Part shown: positions 1 through 64,000 of the stretch, in pieces
Layout of the letters: each line of letters begins with the position of its first letter
Numbering within the stretch: the first letter of the stretch is position 1
Assembly: GCA_903847975.1 (NCBI GenBank)
Contig: CAINFC010000077.1
Coordinates: forward strand, 1 to 64,000
Length of the DNA stretch: 64,000 nt
Source of the DNA: an uncultured Acidobacteriota bacterium
GTDB lineage: Bacteria > Acidobacteriota > UBA6911 > CAINFC01
Direction of reading: 5' to 3'
The notes under the pieces: model-generated
What the model was told of the DNA's origin: nothing
Database searches by the model: none
The model's input: only the letters and a program-made list of their open reading frames with translations
Made by a program: the position numbers and the translations under genes

Positions 1-1
1 A

Positions 2-180
2 GACTTTTTACGAGATTGTCCTCCCTGATGGCTTCGCAAAAAGTCCTAAAAACACCCGAAAACAAACTTACAAACCAAAGCCGTTTTGAGTTCAGCCTTT
101 AGGCTGCGCGCTGCAAGCAGAATTCCGCTTGTGCTACGCAAGCTGAAGCTTGTACTCTGAACAAAGAAGACTTATGCGAA
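2..180. repeat. dispersed intergenic repeat, copy 1
   Basis: No gene is visible between the window edge and the nuoC stop. GACTTTTTACGAG at 2-14 faces CGCAAAAAGTC at 35-45, so the left part can fold. The right part, 102-180, matches the reverse complement of 41310-41385: the 19-mer GGCTGCGCGCTGCAAGCAG at 102-120 is identical to the complement of 41367-41385, and the following roughly 60 bases stay similar through AAGAAGACTT. It is a two-copy repeat within this window; its function is unknown. Confidence 0.7.
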
Positions 181-197
181 CGAATCAGAAAAAGCGG

Positions 198-686
198 CTA
201 CCCGGAGGGCAGCGCGTCCTTTCCGATCAGCGGCTGGCGCTTCCGGTAAGGATAATCCTTGCGCAGCGGATGCCCTTCGAACTCCTCGTACATCAGAATC
301 CGCCGGAGATCCGGATGCCCCGAAAACCCGACGCCAAACATGTCCCAGGCTTCCCGTTCCAACCAGTTGGCCCCGGGGTACAGGGAAGCCAGGCTGGGAA
401 CCAGGGGGTTCTCCTCGAGGACCGGAACCCGGAGGCGCAGACGGTAACTCCAAGCTAAAGAAAGAAAGTGGTAAACCACCTCGAATCTCGGCGTACGGGG
501 GGAGTGATCCACCACCGTGAGGTCCACAAGCATTTCGAACCGCAGCTCCGGCTCCTGCTGCAGGAAGGCAACCACCTCCAGCAACGATTCCCGGGGAATG
601 CAGAGGGTGTCTTCTCCCTGCGGATTCGGAACCTCCACAATGGCAGGAGCGAATTTCGCTTTGATTTTTTCCAGTATCGAGCTCAA
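198..686 (-). CDS. nuoC: NADH-quinone oxidoreductase subunit C (30 kDa subunit)
   Basis: Peripheral-arm subunit of respiratory complex I, needed to assemble the quinone-proximal part of the hydrophilic arm. At 162 residues it is a typical single-domain NuoC rather than a NuoCD fusion. The family signature is near the C-terminus: WLEREAWDMFGVGFSGHPDL, followed by RRILM and GHPLRKDYP. The start is a TTG at 686 preceded by a GGAAGGAAGG ribosome-binding stretch. The gene stands alone here: upstream is a divergent cupin gene and downstream are 197 bp of repeat up to the window edge, so nuoB or nuoD is not directly adjacent. The family call is firm; membership of a complete complex I is inferred. 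Confidence 0.93.
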   Translation of the reverse strand: MSSILEKIKAKFAPAIVEVPNPQGEDTLCIPRESLLEVVAFLQQEPELRFEMLVDLTVVDHSPRTPRFEVVYHFLSLAWSYRLRLRVPVLEENPLVPSLASLYPGANWLEREAWDMFGVGFSGHPDLRRILMYEEFEGHPLRKDYPYRKRQPLIGKDALPSG

Positions 687-860
687 GCTTGCCTTCCTTC
701 CAAACTACTTTTTTCTGCCGGACCGCCGGCCTTTTTCGATTGCTTCCATGAAACGGTAACTTACCATGCCGCCAAATGCAAGAGGTCGCCTGGCCTCAAG
801 ACCACCGGCCCACCGCTTTCTTCGGGAATTCCCTTCTCTTCCGGCTTGCAATTCCGAAGG

Positions 861-888
861 GGAAGCCCCATAATTTTTTCAGGCTTCC
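861..888. promoter_or_regulatory. hairpin in the nuoC/cupin divergent region
   Basis: GGAAGCC (861-867) and GGCTTCC (882-888) form a perfect 7-bp stem around an AT-rich 14-base loop. It lies between the divergent nuoC and cupin starts and could be an operator or a leader hairpin. Nothing else in 687-937 is recognisable. Confidence 0.3.
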
Positions 889-937
889 AACTTTTACACA
901 GCCGGACATCCGGGAAGTGGCAGCACGGACGAAAAAC

Positions 938-1465
938 ATGACGAAACATTTCCTTGCAGAAGACCTGAGCCGGTTGCAGCGCCTGGCCCGGGAATCCAAG
1001 CGGTTGCGGGCCAACCAAAACTTTCATCCGGAGGCGACAGACCCGATTCAGCGCTTTTTCAACGCCCTGGAGCCGTACAGCTACATTCGCCCCCACCGGC
1101 ACGTCGACCCCCCCAAATGGGAGCTGCTGCTGCTGGTCCGCGGGGCCGGAGCGGTTTTGCTCTTCGACGAACGGGGAAAGGTGGACAGAATCCTGGAGCT
1201 GGACTCTGCAAGCGGGAATCTGGCGGTGGAAATTCCCCCGGAAATCTGGCACACCCTGGTGGCGAGACAGTCCGGAACCGTTTTTTTTGAGCTGAAGCCA
1301 GGCCCTTACGCTCCCTTTTCCGACAAGGATTTCGCGCCCTGGTCCGCCCCGGAAGGAACGGAACGTGCCGACCGGCTCGGACTCTGGTTTCGACAGGCTT
1401 CTCCCGGGGAGCAACCGCCACAGATGCCGGACGAACCGGCGCAAACGGCCTTCCCTTCCTCCTGA
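938..1465 (+). CDS. WbuC-family cupin metalloprotein
   Basis: Small cytoplasmic cupin of about 175 residues. The core HRHVDPPKWELLLLVRG carries cupin motif 1 histidines, and EIPPEIWHTLVA is motif 2 with its metal-ligand His. The N-terminal RANQNFHPEATDPIQRFFNALEP and the C-terminal GPYAPFSDKDFAPW are typical of the WbuC family, often found near surface-polysaccharide genes, whose exact reaction is not established. I chose the ATG at 938 because family similarity begins at once there (MTKHFLAEDLSRL). An in-frame upstream extension to 776 is longer than the family and unlike it. No sugar genes flank it. Confidence 0.8.
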   Translation: MTKHFLAEDLSRLQRLARESKRLRANQNFHPEATDPIQRFFNALEPYSYIRPHRHVDPPKWELLLLVRGAGAVLLFDERGKVDRILELDSASGNLAVEIPPEIWHTLVARQSGTVFFELKPGPYAPFSDKDFAPWSAPEGTERADRLGLWFRQASPGEQPPQMPDEPAQTAFPSS

Positions 1466-1510
1466 GGCAGACCCTTCTTTCCCGACGGACCTTTTCATCA
1501 GGGTAAACCC

Positions 1511-1861
1511 ATGAAGATCGATCACAAGATTCATAACGACATTGTCATCCTGTCTCCTTCCGGCGAAATGCGTTCCGGGAGAAACGAAAATCTCCTGCAC
1601 CAGGAAGTGTCCCGGCGGATCAAAGAGGGCAACAAAAAATTCCTCTTCGACATGGCGGATGTCCCTTACATGGACAGCGCCGGGCTGGGAGTCGTATTGC
1701 GCTGCTACACCTCCATCCGCAAATCCGGCGGGGTAATGAAGCTCACCCACCTTAGCGAACGCGTGCTGGAGATCTTTCAAATTACCCGCATGTCCAATCT
1801 GATGGACTGGTATACGGATGAAGAAAAGGCTCTGAAGGCTTTTGCTTCCAAAGCGCGTTAG
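1511..1861 (+). CDS. STAS-domain anti-sigma factor antagonist
   Basis: A 116-residue single STAS domain of the SpoIIAA/RsbV type. The regulatory serine lies in PYMDSAGLGVVLR near residue 57, the standard phosphorylation site. In partner-switching systems the unphosphorylated form binds an anti-sigma kinase and releases a sigma factor. No RsbW-like kinase or PP2C phosphatase is encoded nearby, so the partners are elsewhere. Its end lies 50 bp before the glycosidase gene, so the two may be co-transcribed, though no functional link is evident. Confidence 0.88.
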   Translation: MKIDHKIHNDIVILSPSGEMRSGRNENLLHQEVSRRIKEGNKKFLFDMADVPYMDSAGLGVVLRCYTSIRKSGGVMKLTHLSERVLEIFQITRMSNLMDWYTDEEKALKAFASKAR

Positions 1862-1911
1862 CCGCCCTTTTCTTACCCCGCTATCCGATTTTTTTCTTCC
1901 AGGAGACCGCT

Positions 1912-4554
1912 ATGAGCTGGCCCCGGTCCGACCGCCGTCATTTCATGAAATCCGTTTCTTCCGCCGGCGCCACCGCCTGCTGGGACCGGCAGAGCGCTGT
2001 GCCGGAGGCGCCGGCCGCCGGTCAAAAGCCCACCGGGTCTCCCGGCGAGGCCGAAGGCGAAAGCCGCCTGGACTTTTCCCCCGCGCGCTGGATCTGGTAC
2101 CCATCGCAGCGCTGCCTGCAGAACACCTTCATCCTGTTCCGGAGAAAGGTGGAAATCGGCCGGCCCCTGCGACGGGCCCAGGGATGGATTCTGGCAGACA
2201 GCCGCTATCTGCTGACCGTCAACGGGCAGCGGATACAATGGGGGCCGGCCCCTGCAGACCCCCGCTGGCCCGAAGCGGACCCCCTCGACCTGGCGCCCTT
2301 CCTGAAACAAGGGGAAAACGTGATCGGCTGCCAGGTTCTGTTTTACGGGCAGGGGGACGGCACATGGCCCATGGGCAAGCCCGGCTTTCTGTTCCGCCTG
2401 CCGCTGGAGTTCGAGGACGGATCCATCCGGCTGCTGCTTTCCGATCCGCAGTGGCAGGCTCATCTGGCCCGCTCCTGGAAGCCCGGTCATTACAAGCGCT
2501 GGTTTCTGCGCTCGCTGCAGGAGGATTTCGACGCCCGCCATTACCCTTACGGCTGGGATCAGCCCGGGTTCGCCGCAGGGCCGGACTGGCTCCCCGCCAT
2601 GGCTTTGGAGGGGCCGGCCGACAAGCCGTCCGTCTGCACCTCTTTCCCGGAATACATGCTGGAAATCCGCGGGCAGGCCGAACTCTGCTCCCTCCAACCA
2701 CGGCAGATTCCCCTGTTGAAGGAAACGGAGGTGCCGGTAAAAGGCCTGGTGGAATCCTTCTGGATCGACTGGCGGAGGCCGGCTGAGGAATATTTCGAAT
2801 GCCTGCCCCCGGACTCCTTTCGGGCGGTGCGCGCCGAGGTGGCCCAGGAAACCGCCCCGGGCCAGTGGGTTCTGGAACTGCCGGAAAAGCGAGGGGCGGC
2901 CCTCACCTTCGAGTTCCAGGAGCAGCTGGTTGGCTGGCCCTTCTTCCAGATCGAGGCCCCGGAAGGCACCCAGATCGAAATGCTGGTTCACGAAGCCCAC
3001 CAGCCGGGCGGCCCGGTGCTGATCAATTCCCACTTTCATTCCTGGACCCGCTTCCGCTGCCGGGCCGGGAAAAACCGGTTCGAAACGTTCGACTTCGAAA
3101 GCCTGCGCTGGCTTCAGCTTCACGTGCACGGCGCCACCGGCCGGATCCGGATCTGGGGTATCGGGTTGCGCCGCCGGGTGTATCCCTGGCCCCGGACGGC
3201 AACGGTCCGCCTGTCGGACCCGGCTCTGCAGCGGCTGATGGACGCCACTTTGCTCACCCTGGACAATTGCGCCCAGGACATCCTGGTGGACGGCATGGCC
3301 CGGGAGCGGCAGCAGTACAGCGGCGATTGCGGGCACCAGCTGCACGCCATCTTCTACGCGTACGGCGAACAGCGGCAGCCGGCGCGCTATTTGCGGACCT
3401 TCAGCCAGGGGATGACCGTGGACGGCTACTTCCTGGATTGCTGGCCGGCTTACGACCGCATGGCCCGGCTGATGGAGAGGCAGCTGCAGCTGACCGGCTG
3501 GGGCCCCATCCTGGACCACGGGGTCGGCTTCAACTTCGATTGTTATTATTACTACCTCTACAGCGGAGACCGGCAGGCCCTGCGGGAGCCTTTTCCCCGC
3601 CTGGTCCGTTTCCTGCGTTATCTGCAGAGCATCCAGGGAAAGGACCGCCTGCTGCCGGTTGAAAACATAGGAATTCCTTCCGTCTGGATCGACCACGTGG
3701 CCTACCGCCGGCCAGGGCACAAGCAGTGCGCTTTCAACCTCTACGCCGCCGCCATGCTGGAGCACGCCCTGGCGCCCTTGTGCCGCGCTTTGGGGGAAGA
3801 CCGTCTGGCGGCGACCGCCGCCGGTTTCGGCAGCCAGCTGCGGCAGGCCTGCATCGAAAAATTCTGGAGCCCGCAGGACCAGCTGTGGGTGGTCAACCTT
3901 CCCTGGATGGAAGCAGAGAAGGAGCGCCGCACCTGCGACCGTTCCCTGGCAACCGGCGTGCTGTTCGATCAATTCCCGGGCCAGCGGACCCAGGCGGCCT
4001 TGGCCATGCTCGCCGACTGTCCACCGGAAATGGGACTCTCCTATCCTGCCAACGCCGGCTGGCGGCTCTGGGCTCTATGCAAAGGAGGCCGGGCGGACGT
4101 GGTCCTGAAGGATCTTCGCACCCGGTGGGCGACCATGCCGTCCGTTCTGCAAAATAAGACCCTGCAGGAGGACTGGACGGCACGGCCGGATTCGGGCTCG
4201 CAATGGAGCCACTGCCCGGTGGCTCCCATCTATATTCTTTTTATGGGGATCGCCGGAATTCTTCCCCGTGAACCGGGGTTCCGGCGCTGCCGGATCCGAC
4301 CGCAGCTGGCCGACCTCGAATCGCTGGAGCTCATCGCCTGGACGGCGCAGGGACCGCTGCATTTTCGCGCGGAAGGCCGGGCGGGTAAACGCACGCTGGT
4401 CCTGAACCTCCCTGCCGGATGCGAGGGGGAACTGGCGCTGCCTCCCGGCGAAGAGCCCGGGCTGGAGCCGATCGCCGCACTGAGCACGCCCGACTTTTCG
4501 GTCTACCGGCTTCCGGCCGGCAAGGAAAGCCGCGTTCTTCTGCGTCGCTCCTAG
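1912..4554 (+). CDS. GH78-like alpha-L-rhamnosidase, exported
   Basis: An 880-residue glycoside hydrolase resembling bacterial alpha-L-rhamnosidases. N-terminal SDRRHFMKSV looks like a twin-arginine leader, so export is likely. Beta-sandwich regions occupy the first 420 residues or so, followed by an (alpha/alpha)6 barrel from about 440. The acidic catalytic-loop signature is DGMARERQQYSGD at residues 460-472, corresponding to the DCPQRDERxGWTGD-type loop of GH78. Later motifs (FLDCWPAYDRM, GPILDHGVGF) fit the barrel. The ATG at 1912 follows CAGGAGACCGCT. Its divergent catalytic loop means substrate could be another deoxy- or uronic sugar rather than rhamnose. Confidence 0.78.
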   Translation: MSWPRSDRRHFMKSVSSAGATACWDRQSAVPEAPAAGQKPTGSPGEAEGESRLDFSPARWIWYPSQRCLQNTFILFRRKVEIGRPLRRAQGWILADSRYLLTVNGQRIQWGPAPADPRWPEADPLDLAPFLKQGENVIGCQVLFYGQGDGTWPMGKPGFLFRLPLEFEDGSIRLLLSDPQWQAHLARSWKPGHYKRWFLRSLQEDFDARHYPYGWDQPGFAAGPDWLPAMALEGPADKPSVCTSFPEYMLEIRGQAELCSLQPRQIPLLKETEVPVKGLVESFWIDWRRPAEEYFECLPPDSFRAVRAEVAQETAPGQWVLELPEKRGAALTFEFQEQLVGWPFFQIEAPEGTQIEMLVHEAHQPGGPVLINSHFHSWTRFRCRAGKNRFETFDFESLRWLQLHVHGATGRIRIWGIGLRRRVYPWPRTATVRLSDPALQRLMDATLLTLDNCAQDILVDGMARERQQYSGDCGHQLHAIFYAYGEQRQPARYLRTFSQGMTVDGYFLDCWPAYDRMARLMERQLQLTGWGPILDHGVGFNFDCYYYYLYSGDRQALREPFPRLVRFLRYLQSIQGKDRLLPVENIGIPSVWIDHVAYRRPGHKQCAFNLYAAAMLEHALAPLCRALGEDRLAATAAGFGSQLRQACIEKFWSPQDQLWVVNLPWMEAEKERRTCDRSLATGVLFDQFPGQRTQAALAMLADCPPEMGLSYPANAGWRLWALCKGGRADVVLKDLRTRWATMPSVLQNKTLQEDWTARPDSGSQWSHCPVAPIYILFMGIAGILPREPGFRRCRIRPQLADLESLELIAWTAQGPLHFRAEGRAGKRTLVLNLPAGCEGELALPPGEEPGLEPIAALSTPDFSVYRLPAGKESRVLLRRS

Positions 4555-4567
4555 CCCGCCAGCCGGG

Positions 4568-5056
4568 CTAGTTCTTGGGAGGAGGTCCCTTGGGCTCCCG
4601 CTGCGGAGGCCGGTCCGGGGGGGGGTCCGGCCTGCTTTTCCGGAAAGCAACCATAACGTCGTGCAGCTTTTTTCTCTGGTCGGGAGTCATGACGTTACGA
4701 ACACCCAGGCGGAAGTGAAGAATCTTTTTCTCCAGATCTGCCCGAAGCCGGTACAGGCGGTCCAGCTTTTCTCCATAAACCTGCTCATCCACTGCGTCCG
4801 CTTCAAAAAGGGAATGCAGCTCCTTGTGGCGCGAATCGATTTCCGCCTTAAGGTCCACCAGCTCTTTCCGGGAGCCGGTCCACAAGGTTTCGATGGTTCG
4901 GACCTGGTCGGCCGATATGCCAACCTGGGAGACTATTTTTTGATCCGCCCACCACTTGAACTGTATTTCCGCCCCGGGATTCGGCCCCTGTGCGCGGCAA
5001 AAGCAGATCGGGGCCGAGGACAACAGAAACACAAAAACAGCAATTAGTTTACGCAA
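4568..5056 (-). CDS. Spy/CpxP-like periplasmic stress protein
   Basis: A 162-residue secreted protein: a signal peptide (MRKLIAVFVFLLSSAPICFC, Cys cleavage or lipidation possible) is followed by long amphipathic helices. MTPDQRKKLHDVMVAF is the LTxxQ-like motif of the Spy/CpxP family of envelope chaperones and heavy-metal sensors. The C-terminus is rich in Pro, Arg and Lys. The start is a TTG at 5056 that overlaps the anti-sigma stop by 8 bp, so it is translationally coupled as the last gene of the ECF operon. A periplasmic stress function for the operon follows from this linkage. Confidence 0.72.
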   Translation of the reverse strand: MRKLIAVFVFLLSSAPICFCRAQGPNPGAEIQFKWWADQKIVSQVGISADQVRTIETLWTGSRKELVDLKAEIDSRHKELHSLFEADAVDEQVYGEKLDRLYRLRADLEKKILHFRLGVRNVMTPDQRKKLHDVMVAFRKSRPDPPPDRPPQREPKGPPPKN

Positions 5057-5627
5057 GATCGATTGGCTCCATTATCCAGGTTCTCCGCTCGGGAGAATCG
5101 GGGGAATTGTAGGGTTCATCCACCGGTGCCGCCGAAGGAATTTCATCATTCACCAGGATCCAGGCATCGAAGGCTTCCAGTTCTTCCGTTGCCTCCACCG
5201 CATCGCTTTCTCTCAGGTTTTGCAGAAGGAGATTATCTTCATCTTTTTGCAGGCTCAAGGTGGAGATGTCGGGCTGCCAGGAGGGATGGAAGCGCAACAG
5301 CAGACTTCCGCCCACCAGCAGCGCCAGAGCGATTACGCCCACCGAAACCGGCCGCCACAAGGGAAAAAACAACTCCAGATGGAACCAGTCCCGCAACGGG
5401 CGGACCGGGAGAGATTTCGGAGATCTGGCCTTGGCCCAGAATCGGTCCTGGAATCCGGCGGAGGGCTCAATGCCCTTCCAGGCATCCATCCATACCCAGA
5501 CCTTGTCCATTTCCTCCTGAAACTGTCGGCAGGCCCGACAGGAAGACAAGTGAGCATGAGCTTCCCGGGGCAGAGTATCGCCCGATTGAGCTTCTGAGAG
5601 CAACAGCTCTAAATCTTTGCACTTCAT
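5049..5627 (-). CDS. zinc-finger anti-sigma factor
   Basis: A 192-residue membrane anti-sigma factor. An N-terminal zf-HC2/ZAS domain carries HLSSCRAC (His-x3-Cys-x2-Cys), which binds zinc and clamps the partner sigma factor. A single membrane segment (PVSVGVIALALLVGGSLLL) follows near residues 95-115, leaving an acidic C-terminal domain outside. The ATG at 5627 is used because the domain begins immediately with MKCKDLELLL; a longer in-frame extension overlaps the sigma gene. It lies 56 bp after the ECF sigma gene and overlaps the Spy-like gene, the standard sigma/anti-sigma/target order. Confidence 0.85.
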   Translation of the reverse strand: MKCKDLELLLSEAQSGDTLPREAHAHLSSCRACRQFQEEMDKVWVWMDAWKGIEPSAGFQDRFWAKARSPKSLPVRPLRDWFHLELFFPLWRPVSVGVIALALLVGGSLLLRFHPSWQPDISTLSLQKDEDNLLLQNLRESDAVEATEELEAFDAWILVNDEIPSAAPVDEPYNSPDSPERRTWIMEPIDLA

Positions 5628-5683
5628 GATCGCGTTTCCTCTGAAGGACAGGCAGTTACGCAAATAAATGATTTCGCCCTGAT

Positions 5684-6325
5684 TTATAATGAAAAAGTTC
5701 TTGATTCCGAATTCTGCAGGAATGGCTGCAGGCGCTCCCGGAGACGCAATTTCCCTCGATGAATCAGCGTCTTTACCGCCCCCTCGCCGCAACCCATTAC
5801 TTCGGCAATTTCGCGGTAGGAAAGCTCCTGGTATTTTCTCAGCAACAAGGCTGTCTTTTCCTTTTTAGGTAAACCTTCGATTGCGGAGATTAAGGTTCTC
5901 TCTTTTTCCTCGACCTGTAGCCTATCCAACACGGAAGTCCTCGGATCTGGGATCTCGTCGGGCGGGCCGGAGAAATCTTCTTCCTGCTTTCCCACCTTGG
6001 ACCAGAACCACGGCCGCCGTTTTCGCCGACGCAGCTCGATCAGGCACAGATTAGTAGCAATGGTATACAGCCACGGAGACAACCGCGCACTCGGCTGGAA
6101 CGTATCCTTGGCTTTATATACTCTGAGAAACACCTCCTGGGTTATTTCTTCGGCTTCACCCGCATTATGCAACCAACGATAGGCGTAATTGAGAATGGGC
6201 TGCTGGTATTTTCCCATGATCTTCTGCATGGCGGCATCGTCTCCACCTTGCAATTTTTGCATCCATTCCGTTTCTTCTCCCCATTGCTCCATAGCACCAA
6301 TTACTATAACTTCATTATTATCCAA
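5684..6325 (-). CDS. ECF-family RNA polymerase sigma factor
   Basis: RpoE-like sigma factor of 213 residues or 202 from the second start. Region 2 spans YQQPILNYAYRWLHNAGEAE through SPWLYTIATNLCLIELRRRK, and region 4 is KEKTALLLRKYQELSYREIA followed by GEGAVKTLIHRGKLRLRERL. The TTG at 6325 and an ATG at 6292 are both possible; neither has a strong ribosome-binding site. It is divergent from the histidine kinase gene with 69 bp between them, and it leads the anti-sigma and Spy-like genes. It probably autoregulates this stress operon. Confidence 0.92.
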   Translation of the reverse strand: MDNNEVIVIGAMEQWGEETEWMQKLQGGDDAAMQKIMGKYQQPILNYAYRWLHNAGEAEEITQEVFLRVYKAKDTFQPSARLSPWLYTIATNLCLIELRRRKRRPWFWSKVGKQEEDFSGPPDEIPDPRTSVLDRLQVEEKERTLISAIEGLPKKEKTALLLRKYQELSYREIAEVMGCGEGAVKTLIHRGKLRLRERLQPFLQNSESRTFSL

Positions 6326-6394
6326 TTAGTTTCACTTTTTTTACCCGGGGTGTTAGTGATAGCATTTTCCCAGTCTTAAAGAAACACCGGAGCC

Positions 6395-8563
6395 ATGAAT
6401 TCGATTTTATCACTGATTCGGCCTTTTAGAAGCATTCGAAGCCGGATTCTGGCTTTTGTCATGATCATCAGCCTTACTCCCCTGGTCGGGCTCTCCCTGT
6501 TCTTCTATTTTCAGGCCCGGGAGAGGGTTACCGAGGACCGCAGCCGGCTCTTTCTGGAGCAGATCGCCCAGGATACGGTGGACAAAATCGACCTGACCCT
6601 ACTGGAAAAAAGGCAATCGGTACGTTCCATCACCTCCTCTCTTTCCATTCATCTGGCCTCGGAAAGCCCCCTGGCGCTGGAATACCTGCTCAATGACCTG
6701 TGCCAGATTCACGAGGTGTTTGACCTGTTGTTTATTGTCGATGTCCGTGGCCAGATTGTGGCTGCCAATACCATGGACCGCCTGGGGAACGACATGACCG
6801 AACCGGTTCGGAGCAAGCTGAAAAACTGCCTGCTGAGCGATTTCCCCGAGGAAAAAAAGCGACTGGAAGGCGCTTTGTCCGGACAATCGATCCAGGCCGA
6901 CTGGTATCAGTCCGCCCTGGTTCGGCTGGTCTATGACTACAGCCGCTCGGACCTGGCCCAGCAATACCAGATCGCTTTCGGAGAACCCCTGGTGGATCCG
7001 CGCACCCGCAAGCTGGCCGGGGCGTGCTATGCCATTATGAACTGGGGCTTCATTCAGGATATCCTCGACACCGTGGAGAGGGATCTGAGCCGGCTGCAGT
7101 TTCCCAGCGGGTACGCCTTTCTTTTCCAAAGGGACGCCAATACGGTTATCGGACACAAGTACCGCCGGAATCGCGCCCTCCCGGACTTCAACAATAAGCT
7201 GTCGTCCCTGAACTACTACGCCACACGGCTGGTGGAGGACCACCGCCTCCAGGGCATGCAGGACGCCATCCGCCGAGGCGACCGCTGGTTCCGTTACGAA
7301 TTTCCGGCGAGCCAGCAGAAAATCTGCGGCCTGGCCAAGGTGGGGAATAATGCCTTCAGCTGGATTTGCGGCGTCGGCATCGAAGATGAGGATATCTTCC
7401 GCCCCCTGCAGCTGCTCAAGTGGGCCGCCATCCTGACCACCATTGCCCTGGCGGCGATTGTGGCAGCCCTGACCTACCTTTTGACGGAAGGAATCACGGT
7501 TCCCCTGCGCCACCTGACGGACACCGCCCAGGAAATGACGCAGGGTCATCTGGATCAGAGGGTGGAAATCTCCTCGGGGGATGAAATCGGCCTGCTGGGA
7601 AGAGCCTTCAATGAAATGGCCACCTCTCTGGCGCAGCGGGACGAGCAGCTGCAGGAATGGAACCGGAGCCTGGAATACAAGGTGCAGGAAAGAACTGACG
7701 CCCTGGCCCGGTCCAAGGAAGCCCTGCAGCAGGCGTATGTCGAACTGCAGAGTGCCCAGGATCAGCTGGTGCACTCCGAAAAAATGGCCTCTCTGGGCCG
7801 GCTGGTGGCGGGTATCGCCCATGAAATCAAGAATCCGCTTAATTTCATTTACGGGAATACGGGCTTTCTGGAAAAGTATGTCGATCAGCTGGTGGAATAT
7901 ACGCACCGTTTAGGCAATCTGCCTTCCCTTTCCGACGGGGACCGGAAGACGATCGAAAAGCACAAGACGGAAATCAACCTTCCCTTCCTGCTGGAAGACA
8001 TGAAGAACCTGATCCAGAACTTCAGTGAAGGTGCGGTGCGGATCAACAATATCGTGCGCGACCTGCGTTCCTTTTCGCGGATGGACTCCGACCCGGTCAT
8101 GGAAATTGACCTGCATCAGGGCCTGGACCTGGCGCTGACGCTGCTCTCCAATACCATGCGGGAGCCGATACGCGTGCACAGGGAATACGGGCCGGTCCCC
8201 CGGATCCAAGGCTACCGGGGAAAAATCGACCAGGTTTTCCTGAACCTTCTGGCCAATGCCGCGGAGGCCATGGAAAAGGAAGGAGACATATGGATTCGCA
8301 CCTCGACAACCCCGGAAGGCTGGGCCAAAATAGAAATAGAGGATACCGGTGTCGGCATCTCGCGTGAGAACCTGAGCAAGATTTTCGAGCCGTTTTTTAC
8401 GACCAAGCAGATCGGGAAGGGAACCGGCCTGGGACTAAGCATCAGCTATGGAATCATCCAGCAGCATCAGGGAAAAATCACTGTCTTCAGCAAGGGAATC
8501 GGGATGGGCACCACTTTTGTTCTGCTGCTGCCCCCGGAGCCCATCCCAAAGGAAAAAGCGTAA
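6395..8563 (+). CDS. membrane sensor histidine kinase (Cache-HAMP-HisKA)
   Basis: A 722-residue inner-membrane sensor. TM1 is at about 17-39, then a roughly 300-residue periplasmic region (likely double Cache), TM2 near 345-365 ([18 protein letters not shown]), a HAMP domain ([20 protein letters not shown]), a coiled coil, and the kinase core. The phosphoacceptor His476 is in [12 protein letters not shown]-box [16 protein letters not shown]1 EDTGVGIS and G2 [14 protein letters not shown] complete it. Only 2 bp separate it from the response regulator gene, so the two form a cognate pair. The ligand is unknown; the region lacks recognisable binding residues. Confidence 0.93.
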
Positions 8564-8565
8564 TC

Positions 8566-9981
8566 ATGAAATCCAAGCATATCGTTCTGATCGTGGATGA
8601 CGAGCCCGCCAACCTGCAAAAACTGCGCCGCGCCCTGATGTCGGAATACCAGGTGGTCGAAGCGAAAAATGCCGCGGAAGCGCTGAGCATCCTGGAAGAT
8701 CTGAAGCTTTCCGCCATTATCACCGATCAGCGCATGCCGGGAATGAAGGGGGTGGAGCTCCTGGAGCATGCCCTGCGCATCCAGCCGATGTGCATGCGCC
8801 TGATCCTGAGCGGGTACACCGAAACCGAAGACCTGATCGAAGCCATGAACACCGGCCGGGTTTACAAGTATATTACCAAGCCGTGGGAGCCGGAGAGACT
8901 GCTGGCCGATCTTAATTCCGCCATTCGCCATTACGAGCTGCTGCAGGAAAATGAACGGCTGCAGTCGGAGCTGCTCAAGGCCAAGGAAAGGCTGGAAAGG
9001 GAAAACCTGCAGCTGCGCAAGGAGATGGAAAAGGAGTCGCCTTATGGCAGCATCGTATTCCGGAGCCGTGCCATCGGCAAAATCCTGGAACTCCTGGATC
9101 GGGTTATTCCCACCGACTCCACGGTCCTCATCCAGGGAGAAACCGGTACAGGGAAGGAGCTGTTCGCCCGGTATATTCACCGCAACAGCCCCCGCAGGGA
9201 TCGGCCGTTCCTGGCCGTCAATTGCGGCGCCGTCCCCCGGGAGCTGATCGAGAGCGAGTTTTTCGGACACCGCCGCGGTGCTTTTACCGGCGCGGGGAGC
9301 GAAAAGCGCGGCTATTTCGACGCCGCCGACGGAGGCACCATTTTCCTGGACGAAATCGGGGAAGCGCCGCCGGAATTGCAGGTCAAGCTCTTGCGGGTCC
9401 TGCAGGAAGGGGAGATCATGCCGGTCGGGGCCCTTAGCCCCCAGAAAATCGAGGTCCGCGTGGTGGCCTGCACCAACCGGGATTTGAAAACCGAGGTGGA
9501 GGCCGGAAGATTCCGCCAGGATCTCTTTTTCCGCCTGCACGTGTTTACCATCGAGATCCCGCCCCTTCGGGAAAGAAAAGAGGACATCCTTCCGCTGGCG
9601 GAACATTTTATGGAAACCGCCTGTCGGCGGCTGCAGAAACCGATGCAAACCCTTTCGGCGGAGGTCTGTTTGACCCTGCAGGGCTATTCCTGGCCGGGAA
9701 ATATCCGGGAGCTGAAGAATGAAATGGAGAGGCTGGCAGTCCTGACTCCCGCCGGATCCCAGGCGGAAGTTTATCTTCTTTCCGATTCTCTGCGCATGGC
9801 GCCCAATGGTGAGCCGAAAAGTACTTCCGGCCGGCTGAAAGCGGAGCTGGAGAGGCTGGAAGAGGCCATTATCCGCGAAACGCTGAAAGATTACGGTCAG
9901 AATCGTTCGCAGGCGGCCCGGGCGCTGGGAATCAGCCGCCAGAACCTTCTAAATAAAATGCGCCAGTTCCAGATTGAATGA
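8566..9981 (+). CDS. sigma-54-dependent response regulator (NtrC type)
   Basis: A 471-residue enhancer-binding protein. The receiver has Asp11-Asp12 and phospho-acceptor Asp54 (IITDQRMPGM), with a conserved Lys in YITKPW. A coiled-coil linker leads to the AAA+ domain with Walker A GETGTGKE, the sigma-54 contact loop GAFTGA, and Walker B TIFLDEIGE. The C-terminal Fis-type helix-turn-helix is NRSQAARALGISRQNLLNKM. It should convert closed sigma-54 complexes to open ones when phosphorylated by the kinase upstream. The adjacent -24/-12 promoter and TGTACA sites make the downstream ECF gene its most likely target. Confidence 0.95.
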   Translation: MKSKHIVLIVDDEPANLQKLRRALMSEYQVVEAKNAAEALSILEDLKLSAIITDQRMPGMKGVELLEHALRIQPMCMRLILSGYTETEDLIEAMNTGRVYKYITKPWEPERLLADLNSAIRHYELLQENERLQSELLKAKERLERENLQLRKEMEKESPYGSIVFRSRAIGKILELLDRVIPTDSTVLIQGETGTGKELFARYIHRNSPRRDRPFLAVNCGAVPRELIESEFFGHRRGAFTGAGSEKRGYFDAADGGTIFLDEIGEAPPELQVKLLRVLQEGEIMPVGALSPQKIEVRVVACTNRDLKTEVEAGRFRQDLFFRLHVFTIEIPPLRERKEDILPLAEHFMETACRRLQKPMQTLSAEVCLTLQGYSWPGNIRELKNEMERLAVLTPAGSQAEVYLLSDSLRMAPNGEPKSTSGRLKAELERLEEAIIRETLKDYGQNRSQAARALGISRQNLLNKMRQFQIE

Positions 9982-9984
9982 AAA

Positions 9985-10105
9985 GCCTGTACAATTGATT
10001 GGATTTGGTGCCTAAAGTTTGTACACCTTGCAACATAAAGATAAACAATAACTTATTGTTTATTAATCGCTTTCACGCTGATTTCTGTCCATAGTTTGTA
10101 CAGGC
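9985..10105 (+). promoter_or_regulatory. candidate upstream activator sites (three TGTACA)
   Basis: TGTACA occurs at 9988-9993, 10020-10025 and 10097-10102. The outer two sit in an inverted pair, GCCTGTACA (9985-9993) and TGTACAGGC (10097-10105). The second and third share AGTTTGTACA (10016-10025, 10093-10102), 77 bp apart. They lie about 100-215 bp upstream of the -24 element, a usual distance for enhancer sites, so they are inferred binding sites for the response regulator encoded just before. Confidence 0.6.
10041..10063. other. AT-rich 11-bp perfect inverted repeat
   Basis: ATAAACAATAA and TTATTGTTTAT are separated by one base. It lies between the TGTACA sites and the sigma-54 promoter. 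It may be a binding site for a bending or regulatory protein; as a terminator it lacks a GC-rich stem. Confidence 0.5.
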
Positions 10106-10200
10106 ACTCCAGCCTTCCAACCGCAGGACGATCCGTGAAATATCTTTTATCTTTAATATTATCTATGGTTTATAAATGATTTAATCAACCGTCTCCCCAG

Positions 10201-10216
10201 TGGCATGCAACATGCA
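10201..10216 (+). promoter_or_regulatory. sigma-54 (-24/-12) promoter
   Basis: TGGCATGCAACATGCA has GG at 10202-10203 and GC at 10214-10215 with exactly 10 bp between, as sigma-54 promoters require (consensus TGGCACG-N4-TTGCA). The start point would be near 10227, leaving a leader of about 35 bases with a GAGGAGAT ribosome-binding site before the ATG at 10262. Confidence 0.8.
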
Positions 10217-10261
10217 ATATACAGGTTGCAACCTGAAAAAGAGTCACGAGGAGATAGGAAA

Positions 10262-10891
10262 ATGAATCCGGAAGTAAAACACATAGAATCGCAAGTGGAG
10301 TTCCCGCACGGCCGGATGCTGGCAGAAAATCATACGGCACCGAAAGGTCTGGACGGCGGAGTGGAAAAATGGTTCGATGAAGTCTACCAGCAGTACCATA
10401 CCGTTATTTTCAAGATCGCCTACCGCATTTTGAAAGACCGTGCCCTGGCCGAAGATGCCCGGCAGGATTCCTTATATAATATTTATCGCGGGTTGCAGTA
10501 TTTCCGCGGAGACTCCAAGCTTTCCACCTGGATCACCCGTATTACCGTCAACGTTTGCCTGGGCATCCTGCGAAGGAAAAAGCGAAATATGGTTTTCGAA
10601 CTGGATGGCAATCCGGAGAACTATGACCATATTGCCGCCGGAGAAGAGAGCAATCCCTATCGAACCTGCTCCGCTGCGGAAAGCAAGGAAAGGGTCAACC
10701 GGGCCTTGTGCGGAATCAGCGGCAAGCACGGTATTGTGGTGCGGCTCCACGATCTCGAAGGTCAGACCATACCGGAAATTTCCAGGAAGCTGAATGTTCC
10801 ATCCGGAACCGTAAAATCCCGACTCTTCTACGGGCGTCAGGAACTGAAGGAATGGCTGGTGAGCGCGCCGGCCTTCGTTCACGCCAACTGA
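10262..10891 (+). CDS. ECF-family RNA polymerase sigma factor
   Basis: A 209-residue sigma factor. Region 2 is IAYRILKDRALAEDARQDSL through STWITRITVNVCLGILRRKK, and region 4 ends PEISRKLNVPSGTVKSRLFY. The ATG at 10262 follows CGAGGAGATAGGAAA. No anti-sigma gene follows; the next gene is convergent. Placing it behind a sigma-54 promoter suggests its level, not an anti-sigma, controls its activity. It would relay the signal from the preceding two-component pair to its own regulon. Its N-terminal 35 residues have no recognisable role. Confidence 0.9.
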   Translation: MNPEVKHIESQVEFPHGRMLAENHTAPKGLDGGVEKWFDEVYQQYHTVIFKIAYRILKDRALAEDARQDSLYNIYRGLQYFRGDSKLSTWITRITVNVCLGILRRKKRNMVFELDGNPENYDHIAAGEESNPYRTCSAAESKERVNRALCGISGKHGIVVRLHDLEGQTIPEISRKLNVPSGTVKSRLFYGRQELKEWLVSAPAFVHAN

Positions 10892-11074
10892 GCGCTTCCC
10901 GGGCAGGCCTGATTTTTTTGCTATGCGAAACAGCGGGGGGAAGCCAAAATCGACTTGCCGTTCATTCCGGAAACTCGTCGGCGGCGATCTCCTGGCTTGC
11001 GCACCAAAAGCCCTTCATCCGCAGGGCCGACGAAGAACGATTTTCCCCTCCTTCCCCCAACCCGCTGACCGCAG

Positions 11075-11111
11075 GCGGCAGATTTCCTGAGGCTTTCGGG
11101 AAATCTGCCGC
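11075..11111. terminator. 13-bp perfect hairpin between convergent genes
   Basis: GCGGCAGATTTCC (11075-11087) pairs perfectly with GGAAATCTGCCGC (11099-11111) around an 11-base loop. A second palindrome, CTTCCCGGGAAG, is at 11119-11130. They lie between the ECF sigma and the convergent esterase gene and probably end or protect both transcripts. There is no T-run on either side, so intrinsic termination is not assured. Confidence 0.5.
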
Positions 11112-11160
11112 TCCTTCCCTTCCCGGGAAGGCAAGGAAATACCGGACCCGGCTCGTGACC

Positions 11161-13317
11161 TCAGGGCTTTCGGCGGGAGGGAGCGTCCGCCGGTTTCAGC
11201 CTGAAATTGGCTTTCAAGTTGGTGCCGTCATTCAGGCGAAGAATCAGCTGGCGGCAGGTGCCCCGCCACTCCGGCTCGGTTACCCAGCAATACTTGTAGG
11301 TCGTCTGGCAGGATTCTCCCGCGAGACGATCCGGCTGGACCTCGGCTGCCGCAACGGGGGCCGAAAGGGAGGAGGAAAGGCCCTCGCAGGGGATTTCCAC
11401 CGACAGCGGATAGCCGTCCGCAAAGATATTGGGCCCCCAGTCGGTTCCCACACGAATAGCTACTTCGACGGTATCCCCGGCATAAACAGCGTTCTTGGCA
11501 GGCCAGGCCTCCAGCTCTCCGTTCAGGCCGGCCGGCTCATAGGACCGGCATTCGAAATTACCCGCCAGGCGCATGGCGGCTTCATCCCCCGCAGGCCCGG
11601 TGTAGACCGCACGAAACGGATAGGCACAAATCGGACGGGTCATCGGCGCGGGGACCGTGTTGGCGCCCGACAGATAATCGGGAGCCATTCCCTGCTCCAC
11701 CCATCGCTCGAGGGGAGCCAGGTAATCGACGATCGCCGGAGCCCCGGCTGCCGTTGGCTGGCCGGAATGCCCCAGTCCCGGCGCCAGGAACAGCCGGGCA
11801 AAGTCACGGGTTTGGGCGATGCCGCCGGAAGCCTCTGCCAGCTGATGGTAAAACTCCAGCGTGGCAATCGGGGACACCTGCGGATCGGCCAGCCCCTGCA
11901 CGAGGATCATCTTTCCGCCAAGAGCCCGGAATGCCGTGAAATCGGGAGTCACTCCGGCCAGGGACAGATCAAAACCGGATGGGGCAACCGAGAACGCCCG
12001 GGCGGTTGCCGGATCATCCAGCCGGATGTCCTGGAGGGTGATCAACGGATTGCCGAAGATAAGGTATTTCAGCGACTGGTCCGTCCACCGGTACTGGAAC
12101 GGTAAAACCAGGGGGCTGGCCTGGCCCACCACGCGCGAACCGTACTGGCTGGCCGCGTCGCCCTGATAATTGGGCAAATACCTTGGATATACCGTTTTCC
12201 CGTTCAGCACCGCCGGGCTGTAGATCGTCTTCAGGAAGTCCCGCTGCAGGGCAGTGAAGCAGGTGGCGTTGTCCGGTACCTCGCTCGGGCAGCGCGGCAG
12301 GTCGACATCGACATCCAGGCTGCAATGGGCGGGATCGGACAGAATGCCGTCCTTGAGACCATCCTCCGCGTCGCACCTGGCCATGGTGATATTCCCCAGA
12401 ACCTTAAGCAGCGGCCCCGGCATCGTATCGGGATTCATCGGAAATACCGGATGGTCGGTGTCGACCGGGAACTGCTTCTGCATGTTCCGTACATAGGCGG
12501 CATTCCGGTTGTATCCCCCCCATTCCAGAACGGGTGAGGTAGCCAGGATGCCGTCGAAATCCTCCGGATAGCGCTGCGCCGCCACCATTCCGTTACGCCC
12601 CCCCCCGGACAGACCGCCGTGATAGGATACCACGGGTCCCTGGCCATAGTACCGGCGCATCATCGCCTTGGCCGTGACCGCCAGGAGGTGCCTGGCGCGG
12701 TGGGCATAGTTGGCCCAGCGGTCCATCCCGTTATAGGAAAGCCAGGCGGCACTGGTGCTCGGGCTGCTGGAGTGGCCCGCGTCGGTCGCCGCAATGGCAT
12801 ACCCCCGGTTGAGCGGCTGCGCCGGGGCCCCGGACACGGCCGGGCTGTAGGTGGGAATGTCGGCTCCAAAATCAGAAGAGGTGCTGCCGCTCAGGTTGAC
12901 AAAAGCAACCGAGGCAATTCCGCCGTCGAACACCGTGCCTCCATATTGGAGGTACTTCTGGTTCCACTGGCTCGGCAGCCTAATTTCCATCTGGACCTGC
13001 CGGTCGGTGGTTTCCGAAAAAATCGGAATGATGGTATTGACGTGGGCCTTAATCCGGCAGAACTCCACGTTGCTGGGCCCTGCGGCGCGCAGGGCTACGG
13101 AATCAATCACCAGCTTGCGTGCCTCGGCCGCAGGCAGCCATTGGCCCTGAAACGTCTCCCAGACGCAGCGCCCGGTTTCCGCCTGCTGCATTCCCGCGCT
13201 CCCTCCTGCCGCAAATGCGGCAGACAGCGCCAGAAAACAGGCAGCCAGCCCCGCCCGTACCAACCGGCCGCTGCTCTTTTTCCAACCAAACGCAATTCTG
13301 CTCTGAAAAGTAATCAT
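11161..13317 (-). CDS. tannase/feruloyl-esterase-family hydrolase with PxKF tail
   Basis: A 718-residue secreted alpha/beta hydrolase. The signal peptide ends near ALSAAFAAGGSA. The tannase family core shows the nucleophile elbow HGGLSGGGRNG with Ser237, then AAQRYPEDFDGI; the acid is in QGLADPQVSP and the base His517 in APGLGHSGQP. The family's RP-x-CxYP and FEC motifs follow, then a C-terminal PxKF-type domain (IFADGYPLSVEIPC, WRGTCRQLILRLNDGTN). The Cys next to Ser and the Cys after His, which make the family's catalytic disulfide, are Leu236 and Ser518 here. The ATG at 13317 follows AGGGAGGA. Tannin, feruloyl or other aromatic esters are possible substrates. Confidence 0.85.
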   Translation of the reverse strand: MITFQSRIAFGWKKSSGRLVRAGLAACFLALSAAFAAGGSAGMQQAETGRCVWETFQGQWLPAAEARKLVIDSVALRAAGPSNVEFCRIKAHVNTIIPIFSETTDRQVQMEIRLPSQWNQKYLQYGGTVFDGGIASVAFVNLSGSTSSDFGADIPTYSPAVSGAPAQPLNRGYAIAATDAGHSSSPSTSAAWLSYNGMDRWANYAHRARHLLAVTAKAMMRRYYGQGPVVSYHGGLSGGGRNGMVAAQRYPEDFDGILATSPVLEWGGYNRNAAYVRNMQKQFPVDTDHPVFPMNPDTMPGPLLKVLGNITMARCDAEDGLKDGILSDPAHCSLDVDVDLPRCPSEVPDNATCFTALQRDFLKTIYSPAVLNGKTVYPRYLPNYQGDAASQYGSRVVGQASPLVLPFQYRWTDQSLKYLIFGNPLITLQDIRLDDPATARAFSVAPSGFDLSLAGVTPDFTAFRALGGKMILVQGLADPQVSPIATLEFYHQLAEASGGIAQTRDFARLFLAPGLGHSGQPTAAGAPAIVDYLAPLERWVEQGMAPDYLSGANTVPAPMTRPICAYPFRAVYTGPAGDEAAMRLAGNFECRSYEPAGLNGELEAWPAKNAVYAGDTVEVAIRVGTDWGPNIFADGYPLSVEIPCEGLSSSLSAPVAAAEVQPDRLAGESCQTTYKYCWVTEPEWRGTCRQLILRLNDGTNLKANFRLKPADAPSRRKP

Positions 13318-13429
13318 GGAATCCTCCCTGACATCCCTGACGGACTGTAAACCGTCTCGCGTGCTTTTTCTTCCGGGGTACATACCTCCACCCCCTTCGT
13401 CGGACCGTATGATTCTGGATTATAGATCA

Positions 13430-13478
13430 ATACCTTGTTGTGGTATACGGACAAATGCGGTCAAATATGGTCAAAAAA
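13430..13478. promoter_or_regulatory. phased direct repeats in a divergent control region
   Basis: Three 10-bp direct repeats, GGACAAATGC, GGTCAAATAT and GGTCAAAAAA, run head to tail at 13449-13478, one helical turn apart. Just left is the inverted repeat ATACC-7-GGTAT (13430-13446). They sit between the divergent esterase and protease genes and look like an operator, perhaps controlling both. No known regulator is recognised. Confidence 0.5.
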
Positions 13479-13586
13479 TTTCCGTTTTGCTTGTTGAAAA
13501 AGGGAAATGGTGTTTGACTTATGAATAGCAAGGTTTGCTGCCTCGCAATGGAGATGAGTCAAATTCCGCGAAAGGAGGCCTTTCCA

Positions 13587-15275
13587 ATGAGGTTACAATC
13601 CCCTGGGTATTTTTCCATTTTCCGTCGCTCCTTTTTTCCTCGGCTCGCACTCGGAAAACCGACCCCCTTGCGCCTTCTCCTGGTTCCGGCCCTTCTGCTG
13701 CTCACCACCACCCTGGGCCTGGCCCTGATGGGCGGTCTGGGACTGATGTGGACCGTATCGTCCACGGAACCCGTAAAGCTGGTCGTCTGCTGGGAAAATC
13801 CGAGCGCTGCCAATCCCCTGGTGGGGGAAGCGGACCAGACCAGCGGCGCACAAAGGCGCGAATGGGTGCGGTTGGCCCTGAAAAATACCTGGGAGCGGGA
13901 AGCGCGGATTCTTTTCACCGGTTGGGATACCTGCCAGAACGAAGCCAGTCCTTCACCGCCCCCTTATTCCATGGGACCTCGCCGGCCCGGCACCGCGGAT
14001 GAGAACATCAAGATCCTGATTACGGCCAGCGGGGGAAGCCAGAACCCGGGGCACGGATCCTATGGAGACTATATGCCCTCGGGTGTCCGCCTGAACCTGC
14101 ACCATGCCAGCCAGAGTTGGTATGAGTACCTGGCCATTCATGAGTTCGGCCACGTCCTCGGCCTGTATCACGAGGAAGAACGTTCCGACTGGCCCAGCAA
14201 CATCAACGGCTGCCCTCCGCAAAGCTGGCCTACCTCCTGGCCCTGGTGGCCGGTCCCGACGGAAATGCTGTGGGGAGCGTTCGACCGCAACTCGGTCATG
14301 GCCTACTGCTCCGGAGGGCCCGATGCCCTCAGCCCCAAAGATATTGCCGGCGTGCAGCGCTACTACCAGCGCCACATTCCAGGCTCGCTGTTGTCCCTGC
14401 CGGGCTCCCTTTGCCTGAGCGCTCACGCCGCAGCGAACAACGGAGAACGGGCGTTCGGCTGGGCCTGTGATGAGGCGCTCGACGATCAGGAGTGGCGCTT
14501 CGATCCCCAGACCGATGCGCTTTTCATTCAGGAGCCGGGCAGCACTACCCACCGTTGCCTCGACGTGAACACCGTAAATTACAATGACGTGCAGATCTGG
14601 AGCTGCCTGCAGGGAGCCAACCAGAAGTGGGCCTTCCGCTCCGTGGTGATCCGCGGGTACGGCGGTTTATGCCTGACACGGCCGGCCGGCGGATCGGGCT
14701 CGCTCACCATGCAAAGCTGCACCGGGTCCGCCGCGCAACTCTGGCGGGTGGTCACCCAGCCGACCACCAGCCTGGTCCAGCTTCAATCCGAAACCGGGAC
14801 TTTATGCCTGACCATGAGGGGAGGGAGCGGCAGCGATGCCTTGGCCCTTCCCTGCAACAGCATTTTTCTTCCTTCGATTCAAAAGTCGGCTTCCGCGCTG
14901 TCAGACGCTGCGGCCCTCCCGCGGGCCGCCCTGCCGGCCAACCCGTCCGCAAACGAGATCCATGAGTTTGTGATGAGCTCCGGAGGCATGATCGGCGTGT
15001 TCAACTATGGCAGCGACAATCTGTGCCTGGATGTGCACGACGTCTGGGATTCCTCCTTTACCACCGGCGATGGAGGCCCGGTGGTCGGCCAGCGGGTTCA
15101 GTTTTTCAAGTGCTATTTCACGCAGCTCAATCAGAAGTGGAGCTTCAGCGGACAGTTGGTTTCCGTCAATCGCTGCCTGCAGCTGGATGGCGCGGCAACC
15201 GCCAACGGATCCGCCGCCGAGATGGCTCCGTGCAGCTCCACCGCAGCCCAGCAGAAGTGGGACTACCACTGGTGA
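13587..15275 (+). CDS. secreted metzincin protease with ricin-type lectin repeats
   Basis: A 562-residue exported protein. A hydrophobic leader (LRLLLVPALLLLTTTLGLAL) anchors or exports it. The protease has zinc motif HEFGHVLGLYH starting at His185 and a Met-turn SVMAYC, so it is a metzincin zinc endopeptidase. The C-terminal half has Gln-x-Trp motifs typical of ricin B beta-trefoils (QEW, QKW, QLW, QKW, QKW), about one and a half lectin domains likely binding a glycan. The ATG at 13587 follows AAAGGAGG at an ideal distance; an earlier in-frame ATG lacks one. A role in degrading glycosylated or matrix proteins is inferred. Confidence 0.85.
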   Translation: MRLQSPGYFSIFRRSFFPRLALGKPTPLRLLLVPALLLLTTTLGLALMGGLGLMWTVSSTEPVKLVVCWENPSAANPLVGEADQTSGAQRREWVRLALKNTWEREARILFTGWDTCQNEASPSPPPYSMGPRRPGTADENIKILITASGGSQNPGHGSYGDYMPSGVRLNLHHASQSWYEYLAIHEFGHVLGLYHEEERSDWPSNINGCPPQSWPTSWPWWPVPTEMLWGAFDRNSVMAYCSGGPDALSPKDIAGVQRYYQRHIPGSLLSLPGSLCLSAHAAANNGERAFGWACDEALDDQEWRFDPQTDALFIQEPGSTTHRCLDVNTVNYNDVQIWSCLQGANQKWAFRSVVIRGYGGLCLTRPAGGSGSLTMQSCTGSAAQLWRVVTQPTTSLVQLQSETGTLCLTMRGGSGSDALALPCNSIFLPSIQKSASALSDAAALPRAALPANPSANEIHEFVMSSGGMIGVFNYGSDNLCLDVHDVWDSSFTTGDGGPVVGQRVQFFKCYFTQLNQKWSFSGQLVSVNRCLQLDGAATANGSAAEMAPCSSTAAQQKWDYHW

Positions 15276-15318
15276 TGGCCCGGCAGAAAGTCCCACATCT
15301 GTGGATTTACGTTGGGGA

Positions 15319-15541
15319 AAGCCCTTATAGGGCTTCGGAACACAGCCCGGGGTTGGTGCATTTCGCGCCTACCCCGGGTAGGGACACCCGCAGGCGACAA
15401 CCCTGAAAGGATTGCGCAAAATCCAGCCATACCAGGTGTTTGCGCAGCCCTTACAGGGCTGATTTTCAAAAAAATCCGCCTACCCGGGGTAGCGCCTGCG
15501 GCGCAACCCCGGGCTGTGTTCCGGAACCCCTTTGGGGTTCC
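15319..15541. repeat. composite palindromic intergenic repeat
   Basis: The 476 bp between the protease and the HhH gene hold this element and no convincing gene. CGGAACACAGCCCGGGGTTG (15336-15355) is exactly inverted at 15504-15523, and the outer arms reach CTACCCCGGGTA (15369-15380) and TACCCGGGGTAG (15481-15492). Three further hairpins are nested: AAGCCC/GGGCTT (15319-15335), CAGCCCT/AGGGCTG (15445-15461) and GGAACCCC/GGGGTTCC (15523-15541). The element resembles dispersed palindromic repeats of many environmental bacteria; any function is unknown. Confidence 0.7.
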
Positions 15542-15751
15542 TGCTACTTTTTGCCGGTTTATCGTTGGTGAGTCGTTGGTTACAAATTCACAGTCTCCTC
15601 GAGGAAGGCCCTTTCGCAAATCCATCGGAAATACACCGGCTTGGAAAAATTCTTTTCGCAAAGAGGAACACGCCGCGGTTATTGAGGATGGAAGCCTTGG
15701 GAAAAGGTGATTCCGAAGATCATGTACCAACATTCACCAAAGGAGAATCCC

Positions 15752-16078
15752 ATGAAAAACATTCTGTCCTTGACCAGAACCATGCTGCTGCTGGCGGTGG
15801 CCCTGTCGCTTTCCCTCTCGGGAGCCCTGGCCCAGTCCAGGACGACGGCCAGGCCGGAATCGGCCGCCAAAGTGGCGGAAGCGGGAAAGACCGTCAACAT
15901 CAATCAGGCCACGGCGGAGCAACTGACCACGATTAATGGCGTCGGCCCGGTCATGGCTCAGCGGATCGTCGAATTCCGCCAGAAAAACGGAGCCTTTAAA
16001 AAAGTCGAGGATCTGCTTTCCGTAAAAGGGATCGGCGAAAAAAAGCTGGATAAAATGCGCGGGCAGATCAGCCTGTAG
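15752..16078 (+). CDS. ComEA-like helix-hairpin-helix protein
   Basis: A 108-residue exported protein: a signal peptide (LLLAVALSLSLSGALAQ) then a double helix-hairpin-helix domain, VNINQATAEQLTTINGVGPV with AQRIVEFRQKNGAF and LLSVKGIGEKKLDKM. This fold binds double-stranded DNA without sequence preference and in ComEA captures DNA in the periplasm for uptake. No other competence genes are nearby, so competence is possible but not shown. The ATG at 15752 follows AAAGGAGAATCCC; the protein ends before a strong terminator. Confidence 0.85.
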   Translation: MKNILSLTRTMLLLAVALSLSLSGALAQSRTTARPESAAKVAEAGKTVNINQATAEQLTTINGVGPVMAQRIVEFRQKNGAFKKVEDLLSVKGIGEKKLDKMRGQISL

Positions 16079-16116
16079 CCGAATCCCCCGCACTCTCCTC
16101 CCTCCCCAAAAATCAT

Positions 16117-16169
16117 GGCCTATCGACCCCGAGGCATTTCCCCCGGGGCGATAGGCCTTTAATTTTTTT
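16117..16169 (+). terminator. Rho-independent terminator
   Basis: GGCCTATCG (16117-16125) pairs with CGATAGGCC (16149-16157), with an inner CCCCG/CGGGG extension, followed by a T-rich tract. It ends the ComEA-like transcript. Confidence 0.9.
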
Positions 16170-16222
16170 AAAACCGGGAACCGGCGGGCCTCCTGGAACG
16201 TCAGTAGAAATAACGGCCCCTT

Positions 16223-16329
16223 GCCGCCGGAGCAGTTTTAACCGGGTAGCCTCCTACCATGGCGTACCGCTCCGGTGGCATCCCTCGTCGCATTTTGTGG
16301 AGGACATGGCGGCAGCAGAGGACCTCCAC
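16223..16329 (+). other. structured non-coding segment
   Basis: GCCGCCGGAGC (16223-16233) pairs with GCTCCGGTGGC (16269-16279), 11 bp with one G-T, and encloses GGTAG/CTACC (16245-16249, 16254-16258). A second stem GTGGAGG/CCTCCAC (16297-16303, 16323-16329) follows. It lies between a terminator and the TPR gene's promoter, so it may be a small RNA or an attenuator of another transcript. A 17-codon ATG frame lies within it but is not convincing. Confidence 0.4.
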
Positions 16330-16330
16330 T

Positions 16331-16360
16331 TTGACAGCCAGGGGGAGTCTGTGAGATAAT
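16331..16360 (+). promoter_or_regulatory. sigma-70 type promoter
   Basis: TTGACA (16331-16336) and GATAAT (16355-16360) are 18 bp apart. The start would be near 16367, about 55 bases before the TPR protein start. Confidence 0.65.
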
Positions 16361-16422
16361 CCCACACTGGGTGCCAACGGAAGTTATTAATAATAAACAA
16401 GTTATCTTTTAAAGAGGACAGA

Positions 16423-18408
16423 TTGATTCGAACCGCTAGCCTTTTCCTTCTGCCCATACTGGGCGCCTTCCTCCTTTTTTCGAATTCCGCCTTCGGTCAA
16501 CCCGTCAACCTGGATGAGTATATCAAGGGGCCGGTTTCTCCGGATCGAGCCAAAGCTTACTATCATTATGCTCTTTCCAAGCTCCTGGAAAAAGAAGGAA
16601 ATCGGTCCCGGGCAGAAGAAGAGCTGCGAAGCGCTCTGGCCCTGGATCCGAAAAGCAGTGTCCTTCGCTCGGAAACAGCCGAACTCCGCCTCCGCTCCGG
16701 AAAGGTGGAAGAAGCGACCACCCTTTGCCGGGAAGCGATTGCCCTGGACAAGGACAATGCTGACGCCCACTTTCTCCTGGCCAACATTTATCTCTTCCAG
16801 AGCGAGCAGCCGAAAGCGACGGTCAGCCATCAGGACGCCATTCATGAGTTCCAGGAGGTTATTCGGATCAAGCCGAATCACGAGAGCGCCTATTTGAAGA
16901 TCGGGCAGATTTATCTGCGGGAGAAAGAGCCCGAAAAGGCGGCGGAATACCTGCGGAAAGGCATAGAAACGGCCGGGGCTTCGGATGATTACTATTTCTA
17001 TCTGGCCCAGGCATACCAGCAGAGCGGCAAGAACAAGGAAGCTCTGGACGCCGCCCTGCGGGCCGTTCAACTGAATCCCGCTCCCAACAATACCGAGTTT
17101 CTGGAAAATCTTCTTTCCGAATCCGGACGAACCAAGGAGGCGGTCGACATTTACCGTCGGGTCCTGGAGATGGACGCCGATAACCTGGAGATCAAAAAGA
17201 GACTGGGGGGAGCGCTCCTGTCCAGCGGCCAGTTCGAAGAAGGCTCAAAAATACTGGAAGAAGTCTATAAAGCCGAACCCGAGGATTTGCCTACCGTCAT
17301 CCAGCTGGCGCGATCCTACCTGGGCATGCAGGAGTATCAGAAATCGGCGGATCTCCTGCAGTCCGCCCTGAAGCTGGACCCGTCCAATACCGGCACACAG
17401 TATTACCTGGCTTATACCTACGCCGAAATGGGCGAGACGGAAAAAGCGATGGCCGGATTCCGAAAGCTGCTGAGCAGCACCTACAAAGCCAACGGGAAGT
17501 ACTCGCCCCACGAGTTCGAGCAGCGGCTGCTCTTCCAGAGGCACCTGGCCTTTCTCTATCAGGAGAACGGGGAAGCCGAAAAAGCGGTAGAGGAATTCCG
17601 CTCCCTGCTCTCCGCCCAGGACAACGCCGAAAACTACCGTTCGCTGGCCAATGCCCTGCGCGTCATACAGAAAAAGGAAGAAGCCCTGTCCCTCCTGGAC
17701 AAAGGGATTCAGAAATATCCGCAGGACAAATACCTGGTGCTGTTCAAGGCCCAGCTCCTGGGGGAGATGGGCGAACACCAGAAGGGAGAGGCCCTGCTGC
17801 GCTCCGCCCTGGAAAAAGCACCGGATGATACCGAGCTCTACATCACATTAAGCCAGGTTTACGTGGAGTCGAAGCAATATCGGAAGGCCGAGGATCTGGT
17901 TCTGTCCGCCCTGAAAAAGTTCAGCCAGGACCCCATCCTCCTCTTTCAACTGGGAGTTATTTATGAGCGGAACAAAAAGTTCTCCAAGGCGGAGGAGATC
18001 TTCCTGCAGATTATCAAGGGAAATCCGAAGCATGCTTCGGCGCTGAACTACCTGGGCTATATGTGGGCCGACCAGGGAATCCGGCTGAAGGAGTCGCTGG
18101 ACTTCATCCAGAAGGCCGTCCACCTGGACCCCAACAACGGAGCCTACCTCGACAGCCTCGGGTGGGTTCACTTCCGCCTGAACAATCTGACCGAGGCGGA
18201 AAAATTCCTGCTGGACGCCGCCCGCCGGGTCCGAAATGACCCGACAATTCATGACCACCTCGGAGATCTCTACTTCCGCCTGGGCCGGTACAACCAAGCG
18301 GAGGAGTCCTGGCGGCAGTCTCTGTCCTGCAGCACGCAGGAAGAAGAAACCCAGAAAGTACAAAAAAAGCTCAAGCAGCTGAAAAACCAGGGGAGCCAAA
18401 AACCGTAA
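16423..18408 (+). CDS. TPR-repeat protein, exported
   Basis: A 661-residue protein with a signal peptide (SLFLLPILGAFLLFSNSAFG) followed by tetratricopeptide repeats over nearly the whole length, for example AYYHYALSKLLEKEGNRSRA, YLRKGIETAG and LNYLGYMWADQGIRLKESL with the usual Asp-Pro ends. Such solenoids scaffold complexes, often at the outer membrane or periplasm. The start is TTG at 16423 preceded by AAAGAGGACAGA. It is 23 bp before ispE, so co-transcribed, but functionally unrelated as far as can be seen. Confidence 0.85.
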   Translation: MIRTASLFLLPILGAFLLFSNSAFGQPVNLDEYIKGPVSPDRAKAYYHYALSKLLEKEGNRSRAEEELRSALALDPKSSVLRSETAELRLRSGKVEEATTLCREAIALDKDNADAHFLLANIYLFQSEQPKATVSHQDAIHEFQEVIRIKPNHESAYLKIGQIYLREKEPEKAAEYLRKGIETAGASDDYYFYLAQAYQQSGKNKEALDAALRAVQLNPAPNNTEFLENLLSESGRTKEAVDIYRRVLEMDADNLEIKKRLGGALLSSGQFEEGSKILEEVYKAEPEDLPTVIQLARSYLGMQEYQKSADLLQSALKLDPSNTGTQYYLAYTYAEMGETEKAMAGFRKLLSSTYKANGKYSPHEFEQRLLFQRHLAFLYQENGEAEKAVEEFRSLLSAQDNAENYRSLANALRVIQKKEEALSLLDKGIQKYPQDKYLVLFKAQLLGEMGEHQKGEALLRSALEKAPDDTELYITLSQVYVESKQYRKAEDLVLSALKKFSQDPILLFQLGVIYERNKKFSKAEEIFLQIIKGNPKHASALNYLGYMWADQGIRLKESLDFIQKAVHLDPNNGAYLDSLGWVHFRLNNLTEAEKFLLDAARRVRNDPTIHDHLGDLYFRLGRYNQAEESWRQSLSCSTQEEETQKVQKKLKQLKNQGSQKP

Positions 18409-18431
18409 ACCCATTCCCTTCCCTCAAACCC

Positions 18432-19331
18432 ATGGAATCCCTGACCCTGCCTTCCTATGCAAAAGTGAATTTGTTTCTGGAGATTCTGGGCCGGCGGACG
18501 GACGGCTACCACGAGCTTCGCACCCTGTTTCAGACCGTCAGCCTGCACGACGAACTCCACTTCCAAAAGACTTCCCGCGGCATTGAGCTCCAGGTGGAGG
18601 GCATGGACCTGGGAAACCCGGAGCACAACCTGGTTTATCGCGCGGCCGCTCTCCTGGCCCGGCGGTTTCTCCCCGGGGCCGGGGCCTTTATCCGGCTGAA
18701 TAAGCGCATTCCCGCGGGAGCCGGACTGGGTGGCGGCTCCAGCAATGCCGCCGTAACCCTGGCCGGGCTTTGCCAGCTCTGGGACCTTCCCCTGCGCACC
18801 CAGCAGCTCCTTCCGCTGGCGGCGGAACTGGGCTCGGATGTTCCCTTTTTCCTGGTGGGCGGCACGGCGCTGGGCCTGGGCCGGGGCGACCTCATTTACC
18901 CGACGATCGGACCGGATACCCGCTGGATGATCATTCTCTATCCCGGATTCACCGTTTCCACCGCCGAGGCTTACTCCCTTTTATCCTCCCAATTGACATC
19001 GGCGGAAAAATGCCATAAAATTACCTCCCTGTGTCTGCTTCTGCCTTTCCGGCAGGGAGGGGCACAGCACTTTTTCAATGCTTTCGAGGAGACCATTTCC
19101 GGGAGGCATCCCGAGATTCGGGAGCTCCGCGAATGCCTGTTGAAAAGTGGAGCACTTGCTGCCCAGTTATCGGGCAGCGGCTCGGCCGTGGTAGGAATCT
19201 ATCCCAGCCGGGCGAAGGCAGAATGGGCGCTTTCCAGAATCGAGCGACATGCCTGGAAAGCCTACCTGGTGGAGAGGGTAGACCGTGCCACATATCAGCG
19301 TGTTCTTTATCGCCAAAAGAACCCTGCCTGA
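18432..19331 (+). CDS. ispE: 4-diphosphocytidyl-2-C-methyl-D-erythritol kinase
   Basis: GHMP kinase that phosphorylates 4-diphosphocytidyl-2-C-methyl-D-erythritol in the non-mevalonate route to isopentenyl diphosphate. The N-terminal SYAKVNLFLEILGRRTDGYH is diagnostic of IspE, and the glycine-rich ATP loop is PAGAGLGGGSSNAAV. QLSGSGSAVVGI near the C-terminus is the third GHMP motif. At 299 residues it has full family length. It is followed by tRNA-Gln and prs, the frequent ispE-prs neighbourhood. Confidence 0.96.
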   Translation: MESLTLPSYAKVNLFLEILGRRTDGYHELRTLFQTVSLHDELHFQKTSRGIELQVEGMDLGNPEHNLVYRAAALLARRFLPGAGAFIRLNKRIPAGAGLGGGSSNAAVTLAGLCQLWDLPLRTQQLLPLAAELGSDVPFFLVGGTALGLGRGDLIYPTIGPDTRWMIILYPGFTVSTAEAYSLLSSQLTSAEKCHKITSLCLLLPFRQGGAQHFFNAFEETISGRHPEIRELRECLLKSGALAAQLSGSGSAVVGIYPSRAKAEWALSRIERHAWKAYLVERVDRATYQRVLYRQKNPA

Positions 19332-19467
19332 AATGGTTGCCTGCACACGATCCCTCTGACTGGCTATTCTCGCAAGCTTTTTTCATGCACCTCTGCCGCC
19401 GGAACGTTCAAGGCGGGCCGGGGTGCAGGCCAAAGGAGCGGGCGGGGCAAACGCCACCGAAAGAAGT

Positions 19468-19542
19468 TGGGGCGTCGTCAAGCGGTAAGACACAGGTCTT
19501 TGGAACCTGCATTCGGAGGTTCGAATCCTCCCGCCCCAGCCA
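19468..19542 (+). tRNA. tRNA-Gln (anticodon TTG)
   Basis: The 7-bp acceptor TGGGGCG pairs with CGCCCCA at the end. The anticodon arm is CAGGT-CTTTGGA-ACCTG, giving TTG, and the T arm carries GGTTCGAATCC. Discriminator G is followed by an encoded CCA (19540-19542). Confidence 0.97.
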
Positions 19543-19575
19543 TCCGGCCGCCGAAGCCCAGGATGTGTTAAAGAT

Positions 19576-19628
19576 GCAAACCTCCGGTTTGCCTGGAAGG
19601 AGTACTTTCTTTGGATCGTTTGCGATCC
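19576..19628 (+). other. two hairpins between tRNA-Gln and prs
   Basis: GCAAACC-TCC-GGTTTGC (19576-19592) and GGATCG-TTTG-CGATCC (19613-19628). The first could end the tRNA transcript; the second lies in the prs leader 18 bases before the start. Neither has a T-run. Confidence 0.4.
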
Positions 19629-19646
19629 GCAAGACAGGAACTTTAA

Positions 19647-20597
<951 letters not shown>

Positions 20598-20620
20598 ATC
20601 AGAATCAGGAGCCAATTTTT

Positions 20621-21274
20621 ATGCCTCAAATGATCACCGTGGAAACCCAGCCCAGAGGAGAATTCGGAAAAAATGCCTCTCGGCGCATGCGCGCCGCGGG
20701 CATGATCCCCGCTACGGTCTACGGGCTTAACGAAGCCCCGGTTTCCCTTTCCGTCGATCCCAAAGTTATGTTCCGCATTCTGCACTCTTCCACCGGGCAA
20801 AATACCCTTTTTGAGCTGGTAGTTCCCGACCGCAAGAATGCCTTCGTATTAATCAAGGATTTTCAGCGGGACCCGGTAAAAGGAAACCTGCTGCATGTCG
20901 ATTTTCTGCGCATCGACATGACCAGGAAACTGCAGGTCCAGGTGCCGCTGGAATTCGTGGGAATCCCCGTGGGCGTCAAGACTTTCGGCGGCCTCATGGA
21001 CGTGGTGGCACGCGAAATCGAAATCGAATGCCTGCCCGGCGACATTCCGGAGCACATCAGCATCCCCGTCACCGACCTTGGCCTGAACGATCTTTTCCGC
21101 GTCAGCCAGATTCCTCCTTCGGAAAAAATCAAAATCCTCACCGATCCGGATGTGGTTCTGGTCACCGTATCCCCGCAGCGTGCAGAGACCGAGGAAGCCG
21201 CTGCGGCACCTGCGGAAGAGGGCAAGGAGCCCGAAGTGATCAAGAAGGGCAAGGCGGAAAAGGAGGGAGAGTAG
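20621..21274 (+). CDS. rplY: 50S ribosomal protein bL25 (CTC form)
   Basis: Binds 5S rRNA in the large subunit. At 217 residues it is the long CTC type: an L25 domain (GKNASRRMRAAGMIPATVYG) in the first 95 residues, then the TL5 C-terminal beta domain (VQVPLEFVGIPVGVKTFGG), and a charged Ala/Glu/Lys tail. It lies 23 bp after prs, behind CAGGAG, and precedes pth in the usual order. Confidence 0.95.
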   Translation: MPQMITVETQPRGEFGKNASRRMRAAGMIPATVYGLNEAPVSLSVDPKVMFRILHSSTGQNTLFELVVPDRKNAFVLIKDFQRDPVKGNLLHVDFLRIDMTRKLQVQVPLEFVGIPVGVKTFGGLMDVVAREIEIECLPGDIPEHISIPVTDLGLNDLFRVSQIPPSEKIKILTDPDVVLVTVSPQRAETEEAAAAPAEEGKEPEVIKKGKAEKEGE

Positions 21275-21298
21275 GAGCAGCCGTAGCGGTCCTGCTCC
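21274..21298 (+). other. hairpin after rplY
   Basis: GGAGCAG (21274-21280) pairs with CTGCTCC (21292-21298), and CCG/CGG continues the stem inside it. No T-run follows, so it may be a processing or stabilising hairpin in the rplY-pth spacer. Confidence 0.4.
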
Positions 21299-21381
21299 GT
21301 CCTGGGCAGGTGGCCGCCTGGCATGGAAAATGAGCCCCGAAGCTTTCGTCGGCACGGCCTCAGGCACGTGCCCAACCGATC

Positions 21382-21954
21382 TTGGGAAACACCGATTGGA
21401 TTATTGCCGGGCTGGGAAATCCCGGGGAAAGCTACCGCCGGACCCGACACAACCTGGGTTTCATGGTGGCGGAGCAGCTGGCCGAGCGATGGGCCGCCGG
21501 TCCCTTTCGCCGCGGCGGTAAATCCGAGTGGACCCGCGGGGGCTTTTCGGGATCGGCCGTGTTGCTGCTCAAGCCGCTCACGTTCATGAACCGGAGCGGC
21601 CAGGCAATCCGTCATTGGGTGGAAGCGCCGGAGAACGAAGGCGCCCGGCTGCTGGTGGTTTACGATGATTTGCACTTACCCCTCGGAAAAATCCGGCTGC
21701 GGATCAAAGGAAGCGCCGGCGGGCACCACGGGGTGGAATCCATCATGGAACATTTGCAGACGGAAGATTTTATGAGGCTTCGGCTCGGAATCGGAGTGGA
21801 GAACCAGACACGGGATACCGCCGAATTCGTTCTGTCCCCCTTTTCCGCCGCCGAATGGGAGAACGTAAAGGAAATGCTGCACCAGGGCGTCCAGGCCATC
21901 GAATCCCTGATCGCCCATGGCGCGGAAAAAACAATGTCGTTGTTTAACCGTTAA
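21382..21954 (+). CDS. pth: peptidyl-tRNA hydrolase
   Basis: Frees stalled peptides from peptidyl-tRNA. The 190-residue protein has the N-terminal signature IAGLGNPGESYRRTRHNLGF with the catalytic His in the HNLGF segment, then LLKPLTFMNRSG, VVYDDLHLPLGKIRLR and KGSAGGHHGVES. TTG at 21382 is the only start that keeps the full GLGNPG motif near the N-terminus, and no clear ribosome-binding site precedes it. Same operon context as rplY and rpsF. Confidence 0.95.
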   Translation: MGNTDWIIAGLGNPGESYRRTRHNLGFMVAEQLAERWAAGPFRRGGKSEWTRGGFSGSAVLLLKPLTFMNRSGQAIRHWVEAPENEGARLLVVYDDLHLPLGKIRLRIKGSAGGHHGVESIMEHLQTEDFMRLRLGIGVENQTRDTAEFVLSPFSAAEWENVKEMLHQGVQAIESLIAHGAEKTMSLFNR

Positions 21955-22022
21955 GCTGCCTGCCGGCAGCGGGTGGAATGAAATACGCCTGCAATCCAGG
22001 CAAAGGCAAAGAGGAGTCCATT

Positions 22023-22409
22023 TTGAGAACTTACGAAGCAACTTTTATTGCGGACCCGAACCTCAGCGAAGAGGAAGTGGAAAACTTCATCCAACAGATG
22101 AGCAAGGTGGTCGAAAACAAAGGAGCCAGCATCACCCAGGTGGATCGCTGGGGCAAAAAGCCCCTGGCCTACCAGGTAGGACGATTCAAGGATGGCCATA
22201 TCGTCATTCTGACTCTGGAAGGAGCCGGGGAGGCGATCAGCGAATTGGAGCGCCGTTTCCGGGTAACCGATTTCGTGATTCGCTTCCTGACCGTGCGCAT
22301 TGACCCGGCCATGAAGCGGGTGGATAAAATGAAAGCCAAACGGGTGGCCAAACAGACCCGGCGCAGCTCCGCGCGTGCCGCCGCCTCTCCCGGCGCCCTT
22401 CAGGTTTGA
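22023..22409 (+). CDS. rpsF: 30S ribosomal protein bS6
   Basis: Small-subunit protein that pairs with bS18 on 16S rRNA. The family start LRTYEATFIADPNLSEEEVE and the signature DRWGKKPLAYQVGRFKDGHI are present; the tail is basic. I prefer the TTG at 22023: it follows AGAGGAGTCCATT at good spacing and gives the usual bS6 N-terminus. An in-frame ATG at 21978 would add a 15-residue extension unlike the family. It is directly upstream of rpsR and rplI; no single-strand-binding protein gene lies between rpsF and rpsR. Confidence 0.93.
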   Translation: MRTYEATFIADPNLSEEEVENFIQQMSKVVENKGASITQVDRWGKKPLAYQVGRFKDGHIVILTLEGAGEAISELERRFRVTDFVIRFLTVRIDPAMKRVDKMKAKRVAKQTRRSSARAAASPGALQV

Positions 22410-22528
22410 ACAGGAAGGCCCAATACCAGACTCCAGCAACCCGGCTAAGCCGGAAATCTCCGGGATAGCCGAACAACCGGATATCGTACCGCGAGGCCCC
22501 GCGGCAGTCGCCGTACGTCAACAAGGAA

Positions 22529-22870
22529 ATGGAACAGACTATGGAACCAAAAGAAAATTCGCAGGAAAACTTCAGCAACTCCGCAGGGAGAACCACATCG
22601 GATCGGGGACCCTATACCGGCAAGTCGGCCGCAGGAGCCACGCCACAGAAACGCTTCCTGGTGCGCCGCCGCAAAGTATGCAAATTCTGCCAGGAAAAAA
22701 CGGACTACATCGACTACAAGGACGTCCGCCTGTTGCAGCAGTTCATCCCGGAGCGGGGCAAGATCCTGCCGCGGCGCCTTTCCGGCACCTGCCAGAGGCA
22801 CCAGATCATGCTGGCGGAGGCCATCAAGCGCGCCCGCCACATCGCCTTCATCCCCTATACCATGGATTAA
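22529..22870 (+). CDS. rpsR: 30S ribosomal protein bS18
   Basis: Partner of bS6 in the 30S platform. The conserved core begins at RRRKVCKFCQEKTDYIDYKD and continues RLLQQFIPERGKILPRRLSG and THE-like TCQRHQIMLAEAIKRARHIA. An N-terminal extension of about 40 polar residues precedes it, longer than the average bS18. ATGs at 22529 and 22541 are both possible; AAGGA at 22523-22527 is too close to the first and far from the second, so the start is uncertain. Confidence 0.95.
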   Translation: MEQTMEPKENSQENFSNSAGRTTSDRGPYTGKSAAGATPQKRFLVRRRKVCKFCQEKTDYIDYKDVRLLQQFIPERGKILPRRLSGTCQRHQIMLAEAIKRARHIAFIPYTMD

Positions 22871-22906
22871 CCCGGTTGAACCTTCAACCGATACGGAGTG
22901 CTTAGC

Positions 22907-23356
22907 ATGGAAATCATTTTAAAAGAGAATGTCGACAAACTGGGGCGGGCCGGCGAGGTGGTGAAAGTCAAGCCGGGCTACGCCCGCAACTTTCTGATCC
23001 CCAAGAAGCTGGCGGTCCCCGCCACCCCCGGCAACATCAAGACCATCGAGCAGATGCGCCAGGCCGGCGCCAAGCGAGACTTCCGCGAAAAGAGCAGCGC
23101 CGAACTGGTGGCCCGCGCCCTGACGCAGATCACGGTGGAAATCTCCCGCAAGTCGGGGGAAAGCGGCAGCCTTTTCGGCTCGGTTACCGCCATCGACATT
23201 GCCGAATCGCTGGCCCATCACCACGTGGAAATCGACAAGCGGAAAATTCTGCTGGAAGAGCCGATCAAGTCCATCGGAGAACATTATGTTCCCGTCCGGC
23301 TGCACCGCGAAGTGACCGTCCAGATCAAAGTTATCGTACAGGCGGAGAACGAATAG
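22907..23356 (+). CDS. rplI: 50S ribosomal protein bL9
   Basis: Binds 23S rRNA at the L1-stalk base. The N-terminal domain is GRAGEVVKVKPGYARNFLIP, a family signature, joined by the long exposed helix (residues 40-75) to the C-terminal domain with LFGSVTAIDIAE. The ATG at 22907 gives the standard MEIILKENVDKLG start; an ATG nine bases earlier adds three residues. It lies 36 bp after rpsR and before dnaB, the typical order. Confidence 0.96.
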   Translation: MEIILKENVDKLGRAGEVVKVKPGYARNFLIPKKLAVPATPGNIKTIEQMRQAGAKRDFREKSSAELVARALTQITVEISRKSGESGSLFGSVTAIDIAESLAHHHVEIDKRKILLEEPIKSIGEHYVPVRLHREVTVQIKVIVQAENE

Positions 23357-23366
23357 GTCCGCCTCC

Positions 23367-23386
23367 GGCCGCCCGAAAGGGCGGCC
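23367..23386 (+). other. GNRA-loop hairpin after rplI
   Basis: GGCCGCCC-GAAA-GGGCGGCC is a perfect 8-bp stem with a GAAA tetraloop, ten bases after the rplI stop. It could protect the 3' end of the ribosomal-protein mRNA. Confidence 0.5.
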
Positions 23387-23439
23387 CGCTCTTCGCCGCC
23401 CCCTCTCTGTTTCCGCTCTGCGCCCGGCGGGGACCGGGA

Positions 23440-23467
23440 AACCGGAGAGGAGGGCCGGTTCTTTTTC
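23440..23467 (+). terminator. candidate weak terminator before dnaB
   Basis: AACCGG (23440-23445) and CCGGTT (23455-23460) form a stem followed by CTTTTTCGTTTT. It could separate the ribosomal operon from dnaB, but the stem is short. Confidence 0.4.
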
Positions 23468-23509
23468 GTTTTCGCCGATGTAACCACCGGGCTTTTCCGC
23501 GACGGACTT

Positions 23510-24910
23510 ATGACTGAAAATTTGCCGCCGGAAACCACTCTTCCGCACAGCAATGATGCGGAACAGTCCGTGCTGGGAGCCGTGCTCCTGGACAACCACA
23601 TTTTCAACCAGGCGGCCCAGCTCCTGGTCGCGGAGGATTTTTTCTTTCCCAACCACCAGAAGATCTTCCAGCGGATGGCCGACCTCTCGGAACAGAACCA
23701 GGCCATCGACATGGTCACCCTCAAAGCGGAGCTGCAACGCTTCGGAGAGCTGGAATCGATCGGCGGGACCGCTTACCTGGCCTCGCTGATCAACGGCCTG
23801 CCCCGCTCGGAGAACATCGAGCACTACGCCACCATCGTGCGGGAAAGAGCGGTGCTGCGTCGGCTGATCGACTTATCCAACCGCACCATGGCCCGCTGCC
23901 TGAAAGGCAAGGATGAGCCTTCCCTGGTTCTGGACGAAACCGAAAGGGAAATTTTCACCATTGCCGAACATCACGTCAAAAGCGGGTTTCAGCCGGTGCG
24001 GCAGCTGCTGCACCCAACCATCACCTACCTGCACGACCTCAGCCGGAACCGGAAAAGCGTCACCGGGGTGCCCACCGGATTCAAGATGTTCGACGAGAAG
24101 ACCGCCGGCCTGCAGCGCTCGGACATGATCGTCGTCGCCGCCCGCCCCAGCATGGGAAAAACCGCCTGGGCTCTGAATGTCGCCCAGAATGCCTCTCTGG
24201 ATCACGGCCTGTCGGTGGGGGTGTTCAGCCTGGAAATGTCCCGCCAGCAGCTGGTGCTGCGGCTGCTGAGCTCCATCGCCGAGGTGGACCACAACTCGCT
24301 GCGCACCGGGTACATTTCCAAATCGGACTGGCAGCGGATTGAGAATGCCCAGCGGCAGCTGGAAGAAGCGCGCCTGTTTATCGACGACACCGCTTCCATG
24401 TCCATTGTGGAGATGCGCTCCAAAGCCCGCCGGCTGAAGGCGGAACATGGCCTGGACCTGATCATCATCGACTATCTGCAGCTCATGAGTTCCCGCGAAT
24501 CGGGCCGGCGGTCGCCCGAAAACCGCACCCAGGAAATTTCCGCCATCTCCCGCGCCATCAAGGGGCTTGCCAAAGAGCTGAACATCCCGGTGATCGCCAT
24601 CTCCCAGCTGAACCGCGGACCGGAAGCCCGGCCCGACGACCACCGTCCGCAGCTGTCCGACCTGCGCGAATCCGGGGCCATCGAGCAGGATGCCGATGTA
24701 GTGGTTTTTGTGCACCGCGAGGACCGCTACCGCAAAAAAAAGTCCCCCAAGGAGCCGGAGGAGGAAGAGCCGGATAACCCCGCCAAACCCGCGGAAATCA
24801 TCATTGCCAAGCAGCGCAACGGCCCGACCGGCACGGTCAAGCTGGTTTTTTTCTCCCGTCAGCTCAAGTTTATCACCATGGCCGAGGAATTCGGAGACAG
24901 CCCGGAATAG
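23510..24910 (+). CDS. dnaB: replicative DNA helicase
   Basis: Hexameric 5'-3' helicase of the replication fork. The 466-residue protein has the N-terminal DnaB domain (PHSNDAEQSVLGAVLLDN) and the RecA-like motor: Walker A ARPSMGKTAWALN with Lys217, then GVFSLEMSRQQLVLRLL, Walker B DLIIIDYLQLMS, and SQLNRGPEARPDDHRPQLSD with the arginine-finger region. The tail holds a charged Pro/Glu insertion before EIIIAKQRNGPTGTVKLVF, so no intein is present. ATG at 23510 fits the family. Confidence 0.97.
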   Translation: MTENLPPETTLPHSNDAEQSVLGAVLLDNHIFNQAAQLLVAEDFFFPNHQKIFQRMADLSEQNQAIDMVTLKAELQRFGELESIGGTAYLASLINGLPRSENIEHYATIVRERAVLRRLIDLSNRTMARCLKGKDEPSLVLDETEREIFTIAEHHVKSGFQPVRQLLHPTITYLHDLSRNRKSVTGVPTGFKMFDEKTAGLQRSDMIVVAARPSMGKTAWALNVAQNASLDHGLSVGVFSLEMSRQQLVLRLLSSIAEVDHNSLRTGYISKSDWQRIENAQRQLEEARLFIDDTASMSIVEMRSKARRLKAEHGLDLIIIDYLQLMSSRESGRRSPENRTQEISAISRAIKGLAKELNIPVIAISQLNRGPEARPDDHRPQLSDLRESGAIEQDADVVVFVHREDRYRKKKSPKEPEEEEPDNPAKPAEIIIAKQRNGPTGTVKLVFFSRQLKFITMAEEFGDSPE

Positions 24911-24922
24911 AAGACCGCTCGA

Positions 24923-26863
24923 ATGAATCTTCCAGAAACCTTACCCTCCCTGTTTGAAGAAAGCGCCCGGCGCTTTGAATCCAATCCTTTTCTCTGGGAA
25001 AAGCAGAGCGGACGGTACATATCCGCCGATTACCGTCAGACGCGACAGGAAGTCCATCGCTTTGCCGCCGGCCTGCTGGCCCTGGGAGTGCAGCCCGGAG
25101 ACCGGATCGCCCTGATCTCCGAGGGCCGCAATGACTGGGTTCTGGCGGAGCTGGCTATTTTTTACTGCGGGGCCGTCAGCGTTCCGTTGTCCACCCGCCT
25201 GGAGGAGGGCAGCGACCTGGCCTTTCGCCTGGCCCATTCCGGGAGCCGCATGGCCATTGTCTCCGCGAGCCAGGCCGGAAAAATCCGCCGGCTGGCGAGC
25301 CGGCTGCCCGCTCTCGAAAAGATCATCCTCCTGGACTCGGGAGAGCCGGACCGGGCTCGCGAAATCCCGCTGCAGGAACTGCGGGAACTGGGCGGGCGCT
25401 ACCTGCAGGAACATCCCGACGCCGTTTCCGGGAGCGGAAGCAGGGTCCGCGCCGAAGACCCGGCCTGCATCTGCTACACCTCCGGCACCACGGACGATCC
25501 CAAGGGGATTATCCTCAGCCACCGCAACATGACGGTGAATATCGAGCAAAGCAGCCGGCTTCTGAAGATCCGCGCATGGTACCGGTCCCTGCTGATTCTC
25601 CCCTGGGACCACTCCTTCACCCATACCGTCGGCATTTATCTGATCGCCCGCAACGGAGCTTCCCTGGCCGCGGTGGAAACGGGAAAGACCCCGGCGGAGA
25701 CCTTGCGCAACCTGCCCCGGAACATCCTGGAAGTCCGCCCCCATTTTCTATTCAGCGTCCCGGCCCTGGCGCAGAGCTTCCGGAACAATATCGAACGGGG
25801 GATCCGTGCCAAAGGGAAGGCCGTCGAGCTTCTTTTCCGCTGGGGGTTGCGCGTCGCCTACGCCTATAACCGGGAGGGCTACAACCGGGGCCGGGGCGGC
25901 CGATTTCTGCTGCGCCCGCTGCAGGCGCTCTTCGACCTGCTGATTTTTCGGAAAGTACGCCGGGGCTTTGGCGGCGAGCTGCTCTTTTTTATCGGCGGGG
26001 GAGCACTGCTGGACATCGAGCTGCAGCGCTTTTTTTACGCCCTCGGGATCCCCATGCTCCAGGGGTACGGGCTGACCGAGGCCTCCCCGGTGATTTCCGC
26101 CAACGTCCCTTTGCGGCATAAGCTGGGCTCCTCCGGCACTCCGGTGAGCGACATGCAGTTGCGGATCTGCGACGAAGAGGGGCGCGACCTGCCCGTCGAC
26201 CGGGAGGGGGAGATCGTGGTGCGCGGACCGAACGTCATGCTCGGCTACTGGAACAACGAGGCGGCCACCCGCCAGGCCCTGCGCGGCGGCTGGCTGTTTA
26301 CCGGGGATCGGGGCAAAATGGATGCCGACGGATTTCTGTATGTCCTGGGCCGCTCCAAAAGCCTGCTGATCAACCAGAACGGCGAAAAGTACTGCCCGGA
26401 AGGAATCGAACAGGCCATCGCCTCGCTGTCACCCTATGTCGCCCAGATCATGCTCTACAACGACCATTCCCCTTACACCGTTGCCCTGGTCGTTCCCGAC
26501 CGGCAGCAGATCCTGGCCTGGATGAAGGAGCATTGCCCTTCGGCCGCCGGGGAGGAACGGCAGCGAGCCGCCCTGCAGCTGCTGCAGTCCGAGCTGCAGT
26601 CCTTTCGGAAAGGCGGCCGGCACGGCGGGCTGTTTCCCGGCGAATGGCTTCCGGCCGCCGTCGGAGTGCTCAGCGAACCGTTCAGCGAGCAGAACCGGAT
26701 GCTGAACAACACCCTGAAGATGGTTCGCGGCGCCATATTGAAAACCTACGGCGCCCGCCTGGAAGTTCTTTTTTCCCCCGAGGGGAGGAACATTTTTCAG
26801 GCACAGAATCTGGCGGCCATTACCGCGTTGGAGGGTCAAAACCCGAACCAGCCGGCCGGCTGA
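24923..26863 (+). CDS. AMP-dependent long-chain acyl-CoA synthetase/ligase
   Basis: Activates a carboxylic acid, probably a fatty acid, to an acyl-adenylate and then to the CoA thioester. At 646 residues it shows A3 CYTSGTTDDPKGI, A5 LQGYGLTEASPVISA, A7 WLFTGDRGKMDADGFLYVLG and the A8 hinge RSKSLLINQNGEKYCPEGIE. The late motif NRMLNNTLKMVRGAIL stands where K/R-x-x-K adenylation sites sit. It starts 12 bp after dnaB, so transcription is likely continuous. The substrate chain length cannot be told from sequence. Confidence 0.85.
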   Translation: MNLPETLPSLFEESARRFESNPFLWEKQSGRYISADYRQTRQEVHRFAAGLLALGVQPGDRIALISEGRNDWVLAELAIFYCGAVSVPLSTRLEEGSDLAFRLAHSGSRMAIVSASQAGKIRRLASRLPALEKIILLDSGEPDRAREIPLQELRELGGRYLQEHPDAVSGSGSRVRAEDPACICYTSGTTDDPKGIILSHRNMTVNIEQSSRLLKIRAWYRSLLILPWDHSFTHTVGIYLIARNGASLAAVETGKTPAETLRNLPRNILEVRPHFLFSVPALAQSFRNNIERGIRAKGKAVELLFRWGLRVAYAYNREGYNRGRGGRFLLRPLQALFDLLIFRKVRRGFGGELLFFIGGGALLDIELQRFFYALGIPMLQGYGLTEASPVISANVPLRHKLGSSGTPVSDMQLRICDEEGRDLPVDREGEIVVRGPNVMLGYWNNEAATRQALRGGWLFTGDRGKMDADGFLYVLGRSKSLLINQNGEKYCPEGIEQAIASLSPYVAQIMLYNDHSPYTVALVVPDRQQILAWMKEHCPSAAGEERQRAALQLLQSELQSFRKGGRHGGLFPGEWLPAAVGVLSEPFSEQNRMLNNTLKMVRGAILKTYGARLEVLFSPEGRNIFQAQNLAAITALEGQNPNQPAG

Positions 26864-26932
26864 GCTTCTTCACGAACGGGGAGCGGCCGTTTCGGCGGGA
26901 CGCCGCACGGAGGCATTCGCTGTGCAATCGCG

Positions 26933-27994
26933 TCAGCGTTCGCCAGCCGCGGACGCAGCCCGGGTCAGCTCCACCAGCCGGGACAGCTGCTGCGCGGCAC
27001 GGCCGGAGTCGATCGCTTCCGCGGCGGCCGCCAGGCCGGTGGCCGGATCGGGCGCCGCGCCGGCGGCCATCAGCCCGAAGGCGGCATTCAGCAGAACGAT
27101 GTCCCGCCGCGGCCCCTGTTCCCCGGCCAGCACCCCGCGCACCAGCGCCGCATTCTGCGCGGCATCCCCGCCGCGCAGATCCTCCAGCGCGCACCGGGAA
27201 AAACCCAGGGACTCCGGCTGCAGCGTGAACAGCTCGATTCCGGCCGGCTCCATCCGGGCGATGCGGGTCGGCGCGGTCAGCGAAATCTCATCCATCCCGT
27301 CCAGGCCGTGGACCACGAACCCCCGGCGACACCCCAGGTTCTGAAGCACCCGGGCCATCGTTCCGACCAGCTCCTCCCGGTAAACGCCCATGACCTGGCA
27401 GTCGGCTCCGGCCGGATTGGTCAGCGGCCCGAGAATGTTGAAAAGGGTCCGGATGCCGATTTCCCGCCGTGGCCCGATGGCGTGCCGCATGGCCCCGTGC
27501 AGGGCCGGGGCGAAAAGAAAGCCGATCCCGATCCGCTCAAGGCACTGCTCCACGGTTTCCGCAGGAACATGGACGTTGACCCCCAGGGCCTCCAGGACGT
27601 CGGCGCTGCCGCACAGGGAGGAAACGGAGCGGTTGCCGTGCTTGGCCACCCTCACCCCGCAGGCCGAGACCACCAGGGATACGGTGGTGGAAATGTTGAA
27701 GGTGTTGGTTCCGTCCCCGCCGGTCCCGACGACATCCAGCAGGACCGGCGGACAGGAGACATCCTCCGCCCTGGAACCCCTCACCCGGATGCGGGTGGCC
27801 CGCTCGCGCATCACCCGGGCGGCCCCGGTGATCTCCTCCACCGTCTCCCCTTTCATGCGCAGGGCGGTAAGAAAGGAGCCGATCTGGGCGGGAGTCGCTT
27901 CGCCGGCCATAACCTGGCCCAGGACCGCAATCATTTCGGCTTCCGTGAGCGAGAGGCCTTCGACGGCCCGGGCAATGGCTTCCTTAATGGTCAT
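26933..27994 (-). CDS. trpD: anthranilate phosphoribosyltransferase
   Basis: Transfers phosphoribose from PRPP to anthranilate, second step to tryptophan. 353 residues from the ATG at 27994; a longer frame exists upstream but covers a repeat and is unlike the family. Motifs: [37 protein letters not shown], and [15 protein letters not shown]. No other trp gene is adjacent, so the pathway is scattered. It is convergent with the acyl-CoA synthetase gene and lies downstream of ilvC with repeat A between. Confidence 0.95.
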
Positions 27995-28033
27995 GAGGTA
28001 GAAAGGTCGGCAGCGCCGGGTTCCGGCTTTTTT

Positions 28034-28092
28034 CCTGTTCTTCCGTTCTTCCTGTGAAACAAGGAAAGACTCACAGGAAGAGCGGAAGACGG
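28034..28092. repeat. purine/pyrimidine hairpin element, copy A
   Basis: CCTGTTCTTCCGTTCTTCC followed by TGTGA (28034-28057) pairs with TCACAGGAAGAGCGG continuing to 28092. The left arm is nearly all pyrimidine, the right nearly all purine. It starts 36 bp after the ilvC stop. Related copies are at 30941, 41161, 47771 and 63338, with a fragment at 51369. Confidence 0.75.
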
Positions 28093-28128
28093 AAAGAATC
28101 CCGTGCGATCGGGTTTCAGGCGCGCGGG

Positions 28129-29229
28129 CTAGGAGCTGCTGCGCCCGCTGATGCCTTTGGTAGCTTTGGTGACCGTCTTGGCTTTCTCTTTGGGCCGCAG
28201 GGCGCGTACGGCGGCGCCGGCCTGCCACATTTCGGAACTGCGCATGGTGGCCAGCTCTTTGCCCAGCACCTCCTGGTAGCCATCCTTCCCGCAAACGGAG
28301 ATGACCCGGCGGGTTTCCTTGCCGCTCTTTACCGAGGCGTAAAGCTCCTGGAAGACAGGCAGTGTCGCCTTCTTGAACCGCGGCAGCCAGTCCAGGGCGC
28401 CGCGCTGGGCGGTGGCGGAGCAGTTGGCGTACATCCAGTCCATTCCGTTCTCGTCCACCAGGCGGATCAGGCTCTGGGTAAACTCTTCCACCGTTTCATT
28501 GAACGCCTCGCTCGGGGAATGCCCGTTCTTGCGCAGCACCTGGTATTGCGCCTCCATGATGCCGGCCACGGCCCCCATCAGCACCCCGCGCTCCCCGGTC
28601 AGATCGGAATAGACCTCCTTCTCGAAGGTAGTCGGGAAGAGGAAGCCGGACCCCACGGTGATGCCGATTGCCAGGCAGCGCTCCAGCGCCCGCCCGGTGG
28701 CATCCTGGGCGATGGCAAAGCTGCTGTTGATCCCGGCACCCGATAGAAAGTTGCGGCGGACGGAAGTTCCGGACCCCTTGGGAGCCACCAGCAGCACGTC
28801 CACGTCGGGGGGCGGAATCACCTTGGTCTGATCTTTGTAGACAATCGAGAACCCGTGCGAAAAATACAGGGCCTTCCCCGCAGTCAAATGCTTCTTGACG
28901 GCCGGCCAGATTTGCCTCTGGGCGGCATCGCTTACCAGCATCATGATAATGGTTCCCTTGGCGGCGGCTTCCTCGATCGGGAACAGCGTCTTGCCGGGCA
29001 CCCATCCGTCCTTGCGGGCCCGGTTCCAGTCCTTTTCAAAGCCGGGCTCCTGGCCGATGATGACCTGCACGCCGTTATCCTTCATGTTCAGGGCCTGAGC
29101 GGGCCCCTGCACGCCATACCCGATGATGGCGATCGTTTCCTTGCTAAGAGCCTTTTGAGCCCGCTTCAGGGGAAATTCCTTGCGGGTGACGACTTCCTCT
29201 TTTACGCCGCCAAAATCAATCCGTGCCAT
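28129..29229 (-). CDS. ilvC: ketol-acid reductoisomerase
   Basis: NADPH-dependent isomeroreductase of the valine, leucine and isoleucine pathway. The Rossmann loop [41 protein letters not shown] and the metal-binding knotted C-terminal domain with [12 protein letters not shown] and [20 protein letters not shown] identify it. At 366 residues it is longer than the standard class I enzyme (about 330), partly from a Lys/Ser-rich tail. ATG at 29229 follows AAAAGGAGAGGAAAA. No ilvB or ilvH gene is adjacent. Confidence 0.95.
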
Positions 29230-29304
29230 TTTCCTCTCCTTTTGTTTCGTACGCCGGGCATTCTCCCCAACGACTTCGATTCAATAGACCATTCAAACGA
29301 AAGA

Positions 29305-29331
29305 CCGACCCGGTCCTGGCAACCGGGTCGG
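29305..29331. terminator. hairpin between the Gfo/Idh gene and ilvC
   Basis: CCGACCCGGT (29305-29314) pairs with ACCGGGTCGG (29322-29331), a perfect 10-bp stem. On the minus strand it is followed by TCTTTCGTTTG, so it probably ends the leftward Gfo/Idh transcript. Confidence 0.65.
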
Positions 29332-29407
29332 CCTTTAAATCCTTCCAAGAGACAGTAGTTTACCGCTTTCCGGATCTGAAATCCACCTTTTCTTTCCCGG
29401 CAGGGCA

Positions 29408-30784
29408 TCACGCCGGCGGGTGTTCCACGATTTCCTCCCGGCTGCGGTCCCAGTAAAGCTTGCGCCCTTCGCGGTAGCTGCGGGTAGCCATAATGCTGCC
29501 TATGGAATGCCAGAAGCCGGTATGAATATGGCCATTGGTGTTCGGATTGCGGCTGCGCATGCAGTCGACCCAGTTGTCCATGTGGTATTTGCTGTCGTCG
29601 CTCAGACTGACCGGGGGCAGCTTCATTCCGTATTCCTCGGTGGTGATCATTTCCGCTTTCCCGGCGCTCACCGCCTCTTTCAGCCCGGCATGGAAATCGA
29701 ATCCTCCCGGCAGATGCAGGTGTTCGGGTATATAGAACCAGCGGGGGCTTCCTTCTCCGCCGTGGGCGAAGAGGGTTCCATCCTTGCCGCGGATGCAGGT
29801 GTAGTCCCCGAACTGGTTGGCGTAATTGGAGGTATAGGAATAAAGCAGCCTGGCATCGTTGTAAACCGCCAGAGATTGGAAGGTATCCGGATTCTGGCGA
29901 ATATCGGGCCAGCCGAAAATGCCGCCGTGCGCCACCATGGAATCGGGGATGGCCGTGTTGGTGTAAAAATGCACCAGGCCGATGCCGTGGCTCAGCCACT
30001 GGCTGGTGATCCCCCCGGAGTATTCACGGAAGATGCGGAATTCGAAATACTTCCAGGGATCGAACGGCTCGTAGGGATGCCCTAAGAGCCAGCGGTTCCA
30101 GTCGGTATCCGCTTCGCGGATGGCGGCCACATCCGGATCCTTGGGGTCGTGCCAGCGCGGGCCGTTGTCGTTCCAGACCTGTTCGATTTTGGTGATCTGC
30201 CCCAGCTTGCCCGACAGTACGATATCCCGGACTTTTCTCTGCACCGGCTCGCTGACCCACTGAGAGCCCATCTGCACCACCTGCCTGGCAGCCAGGACCG
30301 CCTTGCGGGCCAGCTTGGCTTCTTCCACGCTGGTCGACAGGGGCTTTTCGCAATAACAGTCCTTCCCGGCTCCGACCACCTCGGCCAGAAGCCTGGCATG
30401 CTGAAAGTCGCCGGTAGCGATCATGACCGCGTCCAGTTCCGGCAGCCGCAGCATTTCCTCCGAGTATTGGAATTTTTTCACTTCGGTTCCAAACAGCTCC
30501 TTGCAGCGGGCGGCGGTTTTTTCCCGGTTACCGGTCCAGAGATCGCACACCGCGACCACTCCCAGATTTTTTTCCTGGGCCGACATCTGGACCATCCGCT
30601 GATGGCCATGGCTGCGGGCTCCACAGCCTAAAAATCCGATTTGAATCCGGTCGTTGGCCCCGGCAATTCGACTGTAGGATGCCGCACTGGCGGACGCCGC
30701 GGACGTTGCCGCCAGCGATGCGGCCGTCGCCCGGACGGCGGTTTTTTCGAGGAAGCCTCTTCGGTTTACCTGGTTTTTCAACAT
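29408..30784 (-). CDS. Gfo/Idh/MocA-family oxidoreductase with Tat-like leader
   Basis: A 458-residue secreted or membrane-associated NAD(P)-binding oxidoreductase. The leader NRRGFLEKTAVRATAASLAA has a twin-arginine motif. The Rossmann start is IQIGFLGCGARSHGHQ, and the family dipeptide EKPLS comes next (CYCEKPLSTSVEEAKLA), with a typical C-terminal GGIFGW and FDFHAGLKEAV. Such Tat-exported members are abundant in Acidobacteriota and Planctomycetota and often act on sugars or inositols; the substrate is not evident. ATG at 30784 follows AAAAGGTG. Confidence 0.88.
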   Translation of the reverse strand: MLKNQVNRRGFLEKTAVRATAASLAATSAASASAASYSRIAGANDRIQIGFLGCGARSHGHQRMVQMSAQEKNLGVVAVCDLWTGNREKTAARCKELFGTEVKKFQYSEEMLRLPELDAVMIATGDFQHARLLAEVVGAGKDCYCEKPLSTSVEEAKLARKAVLAARQVVQMGSQWVSEPVQRKVRDIVLSGKLGQITKIEQVWNDNGPRWHDPKDPDVAAIREADTDWNRWLLGHPYEPFDPWKYFEFRIFREYSGGITSQWLSHGIGLVHFYTNTAIPDSMVAHGGIFGWPDIRQNPDTFQSLAVYNDARLLYSYTSNYANQFGDYTCIRGKDGTLFAHGGEGSPRWFYIPEHLHLPGGFDFHAGLKEAVSAGKAEMITTEEYGMKLPPVSLSDDSKYHMDNWVDCMRSRNPNTNGHIHTGFWHSIGSIMATRSYREGRKLYWDRSREEIVEHPPA

Positions 30785-30940
30785 ATCCAATACACCTTTT
30801 TTAAAAGAGCGGACGGTTATCCCTTTCCTCATTCACGATTGCATTTTGCGGCCGGCTCGGGGAAATGTCAACCCGATGCCATGCGGAAGTCATTCCCGAT
30901 CATTCGCAACAAGTCCCAATGTCAGGATTGCCCTGACAGC

Positions 30941-31026
30941 TTCTCTCCCTTCCTGATCTTCCCGTCTTCCTGTGAAATAACAAGGCTCACAGAAAGATAA
31001 GGAAGACCGGGAAGAAAAGCGAAAGA
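30941..31026. repeat. purine/pyrimidine hairpin element, copy B
   Basis: Left arm CCCTTCCTGATCTTCCCG then TCTTCCTGTGA; right arm TCACAGAAAGATAAGGAAG then ACCGGGAAGAAAAGCG. It lies 38 bp after the DUF2207-like stop. The right arm has an extra nine bases that would bulge from the stem. Confidence 0.8.
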
Positions 31027-31064
31027 TCCTGCTGCCAGGGGGGCGGGGGAGTTTTCCCGGGCGG

Positions 31065-32735
31065 TCATTCCTCGCCTTCGGTCTTGCGGCCGGCGCGGTC
31101 GGAACGGCTGCCCCCATGACGGAGGGCCTCTCCTAAAAACTGATGGAACGCTGTCACCGCGCGGCTTTCCGGAACTCCTGCCTGGAACCAGTGCGGGGTC
31201 CGAAAGAGCCCCCGATTCTCCATCGCCCGGCACCAGCGCGGGCCGAGCCCGAAGCTGATCGCATAGCCCAGGTAGTTCTCCCCGTCAGCGGCGGAACCCG
31301 ACGGGCCTCTCTGCCCGGCGATTTCCAGCAGCCTGGCGCAAAAGCCCTGCCAGTCGCTGGCCTGCCCTTCGGCGGCATCCGACAGGGGAGACCAGAAGGA
31401 ATAGCCCGCCCATCCGGCAACACCCAGGGCCACCAGGGCAATCGGCGGCAGAAAGGCCCAGTTTCCAAATTCCCCCTGCAGGGAAACCGCCATCAGAAAA
31501 AATGCGATCCCGAGTCCGTCCATCCCCAGGGAAACCAGGAGAAGAAGCCGGGCCCCGGCGTCGCGCCCGGCCGACAGCAGGCCGCGCTCTTTCATCTCCT
31601 CCTTCAAAGCCCTGGAAAATTTTTTCCAGCGGGAGCGCACCCGCTGCAGGCCTTCCGAAAGCGGCATGGGCGCATCCTGCCCGACCGTTTCCGCAAAAAG
31701 AGTCTCGTACAGCATACGCTCAAAGGGGAGCAGCGATTCGACCGACTTCGCCGCCGGCAGGACGGCAAATCCTCCCCGATGATACCAGTGGCGGTCTCCG
31801 GCAGCCCTTACCACCAGGAAACCGCGCTGCGCCAGATCCACCAGGGTAGCGATGAAGTGAGTCCAGTGAGCCTGGGCCCCGTAGCTGATCAGAACCCCGG
31901 CCAGAGCCGGCGGCATGTTCTCCGGAGGCGCCGGCCGCAGGCTCCGCGGGCTGCTTCCGCGTGAACCCCCCGGATGGTACCGGCGGTAGAAAAGAAAAAA
32001 GCCAAGGAGCCCGCCCGCCAGCAGCAGCCCCGACGGAACGGCAAACAGAGCGGCGTGGAACGGGCTTACTTCCCGGCCGCGCTTTTGCGAAGCCGCCCCG
32101 GATCCCAGCGTGCCGGCACCAAAGCGAAGCACGACCCGAACTTCCCTGTGCGGCGGCACATCCGCCGCCGTGAGCTCCAGGCGATCCTCCCGGCGATGCG
32201 TCTCCACCGGCCACCCTCCGACAGACGGCTCACCCGCCCACCGGGCTTCCGGCGGCAAGGCAATCCAAACCTTCCAGGAGCGGATGGCAAAACCGTGGTT
32301 TCGCGGGAGGACGGCCCAGTCGACCAGGTCCGCCTGGTCTCTGCGCCGAACGGCTCCCAGAATCCGATACTTGAGCACCACGACATGCATCCCGTCGGTC
32401 CGGGGGGGAAACCGCCAGACCACCACAACCGGATCCGAGCCGGAGATTTCCGCTTGATGAATCCCCTTGCCGGGAGGAAACGGATTCCCATCGGCACGCG
32501 CCGAAAGTTCGGTAATGCCTTCCGAACCGTCCCGGAAAAGCCGGCGCACCACCTCCGGGGCAGGACCCGGAACCAGCCGGACCTGCATGGTTTCGGTCAC
32601 CCAGATGGAATCATCCCTCTGAATGGCGGCATGCAAGGTCCAGCTCTCCACGGAAAGCTCCGCCGCGGGCGCAGTCCAGGCCAGCGCCAGGGCCCAGACC
32701 AGCACCGGGAGGATTCTTTCCCGATTGTAAATCAT
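31065..32735 (-). CDS. DUF2207-like membrane protein
   Basis: A 556-residue protein of unknown function. A signal peptide (ILPVLVWALALAWTAPAAA-like) precedes a roughly 200-residue exported beta domain (SWTLHAAIQRDDSIWVTETM), then a membrane segment near residue 235 (FAVPSGLLLAGGLLGFFLF), a cytoplasmic region with SYGAQAHWTHFIATLVDLAQ, and two more membrane segments (LLLVSLGMDGLGIAFFLMAV; PIALVALGVAGWAGYSF). This layout matches the DUF2207 family, but its usual Gly-rich tail is replaced by a charged one. ATG at 32735 follows GGAGAACGG and is 19 bp after tatD. Confidence 0.75.
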   Translation of the reverse strand: MIYNRERILPVLVWALALAWTAPAAELSVESWTLHAAIQRDDSIWVTETMQVRLVPGPAPEVVRRLFRDGSEGITELSARADGNPFPPGKGIHQAEISGSDPVVVVWRFPPRTDGMHVVVLKYRILGAVRRRDQADLVDWAVLPRNHGFAIRSWKVWIALPPEARWAGEPSVGGWPVETHRREDRLELTAADVPPHREVRVVLRFGAGTLGSGAASQKRGREVSPFHAALFAVPSGLLLAGGLLGFFLFYRRYHPGGSRGSSPRSLRPAPPENMPPALAGVLISYGAQAHWTHFIATLVDLAQRGFLVVRAAGDRHWYHRGGFAVLPAAKSVESLLPFERMLYETLFAETVGQDAPMPLSEGLQRVRSRWKKFSRALKEEMKERGLLSAGRDAGARLLLLVSLGMDGLGIAFFLMAVSLQGEFGNWAFLPPIALVALGVAGWAGYSFWSPLSDAAEGQASDWQGFCARLLEIAGQRGPSGSAADGENYLGYAISFGLGPRWCRAMENRGLFRTPHWFQAGVPESRAVTAFHQFLGEALRHGGSRSDRAGRKTEGEE

Positions 32736-32754
32736 GACCGGCCGTTCTCCGTCG

Positions 32755-33579
32755 TCACGGCAGTCCCAGCACGGGGCGCAGGAGCGCGCTGCTGTTGTGC
32801 CATATTCGCTCCGCCATGTCGGCAAGAGGCTCCTCCCGGAGGCGCGACACCTCCCGATAAAGGATCTTAACATGCGCCGGCTCGCTGATTCTCCTTCCCT
32901 GCGGCGAGCAGCGGCAAACAGCGCCGAAGGGCACGGGCAGAGGCAGGTCCGGAGCGTCGCTCTCCAGCAGCAGCCGCTCCGGGAGAACGGCCTTCAACAC
33001 CTGCCGCCGGTGCGCTTTGCTGTCCTCCAGCACATTGCCGGCAAACGAAAAATAGGCCCCCATCTCCTGGAAAACAGGAAGGAGCTCCCGCGACCCGCCG
33101 AAGGCATGCAGCAGGAATCCGGCGGGCAGGGGATCTTCCTCCCGAAGGACCCGCAGCATCCATCCCCAGGCCTGCAGGCAGTGAATCATGACCGGACGGC
33201 CCAGATGCCGGGCCAGGCCCAGCTGGTCCCGGAACACTTCCTCCTGGGCGGCCTCGTCCCGGCCCTTCTGCCAGCGATCCAGTCCGATTTCCCCCACGGC
33301 CGACGGAACCTCTCTCAGGAAAAACTCCAGCCGCTCGAGCCAGCCCCGGCTGCGGCCGCAGACGTACCAGGGGTGCAATCCGAAACAGGGAACCACCTGC
33401 GGATGCCGGCGGGCCAGTTCCAGGACCCGCGGCCAGTCGCTCTCTTCGGCACCATTGACCACCAGGCGGTGCACGCCGGCTTCTGCCGCCTGATCCAGAA
33501 CTTCCGGCAGGCAGCCGGAAAAAACTTCATCCTGCAAATGAAGGTGACTGTCGACCAGGGCGGCACGATCCGGGATCAT
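32755..33579 (-). CDS. TatD-family metal-dependent hydrolase
   Basis: A 274-residue TIM-barrel hydrolase with metal ligands in VDSHLHLQDEVF, the central Glu in AVGEIGLDRWQKG, IHCLQAWGWML, and the late Asp in LLLESDAPDLPLP. Family members are 3'-5' exonucleases or deoxyribonucleases acting on DNA ends. It follows the PBP1 gene by 60 bp in a leftward series. The function within this series is not evident. Confidence 0.88.
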   Translation of the reverse strand: MIPDRAALVDSHLHLQDEVFSGCLPEVLDQAAEAGVHRLVVNGAEESDWPRVLELARRHPQVVPCFGLHPWYVCGRSRGWLERLEFFLREVPSAVGEIGLDRWQKGRDEAAQEEVFRDQLGLARHLGRPVMIHCLQAWGWMLRVLREEDPLPAGFLLHAFGGSRELLPVFQEMGAYFSFAGNVLEDSKAHRRQVLKAVLPERLLLESDAPDLPLPVPFGAVCRCSPQGRRISEPAHVKILYREVSRLREEPLADMAERIWHNSSALLRPVLGLP

Positions 33580-33639
33580 CTTCTTGAAGGCAATTCCTGA
33601 AGAGCAGGCCCCGGACAGCTCATAATCCTCCCGGAAGTA

Positions 33640-35991
33640 TCAGCGAAGCATCCGCTCGTAATTGGTTCCCTTGCACCGCACCGTGGGCTCGGTCCCCTTG
33701 ATGAAGATCTCCGGCCGGTGCTCCAGGCAGCGCGGCGTGGCCAGCATCCCGGTAACCGGGTCGATTTCCACTTCCACGATGGTTTCCGGGCGGGCAAACT
33801 GTTTGGGTCGCAGGGGGATCAGGCCCTGGGCCCGCTTCATGAACTCCGTCCAGATCGGCAGGGCCGACTGGGCGCCGGAAAGACCCAGCGGCCGGTTGTC
33901 GTCGAATCCGACCCAGACGATGCAGAGCAGGTCAGGCGTGAATCCGGCAAACCAGCCGTCAAACGAAGTGCCCGTTTTCCCTGCCGCCGGCAGGATGAAG
34001 CCGCGCGCCCGGGAGGATGCCCCCGTGCCGTTATTGATGGTGGTTTCCATCAGATTGGTGATGAGGTAGGCGGTTTCCGGGCTGAAAGCCTGGCTGCGTC
34101 GGATTTTGGAGCGGTAGACCACGCCCCCGTCCGGATCCAGTATCTCCCGGATGGCGTGCAGGTCCAGCACCTGCCCCCCGTTCAGAAACGCGGTGTAGGC
34201 TTTGGCGATTTCCAGCAGGTTGACTTCAAAGGTCCCCAGCGGCATGGAAGGAAAAGGCCGTATGGTGGCCGGCAGCCCGGCGGCAATGGCCAGTTCGACC
34301 ACCCGGTCGAAGCCCACCATGCCCGCAACCTTGATGGTGGCAATGTTGAGGGACCGGGACAGGGCGCGCCGCAGGTTCACCAGGCCCTCGTACTGCTCCT
34401 TGTAGTTCCTGGGCATGTAATATTCGATTTCCGTTTCGAATACGTCCGGCCGGTCCACCACGTTGGTGGCGATGGTAATCGGCTTCTCCGGGTGCCAGAA
34501 AGCGCTTTCCAGGGCAGCGGCATACACGAAGGGCTTGAAAATGGAGCCCGGCTGGCGATGGGACTCGGAAACGCGGTTGTACTGGCTGGAGGAATAGTTC
34601 CGCCCGCCTAGAAACGCCAGGATATTGCCGTTGGACGGGTCGATGGCCAGGAGGGCCGACTGCACCGTGCCCGGCGGGATTTTGTCGTCGGAGTTCTTCA
34701 GCCGCTCGTCCACCTCGATCAATCCCAGGCGCATGGACTCGAAGGCCGCTTTTTGCAGCTCGGTGTCCAGCGTGGTAAAAATCCGGTAGTACTGCTTGGG
34801 GGCTCCCTCCGGGACCAGGCGGTCCAACTGGTCGGCGATAAAATCGACAAAATAGGGATAGCTGCTGTAGTTGGAGGGTGCCGCCGCCTTCACATTGAGC
34901 GGCTCGTTTTTAGCGGATATCTTCTGCTCCGTGCTGATATACTCCAGCTCTTCCATGGTATCCAGGAGCGCGTTCCTCCGGCGCAGCACCCGTTCGGCAT
35001 GGCGATAGGGGTTGTTCCGGTTGGGCGAATTGATGCAGGAGGCCAGCATGGCCGCCTCGCTGATGGTCAGATCCTTGGCCTGTTTGCTGAAGAAGGCATC
35101 GGCCGCCTCTCCGATGCCCACGATGGCAAAGGAGCTGCGCTGCCCCAGGTAGACGTCATTCAGGTAAAGCTCCAGGATTTCGTCTTTGCTGAGCCTTTGC
35201 TCCAGCATCACCGCCAGAACCGCTTCCTTGATTTTCCGCTCCCAGATCCGATCCTGGGTCAGGAAGAAATTCTTGACGAACTGCTGGGTCAGGGTGCTCC
35301 CCCCCTGCACCACTTCCTGCGCCTGGGCGTTCAGGTACAGCGCTTTGATAATGCGGATGGGGTCCAGCCCGAAATGCGAATAGAACCGCTTGTCTTCGCT
35401 GGCCAGGACGGCCCGCACCACGTGGGGGGGCAGGTCCTTCAGATGGACCAGTTTGCGCTTTTCCCGCACCGACAGGCTCACATTGGTAAGCAGCTCCGGG
35501 GGCAGCTCGAAGCGCTTCAGGACGGCCCGTTTCGGAAGCGAGACCAGGGACTGGATGGCTCCGCCGGCAAACTGCACTTCAATCAGGGTCGGGCCGTCCG
35601 GGTCGGCCGCCCGGATCGGGCTTCTCAGTCGGATCTGGTTGGTCCCGGTAATCTGGTACGTCAGGGCCGAATTGGAATCCTCCAGCCGGTCCGAACGGCG
35701 GAATCCGATCCGCTCGATACAATGAATGAAATCGAGAAGGTCCATTTTTTTGCCGGGAACCAGCTCCTCGGGCGTGGCGTAAATCCCGGAATGGATTCCT
35801 TCCCTGCGCTCCGCCAGCTTTTTGTCGATCAGCACGGAGTATTCCTGGTAATAGATCCGGGCAATAAAAAAGGCGGGTATGGCCATCAGGACCAGCAGGA
35901 TCGCCATGGAGATAAGGAATTTTTTCCCTCTCCTGCGGCGGGTTCTTTTTTTGGCGGCCGGCTTGCGGCGGGGGCTTTCTTTGGCATCCAT
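33640..35991 (-). CDS. bifunctional penicillin-binding protein 1 (PBP1b-like)
   Basis: Membrane-anchored peptidoglycan synthase of 783 residues. The basic N-terminus and TM (25-46) lead into a UB2H-like region (ATPEELVPGKKMDLLDFIHC), as in PBP1b. The GT51 glycosyltransferase has SEDKRFYSHFGLDP with Glu199 and GGSTLTQQFVKNFFL. The transpeptidase has active-site SIFK in RQPGSIFKPF, SRSLN, and the KTG in AAGKTGTSFDGWF. ATG at 35991 follows GGAGA. It lies 28 bp after the glycosylasparaginase gene and 60 bp before tatD. The regulator that UB2H domains bind in enterics is not seen here. Confidence 0.95.
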   Translation of the reverse strand: MDAKESPRRKPAAKKRTRRRRGKKFLISMAILLVLMAIPAFFIARIYYQEYSVLIDKKLAERREGIHSGIYATPEELVPGKKMDLLDFIHCIERIGFRRSDRLEDSNSALTYQITGTNQIRLRSPIRAADPDGPTLIEVQFAGGAIQSLVSLPKRAVLKRFELPPELLTNVSLSVREKRKLVHLKDLPPHVVRAVLASEDKRFYSHFGLDPIRIIKALYLNAQAQEVVQGGSTLTQQFVKNFFLTQDRIWERKIKEAVLAVMLEQRLSKDEILELYLNDVYLGQRSSFAIVGIGEAADAFFSKQAKDLTISEAAMLASCINSPNRNNPYRHAERVLRRRNALLDTMEELEYISTEQKISAKNEPLNVKAAAPSNYSSYPYFVDFIADQLDRLVPEGAPKQYYRIFTTLDTELQKAAFESMRLGLIEVDERLKNSDDKIPPGTVQSALLAIDPSNGNILAFLGGRNYSSSQYNRVSESHRQPGSIFKPFVYAAALESAFWHPEKPITIATNVVDRPDVFETEIEYYMPRNYKEQYEGLVNLRRALSRSLNIATIKVAGMVGFDRVVELAIAAGLPATIRPFPSMPLGTFEVNLLEIAKAYTAFLNGGQVLDLHAIREILDPDGGVVYRSKIRRSQAFSPETAYLITNLMETTINNGTGASSRARGFILPAAGKTGTSFDGWFAGFTPDLLCIVWVGFDDNRPLGLSGAQSALPIWTEFMKRAQGLIPLRPKQFARPETIVEVEIDPVTGMLATPRCLEHRPEIFIKGTEPTVRCKGTNYERMLR

Positions 35992-36019
35992 CCGGGCGAA
36001 ATCTCCAGGGCAAAAAAAA

Positions 36020-37105
36020 CTACAGCTGCCAGGAGGCCGGGATCTTCCTGTCGGCGGGCAAAAGGTAGGCGCAGTCCAGGCTGCGGACCCCTCCCGCATC
36101 GCAAAGGCAGAACTTCAGCCCGCCGTACAGCGAAGCCGAGCCGTAGTCGCCCCTCTTGTTCAGGGCGTAATAAACCAGGTTGAATTTGAGCTTCCCTTCG
36201 GGGGTCTTCAGCCTCTTTTCCGTGGTGGTCCGGACCACCCGGCGCAGGGCTTCCAGGCAGGCATCCGTCGGACTCTTGCCCTGGCGCATCATTTCCACGA
36301 TGGTGTGCGCACCGCATATCTTGATATTGGCTTCCCCGCGGCCGGTCGATCCGGCGGATCCCACCTCGTTGTCGGTGAACAGGCCGGCCCCGATGATCGG
36401 GGAATCCCCCACCCGGCCGGCAAGCTTGTAGGAGAGCCCGCTGGTGCTGGTCACGGAAGCCAGGTCCCCTGCGGCGTCTACGGCGCTCATGTGGATGGTG
36501 CCCGTGGTTCCGGCGAGCGGCCCCTGCTTTCCTCCTTCGCGCTGGGAATCGGAAAGCCAGTTGTCCCGGTCGGAGTGGTTTTCCTTCCATTGCAGGTAAA
36601 GCCGGCGGCTTTTTTCAGTCATCAGGTCTTCTTTTTTAAAACCGTGTTGCAGGGCAAAGCGAAGCGCCCCTTTTCCCACCAGAAAAACATGATCGGTTCG
36701 CTCCATGACCAGCTGGGCAATGCGCGAGGGGACCTTGATGTTGCGCAGGCCTGCCACGGCTCCGCAGCGGCCGGAGCGGCCATCCATGACCGCGGCATCC
36801 AGTTCGACTTCTCCGTCTTCGTTGGGCATCCCTCCGTAGCCGACGCTGGTATCCTCCGGATCCTCCTCGACCAGGTTCACTCCGGCAACCAGGGCATCCA
36901 GAATATTGGCCCCGGAGGCCATCCGCTCCCAGGCGCGCTGTGCCGCCTGGGCCCCGTTGCCGCTGACCAGGATGACAGGCCGCTTGCCGGCGGGACTCCC
37001 CGCCGTCTGCCCGAAGGCACGGGGCGCTTCCTCGCCCGCCAGCCCCGCCAGGGCGACCGCAGACGAGGCGGACACGAATTTCCGACGAGTCAGATGTTTT
37101 TGCAT
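36020..37105 (-). CDS. N4-(beta-N-acetylglucosaminyl)-L-asparaginase, Tat-exported
   Basis: An Ntn hydrolase of 361 residues that removes the Asn-linked sugar or cleaves related amides. The leader LTRRKFVSASSAVALAGLA has a twin-arginine motif. It should autocleave before Thr203 in GTTGTIHMSAVDAAGD; STSGLSYKLAGRVGDSPIIG and GAGLFTDNEVGSAGSTGRGE are family signatures. The residue before the nucleophile is Gly, as in plant-type asparaginases, not the Asp of human or Flavobacterium glycosylasparaginase. ATG at 37105 follows GAGGGATAGG. It heads the leftward PBP1-tatD series. Confidence 0.85.
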   Translation of the reverse strand: MQKHLTRRKFVSASSAVALAGLAGEEAPRAFGQTAGSPAGKRPVILVSGNGAQAAQRAWERMASGANILDALVAGVNLVEEDPEDTSVGYGGMPNEDGEVELDAAVMDGRSGRCGAVAGLRNIKVPSRIAQLVMERTDHVFLVGKGALRFALQHGFKKEDLMTEKSRRLYLQWKENHSDRDNWLSDSQREGGKQGPLAGTTGTIHMSAVDAAGDLASVTSTSGLSYKLAGRVGDSPIIGAGLFTDNEVGSAGSTGRGEANIKICGAHTIVEMMRQGKSPTDACLEALRRVVRTTTEKRLKTPEGKLKFNLVYYALNKRGDYGSASLYGGLKFCLCDAGGVRSLDCAYLLPADRKIPASWQL

Positions 37106-37225
37106 AGCCTATCCCTCTTTTCCCATGGAACATGCGAACGGCAGCCGTGCCTGCCGGGCATGGGCGCTGCGATCCACGCATGGATGTTACCATAATTCCC
37201 GAGGCTGAATTTCACGGAACACCCC

Positions 37226-37255
37226 TTGACCGCATGATTCGCTCCTATTTAGAAT
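37226..37255 (+). promoter_or_regulatory. candidate sigma-70 promoter
   Basis: TTGACC (37226-37231) and TAGAAT (37250-37255), 18 bp apart, 53 bp before the nitronate monooxygenase start. Confidence 0.55.
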
Positions 37256-37307
37256 TGCCTGTGGTGACGGCGTTTTCCATACAACCAATTTCCTGGGTAC
37301 CAAGAAA

Positions 37308-38345
37308 ATGAACACGATAAAGGAAGGTTCCATTCCGCTGGCTGAACGGTTTTTCGAGCGGGGCCGGGCATTTCTCGGCTCCCGCTACCCGATCCTTTGC
37401 GGGGCTATGACCTGGGTCAGCGATCCGGTCCTGATCGCCGCGGTCTGCAATGCCGGCGGCTTCGGCAGCCTGGCGGGCGGAAACACCCCGGTGGGAATGC
37501 TGGAGGAGCAGATTGCGGAAACGTACCGGAGAACCGACCGGCCTTTCGGCATCAATCTCATCACCATCGCCCCGGCCTACCGGGAGCATCTCGATCTGGC
37601 CCGGGAAATGAAACTGCCCTTCATTATTTTTGCCGGCAGCTTCCCACGGGAGAAGGAAGTGGCCCTGGCGAAATCGGCGGGAGCCAGGGTGCTCTGCTTC
37701 GCTTCCACCTATTCGATCGCCGAACGGATGATCCGCTATGGGGCCGACGCCCTGATCATCGAAGGGTCGGAGGCCGGCGGACATATCGGGCATGTCAGCC
37801 TGGCCGTCCTGCTGCAGCAGGTGCTGTTTCAATTCACCGACATTCCCATCTTCGTGGCCGGGGGGATCGCCGGCGGGCGCATGGCGGCGCACCTGCTGCT
37901 GATGGGCGCCGCGGGAATCCAGATGGGAACCCGCTTTGCAGTAGCCACCGAAAGCTGCGCCCATCCCCGCTTCAAGGAGTTTTTCCTGCGGGCCGAGGCC
38001 CGCGATGCCGTCGCCACCCCGCAGTTCGACAGCCGTCTGCCGGTGGTTGCAGTGCGTGCCCTGCGCAACAAGGGGCACGAGGATTTCCGCAAGCTGCAGC
38101 TCGACCTGGTCCAGAAGCTGGATGCCGGCCTGATCCACCGCGAGCAGGCCCAGATGAAGGTGGAGGAGTTCTGGATGGGGGCCCTGCGCCGCGCGGTGGT
38201 CGACGGGGATGTGGAGCGCGGATCCCTGATGGCCGGGCAGTCGGTCGGCCTGGTCGACCGCATTCAGCCGGTGGAGGAGATCATCCGCGAAATCGTGCTC
38301 GAGGTGGAGCAGGAGCTGCAGCAGACCAAACAGTCGCTGGCCTAA
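37308..38345 (+). CDS. nitronate monooxygenase / FabK-like FMN enzyme
   Basis: A 345-residue TIM-barrel flavoprotein. RYPILCGAMTWVSDPVLIAA opens it, AGGFGSLAGG follows, and EGSEAGGHIGH is the FMN-phosphate and catalytic-His region typical of 2-nitropropane dioxygenase/nitronate monooxygenases and of enoyl-ACP reductase II. IFVAGGIAGGRMAAHLLLMG completes the FMN site. Oxidation of nitronates or enoyl reduction are both possible; the sequence cannot decide. It has its own promoter and lies divergent from the glycosylasparaginase. Confidence 0.85.
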   Translation: MNTIKEGSIPLAERFFERGRAFLGSRYPILCGAMTWVSDPVLIAAVCNAGGFGSLAGGNTPVGMLEEQIAETYRRTDRPFGINLITIAPAYREHLDLAREMKLPFIIFAGSFPREKEVALAKSAGARVLCFASTYSIAERMIRYGADALIIEGSEAGGHIGHVSLAVLLQQVLFQFTDIPIFVAGGIAGGRMAAHLLLMGAAGIQMGTRFAVATESCAHPRFKEFFLRAEARDAVATPQFDSRLPVVAVRALRNKGHEDFRKLQLDLVQKLDAGLIHREQAQMKVEEFWMGALRRAVVDGDVERGSLMAGQSVGLVDRIQPVEEIIREIVLEVEQELQQTKQSLA

Positions 38346-38702
38346 CCCTCTGTCCGAGAAATCGACATCTCCAACAAGATATCTGTCGAGACGTGCGAAT
38401 GGCGCACCTACGCCATAACCTCACCAGCTGATCCCCACGGAGGAGCAATCTATCCGTTCGTGGTGCCGTTCTTTAAGACGGGATGCGGCCTTCCGCATAA
38501 TTAATTTCTTGGGCAGACCAGGTCCCAAAAGCGCTCACCCTTTTCCCAAAAACGGACACTCCCAAGCGGATCGGATCCGCAGCCGGGCCGGCAAATAAAG
38601 GCAAGTGCGACTTGCAACCAAAAACTACCTTCTGGCCACCCTTTTGCATCAGGAAAGGATTGGGAAAAGCAGATCGATAAATTATTCCAAGGCAGGTTGA
38701 AA
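38346..38702. other. non-coding interval
   Basis: About 357 bp with no credible gene. It contains CGACATC-rich short inverted stretches near 38360-38400 but no clear terminator or promoter. Nothing further is recognised. Confidence 0.4.
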
Positions 38703-41132
38703 ATGATCCGAGATATACGGTACGCCCTCCGCTGGATCTCCCGGTCGCCGCAATTTGCAGCCACGGTGGTTCTGTCGCTGGGATTGGGAATAGGCGCCAA
38801 TACCACCTTTTTCTGCTGGCTGCGGAACATCGTGCAGGAACCCCTGCCCGGAGTCCCCCGCCAGGAAGAGATCGCCGTGATCGTTTCGAACCAGGGCGGC
38901 GGCGGCGTTTCCCTGCCCGACCTCCGGGACTTCGAGAAACAGACGGGGGTTTTTACCGGCGCTGCTGCCTCCATGACCACCCAGGTTTGCCTGACAATGG
39001 AAAGGCAGTCCGAGTGGCTGAACGCTCAGATCGTTTCCGCGAATTTTTTTCAGCTGCTCGATGTGCCCCCGCTCCTCGGTCGCACTTTCCTGAACGAGGA
39101 AGATCGCAAGCCCGGAGGAGATAACGTGATCGTGCTGTCGGAAAGCCTCTGGCGCAGGCGTTTCCATGCCGACCCCAAGGTGATCGGCCAGGCGGTCGAC
39201 CTGAACCGTCACCGCTTTACGATCATCGGCGTTGTTCCCCGGCCCTTCCACGGGAGCCACACCCTTTTGGCCTTCGACCTCTGGGCGCCTCTTTCCATGA
39301 TCTCCGAGGTAAGGAACCAGAGCCGCGGGTTTCTCACCCAGCGGGACGCCCGCGGGTGGCATAATCTGGCTCGCCTGCGCCCTGGAGTCAGCATTACCCA
39401 GGCCCAGGCCGCCGTTTTCACCGGCAATACGCAGCTGGAGCAATCCTTCCCCAAGGAAAGCCGGGGCGTGCGGCACCGTGTTCTGCCCCTCGCGGAAGCT
39501 CCCTGGGGTGCATCTTCCATCCTGGGCCCGGTGCTCTACCTCCTTCTGGCCGTCGGTGCGGGCGTGCAGCTGCTGGTCGCCGCCAACGTGGCGAATCTCC
39601 TGCTGGCCCGCGGGATCAGCCGTCAGAAGGAGATAGCCATCCGCATCTCCCTGGGCTGCTCCCGCAACCGACTGATCCGCCAACTGCTGACGGAAAGCAT
39701 GCTTCTTGCGGTGCTGGGCGGGCTGCTGGGGATCCTGCTGGCCCGCGCCATGGTAAACGTCATGCCGTGGTTTCTGCCCGATCATCTCCCCATTCCCATC
39801 ACCCTGAGCTTCTCCCTGGAGATTCCCACGCTCCTGGCGACGGTCGGCTTGACGCTGGCAACCGGTTTGCTGGTCGGCCTGCTTCCCGCCTTCCAGACTT
39901 CCGGCACCCATCCCTTTGAGGCGATGAAAAGCGGCGGCCGAACCTTTCACAGCTCCTCTTCCCATCACCGCTGGCGGAACGGCCTGGTGGTGGCCGAAGT
40001 GGCGCTGGCCGGGGTGCTCCTGGCGGGAGCCGTATTGTGCCTCAAGGGCCTGCACCAGGCCCGCCAGGTAGACTACGGTTTTCGAAGCGATCATGTGCTG
40101 CTGGCCGGCCTGCGAATCGGAATGAACGGGTACGACAGGGAGACGGGAAAAAGTTTTTATCGCCAGGCGCAGCAGCGCCTTGCGGAAATGCCCGGTGTGG
40201 AGGAAGTAGCACTGGCCAGCTGGTTTCCTCTCGGTCTGGCCGGATGCAAAGGACTGGACGTTCTGGTCGAGGGATATGACAGTCCGCCCAACGAAAACCG
40301 GACTTACGAGTATGCCATCGTGTCCCCGCGGTATTTCGCCACCTTGCGTATTCCCCTGTTGTCCGGCCGGGATTTCTCCGGGATGGACGATGCCCAGGCC
40401 CCCGCGGTGGCGATTGTCAACGAACACTTTGCCCAGCGTTTCTGGCCGGGATTGAATCCCATCGGGCAAAAATTCAAAACCGGCGGCCGGATCCGCACGG
40501 TGATCGGTCTGGCCAAGGCCGGGAAATACAACCGGCTGGATGAGGGCGCCTGGCCGTTCTTCTACCTGCCCTACCAGCAGGGGGTACCGGACCTGGATTT
40601 GTCGCTCTGCATACGAACCGCCGGAGATCCTCTGGCGCTCACGGCGGCACTTCGCAAGGTTCTGGGGGAAATCGATCCCGGCGTTGCCCTGCTGCACACC
40701 ATCCCGATGGAATCGCACTGCCAGCTGGTACTGGTCACGCAGCAGATGGCCTCGGGAGTGTTAAACGCTCTTTGCCTGGTGGCCCTCCTGATTGCCGCCA
40801 TGGGTGTATACGCCGTTATGACCTATTCGGTGAACCAGCGAACCCAGGAATACGGGGTTCGCATGGCGCTGGGGGCCAATACCCGCGACATCCTTGGACA
40901 GGTATTCATGCAGGGCCTGCGGCTGGTTTCCCTGGGATTGGGAGCAGGGCTGCTGCTCTCTTTGTTCCTGACCCGATTGATGCAGAAATTCCTCTATGGA
41001 GTAAGCCCATTTGACCCGGCTGTCTTTTTGAGCGTCTCCACCGTTCTGCTTATGGTGGCCATGCTGGCCAGCGGGCTGCCGGCGCTGCGCGCCACCCGGA
41101 TTGACCCGATCCAGGCCCTGCGCACAGAGTAA
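38703..41132 (+). CDS. ADOP-family (acidobacterial duplicated orphan) ABC permease
   Basis: An 809-residue inner-membrane protein with two MacB-PCD plus FtsX modules in one chain. Membrane anchor near residues 18-38, periplasmic MacB-like core with LPDLRDFEKQT and SANFFQLLDVPPLLGRTF, FtsX segments around 270-420, then a second copy ending in a four-helix FtsX region (LNALCLVALLIAAMGVYAVM). GVRMALGANTRDILGQVFMQ and ARGISRQKEIAIRISLGCSR are conserved cytoplasmic turns. No ATPase partner is nearby, which is usual for this family. I use the ATG at 38703; a TTG six bases earlier is also in frame. The substrate is unknown. Confidence 0.9.
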   Translation: MIRDIRYALRWISRSPQFAATVVLSLGLGIGANTTFFCWLRNIVQEPLPGVPRQEEIAVIVSNQGGGGVSLPDLRDFEKQTGVFTGAAASMTTQVCLTMERQSEWLNAQIVSANFFQLLDVPPLLGRTFLNEEDRKPGGDNVIVLSESLWRRRFHADPKVIGQAVDLNRHRFTIIGVVPRPFHGSHTLLAFDLWAPLSMISEVRNQSRGFLTQRDARGWHNLARLRPGVSITQAQAAVFTGNTQLEQSFPKESRGVRHRVLPLAEAPWGASSILGPVLYLLLAVGAGVQLLVAANVANLLLARGISRQKEIAIRISLGCSRNRLIRQLLTESMLLAVLGGLLGILLARAMVNVMPWFLPDHLPIPITLSFSLEIPTLLATVGLTLATGLLVGLLPAFQTSGTHPFEAMKSGGRTFHSSSSHHRWRNGLVVAEVALAGVLLAGAVLCLKGLHQARQVDYGFRSDHVLLAGLRIGMNGYDRETGKSFYRQAQQRLAEMPGVEEVALASWFPLGLAGCKGLDVLVEGYDSPPNENRTYEYAIVSPRYFATLRIPLLSGRDFSGMDDAQAPAVAIVNEHFAQRFWPGLNPIGQKFKTGGRIRTVIGLAKAGKYNRLDEGAWPFFYLPYQQGVPDLDLSLCIRTAGDPLALTAALRKVLGEIDPGVALLHTIPMESHCQLVLVTQQMASGVLNALCLVALLIAAMGVYAVMTYSVNQRTQEYGVRMALGANTRDILGQVFMQGLRLVSLGLGAGLLLSLFLTRLMQKFLYGVSPFDPAVFLSVSTVLLMVAMLASGLPALRATRIDPIQALRTE

Positions 41133-41160
41133 ACATCCCGGTCCGAAATGCCCTGATCGC

Positions 41161-41255
41161 TTCTTTCTTCCTTCCTTCCTTCCCTGATCTTCCCGTCTCC
41201 CAGTCAAAAAACAGGAATCACAGGAAGAAAGGAAGGGCGGGAAGAAAAGCGAAAG
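41161..41255. repeat. purine/pyrimidine hairpin element, copy C
   Basis: The left arm has a (TTCC)4 tract at 41168-41183 then CTGATCTTCCCGTC; the right arm is CACAGGAAGAAAGGAAGG then GCGGGAAGAAAAGC. It begins 28 bp after the ADOP stop, between convergent genes. Confidence 0.8.
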
Positions 41256-41275
41256 AGCCTGCCTCCGGGAGATCG

Positions 41276-41395
41276 ACACTTTTTACGGCGGAATCACGCA
41301 AGATAATCTCGCAAAAAGTCTTCTTCGTTTCATGGGAGTACAGGCTTGCGTGGTACAAGCGGAAACCTGCTTGCAGCGCGCAGCCGGAAGGGCCG
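41276..41395. repeat. dispersed intergenic repeat, copy 2
   Basis: Reverse-complement copy of the element at 2-180: CTGCTTGCAGCGCGCAGCC (41367-41385) mirrors 102-120, and GCAAAAAGTCTTCTTCG matches the other end. It abuts the histidine kinase stop. Confidence 0.75.
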
Positions 41396-41398
41396 GGC

Positions 41399-44300
41399 CT
41401 AACCTTCCGGGGGGCCGATGGTCGGCAGGCAGAGGATGAAAAGCGCTCCCTCGCCCGGGCCGCTCTGCGCCCAGAGCGTTCCCCCGGCCTGCTTGATAAT
41501 CCCGTAGGCTGTCGACAGGCCCAGGCCGGTACCCTGCCCCACCGGTTTGGTGGTGAAAAAAGGCTCGAACATGTGCTCCTTGGCTTCCTCGCTGATGCCC
41601 ACCCCGCTGTCTTTCAAAGAGACCAGCACGTAATTCCCGGGAGCCAGAATCTCCTTGCTGCCCTCCAGCGAGCCAACCTCCATCAGCGAACGGCTCCAGG
41701 TGCGCACCTCCAGCCGCCCCCCGTCCGGCATGGCGTACGCGGAGTTGACCACCAGGTTGGTCAGCGCCTGCTGAAAGTGGTTGGGATCGATGCGCACCAG
41801 GCCCAGCGGCTGCTCCAGGCGAAGGATCAGCTCCACCTTCCGGCTCAGGAAGGAACGCCAGATGTCTTCCATGCCGGTGATGAACTCGTTGACGTTCAGC
41901 TCCTTGCCCTTGGGTATACGCTTCCTCCCGAAGGTCAGCAGGTGGGTGGCAATTTTCGAAGCTTCCGTTCCGGCCTTCTGAATCGCCTGAAGTTTTTTAT
42001 AGGAGGGATCCTGATCCGAGATTTTGGACAAAGCCAATTCGCTGTTTCCCAGAATCACGGTCAGCAGGTTGTTGAAGTGATGCGCCGCGCCGCCGGCCAG
42101 CTGCCCGATGGCCTCCAGCTTCTGCACTTCCCGAATCTGCTCCTGCCACTGGTTCCGCTCGGTCACGTCCCGCAGAATGCCGTGCTTGGCCACCGGCTTA
42201 CCCCCCTCGAAGTACAGATCCAGGTTGCCCTCCATGATGCGCCAGGCGCCGGCCTTGGTGCGGATTCGGATTTCAAAAGGATTTCCCGCTTCTCCCGAAG
42301 AGGGGTGGCTTCCGGAAATGTCGAGGATATGGTGATCGGCAGGATCGACCAGCTGCAGGAGGCTCATTTGCAGCAGTTCGTTGCGGGTGTACCCGGTGAG
42401 CTTTTCGGCAACTTGGTTGATGGCGGTAATGCGGTGGTTCATGTCGCAGCTGAAAACCACGTCCGGTGCGTTTTCCATGAGAGAGCGGTAGTGCCTTTCT
42501 CTTTTGCGGATCAGCTCGGTTTGCCGGCGGATCTGCTTCCGTAAAAGTACGCTCCAGGTAAAAATTCCAGCCGCCAGAACCAGGGAAAAAATGCACGCCC
42601 CCAGGATCCGGCTGCTGGTCCACCAGGAAGCCATCCGGATCACCGAAATATCCTGCGGAGAGCGAAGCAGGAGCCGGAAAGACTCCGGGACGCGGTTTTC
42701 GTTGGTTCGTACCATACAAATCCCAGTAAGCTTCAGCAGGCTCCCCAGCCGAACCGATTCGGCCGCTTCCTCCGCAGGCGAACGGTCCAGCACGGCGGTA
42801 AAGGGGATATCTCCGGCCCGCAAAATCATCTCATGCGAGAAGGGAGTAAGGATCTGATGGGTCAGGATTCCCTCCAGCCGAACCAGCTGGGAGTGAAAAT
42901 CGCCGCGCAGGGCTTCTTCCGCGAGGATGGACGTGGCAAAAACCGGGGGAGAGGTCCCCAGCGACCGGCTGGAGGAATCCTGGAGAACGGGAGAGAGATC
43001 GGTCATCACCGGAAATCCGACCACTTCCACCTCTTCCCCGACCTTCAGCGGATCCGCAGGAGAGTGCCGGACCAGCACTCCCCCGGTATCGTCCTGCAGG
43101 AAAAATCCCTCCAGCGGAATGCTGTAAGGCATGGTTACCTGGCCGCGGATCCGGACCCAACGCTCGACGATCCCCCGATCGCCGACTTGCAGCAGCTGGC
43201 CGATCTTCTGCAGGGGGACGGAATCGGACGCAACCGATTCCATGACCGTCAGGTAGCCGGGATCGGGCACGTAAACCCTTATCCCGGAAAACTGGCGGCG
43301 CTGGTTGTAGATGGAACCGCAAACCCCGTGAACCTGTACTTTCTTCCCGACCCAGTAATGGGGCAGGTCGGTTTCGGAGTGCGGGACCATGACCAGCAGG
43401 CGCTGTCCCTCCGAAAGAATCTGCAGGGCGATCATGCCGGAAAACCGCTGTCCCTCGATGCCCGTTGCCGGCCGCAGCGACATGACCATTCCTTCCAGCC
43501 GGACCCACTCCGACCGGAATTTTCCATCCAGGAGGGCGGGGATCCCGCTGTTTCCAGGCTGGGGCTGGACTCCGCGGCCCCTGGATATCCATTTCGAAAC
43601 GGCAATGTCCGTAAGGAAGCTGCCGCGGACCGTCCAGCCCTCCACTTCCACCTCCTCCAGAAGACCGGGCACCCTGTTTCCCGCCACGATGGAAACATAG
43701 ACCCCGCCGGTGGAATCCTGGATGAAGAAATTGGGGCGACTGGGAAAGAGGAAGGTGACGATCCCCTTCAGCGATACCGGATATCCCCTGGCCCCTTCCT
43801 GAATGGAAAGTGCGCGTATCCCGGCTACGGTGCGCAGGCGCGGCAGCGAATCGTCCCGCGAAGCCGGGTGGAGGTTTGGAGACCGTATGGAACTCCAGTC
43901 CACCAGCCAGATTTCCGTGCGGAGTCGCTCTCCCTGCAGGGAGCGGACCGGGTGCCACACTCCGGTCAGCTGCAGCCGGGTGCCCGGAGCATAGGTACCG
44001 GAATTGCGCTGGTTCGAAAAACAGGCCACCTGGACCGGCCCCTGGGAGGTTTCCAGCTCGAGGATATCTCTCCCGGCCGCATTGACATATGCTTTTTGCC
44101 ACTCCCCTTCCAGCTCCACCCACCGATAATCGTCCCGGTCCGTTTCCAGGTCGAGAGAAGCCAGCGGCCTGGCAACCGGGAACTCGATGGCGCTGTCCAC
44201 CACCTCCACTTTCATGCCGGCCAGAGCGGGCCGCACGGTTTCATGGGATAGGAAACCGGTGACCGCTACTTTCTGACCGGGTCGGAGGAAAGGCACTCTC

Positions 44301-44569
44301 CCGGAGAGATGGACACGGACGGCCGCCTCCGCGTCCTGCACGATGATCCGCTTGCCGATTTCGTCGATGAAGGTCAACCGCCCGATGACCTGAACCGGGA
44401 AATCGCCGGCCGTTCCCGAATCCGCATCCTTGAGGATCTCTCCCAAATTGGTAATCCGGGGGCCGGCCGGAGGCGGGGCGCAGGAACCTCCCCCCAAGCA
44501 CGCCAGGAGCACCACGGCAGCCAATGAAACCGGATGGAACGCAGCTCGTAATCGGAACGTAAAATCCAT
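41399..44569 (-). CDS. sensor histidine kinase with periplasmic OB-fold array
   Basis: A 1056-residue protein. A leader ending LAAVVLLACLGG is followed by about 600 residues of repeated OB-fold units (RLTFIDEIGKRIIVQDAEAA, GIVTFLFPSRPNFFIQDSTG, QVTMPYSIPLEGFFLQDDTG), then TM near 660-685, a PAS domain (RHYRSLMENAPDVVFSCDMN), and a kinase. Phospho-acceptor His830 is in GGAAHHFNNLL; the following Asp of the usual HDFNN is His here. G1 LKDSGVGISE and G2 GQGTGLGLSTAYG complete it. No receiver domain or adjacent response regulator is present, so its partner is elsewhere. OB folds may sense a saccharide or peptide. Confidence 0.88.
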   Translation of the reverse strand: MDFTFRLRAAFHPVSLAAVVLLACLGGGSCAPPPAGPRITNLGEILKDADSGTAGDFPVQVIGRLTFIDEIGKRIIVQDAEAAVRVHLSGRVPFLRPGQKVAVTGFLSHETVRPALAGMKVEVVDSAIEFPVARPLASLDLETDRDDYRWVELEGEWQKAYVNAAGRDILELETSQGPVQVACFSNQRNSGTYAPGTRLQLTGVWHPVRSLQGERLRTEIWLVDWSSIRSPNLHPASRDDSLPRLRTVAGIRALSIQEGARGYPVSLKGIVTFLFPSRPNFFIQDSTGGVYVSIVAGNRVPGLLEEVEVEGWTVRGSFLTDIAVSKWISRGRGVQPQPGNSGIPALLDGKFRSEWVRLEGMVMSLRPATGIEGQRFSGMIALQILSEGQRLLVMVPHSETDLPHYWVGKKVQVHGVCGSIYNQRRQFSGIRVYVPDPGYLTVMESVASDSVPLQKIGQLLQVGDRGIVERWVRIRGQVTMPYSIPLEGFFLQDDTGGVLVRHSPADPLKVGEEVEVVGFPVMTDLSPVLQDSSSRSLGTSPPVFATSILAEEALRGDFHSQLVRLEGILTHQILTPFSHEMILRAGDIPFTAVLDRSPAEEAAESVRLGSLLKLTGICMVRTNENRVPESFRLLLRSPQDISVIRMASWWTSSRILGACIFSLVLAAGIFTWSVLLRKQIRRQTELIRKRERHYRSLMENAPDVVFSCDMNHRITAINQVAEKLTGYTRNELLQMSLLQLVDPADHHILDISGSHPSSGEAGNPFEIRIRTKAGAWRIMEGNLDLYFEGGKPVAKHGILRDVTERNQWQEQIREVQKLEAIGQLAGGAAHHFNNLLTVILGNSELALSKISDQDPSYKKLQAIQKAGTEASKIATHLLTFGRKRIPKGKELNVNEFITGMEDIWRSFLSRKVELILRLEQPLGLVRIDPNHFQQALTNLVVNSAYAMPDGGRLEVRTWSRSLMEVGSLEGSKEILAPGNYVLVSLKDSGVGISEEAKEHMFEPFFTTKPVGQGTGLGLSTAYGIIKQAGGTLWAQSGPGEGALFILCLPTIGPPEG

Positions 44570-44660
44570 TCGTTTATAGCACGGCTGGATAAAAGCCTGC
44601 AGAAAAACAAATCCCACATTCAATGCACTTTTCCGGCCGTCCTCCCGGGACGGCTGTGAA

Positions 44661-44690
44661 ATTATACACAGATACGGTTCGCAAAAGTAA
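44661..44690 (-). promoter_or_regulatory. candidate promoter for the OB-fold kinase
   Basis: On the minus strand TATAAT (44666-44661) is preceded 18 bp away by TTACTT (44690-44685). The -10 is perfect but the -35 is weak. A GCCGTCC/GGACGGC hairpin lies in the leader. Confidence 0.35.
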
Positions 44691-44868
44691 GTTAGAAAAC
44701 AGGCGGGAAGACCACCCACCTTGTGGATCCGCCCCGAATTCGAAAAACGGAGTAAAATTACTGCCGCCTGCGCCCGCGCAGGATAGCCGCACCCCGGGCA
44801 AGCAACCCCGAGGGCCAGCGCCAGCCCAGGGGGAGGACAGGGGATTCGAATTGCTTAAGGGAGGTTCC

Positions 44869-46239
44869 ATGATCGAAAATCGCCGGACTTTTTTGCAGAC
44901 CGCCGGGTTGACTCTTGCGGCTCCCTTCGGGCCGTCCGCGCAGGTTCGGGCCCGGCCCAACATCCTGTTTCTATTCCCCGACGAGTTGCGCGCCGACTGG
45001 GTGGAGCCCAGCCGCCTCCCGGTGCGCACCCCGAACCTGAAGCGCCTGTCGGACCAAGGCGTGCGGTTCACGCGGGCCGTCACCCCCTCGCCCTTGTGCG
45101 CCCCGGCCCGCGCCTGCCTGGCACTGGGGAAGGAATACGACCGCTGCGGTGTGCCGGGAAATAACGTCAACCTGCCCTCCGGTCAGACCACCTTTTACCA
45201 GCTGCTGCGAAGCGCCGGTTACCACGTCATGGGATGCGGGAAATTCGACCTGCACAAGCCGGACCGGGACTGGGGAACGGACGGCAGGAAATGGATTGCA
45301 GACTGGGGCTTTTCCGACGGGATCAACAGCGAGGGCAAATCCGACGCCACCCTTTCGTTTCAGAGGATGGGCCGGCCGATGGGTCCCTACCTGGCTTACC
45401 TGCAGTCCAAAGGGCTCCTGAAGACCCATGTGGACGATTTCGGGCGGCGAAAAGGGCACAACGCCACCTTTCCCACACCGCTGTCGGATGAGGATTACTG
45501 CGACAACTGGATTGCGCGAAACGGGCTGCAGCTCCTCGACCGGGCCCCCTCGGGCCAGCCGTGGTTTCTGCAGGTCAACTTCAACGGACCCCATCCGCCC
45601 TGGGACATCACCCGGAAAATGGAAAAGGCCTGGCGCGGAACCGCCTTCCCTCCGCCGGACGGATCCGGAGAATACAGCGCGGAGGAACACAACCGGATCC
45701 GCCAGAACTATGCCGCCATGATCGAGAATATCGACCGGGCAGCAGGCCGTTTCCTGGAAAAGCTGAAAGCGCGCGGAGAGCTGGACAACACCCTGGTGGT
45801 GTTCAGCAGCGACCACGGTGAAATGCTCGGCGATCATAACCGCTGGGGCAAAACGTTTCCGCACCAGCCATCCGTGGGCATTCCCCTGGTCTTCTGGGGA
45901 GCCGGGGTTCGGAGCGGGGTGGTCTGTCCGCAGCCAAGTACCAGCCTGGATCTCACCGCCACCTTCCTGGATTACGCCGGCCTGCCGCGGCCTGCCGAAA
46001 TGGACAGTCGCTCGCTGCGCCCTTTTCTGCAGGAAGGCAAGTCGGACGGCTTGCGCTCCCATGTACTTTCCGGCCTGGGAAAATGGCGCCTGGCCATGGA
46101 CCAGCGCTACAAATATATCCGCGGTTTCGAAGCGGAACCTCTGCTTTTCGATCACCAGAACGATCCTCTGGAGAACAGCAACCTTGCCGCGGCCAATCCG
46201 GAAGCAGCCTCGCGTCTGGCGCGGCTGTTGCCGGCCTAG
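44869..46239 (+). CDS. sulfatase (formylglycine-dependent), exported
   Basis: A 456-residue type I sulfatase. The Tat-like leader is NRRTFLQTAGLTLAAPFG. Metal-site residues appear in RPNILFLFPDELRADW, and Cys77 in PLCAPARACLALGK is the C-x-P-x-R site that must be converted to formylglycine by a sulfatase-modifying enzyme encoded elsewhere. FSSDHGEMLGDHNRWGK is the second metal motif. The ATG at 44869 follows AAGGGAGG at good distance, while a longer frame upstream lacks it. It probably desulfates sulfated polysaccharide or an aryl sulfate. Confidence 0.92.
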   Translation: MIENRRTFLQTAGLTLAAPFGPSAQVRARPNILFLFPDELRADWVEPSRLPVRTPNLKRLSDQGVRFTRAVTPSPLCAPARACLALGKEYDRCGVPGNNVNLPSGQTTFYQLLRSAGYHVMGCGKFDLHKPDRDWGTDGRKWIADWGFSDGINSEGKSDATLSFQRMGRPMGPYLAYLQSKGLLKTHVDDFGRRKGHNATFPTPLSDEDYCDNWIARNGLQLLDRAPSGQPWFLQVNFNGPHPPWDITRKMEKAWRGTAFPPPDGSGEYSAEEHNRIRQNYAAMIENIDRAAGRFLEKLKARGELDNTLVVFSSDHGEMLGDHNRWGKTFPHQPSVGIPLVFWGAGVRSGVVCPQPSTSLDLTATFLDYAGLPRPAEMDSRSLRPFLQEGKSDGLRSHVLSGLGKWRLAMDQRYKYIRGFEAEPLLFDHQNDPLENSNLAAANPEAASRLARLLPA

Positions 46240-46288
46240 GAGCCCGTGTTTCTTCCGCAGGACAAAGATTAAGGAAACGTATTTTCCC

Positions 46289-47725
46289 ATGACAGGCTTT
46301 TTCCCGGATGATCCGGCCTCGCTGGAATTTTCTGCCGAACAGATGCAGGAGCTCGGAGACGCCGCGCTCCGCCGGGTGATCGAACACATCGCTTCCCTGC
46401 CGCAACAGCCAGCCTGCGGCCAGGTGCAAGCGGAAGAATTCTGCCGCTCGCTGCGCGAGCCGCCGCCCATGGAACCGGCACCGCTGGAACCCTTGCTGGA
46501 CCTGCTCTTCCGGGAGTGCATTCCCCGGTCCTACACCGCGGCCGCCCCGGGCTATATGGCTTTCATCCCGGGTGGCGGAGTTTTCCCGGCCGCCCTGGCG
46601 GACCTGATTTCGGATTCTGCCAACCGCTATACGGGAATCTGGTCGGTAGCCCCGGCGCTGGTCCAGCTGGAGGCCAACGTGCTGGAGTGGTTCCGCGATT
46701 GGATGCAGTTTCCGCCGGAGGCCCGGGGGCTGCTCACCTCCGGCGGTTCGATGGCTGCGTTTAATGCCGTTCTATGCGCCCGGGAAAAGCTCCTGGGAAC
46801 CGAAATCCGCCGGGGAACAATGTACGCCTCTTCTCAGGTGCATCACTCGGTTCTGAAATCCGCACGCCTGGCAGGCATTTTCCCGGACCGGATCCGGACC
46901 ATTCCGGTGGACGGGCAATTCCGCATGCGGCCGGACCGGCTCGAAGAGGCCATCCGGCAGGACCTTGAAGCCGGCTGGAAGCCCTTCCTGGCGATCAGCA
47001 GCGCCGGAACCACCAATACCGGGGCGATCGACCCCCTGGAGGAAATCGCCGCCATCAGCGCGCAGCACGGGCTCTGGCACCATGTCGACGGAGCCTATGG
47101 CGCCTTCTTCCATGCCTGCGAGGAACTCCGGCCTCTGCTGCGCGGTCTTCCCCTGGCCGACTCGCTCACCCTGGATCCCCACAAGGGATTATTTCTGCCC
47201 TACGGAACCGGCGCGCTGCTGGTGAGGGACGGTGCCGCCTTGCGGGCCACCCACGCCACTTTCGCGGACTATTTGCCGCCCATGCCTCCCGGAGAGGAAT
47301 TCTACGATCCCAGCCGGCACGGGCCGGATCTTTCGCGAGGCTTTCCGGGCCTGCGCGTCTGGCTCTGCATCAAGCTCTTTGGAGCCAGGCGCATCCAGGC
47401 GGCCATCGCCGAAAAGAGGCAGCTGGCTCTGTATGCCGCCGACCGGCTCGGCTCCACGCCGGGCATCGTCCTGGCGGCTCCTCCCCGGCTTTCTCTCTTT
47501 GCCTTTTATCTTTCCCGGCCCGGCGCCACCAAAGAGTGGGAAAACCAGGCCACGCGCCGCCTGATGGACCAGGTGATCGCCCGGGGGAAAATCATGCTTT
47601 CCGGCTGCCGGGTAGACGACCGTTATCTGGCGCGGATCTGCGTGCTCAGCTTTCGCAACCGCCGGGAACAGATCGAACTGTGCGTGCAGCAGATCCGGGA
47701 GGAAAGCGAAAAAATCCTTTCCTGA
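46289..47725 (+). CDS. PLP-dependent group II decarboxylase (aromatic amino acid type)
   Basis: A 478-residue fold-type I enzyme resembling aromatic-L-amino-acid or tyrosine decarboxylases. TSGGSMAAFNAVLCAR holds the phosphate-binding loop, SAGTTNTGAIDPLEEI and WHHVDGAYGAF carry the Asp that contacts the pyridine, and the PLP lysine is in LTLDPHKGLFLPYGTG. The ATG at 46289 is chosen because MTGFFPDDPASLEF matches the family N-terminus; AAGGAAACG precedes it. It follows the sulfatase by 49 bp, but no functional link between the two is clear. The amine product is unknown. Confidence 0.87.
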   Translation: MTGFFPDDPASLEFSAEQMQELGDAALRRVIEHIASLPQQPACGQVQAEEFCRSLREPPPMEPAPLEPLLDLLFRECIPRSYTAAAPGYMAFIPGGGVFPAALADLISDSANRYTGIWSVAPALVQLEANVLEWFRDWMQFPPEARGLLTSGGSMAAFNAVLCAREKLLGTEIRRGTMYASSQVHHSVLKSARLAGIFPDRIRTIPVDGQFRMRPDRLEEAIRQDLEAGWKPFLAISSAGTTNTGAIDPLEEIAAISAQHGLWHHVDGAYGAFFHACEELRPLLRGLPLADSLTLDPHKGLFLPYGTGALLVRDGAALRATHATFADYLPPMPPGEEFYDPSRHGPDLSRGFPGLRVWLCIKLFGARRIQAAIAEKRQLALYAADRLGSTPGIVLAAPPRLSLFAFYLSRPGATKEWENQATRRLMDQVIARGKIMLSGCRVDDRYLARICVLSFRNRREQIELCVQQIREESEKILS

Positions 47726-47770
47726 TGGCCCGGCCATAAGTCCCTCTCCCCATCCGACATGTGGTTATTC

Positions 47771-47873
47771 CTTCTTTCTTCCTTCCTTCCTTCCTTCCTT
47801 CCTGGTCTTCCCGTCTTCCTGTGAAATGATTGGACTTACAGGAAGAAAGGAAGAGCGGGAAGAAAGGCGGAAG
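47771..47873. repeat. purine/pyrimidine hairpin element, copy D
   Basis: The left arm holds (TTCC)6 at 47779-47802 then TGGTCTTCCCGTCTTCC; the right arm is CAGGAAGAAAGGAAGAG then CGGGAAGAAAGGCGG. It starts 45 bp after the decarboxylase stop, between convergent genes. Confidence 0.8.
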
Positions 47874-47925
47874 GGCCTGCCGCCCGGAGACGGGTACTTT
47901 TGCCGCTTTGCCCTTCCTGATTGAA

Positions 47926-48195
47926 AAAAATTTCGTTATGTTCTGCCGTCCCGATGGGACTTGGGTGTGCGCCGAACGGCGCGAAATAGCGGATATCGTG
48001 CCGCAATGCTCCGCCACGGCCTGCCGGGAACCCGCAAACCGGCACAGGAGTGTTATTCCGAGGCAAAAGGCCCGTAAGGGATACCATACTCCCTTCCTAC
48101 CTGTGATCCAGAGTTTCTGTTATGTTCCCGCGTCGTCCTTGGAAGGCAAATGCCACCGGGCGTTCATGGGCTCTATCCCCGCAATAACATTCCAC
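47926..48195. repeat. degenerate palindromic repeat cluster
   Basis: The rest of the 508 bp between the decarboxylase and the kinase holds short hairpins rather than a gene: GTCCC-GAT-GGGAC (47948-47960), GCGCCG-AA-CGGCGC (47969-47982), and two similar units starting GTTATGTTC near 47935 and 48119. An inverted ATAACATTCC is near 48186. It resembles the unit structure of the element at 15319-15541. Confidence 0.5.
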
Positions 48196-48233
48196 AGCGA
48201 TTCGCTCCTGGCATCGAAAACCTTTTTGCGGAT

Positions 48234-50795
48234 TCATTTCAACCCCTTGACGAGGTGGAGCTCATCGAGCGCCTGCAGATAATTAAAGATACAACTCCGA
48301 CCGTCCGCGGAAACCAGCACGGCATGGCTTTCCTTTCCTGCAGGATCAGGGGGTATGGACTCCCAGACGAGCCGGCGCGCCCCTTTCCTGGGCTCGATCT
48401 CAAAGACCTGCATGTGAAGTTTGCCTGTGTTACAGGCGAAGATCGTACCCGCCCGGCTCAGCTGCACGATGTCCTCACCCGGCAAGAGGCCTTGGATCGG
48501 GTAGGGAGGGGAGCCGTCCAGAGAATAAATGCCGTAGCCGTCCCCCATTTCCTTCCAGAAGGAATGCCCGTTCGGTGACCGGCTCCGATCCTGCTCTTCG
48601 GCAGTAGCGGGACGCGGTTTCGTTCCCTTCAGGTCGGTGATCCAGCAGTGTGCGGATTGTGAAGGCTCGTTCCCCATAAACCAGACGGTTCGCCCGTCGG
48701 GCATCAGTCCGGCTTCCTGGATCTGAAAGCCAGGCAGGACGATTTCCGCCGGCTCCCCGGGCCCGACCGGGTAAATGAGCACGGCTGGTGGCTCCATCCG
48801 CGAAAGAATTACCCGGTCCCCGCCGGGCGAGAAGCGCGACCAGGCCTGGGTCGTCGCCAGGAGCCGGATGGGAGGGGCACCGCTGGTTTCTCTCAAATAA
48901 TGAACCTGTTCTCCTGGCGATTCCTCGCTGAAGAGGATCCACCGGCCGTCGGGGGAGAGATCGGTCACGCTGGTAAAAGAAAGCCAGGACAGGTCACGAG
49001 GGGTGGGGTCCGAAGGGCCTATGAAGAAGTTATATTGTCGTTGTTGTGAAAAGTTGACGAGGGTCCGCCCGTCCGGAGCGACATCGTACAGCCATGGCAT
49101 CAGGGGCGAGCGCATCAGGAGGCGGAGGCGTCCGTCCAGGGTTCCGGCGAAAACGCCGAACTGGTTTTCTTTGTCGAAGGTCTGGGCGGCGAACCAAACC
49201 TCGTCGCCTTTCGGGGACCAGGCCACTCCCATGAGGCTCGGGAACGGGCCGGCGATGGTTTTCAATTCGCCCTCCCTATCCACAACCTTGACGTAGCCTC
49301 CGATGGAATATTCCACGGGAGTGTCCAGAAAAACAACCCTGTTTCCGGAAGGGGAAATACGGATATTCCAAGCATAGGAGCCGGCTATCCGGGCAAGCAC
49401 TTTCCCTATCGGGTATTCCAGCCGATACCCGGTGGTTGCCTGGCGCAATATGGCTATCGCCTTCCCCCCGGGTGAAAAGTCCATGGCGCCGACCCGTTCC
49501 TGGAGGGGTCTTGGCGTCCCTCCGGAGAATGGAACCGTGGCGAGTGTGGGGACGGTAACGGCCGGCGAGTAGCCTGGCCGCAGCCTGAGAGCCAGCTCGC
49601 CGGAGGGGGAAATCCCCATGAGCGCGCAATTGGAGTACCCGAGAGACCGGGACTCGGGGCTATCGAGACGTATGCTGAAGACCTCCGGGGGTTTCCCCTC
49701 CCATCTGGCGTGGTAAACAACCGTCTGCCCATCAGGAAGGAAGCGTGCATTGCCGACCCCACCCCGGCGGAAGGTGAGGCGTTGAAAGGAGAGTTCCAAC
49801 AGCTCTTTGGAACGATACCCGGCCAGATAGGCTGCCATGGAGATTCCGAGAACAACAAGCAGCGCCGCCAGGCTCCAAAAGATCTTTCGCCCAAGGCCCT
49901 CATTCCTGGTCCTGCCGGGCGTGCCCGTTCCCGTCTTTGCAATGCCGCTGACCGAGGTGCAGGAGCGCAAGGCGAAAGCCAGATCGCTGGCCGATTGAAA
50001 GCGTTCCTGCGGGCTCTTGGCCAGACACCGTGCTGTCAGCCGGTCCATCTCCGGTGGGAGGCCCGGAACAGCGAGCGACGGCTCCGGTACCGGTTCCTTC
50101 AGGATAGCCCACAAGGTTTCTGTCGGAGTGTCTTTCTTGAAGGCCTTCTCCCCGGTCAGCAATTCGTAAAGAAGGCACCCCAAGGCGAAAATATCTGACC
50201 TGGCGTCCGTCTCCTCCCCCCGCACCTGCTCCGGGGCCATATACCCCACCGTCCCCATCACCGTTCCCGGGCTTGTTCCTCCGCGAGTGCCCGGGTCGGT
50301 TTGATCGTCTTTCATGCGGGTGTACAATTTGGCCAGGCCGAAGTCCAGGATCTTGACCTGCCCGTCCTTGCATAAGAATATGTTCTCGGGTTTCAGATCC
50401 CGATGGACAATCCCTTTTCCGTGGGCGGCCGCCAGCCCATCGGCGATGGAAGCGGTGGTCTCCACCGCTTTGCGCCAGGCGAGGCGCTCACGCCCCAGCC
50501 GTTCGCGGAGGGTCTCTCCCTCCAGGAGCTCGGTAACGACATAGGCTGTCCCGCCCTCCTTGCCGAAATCGTAAATGGAAAGGATGTTGGGATGCGAGAG
50601 GGCCGCCAGTATTTTCGCCTCTCGTTCAAACCGGGAAAGGGCATCGGCATGATCGGAGAACTCGGAGGGAAGGACCTTGATCGCGACGTCCCGGCCCAGC
50701 TTTGCATCACGAGCCCGGTACACCTCTCCCATGCCGCCGGCGCCAAGCTTGCACAGAATTTCATACGACCCCAGGCGGATACCGATTTTCAGCAT
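48234..50795 (-). CDS. Ser/Thr protein kinase fused to a TolB-like beta-propeller
   Basis: An 853-residue transmembrane kinase typical of Acidobacteriota. The Hanks kinase (1-290) has the P-loop GAGGMGEVYRA at 18-28, Lys40 in VAIKVL, catalytic HRDLKPEN, DFGLAK and MAPEQ. A TM segment (SLAALLVVLGISMAAYLAGY) follows near 315-337. The C-terminal ~500 residues form a WD40/TolB-like propeller with repeats such as ARFLPDGQTVVYHARW and FSPGGDRVILSRM, presumably an extracellular sensor or binding scaffold. ATG at 50795 fits the family's usual MxxGxRLGxYEI start; a longer frame is unlike it. Targets are unknown. Confidence 0.92.
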   Translation of the reverse strand: MLKIGIRLGSYEILCKLGAGGMGEVYRARDAKLGRDVAIKVLPSEFSDHADALSRFEREAKILAALSHPNILSIYDFGKEGGTAYVVTELLEGETLRERLGRERLAWRKAVETTASIADGLAAAHGKGIVHRDLKPENIFLCKDGQVKILDFGLAKLYTRMKDDQTDPGTRGGTSPGTVMGTVGYMAPEQVRGEETDARSDIFALGCLLYELLTGEKAFKKDTPTETLWAILKEPVPEPSLAVPGLPPEMDRLTARCLAKSPQERFQSASDLAFALRSCTSVSGIAKTGTGTPGRTRNEGLGRKIFWSLAALLVVLGISMAAYLAGYRSKELLELSFQRLTFRRGGVGNARFLPDGQTVVYHARWEGKPPEVFSIRLDSPESRSLGYSNCALMGISPSGELALRLRPGYSPAVTVPTLATVPFSGGTPRPLQERVGAMDFSPGGKAIAILRQATTGYRLEYPIGKVLARIAGSYAWNIRISPSGNRVVFLDTPVEYSIGGYVKVVDREGELKTIAGPFPSLMGVAWSPKGDEVWFAAQTFDKENQFGVFAGTLDGRLRLLMRSPLMPWLYDVAPDGRTLVNFSQQRQYNFFIGPSDPTPRDLSWLSFTSVTDLSPDGRWILFSEESPGEQVHYLRETSGAPPIRLLATTQAWSRFSPGGDRVILSRMEPPAVLIYPVGPGEPAEIVLPGFQIQEAGLMPDGRTVWFMGNEPSQSAHCWITDLKGTKPRPATAEEQDRSRSPNGHSFWKEMGDGYGIYSLDGSPPYPIQGLLPGEDIVQLSRAGTIFACNTGKLHMQVFEIEPRKGARRLVWESIPPDPAGKESHAVLVSADGRSCIFNYLQALDELHLVKGLK

Positions 50796-51368
50796 GGGAT
50801 TGTCATCCAGGTAGGCCCGAAAAGGGGAAGATTTTCCGTTCCGGATGCGTCGACCTTTGACAGGAGAATTTCGACGGCTCCAAACACCAAAGCCCACTTG
50901 CCCTCATTCTTGCTTCCGGGAAAGCACCCGGTATGGGATGGAGTGCAATTTCCACAGCACGAAAAGCGGGATTCCCATAGGAATATCATCTATTTGAACC
51001 GGGACGGACCCTCGGCGCCTCTTGCGATTTGGGTTAGTGGCTCATTTTGGAATCTCCTCAAGCCTGAGAATCATTATACGCCAACCCGTATGGCCTCCAT
51101 AATATTTATCGTGAAAAAATCAAATACCAATACAGCCTGTCCAGGCCTTACCCAGCCGTGGATTTCAAGTAAGGAAAAGAAAAACACAAATAATCCAAGG
51201 CAGGAAGAAGGATGGGGAAACCCGGCGGCAACGGAATCAATACCCTGTGTGGCCAATAGATTTTTAAAATTTGCGTGAGACTTTTTTTACAGCTCCATCC
51301 TTTTCTGATTTGTCGCAAAAGGCTCATGTCCGGCTCTTCCATCCCGATGGGACCTGTTCTGCGCCGGC

Positions 51369-51393
51369 CTTTCGCTTTTCTTCCCGTCCCTCC
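51369..51393 (-). repeat. purine/pyrimidine hairpin element, fragment F
   Basis: CTTTCGCTTTTCTTCCCGTC continuing TC is nearly the exact complement of the right arms of copies B and C (the GGGAAGAAAAGCGAAAG part). Only one arm is recognisable, so this is a decayed copy. Confidence 0.55.
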
Positions 51394-51424
51394 GGCTCCT
51401 GCTGTAAGATCTTCCTGTTTCCGA

Positions 51425-51433
51425 TGATATAAT
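51425..51433 (+). promoter_or_regulatory. extended -10 promoter of the amidohydrolase operon
   Basis: TGATATAAT combines a TGn extension with a perfect TATAAT (51428-51433); there is no good -35 at 17 bp, as expected of extended -10 promoters. The start would be near 51440, 42 bases before the first gene. Confidence 0.5.
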
Positions 51434-51481
51434 CTGCGCGAATCGGCCCGCCGCTCAAAGGCGTGGCCAGGGAGGGTATCC

Positions 51482-54214
51482 TTGAAACACTTGATATTTC
51501 GTTTTCATCTGAAGCAGTGGAAATTCCGGATCCTTTCTTTGCTGCTGTCGGTCTCCTGCCTTCCGCAGCCTGCCTGGTCCGGACAGGCGGGCGCATCGCA
51601 GACCTCCGGGGAAAAGGTTGTTGCCGTCCGTGGCGGAACGGTATACACCATAACCAAAGGAATCATTCCCAACGGGACTGTCCTGATACGCAACGGCAGG
51701 TTTGTCGCGGCCGGCGCCGCACTGGAGATCCCTCCCGGGGCGGAAGTTGTGGACGCCTCCGGCAAGTTTGTCACCCCGGGCCTGGTGGATGAACACTCCC
51801 ACATCGCTTCCAGCTCCACCAACGAAGGAGGCACCACGGTCAGCTCCATGACCCGGATCCTGGATGTTCTGGATCCGGAGGACGTGGACATATATCGGGA
51901 CCTGGCCGGCGGGCTGACCACGGCCTGCGTGTTTCACGGCAGCGCCAACCCGATCGGCGGAGCCAACGCGGTCATCAAAATGCGCTGGGGTAAGAAAAAA
52001 GCCGAGGAACTGCTGATGTCCGGCGCCCTCCCCGGACTCAAGTTCGCTCTGGGCGAAAACCCGAAGGACATGCGCCAGTTCGGACAGACCGGGCCGCGGC
52101 GCTATCCGGCCAGCCGCCCGGGAGTGGAGTTCGTGATCCGCGAGGCCTTTACCCGGGCCCGCGAGTACCGGCAGGCCTGGAAAAAGTACCAGGACGCGCG
52201 GCAGGCCGGCGCCGACGTACCTCCTCCCCGCCGGGACCTGCAGCTGGAGCCGATCGCCGAGGTGCTGGAAGGAAAGCGCCTGGCCCACGTGCACGCCTAC
52301 CGCTCCGACGAAATGCTGATGATGATGCGCCTGGCGGAGGAATTCGGGTTCCGGGTAGCCACCTTCGAGCACGGACTGGAAGGCTACAAGGTCGCCCGGG
52401 AGCTGGCCGCTCACGGAGCCGGAGTCGGAACCTTTACCGACTGGTGGGGATACAAGGTGGAAGCCATCGATGCCATTCCGTACAATGCCGCCCTGATGAT
52501 GCGCAGGGGCGTACTGGTTTCCATCAACTCCGACAGTGCCGAGCACGCCCGCCGGCTCAACAGCGAAGCCGGCAAAATGGTCAAATGGGGCGGCCTTTCC
52601 GAAGCCGAAGCCCTTTCTCTGGTAACCATCCATCCGGCCAGGCAGCTGCGCATCGACCGGTATGTCGGCTCCATCGAGGCCGGCAAGGATGCCGACCTGG
52701 TGATCTGGAGCCACCCCCCCTTGAGCTCCTATGCCATCGTGGAGCGCGCCTACATCGACGGCCAGCTGTACTACGACCGCGCCGCGGACGAAAAACGGAT
52801 TGCGGCAGAGAAAAAACAGAAGGAAAGCCTGACGGCCGCGGAAAAGGCGGAAAAGGAAAAACGACCCGCCAACGCGCCGGAAGGAAGCCGCAGGGGAAAA
52901 GAAGAAACCGCCACCGCTGCCGCATTGCCGTCGGTGCCCGCCGCCACCTATGCGCCCGGAAAAAGCTCCTCCTGGTCCCTGCTGCCGAAAATGGAAAATC
53001 CCCCGGCTTCCTCGGGAATCCTGGTCCTGCAGAACGGTCGAATTTTCCCGATCTCCCGGCCGCCCATCGAAAGGGGATCGGTTCTGATCCGCCAGGGGAA
53101 AATCGAGGCCTTGGGAACGGATATCAAAATTCCCTCGGGGGCCAAAATCATCAATGCCTCGGGCCTGGAGATCTACCCGGGGTGGATCGACACCAAGACC
53201 TCCCTGGGGCTTTCCGAACCCGGACCGCGCGGCTACCAGGACAGCGCCGAGATGCTGGACTACAACCCCCAGCTGCGCACCCTGGTCGCCTACCACAACG
53301 ACAGCGAGGCGATACCCGTGGCCCGCGCCAACGGCGTGACCAGCGCCGCGATCTTCCCCAGCGGAGGCATCCTGGGCGGGCAGATCCCGGTGATGAACCT
53401 GGACGGCTGGACCTGGGAGGAGAGCGTCCTCCATCCGCTGGCCGGCCTTTCCATGCAATTCCCTTCCGTGAGCCGCGGGCGCTTCGCCTTCGGACCCCCT
53501 TCCGCCGCCGAGCGGACGTTTGAGGAATTGAAAAAGGAGAGAGACGGCAAGCTGGACCGCCTGGCCCAGCTCCTGGACCAGAGCCGCGCCTATGCCGCCC
53601 TGTCCCCGGAAACCCGAACCACCGACTGGGTGTTGGAAGCGCTCGTTCCCCTGGTGGAAAAGCGGGTGCCGCTCTTTGTGACCGCGGCTCGCGAAGCGGA
53701 TATCCGCGATGCGGTCGCTTTTGCCGACCGGGTCCGGGTGCGGATCGTGATCTGCTCCGGGCAGGAAGCCGCGCTGGCCGCACCTCTGCTGAAGGAAAAA
53801 GGAATTGCCGTTCTGCTGGGCCCCGTTCAGACCCTGCCCTCCCGGGAAGATATGTTTCATGCTTTCAGCTACCAGGCAGCCGGAGAGCTGGCGCGCCAGG
53901 GAGTCAAGTTCGCTTTCGCCACCGACGACACCACCGATGTCCGCGCCCTCCCCTTCCAGGCCGCCCAGTCGATTGCCTGGGGCCTGCGACGCGAGGACGC
54001 TTTGCGGGCCCTGACGTTGAGTTCGGCGGAAATTCTAGGTGTGGACGACCGGGTCGGCAGCCTGGAGGCGGGCAAGACCGCCAACCTGCTCGTTTCCCGG
54101 GGCGACCCCCTGGATGTCCGCACCGAGATCACCCACGTGGTGATCCGCGGGCGGCTGGTCCCCCCGGACAACAAGCACCTGAGCCTGTACGAACGGTATC
54201 GCCAACGGCCCTAG
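51482..54214 (+). CDS. exported tandem amidohydrolase-superfamily protein
   Basis: A 910-residue protein with a signal peptide (ILSLLLSVSCLPQPAWSG) and two imidazolonepropionase/dihydroorotase-like modules. The first is complete in ligands: HSH in VDEHSHIASSS, HVHAYRSDEM, FEHGLEGYK and the Asp in SINSDSAEH. A Lys/Glu/Ala-rich linker joins the second, which has the beta-sandwich (VLQNGRIFPI, LVSRGDPLDV) and an Asp in FATDDTTD, but TKT replaces the HxH. So one site should be active and the other may not bind metal. Start TTG at 51482 follows GGGAGGGTATCC. It leads a four-gene rightward operon. Confidence 0.85.
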   Translation: MKHLIFRFHLKQWKFRILSLLLSVSCLPQPAWSGQAGASQTSGEKVVAVRGGTVYTITKGIIPNGTVLIRNGRFVAAGAALEIPPGAEVVDASGKFVTPGLVDEHSHIASSSTNEGGTTVSSMTRILDVLDPEDVDIYRDLAGGLTTACVFHGSANPIGGANAVIKMRWGKKKAEELLMSGALPGLKFALGENPKDMRQFGQTGPRRYPASRPGVEFVIREAFTRAREYRQAWKKYQDARQAGADVPPPRRDLQLEPIAEVLEGKRLAHVHAYRSDEMLMMMRLAEEFGFRVATFEHGLEGYKVARELAAHGAGVGTFTDWWGYKVEAIDAIPYNAALMMRRGVLVSINSDSAEHARRLNSEAGKMVKWGGLSEAEALSLVTIHPARQLRIDRYVGSIEAGKDADLVIWSHPPLSSYAIVERAYIDGQLYYDRAADEKRIAAEKKQKESLTAAEKAEKEKRPANAPEGSRRGKEETATAAALPSVPAATYAPGKSSSWSLLPKMENPPASSGILVLQNGRIFPISRPPIERGSVLIRQGKIEALGTDIKIPSGAKIINASGLEIYPGWIDTKTSLGLSEPGPRGYQDSAEMLDYNPQLRTLVAYHNDSEAIPVARANGVTSAAIFPSGGILGGQIPVMNLDGWTWEESVLHPLAGLSMQFPSVSRGRFAFGPPSAAERTFEELKKERDGKLDRLAQLLDQSRAYAALSPETRTTDWVLEALVPLVEKRVPLFVTAAREADIRDAVAFADRVRVRIVICSGQEAALAAPLLKEKGIAVLLGPVQTLPSREDMFHAFSYQAAGELARQGVKFAFATDDTTDVRALPFQAAQSIAWGLRREDALRALTLSSAEILGVDDRVGSLEAGKTANLLVSRGDPLDVRTEITHVVIRGRLVPPDNKHLSLYERYRQRP

Positions 54215-54224
54215 GAGGAAAACC

Positions 54225-55604
54225 ATGACCCCCAAATTCTATTCCAATCGATCTCTTCTGCTGTCGTCAACTCTTCTGGCGTTATCGATGATCCCCGGCC
54301 TCCGTGGAGAAGCGCCCTACTGCTACGCGATCCAGGGCGCGCGGATCGTCCCCGTTTCCGGACCGGTACTGGAAAAAGGCACGCTGCTGATCCGGAACGG
54401 AACCGTCGAAGCCGTGGGCCCGGAAATGCCGGTCTCTGCCGATTTCGCGGTCATTGCCGGCCAGGGTCTTTCCGTCTATCCCGGAATGATCGACATGGCC
54501 GGCAGCATCAGCCTGGAAAGCCCGGCGGCCGCGGCCGCCCCGAGGGAAGCCCGAACCCGGCTGGAACTGGAGAGGAATTACCGGGAAACCATTCTGCGGC
54601 CGCAGCGGGAAGCCGCCGCCCTGATCCGGGCGGAAATGCCGGACTGGAAAAAGCTGGCGGCACTCGGCATCACCTCGCTGCTGGCGGTCCCCTCCGGCAG
54701 CGGAATCCAGGGCTGCAGTTCGCTGGTGCACACGGTCCTCCCGGAAGACCCGCCGCAGATCGGCAACCTGGCCGACGGCCGCGCCGGCCTTTTTGTGATA
54801 CAGACTCCCGTGGCGCTGCACGTCCGGTTTCCCGACAGAAACTCAAGCGGACTGTACCCTGCATCTCTGATGGGAGCCATCGCTTTTATTCGCCAGTCGT
54901 TCCTGGACGCCGGGCAGTACCGGCTGGAGCAGGAGTGGTCCCGGAAAAATCCGACCGCGCCGGGCGGCCCGGTCTACGATGCCGCCCTGGAGGCACTGAG
55001 CTCCATCCTGGCCCGGAAGCTGCCGGTGGTTTTTTCCGCCTCTTCCGCGGTGGAGATCCGGCGGGTCCTGTCCCTGGCGCGCGAGTTCGGTATCGCTCCC
55101 ACCATCCTCGGGGCCCACGGCGCGGATAAGGTGACCGAAGAGCTGAAGGAGCAGAAAATTCAGGTTCTGTTCAGCCTGAACTATCCGGTCCGTCCCAGGG
55201 ATCTGGCTCCCGATGCCGACGAATCCCTGCGGACCCTGCAGGAACGGGCGGATGCGCCCCGGGTGCCCGCAGCGCTCCACCGGGCCGGTATTTTCTTCGC
55301 TTTCGCCTCCGACGGGCTGAAGGATCCCAAGGAGTTTCTGCGCAACGCCGCCCGGGCGGTAAAAGCGGGCCTTCCCGCGGAAGCGGCTCTGAGAGCCCTC
55401 ACCCTGAATGCCGCGACGATCGCCGGAGCGGAGCGGCGGCTCGGTTCCATTGAAAAGGGGAAGATCGCCAGCCTGCTGGTGACGGAAGGCGACCTGTTCG
55501 ACGAAAAATGTAAAATCCGCCATGTCTTTATCAACGGACGACCGGTGCAGCCGGATACCGCCGAAGCTCCGGCTTCCGAGCGGCGCCGCTCTTCCATCGA
55601 ATAA
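54225..55604 (+). CDS. degenerate amidohydrolase-like protein
   Basis: A 459-residue exported protein (signal LLLSSTLLALSMIPGLRG) closest in plan to the second module of the preceding protein. It keeps the composite beta domain (YAIQGARIVPV, SLLVTEGDLF) and a late Asp (AFASDGLKD), but at the HxH position it has MAG in YPGMIDMAGSISL. It is thus a probable pseudo-enzyme or scaffold partner, or an enzyme using a different site. It starts 10 bp after the first amidohydrolase behind AGGAGGAAAACC, so the two are translated together. Confidence 0.8.
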   Translation: MTPKFYSNRSLLLSSTLLALSMIPGLRGEAPYCYAIQGARIVPVSGPVLEKGTLLIRNGTVEAVGPEMPVSADFAVIAGQGLSVYPGMIDMAGSISLESPAAAAAPREARTRLELERNYRETILRPQREAAALIRAEMPDWKKLAALGITSLLAVPSGSGIQGCSSLVHTVLPEDPPQIGNLADGRAGLFVIQTPVALHVRFPDRNSSGLYPASLMGAIAFIRQSFLDAGQYRLEQEWSRKNPTAPGGPVYDAALEALSSILARKLPVVFSASSAVEIRRVLSLAREFGIAPTILGAHGADKVTEELKEQKIQVLFSLNYPVRPRDLAPDADESLRTLQERADAPRVPAALHRAGIFFAFASDGLKDPKEFLRNAARAVKAGLPAEAALRALTLNAATIAGAERRLGSIEKGKIASLLVTEGDLFDEKCKIRHVFINGRPVQPDTAEAPASERRRSSIE

Positions 55605-55613
55605 GAGGGTCTC

Positions 55614-56483
55614 ATGCATTCAAGAAGATCGTTTCTGGAACAGCTTTTCGCGGCGGCGGCACCGGCTGCAAGTCTCGCCGGGTCGGCCGAGGGTTCCTCT
55701 CCCTGGCAGTTGGGCTGCTACACCCGGCCCTGGGCGGCCCATGACTACCGCGTGGCCCTGGACGCCATCGCCGCCGCGGGCTTCCGCCACGTCGGCCTGA
55801 TGTCGGCCAAAAACAAAAACAACCTGGTCCTTTCCGTCTCCTCCACTCCCGAGGAGGCCGCCGCCGTGGGCCAGGAGGTGAAGCAGCGGGGGCTGAAAAC
55901 GGTTTCCCTGTGGGGCGGCCAGTTTCCGCTCCAGGGGCCGGACGGGCTGAAGCGCCTGATCGACAACGCGGCGGCCTGCGGCAGCCCGCAGCTGATGATC
56001 GGCGGAACCGACGAAAAAAATCACGACGCCTACTACCGGATCGTTGCCGAGTGCTGCCCCTATGCCGAATCCCGGGGGGTCGGCATGAGCGTCAAGCCGC
56101 ACGGCGGGGCCAACGCCAGCGGCGCCCAGTGCCGCCGGATCGTGCAGCAGGTCGGCCACCGCAATTTCCGCATCTGGTACGACCCGGGGAACATTTTCTA
56201 TTATTCGGACGGCAGGCTGGACCCGGTGCAGGATGTCCCATCGGTCAAGAAGCTGGTAGTCGGTATGAGCGTGAAGGATTTCCGGCTGCCCAAAGTCGTA
56301 GACCTTACGCCCGGCACCGGCCTGGTCCATTTTGCGAAAGTCATGGCCGGCCTGAAAAAGGGCGGGTTCCGGCGCGGCCCGCTGGTGGTGGAGTGCCTGG
56401 CCCCCGGGGAGCTCGCCCAGCTCCAGGCGGAAGCGGTGAAAGCCAGGCAGTTCCTGGAAAAACTCACCGGGCAGAAAGCCTGA
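55614..56483 (+). CDS. sugar phosphate isomerase/epimerase-like TIM-barrel protein
   Basis: A 289-residue AP-endonuclease-2/xylose-isomerase-like barrel. The leader SRRSFLEQLFAAAAPAASL is Tat-like, so it may be exported. Barrel motifs include YRVALDAIAAAGFRHVGLMS, LMIGGTDEKN, SVKPHGGANA and FRIWYDPGNIFYY with the acidic metal residues of the family. It follows the amidohydrolase pair by 9 bp, behind GAGGG. The sugar or polyol substrate is not known. Confidence 0.82.
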   Translation: MHSRRSFLEQLFAAAAPAASLAGSAEGSSPWQLGCYTRPWAAHDYRVALDAIAAAGFRHVGLMSAKNKNNLVLSVSSTPEEAAAVGQEVKQRGLKTVSLWGGQFPLQGPDGLKRLIDNAAACGSPQLMIGGTDEKNHDAYYRIVAECCPYAESRGVGMSVKPHGGANASGAQCRRIVQQVGHRNFRIWYDPGNIFYYSDGRLDPVQDVPSVKKLVVGMSVKDFRLPKVVDLTPGTGLVHFAKVMAGLKKGGFRRGPLVVECLAPGELAQLQAEAVKARQFLEKLTGQKA

Positions 56484-56519
56484 CAAGCCGGTACGGAAAA
56501 GACCGGGCGGAGGAACAAG

Positions 56520-57608
56520 ATGACAACCGAGCAATCCGGCAGCTGGCCCGTTTCCCTGGAAACATCGGTTTCCAAGGCTTTCATGGCCCAGGTCCTGGGC
56601 GTGAGCTTCGACCGCGATTATTATTTCGATCCGCTCCGGCGCCGGGAAATCGATGCCCGGTGCCACCGGTACGCCGGCCGGGAGCTCCGGGACCTGGATG
56701 CCTTTTTTACGGAGAGCAACCTGGGACGCAGGTCCTTTTATGCCCCCGACCAGGTTCCGGTCGGCGGAATCCAGCCCAACCTGATCCTGGGCATGCTGCT
56801 GGGCGCGGAATTCCTGCCCGCACCCCAGGGGGATGCCGATATCAGCCCGGCCTGCTGGGCCGGCAAGCCGGCCGGCCAGCTTCCCGAACCCCCTTCCCTG
56901 CTGGAACATCCGCTGATCGGCCTTTTTGACCGCCAGATCGATTTCGTGAGGCAGCAGGAACGGCAGGTCCCGATCCCTCCTTTCTTCTGGGACGGGTCGG
57001 GCCGGGCCGCCGTCCACGGGGCGCTGACCACCGCCCAGAAGTTCCTCGGGGAGCAGGTCTTTCTGGACCTGGCGACCGATCCGGAGCGCGTCCGGCAAGC
57101 CATGGACTGGATCACCGAAGCCAATATCGTCCTGGTGCGCCATTTCGCGGAGCGCTGCGGCATCCGCTTGCAGGAAATTCATGTCGGAGAGTGCTCCTCC
57201 TGCATGGTGGGCGGACCGGCCTGGGAAGAGTTCGTGGTCCCCACGCTGAGCCGCATGGCGACGGAAATGGGACCAGTCCGGCTGCACTCCTGCGGGCGCA
57301 GCCGCCATCTTCTGCCGGCGTTTCGTCAGGTCCCCGGGCTGTGCAGCCTCGATCTGGGGGACGAGGCCTGCCTGCCGGGAGTCCGGCAGCTTTGGGGGGC
57401 CGGTTTTCCGGTCAGCCTGGCACCCCCGGTCAAGCTGCTGTCCGGCGGCAGCCTTCCGGACTGGATCGACTGGACGGAGCGGGTGCTGAAAGACAACGGA
57501 GGCGGCTGCCTGACCATCCTGTATCACCTGGAGCCCCCATATCCGCTGGAGACGCTGCGCGCCTGGAGGACCTGGCTGGAACAGAGGCTCGCCCGGGTGC
57601 TGGCCTGA
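56520..57608 (+). CDS. URO-D-like (MtaA/CmuA-type) protein
   Basis: A 362-residue protein of the uroporphyrinogen decarboxylase superfamily. Late motifs HVGECSSCMVGGPAWEEFVV and RLHSCGRSRHLL (His-x-Cys-Gly) match the Zn-binding Cys/His of the MtaA/CmuA methyltransferase branch rather than HemE, whose arginine motif is absent. No corrinoid protein is adjacent. ATG at 56520 follows GGAGGAACAAG. As the last gene of the operon it may act in demethylation or another one-carbon step on the same substrate, which is inference. Confidence 0.78.
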   Translation: MTTEQSGSWPVSLETSVSKAFMAQVLGVSFDRDYYFDPLRRREIDARCHRYAGRELRDLDAFFTESNLGRRSFYAPDQVPVGGIQPNLILGMLLGAEFLPAPQGDADISPACWAGKPAGQLPEPPSLLEHPLIGLFDRQIDFVRQQERQVPIPPFFWDGSGRAAVHGALTTAQKFLGEQVFLDLATDPERVRQAMDWITEANIVLVRHFAERCGIRLQEIHVGECSSCMVGGPAWEEFVVPTLSRMATEMGPVRLHSCGRSRHLLPAFRQVPGLCSLDLGDEACLPGVRQLWGAGFPVSLAPPVKLLSGGSLPDWIDWTERVLKDNGGGCLTILYHLEPPYPLETLRAWRTWLEQRLARVLA

Positions 57609-57730
57609 AAAACCGCCGGATCGCCTGAAAATAGCAGCGGCCGTTGCCCGTGATTCTTCCTCTATTTGCTTCGGAACCTACCGGTTATTCCTGACAAACA
57701 AAGCCCGCAGTGGAATAAGCAGCGCCCCGC

Positions 57731-57759
57731 TTGCCTGCATCTTTAAGATTGCCTATAAT
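57731..57759 (+). promoter_or_regulatory. sigma-70 promoter of the VCBS protein gene
   Basis: TTGCCT (57731-57736) and TATAAT (57754-57759), 17 bp apart. The start would be near 57766, about 60 bases before the ATG. Confidence 0.6.
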
Positions 57760-57827
57760 CCTTTTGCAATAAAAGCATTTTCGAGCGGGCTTATTACAGA
57801 AACGGATTTCTTGTGGGAGGGAAACCG

Positions 57828-60800
57828 ATGAACCGCTATCGCGCTGCGCTTCTGATTCTCCTCGTCTTTGTCTGTGCTCTTTTCGGTGCTGCCGCTCTGC
57901 GTGCCCCCCGCCTGCTGACCTGGGAAACGAACAGCAGCGGCCTGCCTTCCAGCGGGTCGGTACGCGATGTGGCCTTCGGCGACATCAACAACAACGGTCT
58001 GCCGGAGCTGATGGTGACCTCCACCAGCGGATCGGGTCTGTCCCTTTACGGCCGCGGGTCCGGCGGAACCTGGTCCGCCACCGGCCTGAACACCGGGCTG
58101 CCGGCCTCCGGCTCCTACGAGCAGCTTGCCGTCGGCGATCTCGATGTCGACGGCAAGCCGGATCTTTTCGCCAGCCGTGGCAGCGGTACGGGCCTGGCCG
58201 TCTGGAAAGGGAACGGCAGCGGCTCGTGGACCGCCATTACCGGCGGACTGCCGGCCACAGGCACTTACAAGGGAGTCGCCCTGGCGGATGTAAACGGGGA
58301 CGGACAGCCGGACCTCCTTGCCGCCGGCAACGGCAGCGGAGCGGTCGGCGTGGCTGTTTACCGCAACGACCTGACCTCCTTTACTGCGCTGACCGGACCG
58401 ACGTCCAGCGGGGTTTACAACCAGCTGGCCGCCGGTTATGTAAACACCGACCACTACGTGGACCTGGCGGCCACCAACGAGACCACCGGAGTCTACTTCT
58501 GGAAGGGACAGGCGGCCGCCGGCTGGTCGGCGGCCCGCACCGGCTTGCCGTCCGGCGCGGGTTTCCGCGGGCTGGCACTGGGGGACCTGGACAACGACAG
58601 CTGGCCCGAGCTGGTCGTCAGCCGGGCCGGGACTCCGCCGCTGGGCGGAGGAATCGGCATTTACGACTGGAACGATACGTCGGGCAGCTGGACGCTGGCC
58701 GCCAACCAGATCCTTACCACAGTCTGTTACGGCCGGATTGTTCTCAGCGATCTGAATAACGATGGCTGGCTGGATGTGCTGGCCGTCGGCTATCCGGGCG
58801 AAGGCGGACAGGGCCTGACAATCTGGCTGGGAAGCGCGGCCGGTTTTACCGCCGCGGCTTCTCCCTCGACCGCATCTTCCCTTGGCTCTCTGGCCGCTGC
58901 CGATTTCGATCTAAGCGGCCTCGTCGACCTGGCCGCAGGCGACACCGGCAGCCTGGGCGCATCCGCCTGGCGCAACAGCGCCTCACCCAATACCATGGAT
59001 TCCTGGCTGGAGCTGCCCACGCCGCAAGCCACGGGCAGCCCGCTCTCTTTGGGTCAGGGCGATCTGAACCGCGACGGCTATCTGGATGTGATCCTGCCGG
59101 GATCCTCGGGCGGGCTGGTCGGCTATTTGGGCAACGGCGGCAACAGCTGGAGCGAGTGCACGGGCCTGGCCAAGGCGGTGCCGAGCGGCACGTTCGGAGA
59201 CATCCTGGCGGGGGTTTTTCCGCAGATCGGCACCGAAACGTCTATTATTGCCGCACGGACCGACAACGGCGGACTGGCCTTCGTTTACGGAACCACCTGC
59301 GCCGGCGGAGGCGGAGCCTCGGCGATCGCTTCGACCGGTTCCTACCGGGGGCTATCTGCCGGCGAAATTTTCCGGGACGGCAATCTGTCGATCGTGGCCG
59401 CGGTAATCGGGGTCGGCACCGGCATGCAGTATTGGGTGCAGCGGAATACCGGGTGGACCATCCCGGTCTCCATCGCCTCCGGATACAGCATCAACGATAC
59501 GGCCCTGGGGGATGTGGACCATGACGGGCTGCTGGAAATCGCCACCGCCGAGCTGTTGAACGACGGTGTGGCCATTTACGATTATGGCAAATCCTGGACT
59601 CGCAGGTCCGTTGTGGGAATGGGCAGCTATTATGCCGTCAGCCTGGGGGACATCAACAACGACGGCCATCTGGATGTGGTCGCAACGCCGAGCTCCGCGG
59701 GAACTGGCATACGGGTCTGGCTGGGAAACGGCAGCGGAACCAGCTGGACCCTGAGCTCCGGACCGGACGCGGCCAGTCCTTTGACCTATTATGATTTGGA
59801 CCTGACCGATTTCAATCGTGACGGCAAGCTTGACATCCTGGCCGGAACCCAGGGCCAGGGAGTCCTGCTCTGGGCCGGAAACGGCGCCGGCAGCTGGACA
59901 CCGGCCGCCGCTTCCCTGCCGGCCAGCGGCAATTTCCGCCATGTTGCCTTCGGGCACATCGACCGCGACGGGAACCCGGATCTGCTTTCCACGCAGACGA
60001 GCGGCGGCGTGAGGCTCTGGAGCGCCAGCGACGCCGCTGCCCCCACGATCACCCCCTACCGGGCGACGCTCTGGATCAATTCCACACAAAGCCCGGTGCT
60101 GACGGCCAAAGTGATCGACTCCGGACGGGGGATCGATATCGCCTCGGGCGGCTACCGCTACTCGACCAACGGCGGCGGCAGCTGGAGCGGCTGGCTGGCG
60201 GCGGCGGTCAGCGGCGAAAACGCCTCCACCAAGGAACAGATCATCACCACCCCGGCGGTTCCCTTCAGCCAGGACTCCCAGACTCTCAACGTGGTCGAAT
60301 TCCGGGCCTCCGACCTGGGCGCCAACCAGGGCACGGCGCAAAGCGTCATCTGGATCGATACCACCCCGCCGGTCCCCACATCCCTCTTCTCGCCGGACCG
60401 CGAGGCCAACACCTGGTCCGCCGGCGGCACCATCAATCTGACTTTCGGGGTGACCGATGCGGTCAGCGGCTGGCAGGACAGCTCGGTGCTCGTGGACCAG
60501 TCGTCATCCACTGTCCCGCCGGCGGCGGCCAATGCCACCGGCATCCATTACACAACCGGCAGTCTTGCGGACGGCAACTGGTACGCGCACCTGCGTGGGC
60601 GGGACGGGGCCGGCAACTGGTCGACCACCACCCGGCACTTCGGCCCCTGGGGCATCGATACCACGCCCCCCTCGAACCCGTACTTCCTGCATTCGACGGA
60701 TCACGCCAAGCAGGTGTGGAGCAACGATGTGCTGATCGACATGTTCTGGAACGGTGCCGCGGATGCCGGCAGCGGGGTGCATGGTTATTCCTACGTCATG

Positions 60801-63269
60801 GATACCAGTCCCGAAACCCTTCCTGACACCATCAAGGATACTGCCGCCAACACGGTCACGATGAGCCGGACCACCGGCAATAGCTACTACTTCCACCTGC
60901 GGACCGGCGATGCGGTCGGAAACTGGGCTCCCACGGCTATTCACGCCGGGCCATACTATATCGACACGATTCCGCCGGTTTCCTCGGTTACCTCCCCGGC
61001 CCACACCAACAACCAGGGCTTCACCGTCAGCTGGTCGGGCAGCGACGCCCATTCCGGCATCGCCAGCTACGATATCCAGTCGCGCAACAGAACCGCCAAC
61101 GACATCTGGCGCGACTGGAAGACGGAGCAGACGGCCACTTCAGCAATCTATTCCGGTTTGGACGGCTATATTTACGAGTTTCGGAGCCGGGCCCGGGACA
61201 ACGCCGGCAACGTGGAAGCCTGGCCGTCCTACGCGGACAGCACTACCCCGGTCGAAACCATCGATTTCTCCCTTCAAAATCCGGCCGTTGAAATTACGCA
61301 GTCGTCCCAGGATCTGGACAACAGTGTCCAGGTTTATGCCAACCGCAGGACCTTCGTCTTCTGTTATCCTCAGCAAAATGGATCCGTACAGCATGCAGGG
61401 GTGACAGCCAGGCTCAAGATATTCAACAACGAAGTTTACATGGGGATAGCCACACCGATCAATCCGGACGGAGTGCTTACCATTGGGGACATCATGAACC
61501 GGGGCAGCATGAACGGCGCTTTTCTGTTCGACGTGCCCTCCATCATGGTGCGGGAAGGGATGGCCCGATTCCAATGCGAAATCAACTACGGCCGCAACTG
61601 GGCGGAAAGCGACTACAGCAATAATATCGCCAGCGGCAGCGTTGTCGTCACCCGCACCGGTGTGCTGAACGTGAACCTGGTGGATGTTCTTTTTTATGCC
61701 CCGGACGGCCTGCACACTGTCCGGCACGTAGACCGCAATCGGATCGTTGCCTATTTGCGGGCTGCCTACCCGGTACAGTTTGTGAACCCGGTTTTTTCGA
61801 CTTTGAATCCACCCTATGAATACGAGCCGGACATGTCGGACGTTCTCAGCGATCTGGATGCCAACGTCAACACAGCCGATGAGAACATGCACATGCATCA
61901 TTACGGCATGATGTATTGGCCGGGCTCCCGTACGGGAGCCATCGGATTGGGTCGAATATCCGGACTGGTGGCGACCGGATATCTGGGTCCGAGCAACAGC
62001 ACCAGTGATGACGGTACCTGGGGGGAGGAGACCGCAGCCCACGAGATCGGTCACAATCTCGGCCGCCTTCACGTGCACTGTGCCGGCACGGAAGACGATG
62101 ACGGCAACGGCGGCCTGGATGACGATTACCCGTATCCGGTGGATTCGATCAGTCCCACCGAAACCGGAAGGGGTGCCGTGTATGGAATCGACGGCAGCAC
62201 AACACCTCCGAGAATCCTGCGGCCTGGTTCTACTACGGACATCATGAGTTACTGTGCCAATCAATGGTTGAGCCCTTATACTTACGTCAACATCCGGAAT
62301 ATCCTGGTCGATCGGGCGATGGCCCGGGCAACAGAAGGCCTGGCCGCTACGCCGATCGACCGGCTGGCCGTCTACGGGAAAGTGGTCAAGGCGACGGACG
62401 CGGTCACGCTCAAGCCTTTTTACCGCCTGATGAGCGCCACGGATCACCCGGGCCGCGACCCGAACGGCGCCTACTCCATCCGCTTTTTCGGAGACGGGGG
62501 CAGCCTGCTGCAGAACTACCGCTTCTCGCCGGCCTGGACCGAGTCGCCCGGCACCACCGGGAGCATCACCGAGCGGCCGCCCTGGGTGACCGGCACGCGT
62601 CGAATTGCCATCTTTCACGGGGAGACAGAGCTGGCCTCGCGCACGGTCAGCGCCCATGCCCCGCAGGTGGCCATGGTTTCGCCGGTCGGCGGCCAGAACC
62701 TGAGCGGCGCTTCGGTGACCGTCAGCTGGACGGCTTCCGACCAGGACGGCGATGCGCTCGGCTACCGCCTGGCTTTCAGCCGCGACGCCGGGGCCAGCTG
62801 GCAGGGCATCTCGCGGCTGCTGACCCAGACCAGCGCCGCAATCGAGCTGAATACCCTGCCGGGCACCACCCAGGGGAAATTCCGGGTGACGGCCAGCGAC
62901 GGAGTGAATACCGCCCAGGCGGAAACCAGCGGCGTGTTCAGCATTCCGTTCAAGGTGCCGGAAATCGTGCAGTTCGAGCCGGCCGGGGAAAACACTTATC
63001 CACGCCGCCAGACGGTCAACTTCCGCGGGCTGGCCTATGACGCCGAGGACAACGTCCTTCCCGATGACCGGCTGAGCTGGCGCTCGAGCCTCATGGGGGT
63101 GCTGGGCACCGGGCGGCTGCAATCGCGGATCGACCTGATTCCCGGCCGCCACGAGATCACCCTGACGGCCACCGACAGCCAGGGAAACGCCGTCAGTGCC
63201 GGGGCGGTGGTCATCGTGCTCGACAGCGAGGAGACCTACAGCCTCTTCCTGCCGTTCGTCGTCCGTTGA
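57828..63269 (+). CDS. giant VCBS/FG-GAP, Ig-like, metzincin surface protein
   Basis: A 1813-residue secreted protein (leader LLILLVFVCALFGAA). Residues 40-750 are FG-GAP/VCBS propeller repeats with DxDxDG-like Ca-binding loops (GDINNNGLPELMV, ADVNGDGQPDLL, TDFNRDGKLDIL). Four Ig/FnIII-like units follow, marked by DTTPP or DTIPP. A CARDB-like region leads into a protease with HEIGHNLGRLH from His1405 and Met-turn DIMSYC, so the site is a metzincin. The C-terminus has further Ig folds and ends YSLFLPFVVR. ATG at 57828 follows GGGAGGGAAACCG. Adhesion plus proteolysis of a surface or matrix is likely. Confidence 0.85.
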   Translation: MNRYRAALLILLVFVCALFGAAALRAPRLLTWETNSSGLPSSGSVRDVAFGDINNNGLPELMVTSTSGSGLSLYGRGSGGTWSATGLNTGLPASGSYEQLAVGDLDVDGKPDLFASRGSGTGLAVWKGNGSGSWTAITGGLPATGTYKGVALADVNGDGQPDLLAAGNGSGAVGVAVYRNDLTSFTALTGPTSSGVYNQLAAGYVNTDHYVDLAATNETTGVYFWKGQAAAGWSAARTGLPSGAGFRGLALGDLDNDSWPELVVSRAGTPPLGGGIGIYDWNDTSGSWTLAANQILTTVCYGRIVLSDLNNDGWLDVLAVGYPGEGGQGLTIWLGSAAGFTAAASPSTASSLGSLAAADFDLSGLVDLAAGDTGSLGASAWRNSASPNTMDSWLELPTPQATGSPLSLGQGDLNRDGYLDVILPGSSGGLVGYLGNGGNSWSECTGLAKAVPSGTFGDILAGVFPQIGTETSIIAARTDNGGLAFVYGTTCAGGGGASAIASTGSYRGLSAGEIFRDGNLSIVAAVIGVGTGMQYWVQRNTGWTIPVSIASGYSINDTALGDVDHDGLLEIATAELLNDGVAIYDYGKSWTRRSVVGMGSYYAVSLGDINNDGHLDVVATPSSAGTGIRVWLGNGSGTSWTLSSGPDAASPLTYYDLDLTDFNRDGKLDILAGTQGQGVLLWAGNGAGSWTPAAASLPASGNFRHVAFGHIDRDGNPDLLSTQTSGGVRLWSASDAAAPTITPYRATLWINSTQSPVLTAKVIDSGRGIDIASGGYRYSTNGGGSWSGWLAAAVSGENASTKEQIITTPAVPFSQDSQTLNVVEFRASDLGANQGTAQSVIWIDTTPPVPTSLFSPDREANTWSAGGTINLTFGVTDAVSGWQDSSVLVDQSSSTVPPAAANATGIHYTTGSLADGNWYAHLRGRDGAGNWSTTTRHFGPWGIDTTPPSNPYFLHSTDHAKQVWSNDVLIDMFWNGAADAGSGVHGYSYVMDTSPETLPDTIKDTAANTVTMSRTTGNSYYFHLRTGDAVGNWAPTAIHAGPYYIDTIPPVSSVTSPAHTNNQGFTVSWSGSDAHSGIASYDIQSRNRTANDIWRDWKTEQTATSAIYSGLDGYIYEFRSRARDNAGNVEAWPSYADSTTPVETIDFSLQNPAVEITQSSQDLDNSVQVYANRRTFVFCYPQQNGSVQHAGVTARLKIFNNEVYMGIATPINPDGVLTIGDIMNRGSMNGAFLFDVPSIMVREGMARFQCEINYGRNWAESDYSNNIASGSVVVTRTGVLNVNLVDVLFYAPDGLHTVRHVDRNRIVAYLRAAYPVQFVNPVFSTLNPPYEYEPDMSDVLSDLDANVNTADENMHMHHYGMMYWPGSRTGAIGLGRISGLVATGYLGPSNSTSDDGTWGEETAAHEIGHNLGRLHVHCAGTEDDDGNGGLDDDYPYPVDSISPTETGRGAVYGIDGSTTPPRILRPGSTTDIMSYCANQWLSPYTYVNIRNILVDRAMARATEGLAATPIDRLAVYGKVVKATDAVTLKPFYRLMSATDHPGRDPNGAYSIRFFGDGGSLLQNYRFSPAWTESPGTTGSITERPPWVTGTRRIAIFHGETELASRTVSAHAPQVAMVSPVGGQNLSGASVTVSWTASDQDGDALGYRLAFSRDAGASWQGISRLLTQTSAAIELNTLPGTTQGKFRVTASDGVNTAQAETSGVFSIPFKVPEIVQFEPAGENTYPRRQTVNFRGLAYDAEDNVLPDDRLSWRSSLMGVLGTGRLQSRIDLIPGRHEITLTATDSQGNAVSAGAVVIVLDSEETYSLFLPFVVR

Positions 63270-63337
63270 AACAAAATGCAGCCAACCAGGGTGGCCCGGC
63301 AGAAAGACATGATTGCCTTGTAACAGGCCTTTTCGCC

Positions 63338-63410
63338 CTTCTTCCCGTCCTTCCTTTCTTCCCGGGATCCCTGTTTTTCCACAGGAAGACGGGAAGATCG
63401 GGAAGGGAAC
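63338..63410. repeat. purine/pyrimidine hairpin element, copy E (inverted)
   Basis: The right arm ACAGGAAGACGGGAAGAT then CGGGAAGGG is the reverse complement of copy B's left arm; the left arm is CTTCCCGTCCTTCCTTTC. It lies 68 bp after the VCBS protein stop and is in opposite orientation to copies A-D. Confidence 0.8.
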
Positions 63411-63446
63411 GGCAGCGGAATCCCCATCCGGGAACAGGGGCTCGCC

Positions 63447-63474
63447 TTGACGATACCGCCGGAACCCCTATAAA
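63447..63474 (+). promoter_or_regulatory. sigma-70 promoter of the fucosidase gene
   Basis: TTGACG (63447-63452) and TATAAA (63469-63474), 16 bp apart, about 100 bp before the start. Confidence 0.55.
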
Positions 63475-63574
63475 ATCGTTATCAGGGAAGCCGATATCCA
63501 GGTTGCCTGTCCGGGGGACAGCGCCGGTTTTTCCGACAATCATTTTATTTTCTACGGGGTAATCAAATCCAACC

Positions 63575-64000
63575 ATGAAAGCCTTTTTCCTGTTTTTTCT
63601 GCTGCTCGGCACGCTCTGCGCCCAGCCCTATCAGCCCAACTGGGAATCGATCGACAAGCGCCCCACGCCCGCCTGGTTCACGGAAGCCAAGTTCGGCATT
63701 TTCATCCACTGGGGTGTTTACTCCGTTCCGTCCTACGCTCCGGTAATCCCCGGAAAACTGGCCTATGCCGAGTGGTACTGGAACGCCATGACGCGCGGCA
63801 AGGATCCCAAGGCCAACCCGATCCAGACCGGAACCTGGGCCTTCCATCAGAAGATGTTCGGGGCCAGTTTTCCGTACCAGGATTTTGCCCCGCAGTTCCG
63901 CGCCGAGCTCTTTGATCCCGACCACTGGGCGGAGGTGTTCGCCCGCTCCGGAGCCCGGTACGTGGCCCTGACCTCCAAGCATCACGAAGGGTTTGCGCTG
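63575..64000 (+). CDS. alpha-L-fucosidase (GH29), 3' end beyond window
   Basis: The first 142 residues are present and the frame is open at the window edge. A signal peptide (FFLFFLLLGTLCAQ) is followed by the GH29 N-terminus: PAWFTEAKFGIFIHWGVYSV, YAEWYWNAM, and AEVFARSGARYVALTSKHHE with the conserved HHEG segment that shapes the fucose pocket. The catalytic nucleophile lies further on and is not in view. It may act with the rhamnosidase and the sulfatase on fucose- or rhamnose-bearing polysaccharides. Confidence 0.9.
   Translation, partial: MKAFFLFFLLLGTLCAQPYQPNWESIDKRPTPAWFTEAKFGIFIHWGVYSVPSYAPVIPGKLAYAEWYWNAMTRGKDPKANPIQTGTWAFHQKMFGASFPYQDFAPQFRAELFDPDHWAEVFARSGARYVALTSKHHEGFAL

Follow-up and report, generated by a model that had tools for sequence, protein, structure and literature searches.

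Why does a bacterium keep three amidohydrolase-like modules side by side when a single one of them seems fit to hold catalytic metals? The question is raised by two neighbouring genes in the window, the whole 64,000-nucleotide stretch of DNA analysed here, which comes from an uncultured Acidobacteriota bacterium.

Modules and metal ligands in the window

The first gene encodes a 910-residue protein with two modules (M1 and M2), and the second encodes a free module (FR). The gap between the stop codon of the M1-M2 gene and the FR gene is 10 nucleotides. The features are as follows.

51469..51475, + strand: Shine-Dalgarno-like AGGGAGG, 6 nucleotides 5′ of the TTG of the M1-M2 gene
51482..54214, + strand: M1-M2 fusion gene, 910 amino acids, TTG start, stop codon TAG at 54212-54214
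51482..51586, + strand: signal-peptide-like segment of the 910-residue protein (residues 1-35), read by eye
51611..52801, + strand: module M1 (about residues 44-440), catalytic type
51794..51802, + strand: HxH of M1 (H105 and H107), both His conserved in 105 of the 106 M1 modules that are complete
52040..52042, + strand: K187 of M1, Lys in 111 of 113 M1 rows, the other 2 having gaps
52292..52294, + strand: H271 of M1, within HVHAYRSDEM
52370..52372, + strand: H297 of M1, within EHGLEGY
52532..52534, + strand: D351 of M1, within SDS
53012..54211, + strand: module M2 (about residues 511-910), predicted pseudoenzyme
53195..53203, + strand: HxH place of M2 (K572-T573-S574), facing the HxH of M1 without gaps
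54213..54218, + strand: Shine-Dalgarno AGGAGG, overlapping the M1-M2 stop codon, 6 nucleotides 5′ of the FR ATG
54225..55604, + strand: FR gene, 459 amino acids, ATG start, unfused pseudo-module whose protein begins with a signal-like segment of its own
54498..54506, + strand: HxH place of FR (A92-G93-S94), facing the HxH of M1 without gaps

Pfam amidohydrolase stretches were found in both halves of the 910-residue protein (best at 96-420 and 747-893) and in FR. Against PF01979 and PF07969 (Amidohydro_1 and Amidohydro_3; cut-offs of 25 and 29.7 bits), the 910-residue protein scored 108.9 and 96.2 bits, and FR scored 53 and 33.5 bits. Both proteins pass the curated cut-offs and belong to the amidohydrolase superfamily by fold. 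The NCBIfam equivalog NF051886 (Xaa-Pro dipeptidase), the top match among the best 25 of 72 and 35 families, was rejected as a name, the scores being 101.2 bits for the 910-residue protein and 43 bits for FR against a cut-off of 500. Relatives carrying a named annotation are labelled merely amidohydrolase.

M1 has all six amidohydrolase ligands (H105, H107, K187, H271, H297, and D351), of which K187 is presumably the bridging, carboxylated lysine known from the superfamily. The corresponding places are occupied by K572/S574, S657, T734, S759, and D815 in M2 and by A92/S94, H199, S271, G296, and D363 in FR, and one of the six is kept in each (D815 and D363, respectively). Judged by these residues, M1 is the only module of the window predicted to bind catalytic metals, while M2 and FR lack the ligands for it. 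The original prediction of an intact site in module 1 and of two ligand-poor modules agrees with these counts. It had also assigned TKT in M2 and MAG in FR to the HxH place; the loss of HxH was correctly seen in both, but the register was off by one residue, the triplets being those listed above. The signal-peptide-like starts of both proteins, as read by eye, are in line with the export that it had proposed.

The best solved relative of M1, M2, and FR by sequence is 3ooq, an amidohydrolase of Thermotoga maritima (E values of 3.9e-61, 4e-43, and 2.7e-20, respectively). All three modules resemble it over nearly the full length of the sequence, and the M2 of the window and the M1 of L063, a locus with an FR-M1 fusion, resemble it in fold too. 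AlphaFold2 was run on single chains (M1-M2 of the window and FR-M1 of L063). The M1-M2 model has a mean pLDDT of 82.9 and a pTM of 0.83, with residues 1-41 below a pLDDT of 50, and its residues 512-897, in M2, match 3ooq with a Z of 47.2. For the L063 fusion, the pTM was 0.74, and a pLDDT of 80 was reached by one of five models. Like M1, 3ooq has GSANPxGG, GENPK, and EHGxExYK. Unlike the trio, it consists of a single module, which binds metal, and the entry has 10 chains of one sequence. A search of the open PMC literature by the structure code found no paper on 3ooq.

Ligands, gene arrangement, and selection across the family

Is this pattern peculiar to the window? Ligands and gene arrangements were counted over 121 loci (L001, L041-L081, and L150-L228), leaving out the shorter loci L012-L040 and L089-L149 and also L146. 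Fragments of less than 100 bits were dropped (one in L042, two in L069, and one in L170), and so was one FR piece of L155 in the arrangement counts. The rows cannot be treated as independent: two of the loci come from G005, for instance, and L214 and L215 hardly differ. A full set of six ligands is found in 105 of the 106 complete M1 modules (7 incomplete ones were set aside) and in all five single-module relatives. Among 117 M2 modules, 89 keep no ligand, 23 keep one, 4 keep two, and 1 keeps three. Among 69 complete FR modules (8 incomplete ones were set aside), 52 keep none, 11 keep one, and 6 keep two. That is, none or one ligand is left in 112/117 M2 and 63/69 FR modules. These counts over 121 loci indicate that the ligand pattern of the window is more than chance. 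The ligand losses are common to loci from several bacterial phyla. The place of the sixth-strand His is Gly in 93 of 117 M2 and 66 of 77 FR rows, while the other former ligand positions are highly variable.

The most frequent arrangement is M1 and M2 as separate genes without FR nearby (30 of the 121 loci). The others are FR-M1 followed by M2 (25 loci), M1-M2 followed by FR as in the window (19), the three separate genes FR, M1, and M2 (17), FR followed by M1-M2 (6), FR-M1-M2 (5), and various others (19). The complete trio is encoded by three genes, by FR-M1 plus M2, by M1-M2 plus FR, or as a single FR-M1-M2 chain. On the tree, the fusion state changed at least 11 times among 95 labelled M1 rows, the omitted loci being those without M1, those with an M1 below 450 bits, and eleven more that were truncated or odd. 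Possible 4-nucleotide overlaps of start and stop codons were found at 46 of 73 junctions from M1 to M2, 14 of 23 from FR to M1, and 6 of 21 from M2 to FR. The modules are co-conserved. The genomes of M2-only loci have an FR-M1 fusion elsewhere in three of the four searched, and in three Armatimonadota genomes, M2 is present although it is far from an FR-M1 fusion. FR is not always needed, since two-module loci are common and since three M1 lineages adjoining the trio clade (L079, L173, and L187) have no FR nearby.

The dN/dS ratio is below 1 in all 25 pairs listed. In the pair L056-L057, it is 0.041 for M1, 0.057 for M2, and 0.077 for FR, and FR values reach 0.56 in divergent pairs. Purifying selection acts on the pseudo-modules in the pairs that were compared. 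Since the set of one working and two dead modules spans several phyla and has repeatedly been fused in different combinations, it is suggested that the dead copies accompany the working module as lasting partners.

Origin of the pseudo-modules

In a tree of 55 modules rooted with single-module catalytic relatives, M1 (support 100/100), M2 plus FR (100/99), and FR (100/100) each form a clade. AU tests rejected both M1 with M2 (p-AU 0.0033) and M1 with FR (p-AU 0.0035) as sister modules, with the caveat that the model could still be biased by long branches. The original prediction took the gene order as a record of duplication followed by loss of metal binding and proposed a module phylogeny as a check. 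The phylogeny contradicts it: M1 stands apart, and the split predates the fusion. Because the tree unites M2 and FR to the exclusion of M1, it is most likely that metal binding was lost once and the pseudo-module was then duplicated, the M1-M2 fusion being later. The best reading is that the trio evolved from a 3ooq-like enzyme.

In a first quick tree, the placement of L035 was poor, and a module of L031 that carried the M1 label was grouped with the pseudo clade. The ligands are lost in that module.

A putative complex with one active site

What may M2 and FR do? M1, M2, and FR probably form a hetero-oligomeric amidohydrolase that is exported and has two pseudoenzyme subunits beside a single active site; its substrate may be a peptide. 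The single complex with one site, already part of the original prediction, is indirectly indicated by the recurrent fusions, the co-occurrence, and the confident single-chain model of M1-M2. The modules would be three subunits of one enzyme, made of two chains in the window, and M1 would carry the sole metal site and do the chemistry. M2 and FR would be pseudoenzymes with a TIM-barrel fold, both descended from a single copy of this enzyme that no longer bound metal. They would sit where sister subunits stood in a presumed homo-oligomeric ancestor, and may shape, gate, or stabilise the active site of M1 and the substrate entrance. Export may not be universal, because a crude signal-peptide test, applied to solo genes with intact ends, failed for 18 of 52 M1, 20 of 83 M2, and 5 of 44 FR genes.

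Alternatively, M2 and FR might be separate exported proteins for binding or scaffolding (solute binding, adhesion, or signalling), co-transcribed with the enzyme but standing outside it. FR may indeed be its own gene with a signal-like start, and M2 may be unlinked. Moreover, the CRMPs are relatives of the amidohydrolases that bind no metal and have roles other than catalysis, and the CRMP-2 structure 2gse is among those that match FR in the L063 model (Z 21.0). However, M1 is repeatedly fused in frame to these modules on either side and the M1-M2 model is confident, so that such separate roles are unlikely. It is quite improbable that M2, FR, or both catalyse a reaction at some other site, be it without metal or with a single metal ion around H199 and D363 of FR. 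Such a site would fit the finding that 40 of 77 FR rows have His in place of the Lys and that 13 of 77 have Asp as the last ligand, both of which the FR of the window has, as well as the invariant charged or polar residues E579, D587, E590, and R615 in M2 and Q224, D228, and R280 in FR; against it, the former ligand positions vary widely, except for the sixth-strand Gly. As for degeneration after a recent duplication, which the gene-order argument and the ligand loss might suggest, the same losses in several phyla, the dN/dS ratios, and the deep split from M1 rule it out for practical purposes.

The preferred hetero-oligomer would follow an already known principle of enzyme/pseudoenzyme partnership. 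TldD/TldE is cytosolic, and the fold of the M16 peptidases and mitochondrial processing peptidase differs from that of the amidohydrolase set. In PMC5810440, the TldD/TldE metalloprotease is described as a paralogous pair with metal ligands in one subunit and with both proteins required for activity; the ligands are confined to one paralogue as in the trio, whereas the fold is another and there are two subunits instead of three. M16 peptidases and mitochondrial processing peptidase have two homologous halves or paralogous subunits, and in M16 the active-site residues are typically in one half and both halves are essential, according to PMC12731061 and PMC2597178; these homologous partners, one bearing the active-site residues, resemble the trio but have no third module. 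For Pseudomonas aeruginosa, PMC7053772 describes an inactive dihydroorotase homologue as a necessary subunit of the ATCase-pseudo-dihydroorotase. This is likewise an inactive homologue serving as a subunit, but what it supports is a transcarbamoylase and not an active paralogue from its own family. Searches of open PMC papers turned up no publication on such tandem or metal-free modules of amidohydrolases.

If the proposed complex is real, several phyla have retained two pseudoenzymes among the three modules, and the hydrolase label is wrong for both. Single-gene assays of M1 may then fail without the partners. The surviving single-, two-, and three-module states would permit a direct test of how a complex that depends on pseudoenzymes arose step by step.

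No family-wide conserved gene context was found in the flanks of the 121 loci. A minority of loci have peptidase neighbours, given here as raw counts: a cluster with an S9 peptidase flanks 10 of 121 loci (same strand in 9), one with an M15 peptidase is near 4 (same strand in 2), and one with M16 peptidases is at 7. The Pfam scans covered six members of the M16 cluster and a single member of each of the other two. Together with the structural neighbours, these peptidases hint, tentatively, at a peptide or dipeptide as the substrate. In the M16 pairs among these neighbours, HxxEH is found in one gene only. It is conceivable, if somewhat doubtful, that the family is a widespread exported hetero-oligomer of three paralogues built stepwise (a single module, an active-plus-pseudo pair, and then the trio), and that in some genomes the two-module version right after an M16 active-plus-pseudo pair makes up a periplasmic peptide-degrading line of enzymes with dead siblings. 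Two loci of the M16 cluster are exceptions: L217 has only a 242-residue ORF without HxxEH, which was outside the Pfam run, and L219 has a single gene with HxxEH.

Metal ligands and gene context of the three modules

The strongest reading is that the locus encodes an exported amidohydrolase with a single metal site in the first module (M1) of the 910-residue protein, while two metal-free paralogues, the second module (M2) and the neighbouring single-module protein (FR), serve as standing partners. The two genes are:

51482-54214, + strand: 910-residue M1-M2 protein (a hyphen denotes fusion in one ORF); ORF with a TTG start and a Shine-Dalgarno-like sequence upstream
54225-55604, + strand: 459-residue protein, FR; ORF with a Shine-Dalgarno-like sequence

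The FR gene begins 10 nt past the M1-M2 gene. Pfam found amidohydrolase stretches in both proteins, and both have a signal-peptide-like start as judged by eye. As originally predicted, one module is intact and two are ligand-poor: M1 has all six ligands (H105-x-H107, K187, H271, H297, and D351), while M2 and FR keep only the last Asp (D815 and D363, respectively). K572-T573-S574 in M2 and A92-G93-S94 in FR stand at the HxH place, and the Lys place in FR is H199. The ligand loss was thus called correctly from TKT and MAG at the HxH place, though in a register shifted by one residue, which does not affect the conclusion.

Across 121 loci, module types were assigned with three profile models, and all modules were then aligned jointly; they are not independent of one another. 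With 7 incomplete M1 modules set aside, 105 of the 106 complete ones have six of six ligands, the exception lying in the array of locus L175. M2 keeps 0 (89 modules), 1 (23), 2 (4), or 3 (1) ligands (n = 117), and FR keeps 0 (52), 1 (11), or 2 (6) in 69 complete modules (8 set aside). Replacement of the sixth-strand His by Gly is common to M2 (93/117) and FR (66/77). The L175 array (G043:C4:8900-21000) has six amidohydrolase modules, one M1-type module itself lacking ligands.

A xylose-isomerase-like TIM barrel gene (PF01261; 55614-56483, + strand) follows. Since it starts 9 nt past the FR stop and its product has a Tat-like N-terminus (SRRSFLEQL), it is probably on the same transcript as the set and exported by another route. 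Close behind lies a 362-residue ORF (56520-57608, + strand) with no Pfam family at E 1e-5. Upstream, on the opposite strand, is a protein kinase gene (48234-50897, - strand), whose kinase domain occupies residues 45-301 of 887 and is followed by a long part.

History, fusion, and maintenance of the modules

A careful phylogeny covering 55 modules, with its root placed on five single-module enzymes and with long branches as a caveat, recovers M1 as one clade (support 100/100) and M2 plus FR as a second (100/99). Within the latter, FR is one clade (100/100) beside the M2 of loci with all three modules (trios; 96/90), while the M2 of two-module systems, without FR nearby, lie at the base with weak support (82/48, 85/44). 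Grouping M1 with FR (p-AU 0.0035) or with M2 (p-AU 0.0033) was rejected. The proposed duplication followed by loss of metal binding agrees with the simplest order, but gene order is no guide to the history, as M2 groups with FR. In that order, subject to the same caveat, a single catalytic enzyme would have duplicated, one copy would have lost metal binding, the pseudo copy would have duplicated, and fusions would have come later.

Fusion state changed at least 11 times on the M1 tree (95 labelled rows). The layouts in the 121 loci are separate M1 and M2 genes (30), FR-M1 with M2 (25), M1-M2 with FR as in the window (19), three separate genes with FR first (17), M2 only (10), FR followed by M1-M2 (6), FR-M1-M2 (5), FR-M1 only, M1 only, and M2 with FR (2 each), and M1-M2 without FR, two M1 genes, and the L175 array (1 each). 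Possible 4-nt start/stop overlaps occur at 46/73 M1>M2, 14/23 FR>M1, and 6/21 M2>FR junctions. Whole-genome searches covered four of the M2-only loci (by title, L070 of Armatimonadetes and L071, L076, and L078 of Fimbriimonadales); three of these genomes have an FR-M1 fusion of 1100-1141 residues elsewhere, and the fourth, G068, gave its own M2 and a short match, nothing more. The genome with M1-M2 lacking FR (G070, L161) has a match to the M2 region on another contig at 31% identity, as FR gives. By a crude test excluding cut-off genes, a signal-like start was found in 39/44 FR, 63/83 M2, and 34/52 M1 solo genes, and in 18/21 M1-M2, 22/26 FR-M1, and 4/5 FR-M1-M2 fusions.

The pseudo-modules are maintained rather than decaying in the pairs examined. 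Among the 25 pairs listed of 188, dN/dS is below 1 throughout, with a top value of 0.56 (FR of a divergent pair). The values for M1, M2, and FR are 0.041, 0.057, and 0.077 for L056-L057, the first listed pair with all three modules; 0.133, 0.126, and 0.101 for L198-L201; and 0.240, 0.195, and 0.207 for L199-L200.

Structure models and possible substrate

An AlphaFold2 model of the 910-residue protein (34 aligned sequences) has a mean pLDDT of 82.9, with values below 50 at 132 residues. Its pTM of 0.83, high for a two-module chain, suggests confident relative placement of M1 and M2. With one row per entry, the M2 model matched 3ooq, a solved Thermotoga maritima amidohydrolase (Z 47.2, rmsd 2.5, 363 residues), and the M1 matches include 3feq (Z 26.6). 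The model of the L063 FR-M1 fusion (pLDDT 80.1, other four models 72.6-75.8; pTM 0.74) is less certain; in it, FR matched the allantoinase 3hm7 at Z 22.8, and M1 matched 3ooq at Z 42.0. A modelled beta-rich stretch of about 100 residues (about 453-550) lies between them and is the best stretch of no Pfam family there. Besides many Gly and Pro, M2 residues E579, D587, E590, and R615 and FR residues Q224, D228, and R280 are kept at 94-100% in trio loci and may form interfaces or an unknown site.

Peptides are tentatively favoured as the substrate by the M1 structural matches, peptidase neighbours, and a transporter gene. Enzymes of the prolidase, isoaspartyl-dipeptidase, and Lys/Arg-carboxypeptidase types are among the known structures matching M1. 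A peptide transporter gene precedes the Qipengyuania amidohydrolase pair. An S9-type gene flanks 10 of the 121 loci and an M15-type gene is near 4; no peptidase gene directly adjoins the set in the window. In five loci of the G064 survey (L204, L208, L212, L213, and L216), two co-oriented M16 peptidase genes lie upstream of a two-module set; they directly precede it in four of these loci and are no more than about 1 kb away in L208. HxxEH is present in the first M16 gene and absent from the second in all five, so that two enzyme/pseudoenzyme pairs stand in a row. DUF3108 follows the M16 domains of the HxxEH-lacking protein in all but L208.

The principle of an active and a metal-free partner is established for TldD/E (PMC5810440), and that of a dead partner for M16 peptidases (PMC12731061, PMC2597178) and ATCase-pseudo-dihydroorotase (PMC7053772). 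Literature searches, which covered open PMC papers, listed no amidohydrolase-superfamily version with three paralogues and living intermediate stages.

Distribution

The amidohydrolase set is conserved and is no local oddity. A genome-collection search with the 910-residue protein gave 41 loci. At E 1e-15, matches, including two-module systems and the seed genomes, were found in 40 of 89 genomes of its own phylum (completeness 95% or more), 32 of 41 in the phylum of G064 (Gemmatimonadota MAG locus L069), and 8 of 41 in that of G066 (Fimbriimonadales locus L071). By title, trio-bearing records belong to Acidobacteria, Candidatus Eisenbacteria, candidate division GN15, Candidatus Marinimicrobia, Armatimonadetes, and Gemmatimonadota; a few MAG titles among the loci (Cyanobacteria, Acidimicrobiia) may be wrong. 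The Alphaproteobacteria Qipengyuania and Novosphingobium have the two-module version. A Hymenobacter volaticus plasmid (L082) has a broken-up copy, its trio genes split into several short ORFs by decay or sequencing errors. Acetoanaerobium, Cytobacillus, Monoglobus, and Nonomuraea have single-module relatives, for which no second module lies within about 4 kb; the solved example among such relatives is 3ooq of Thermotoga.
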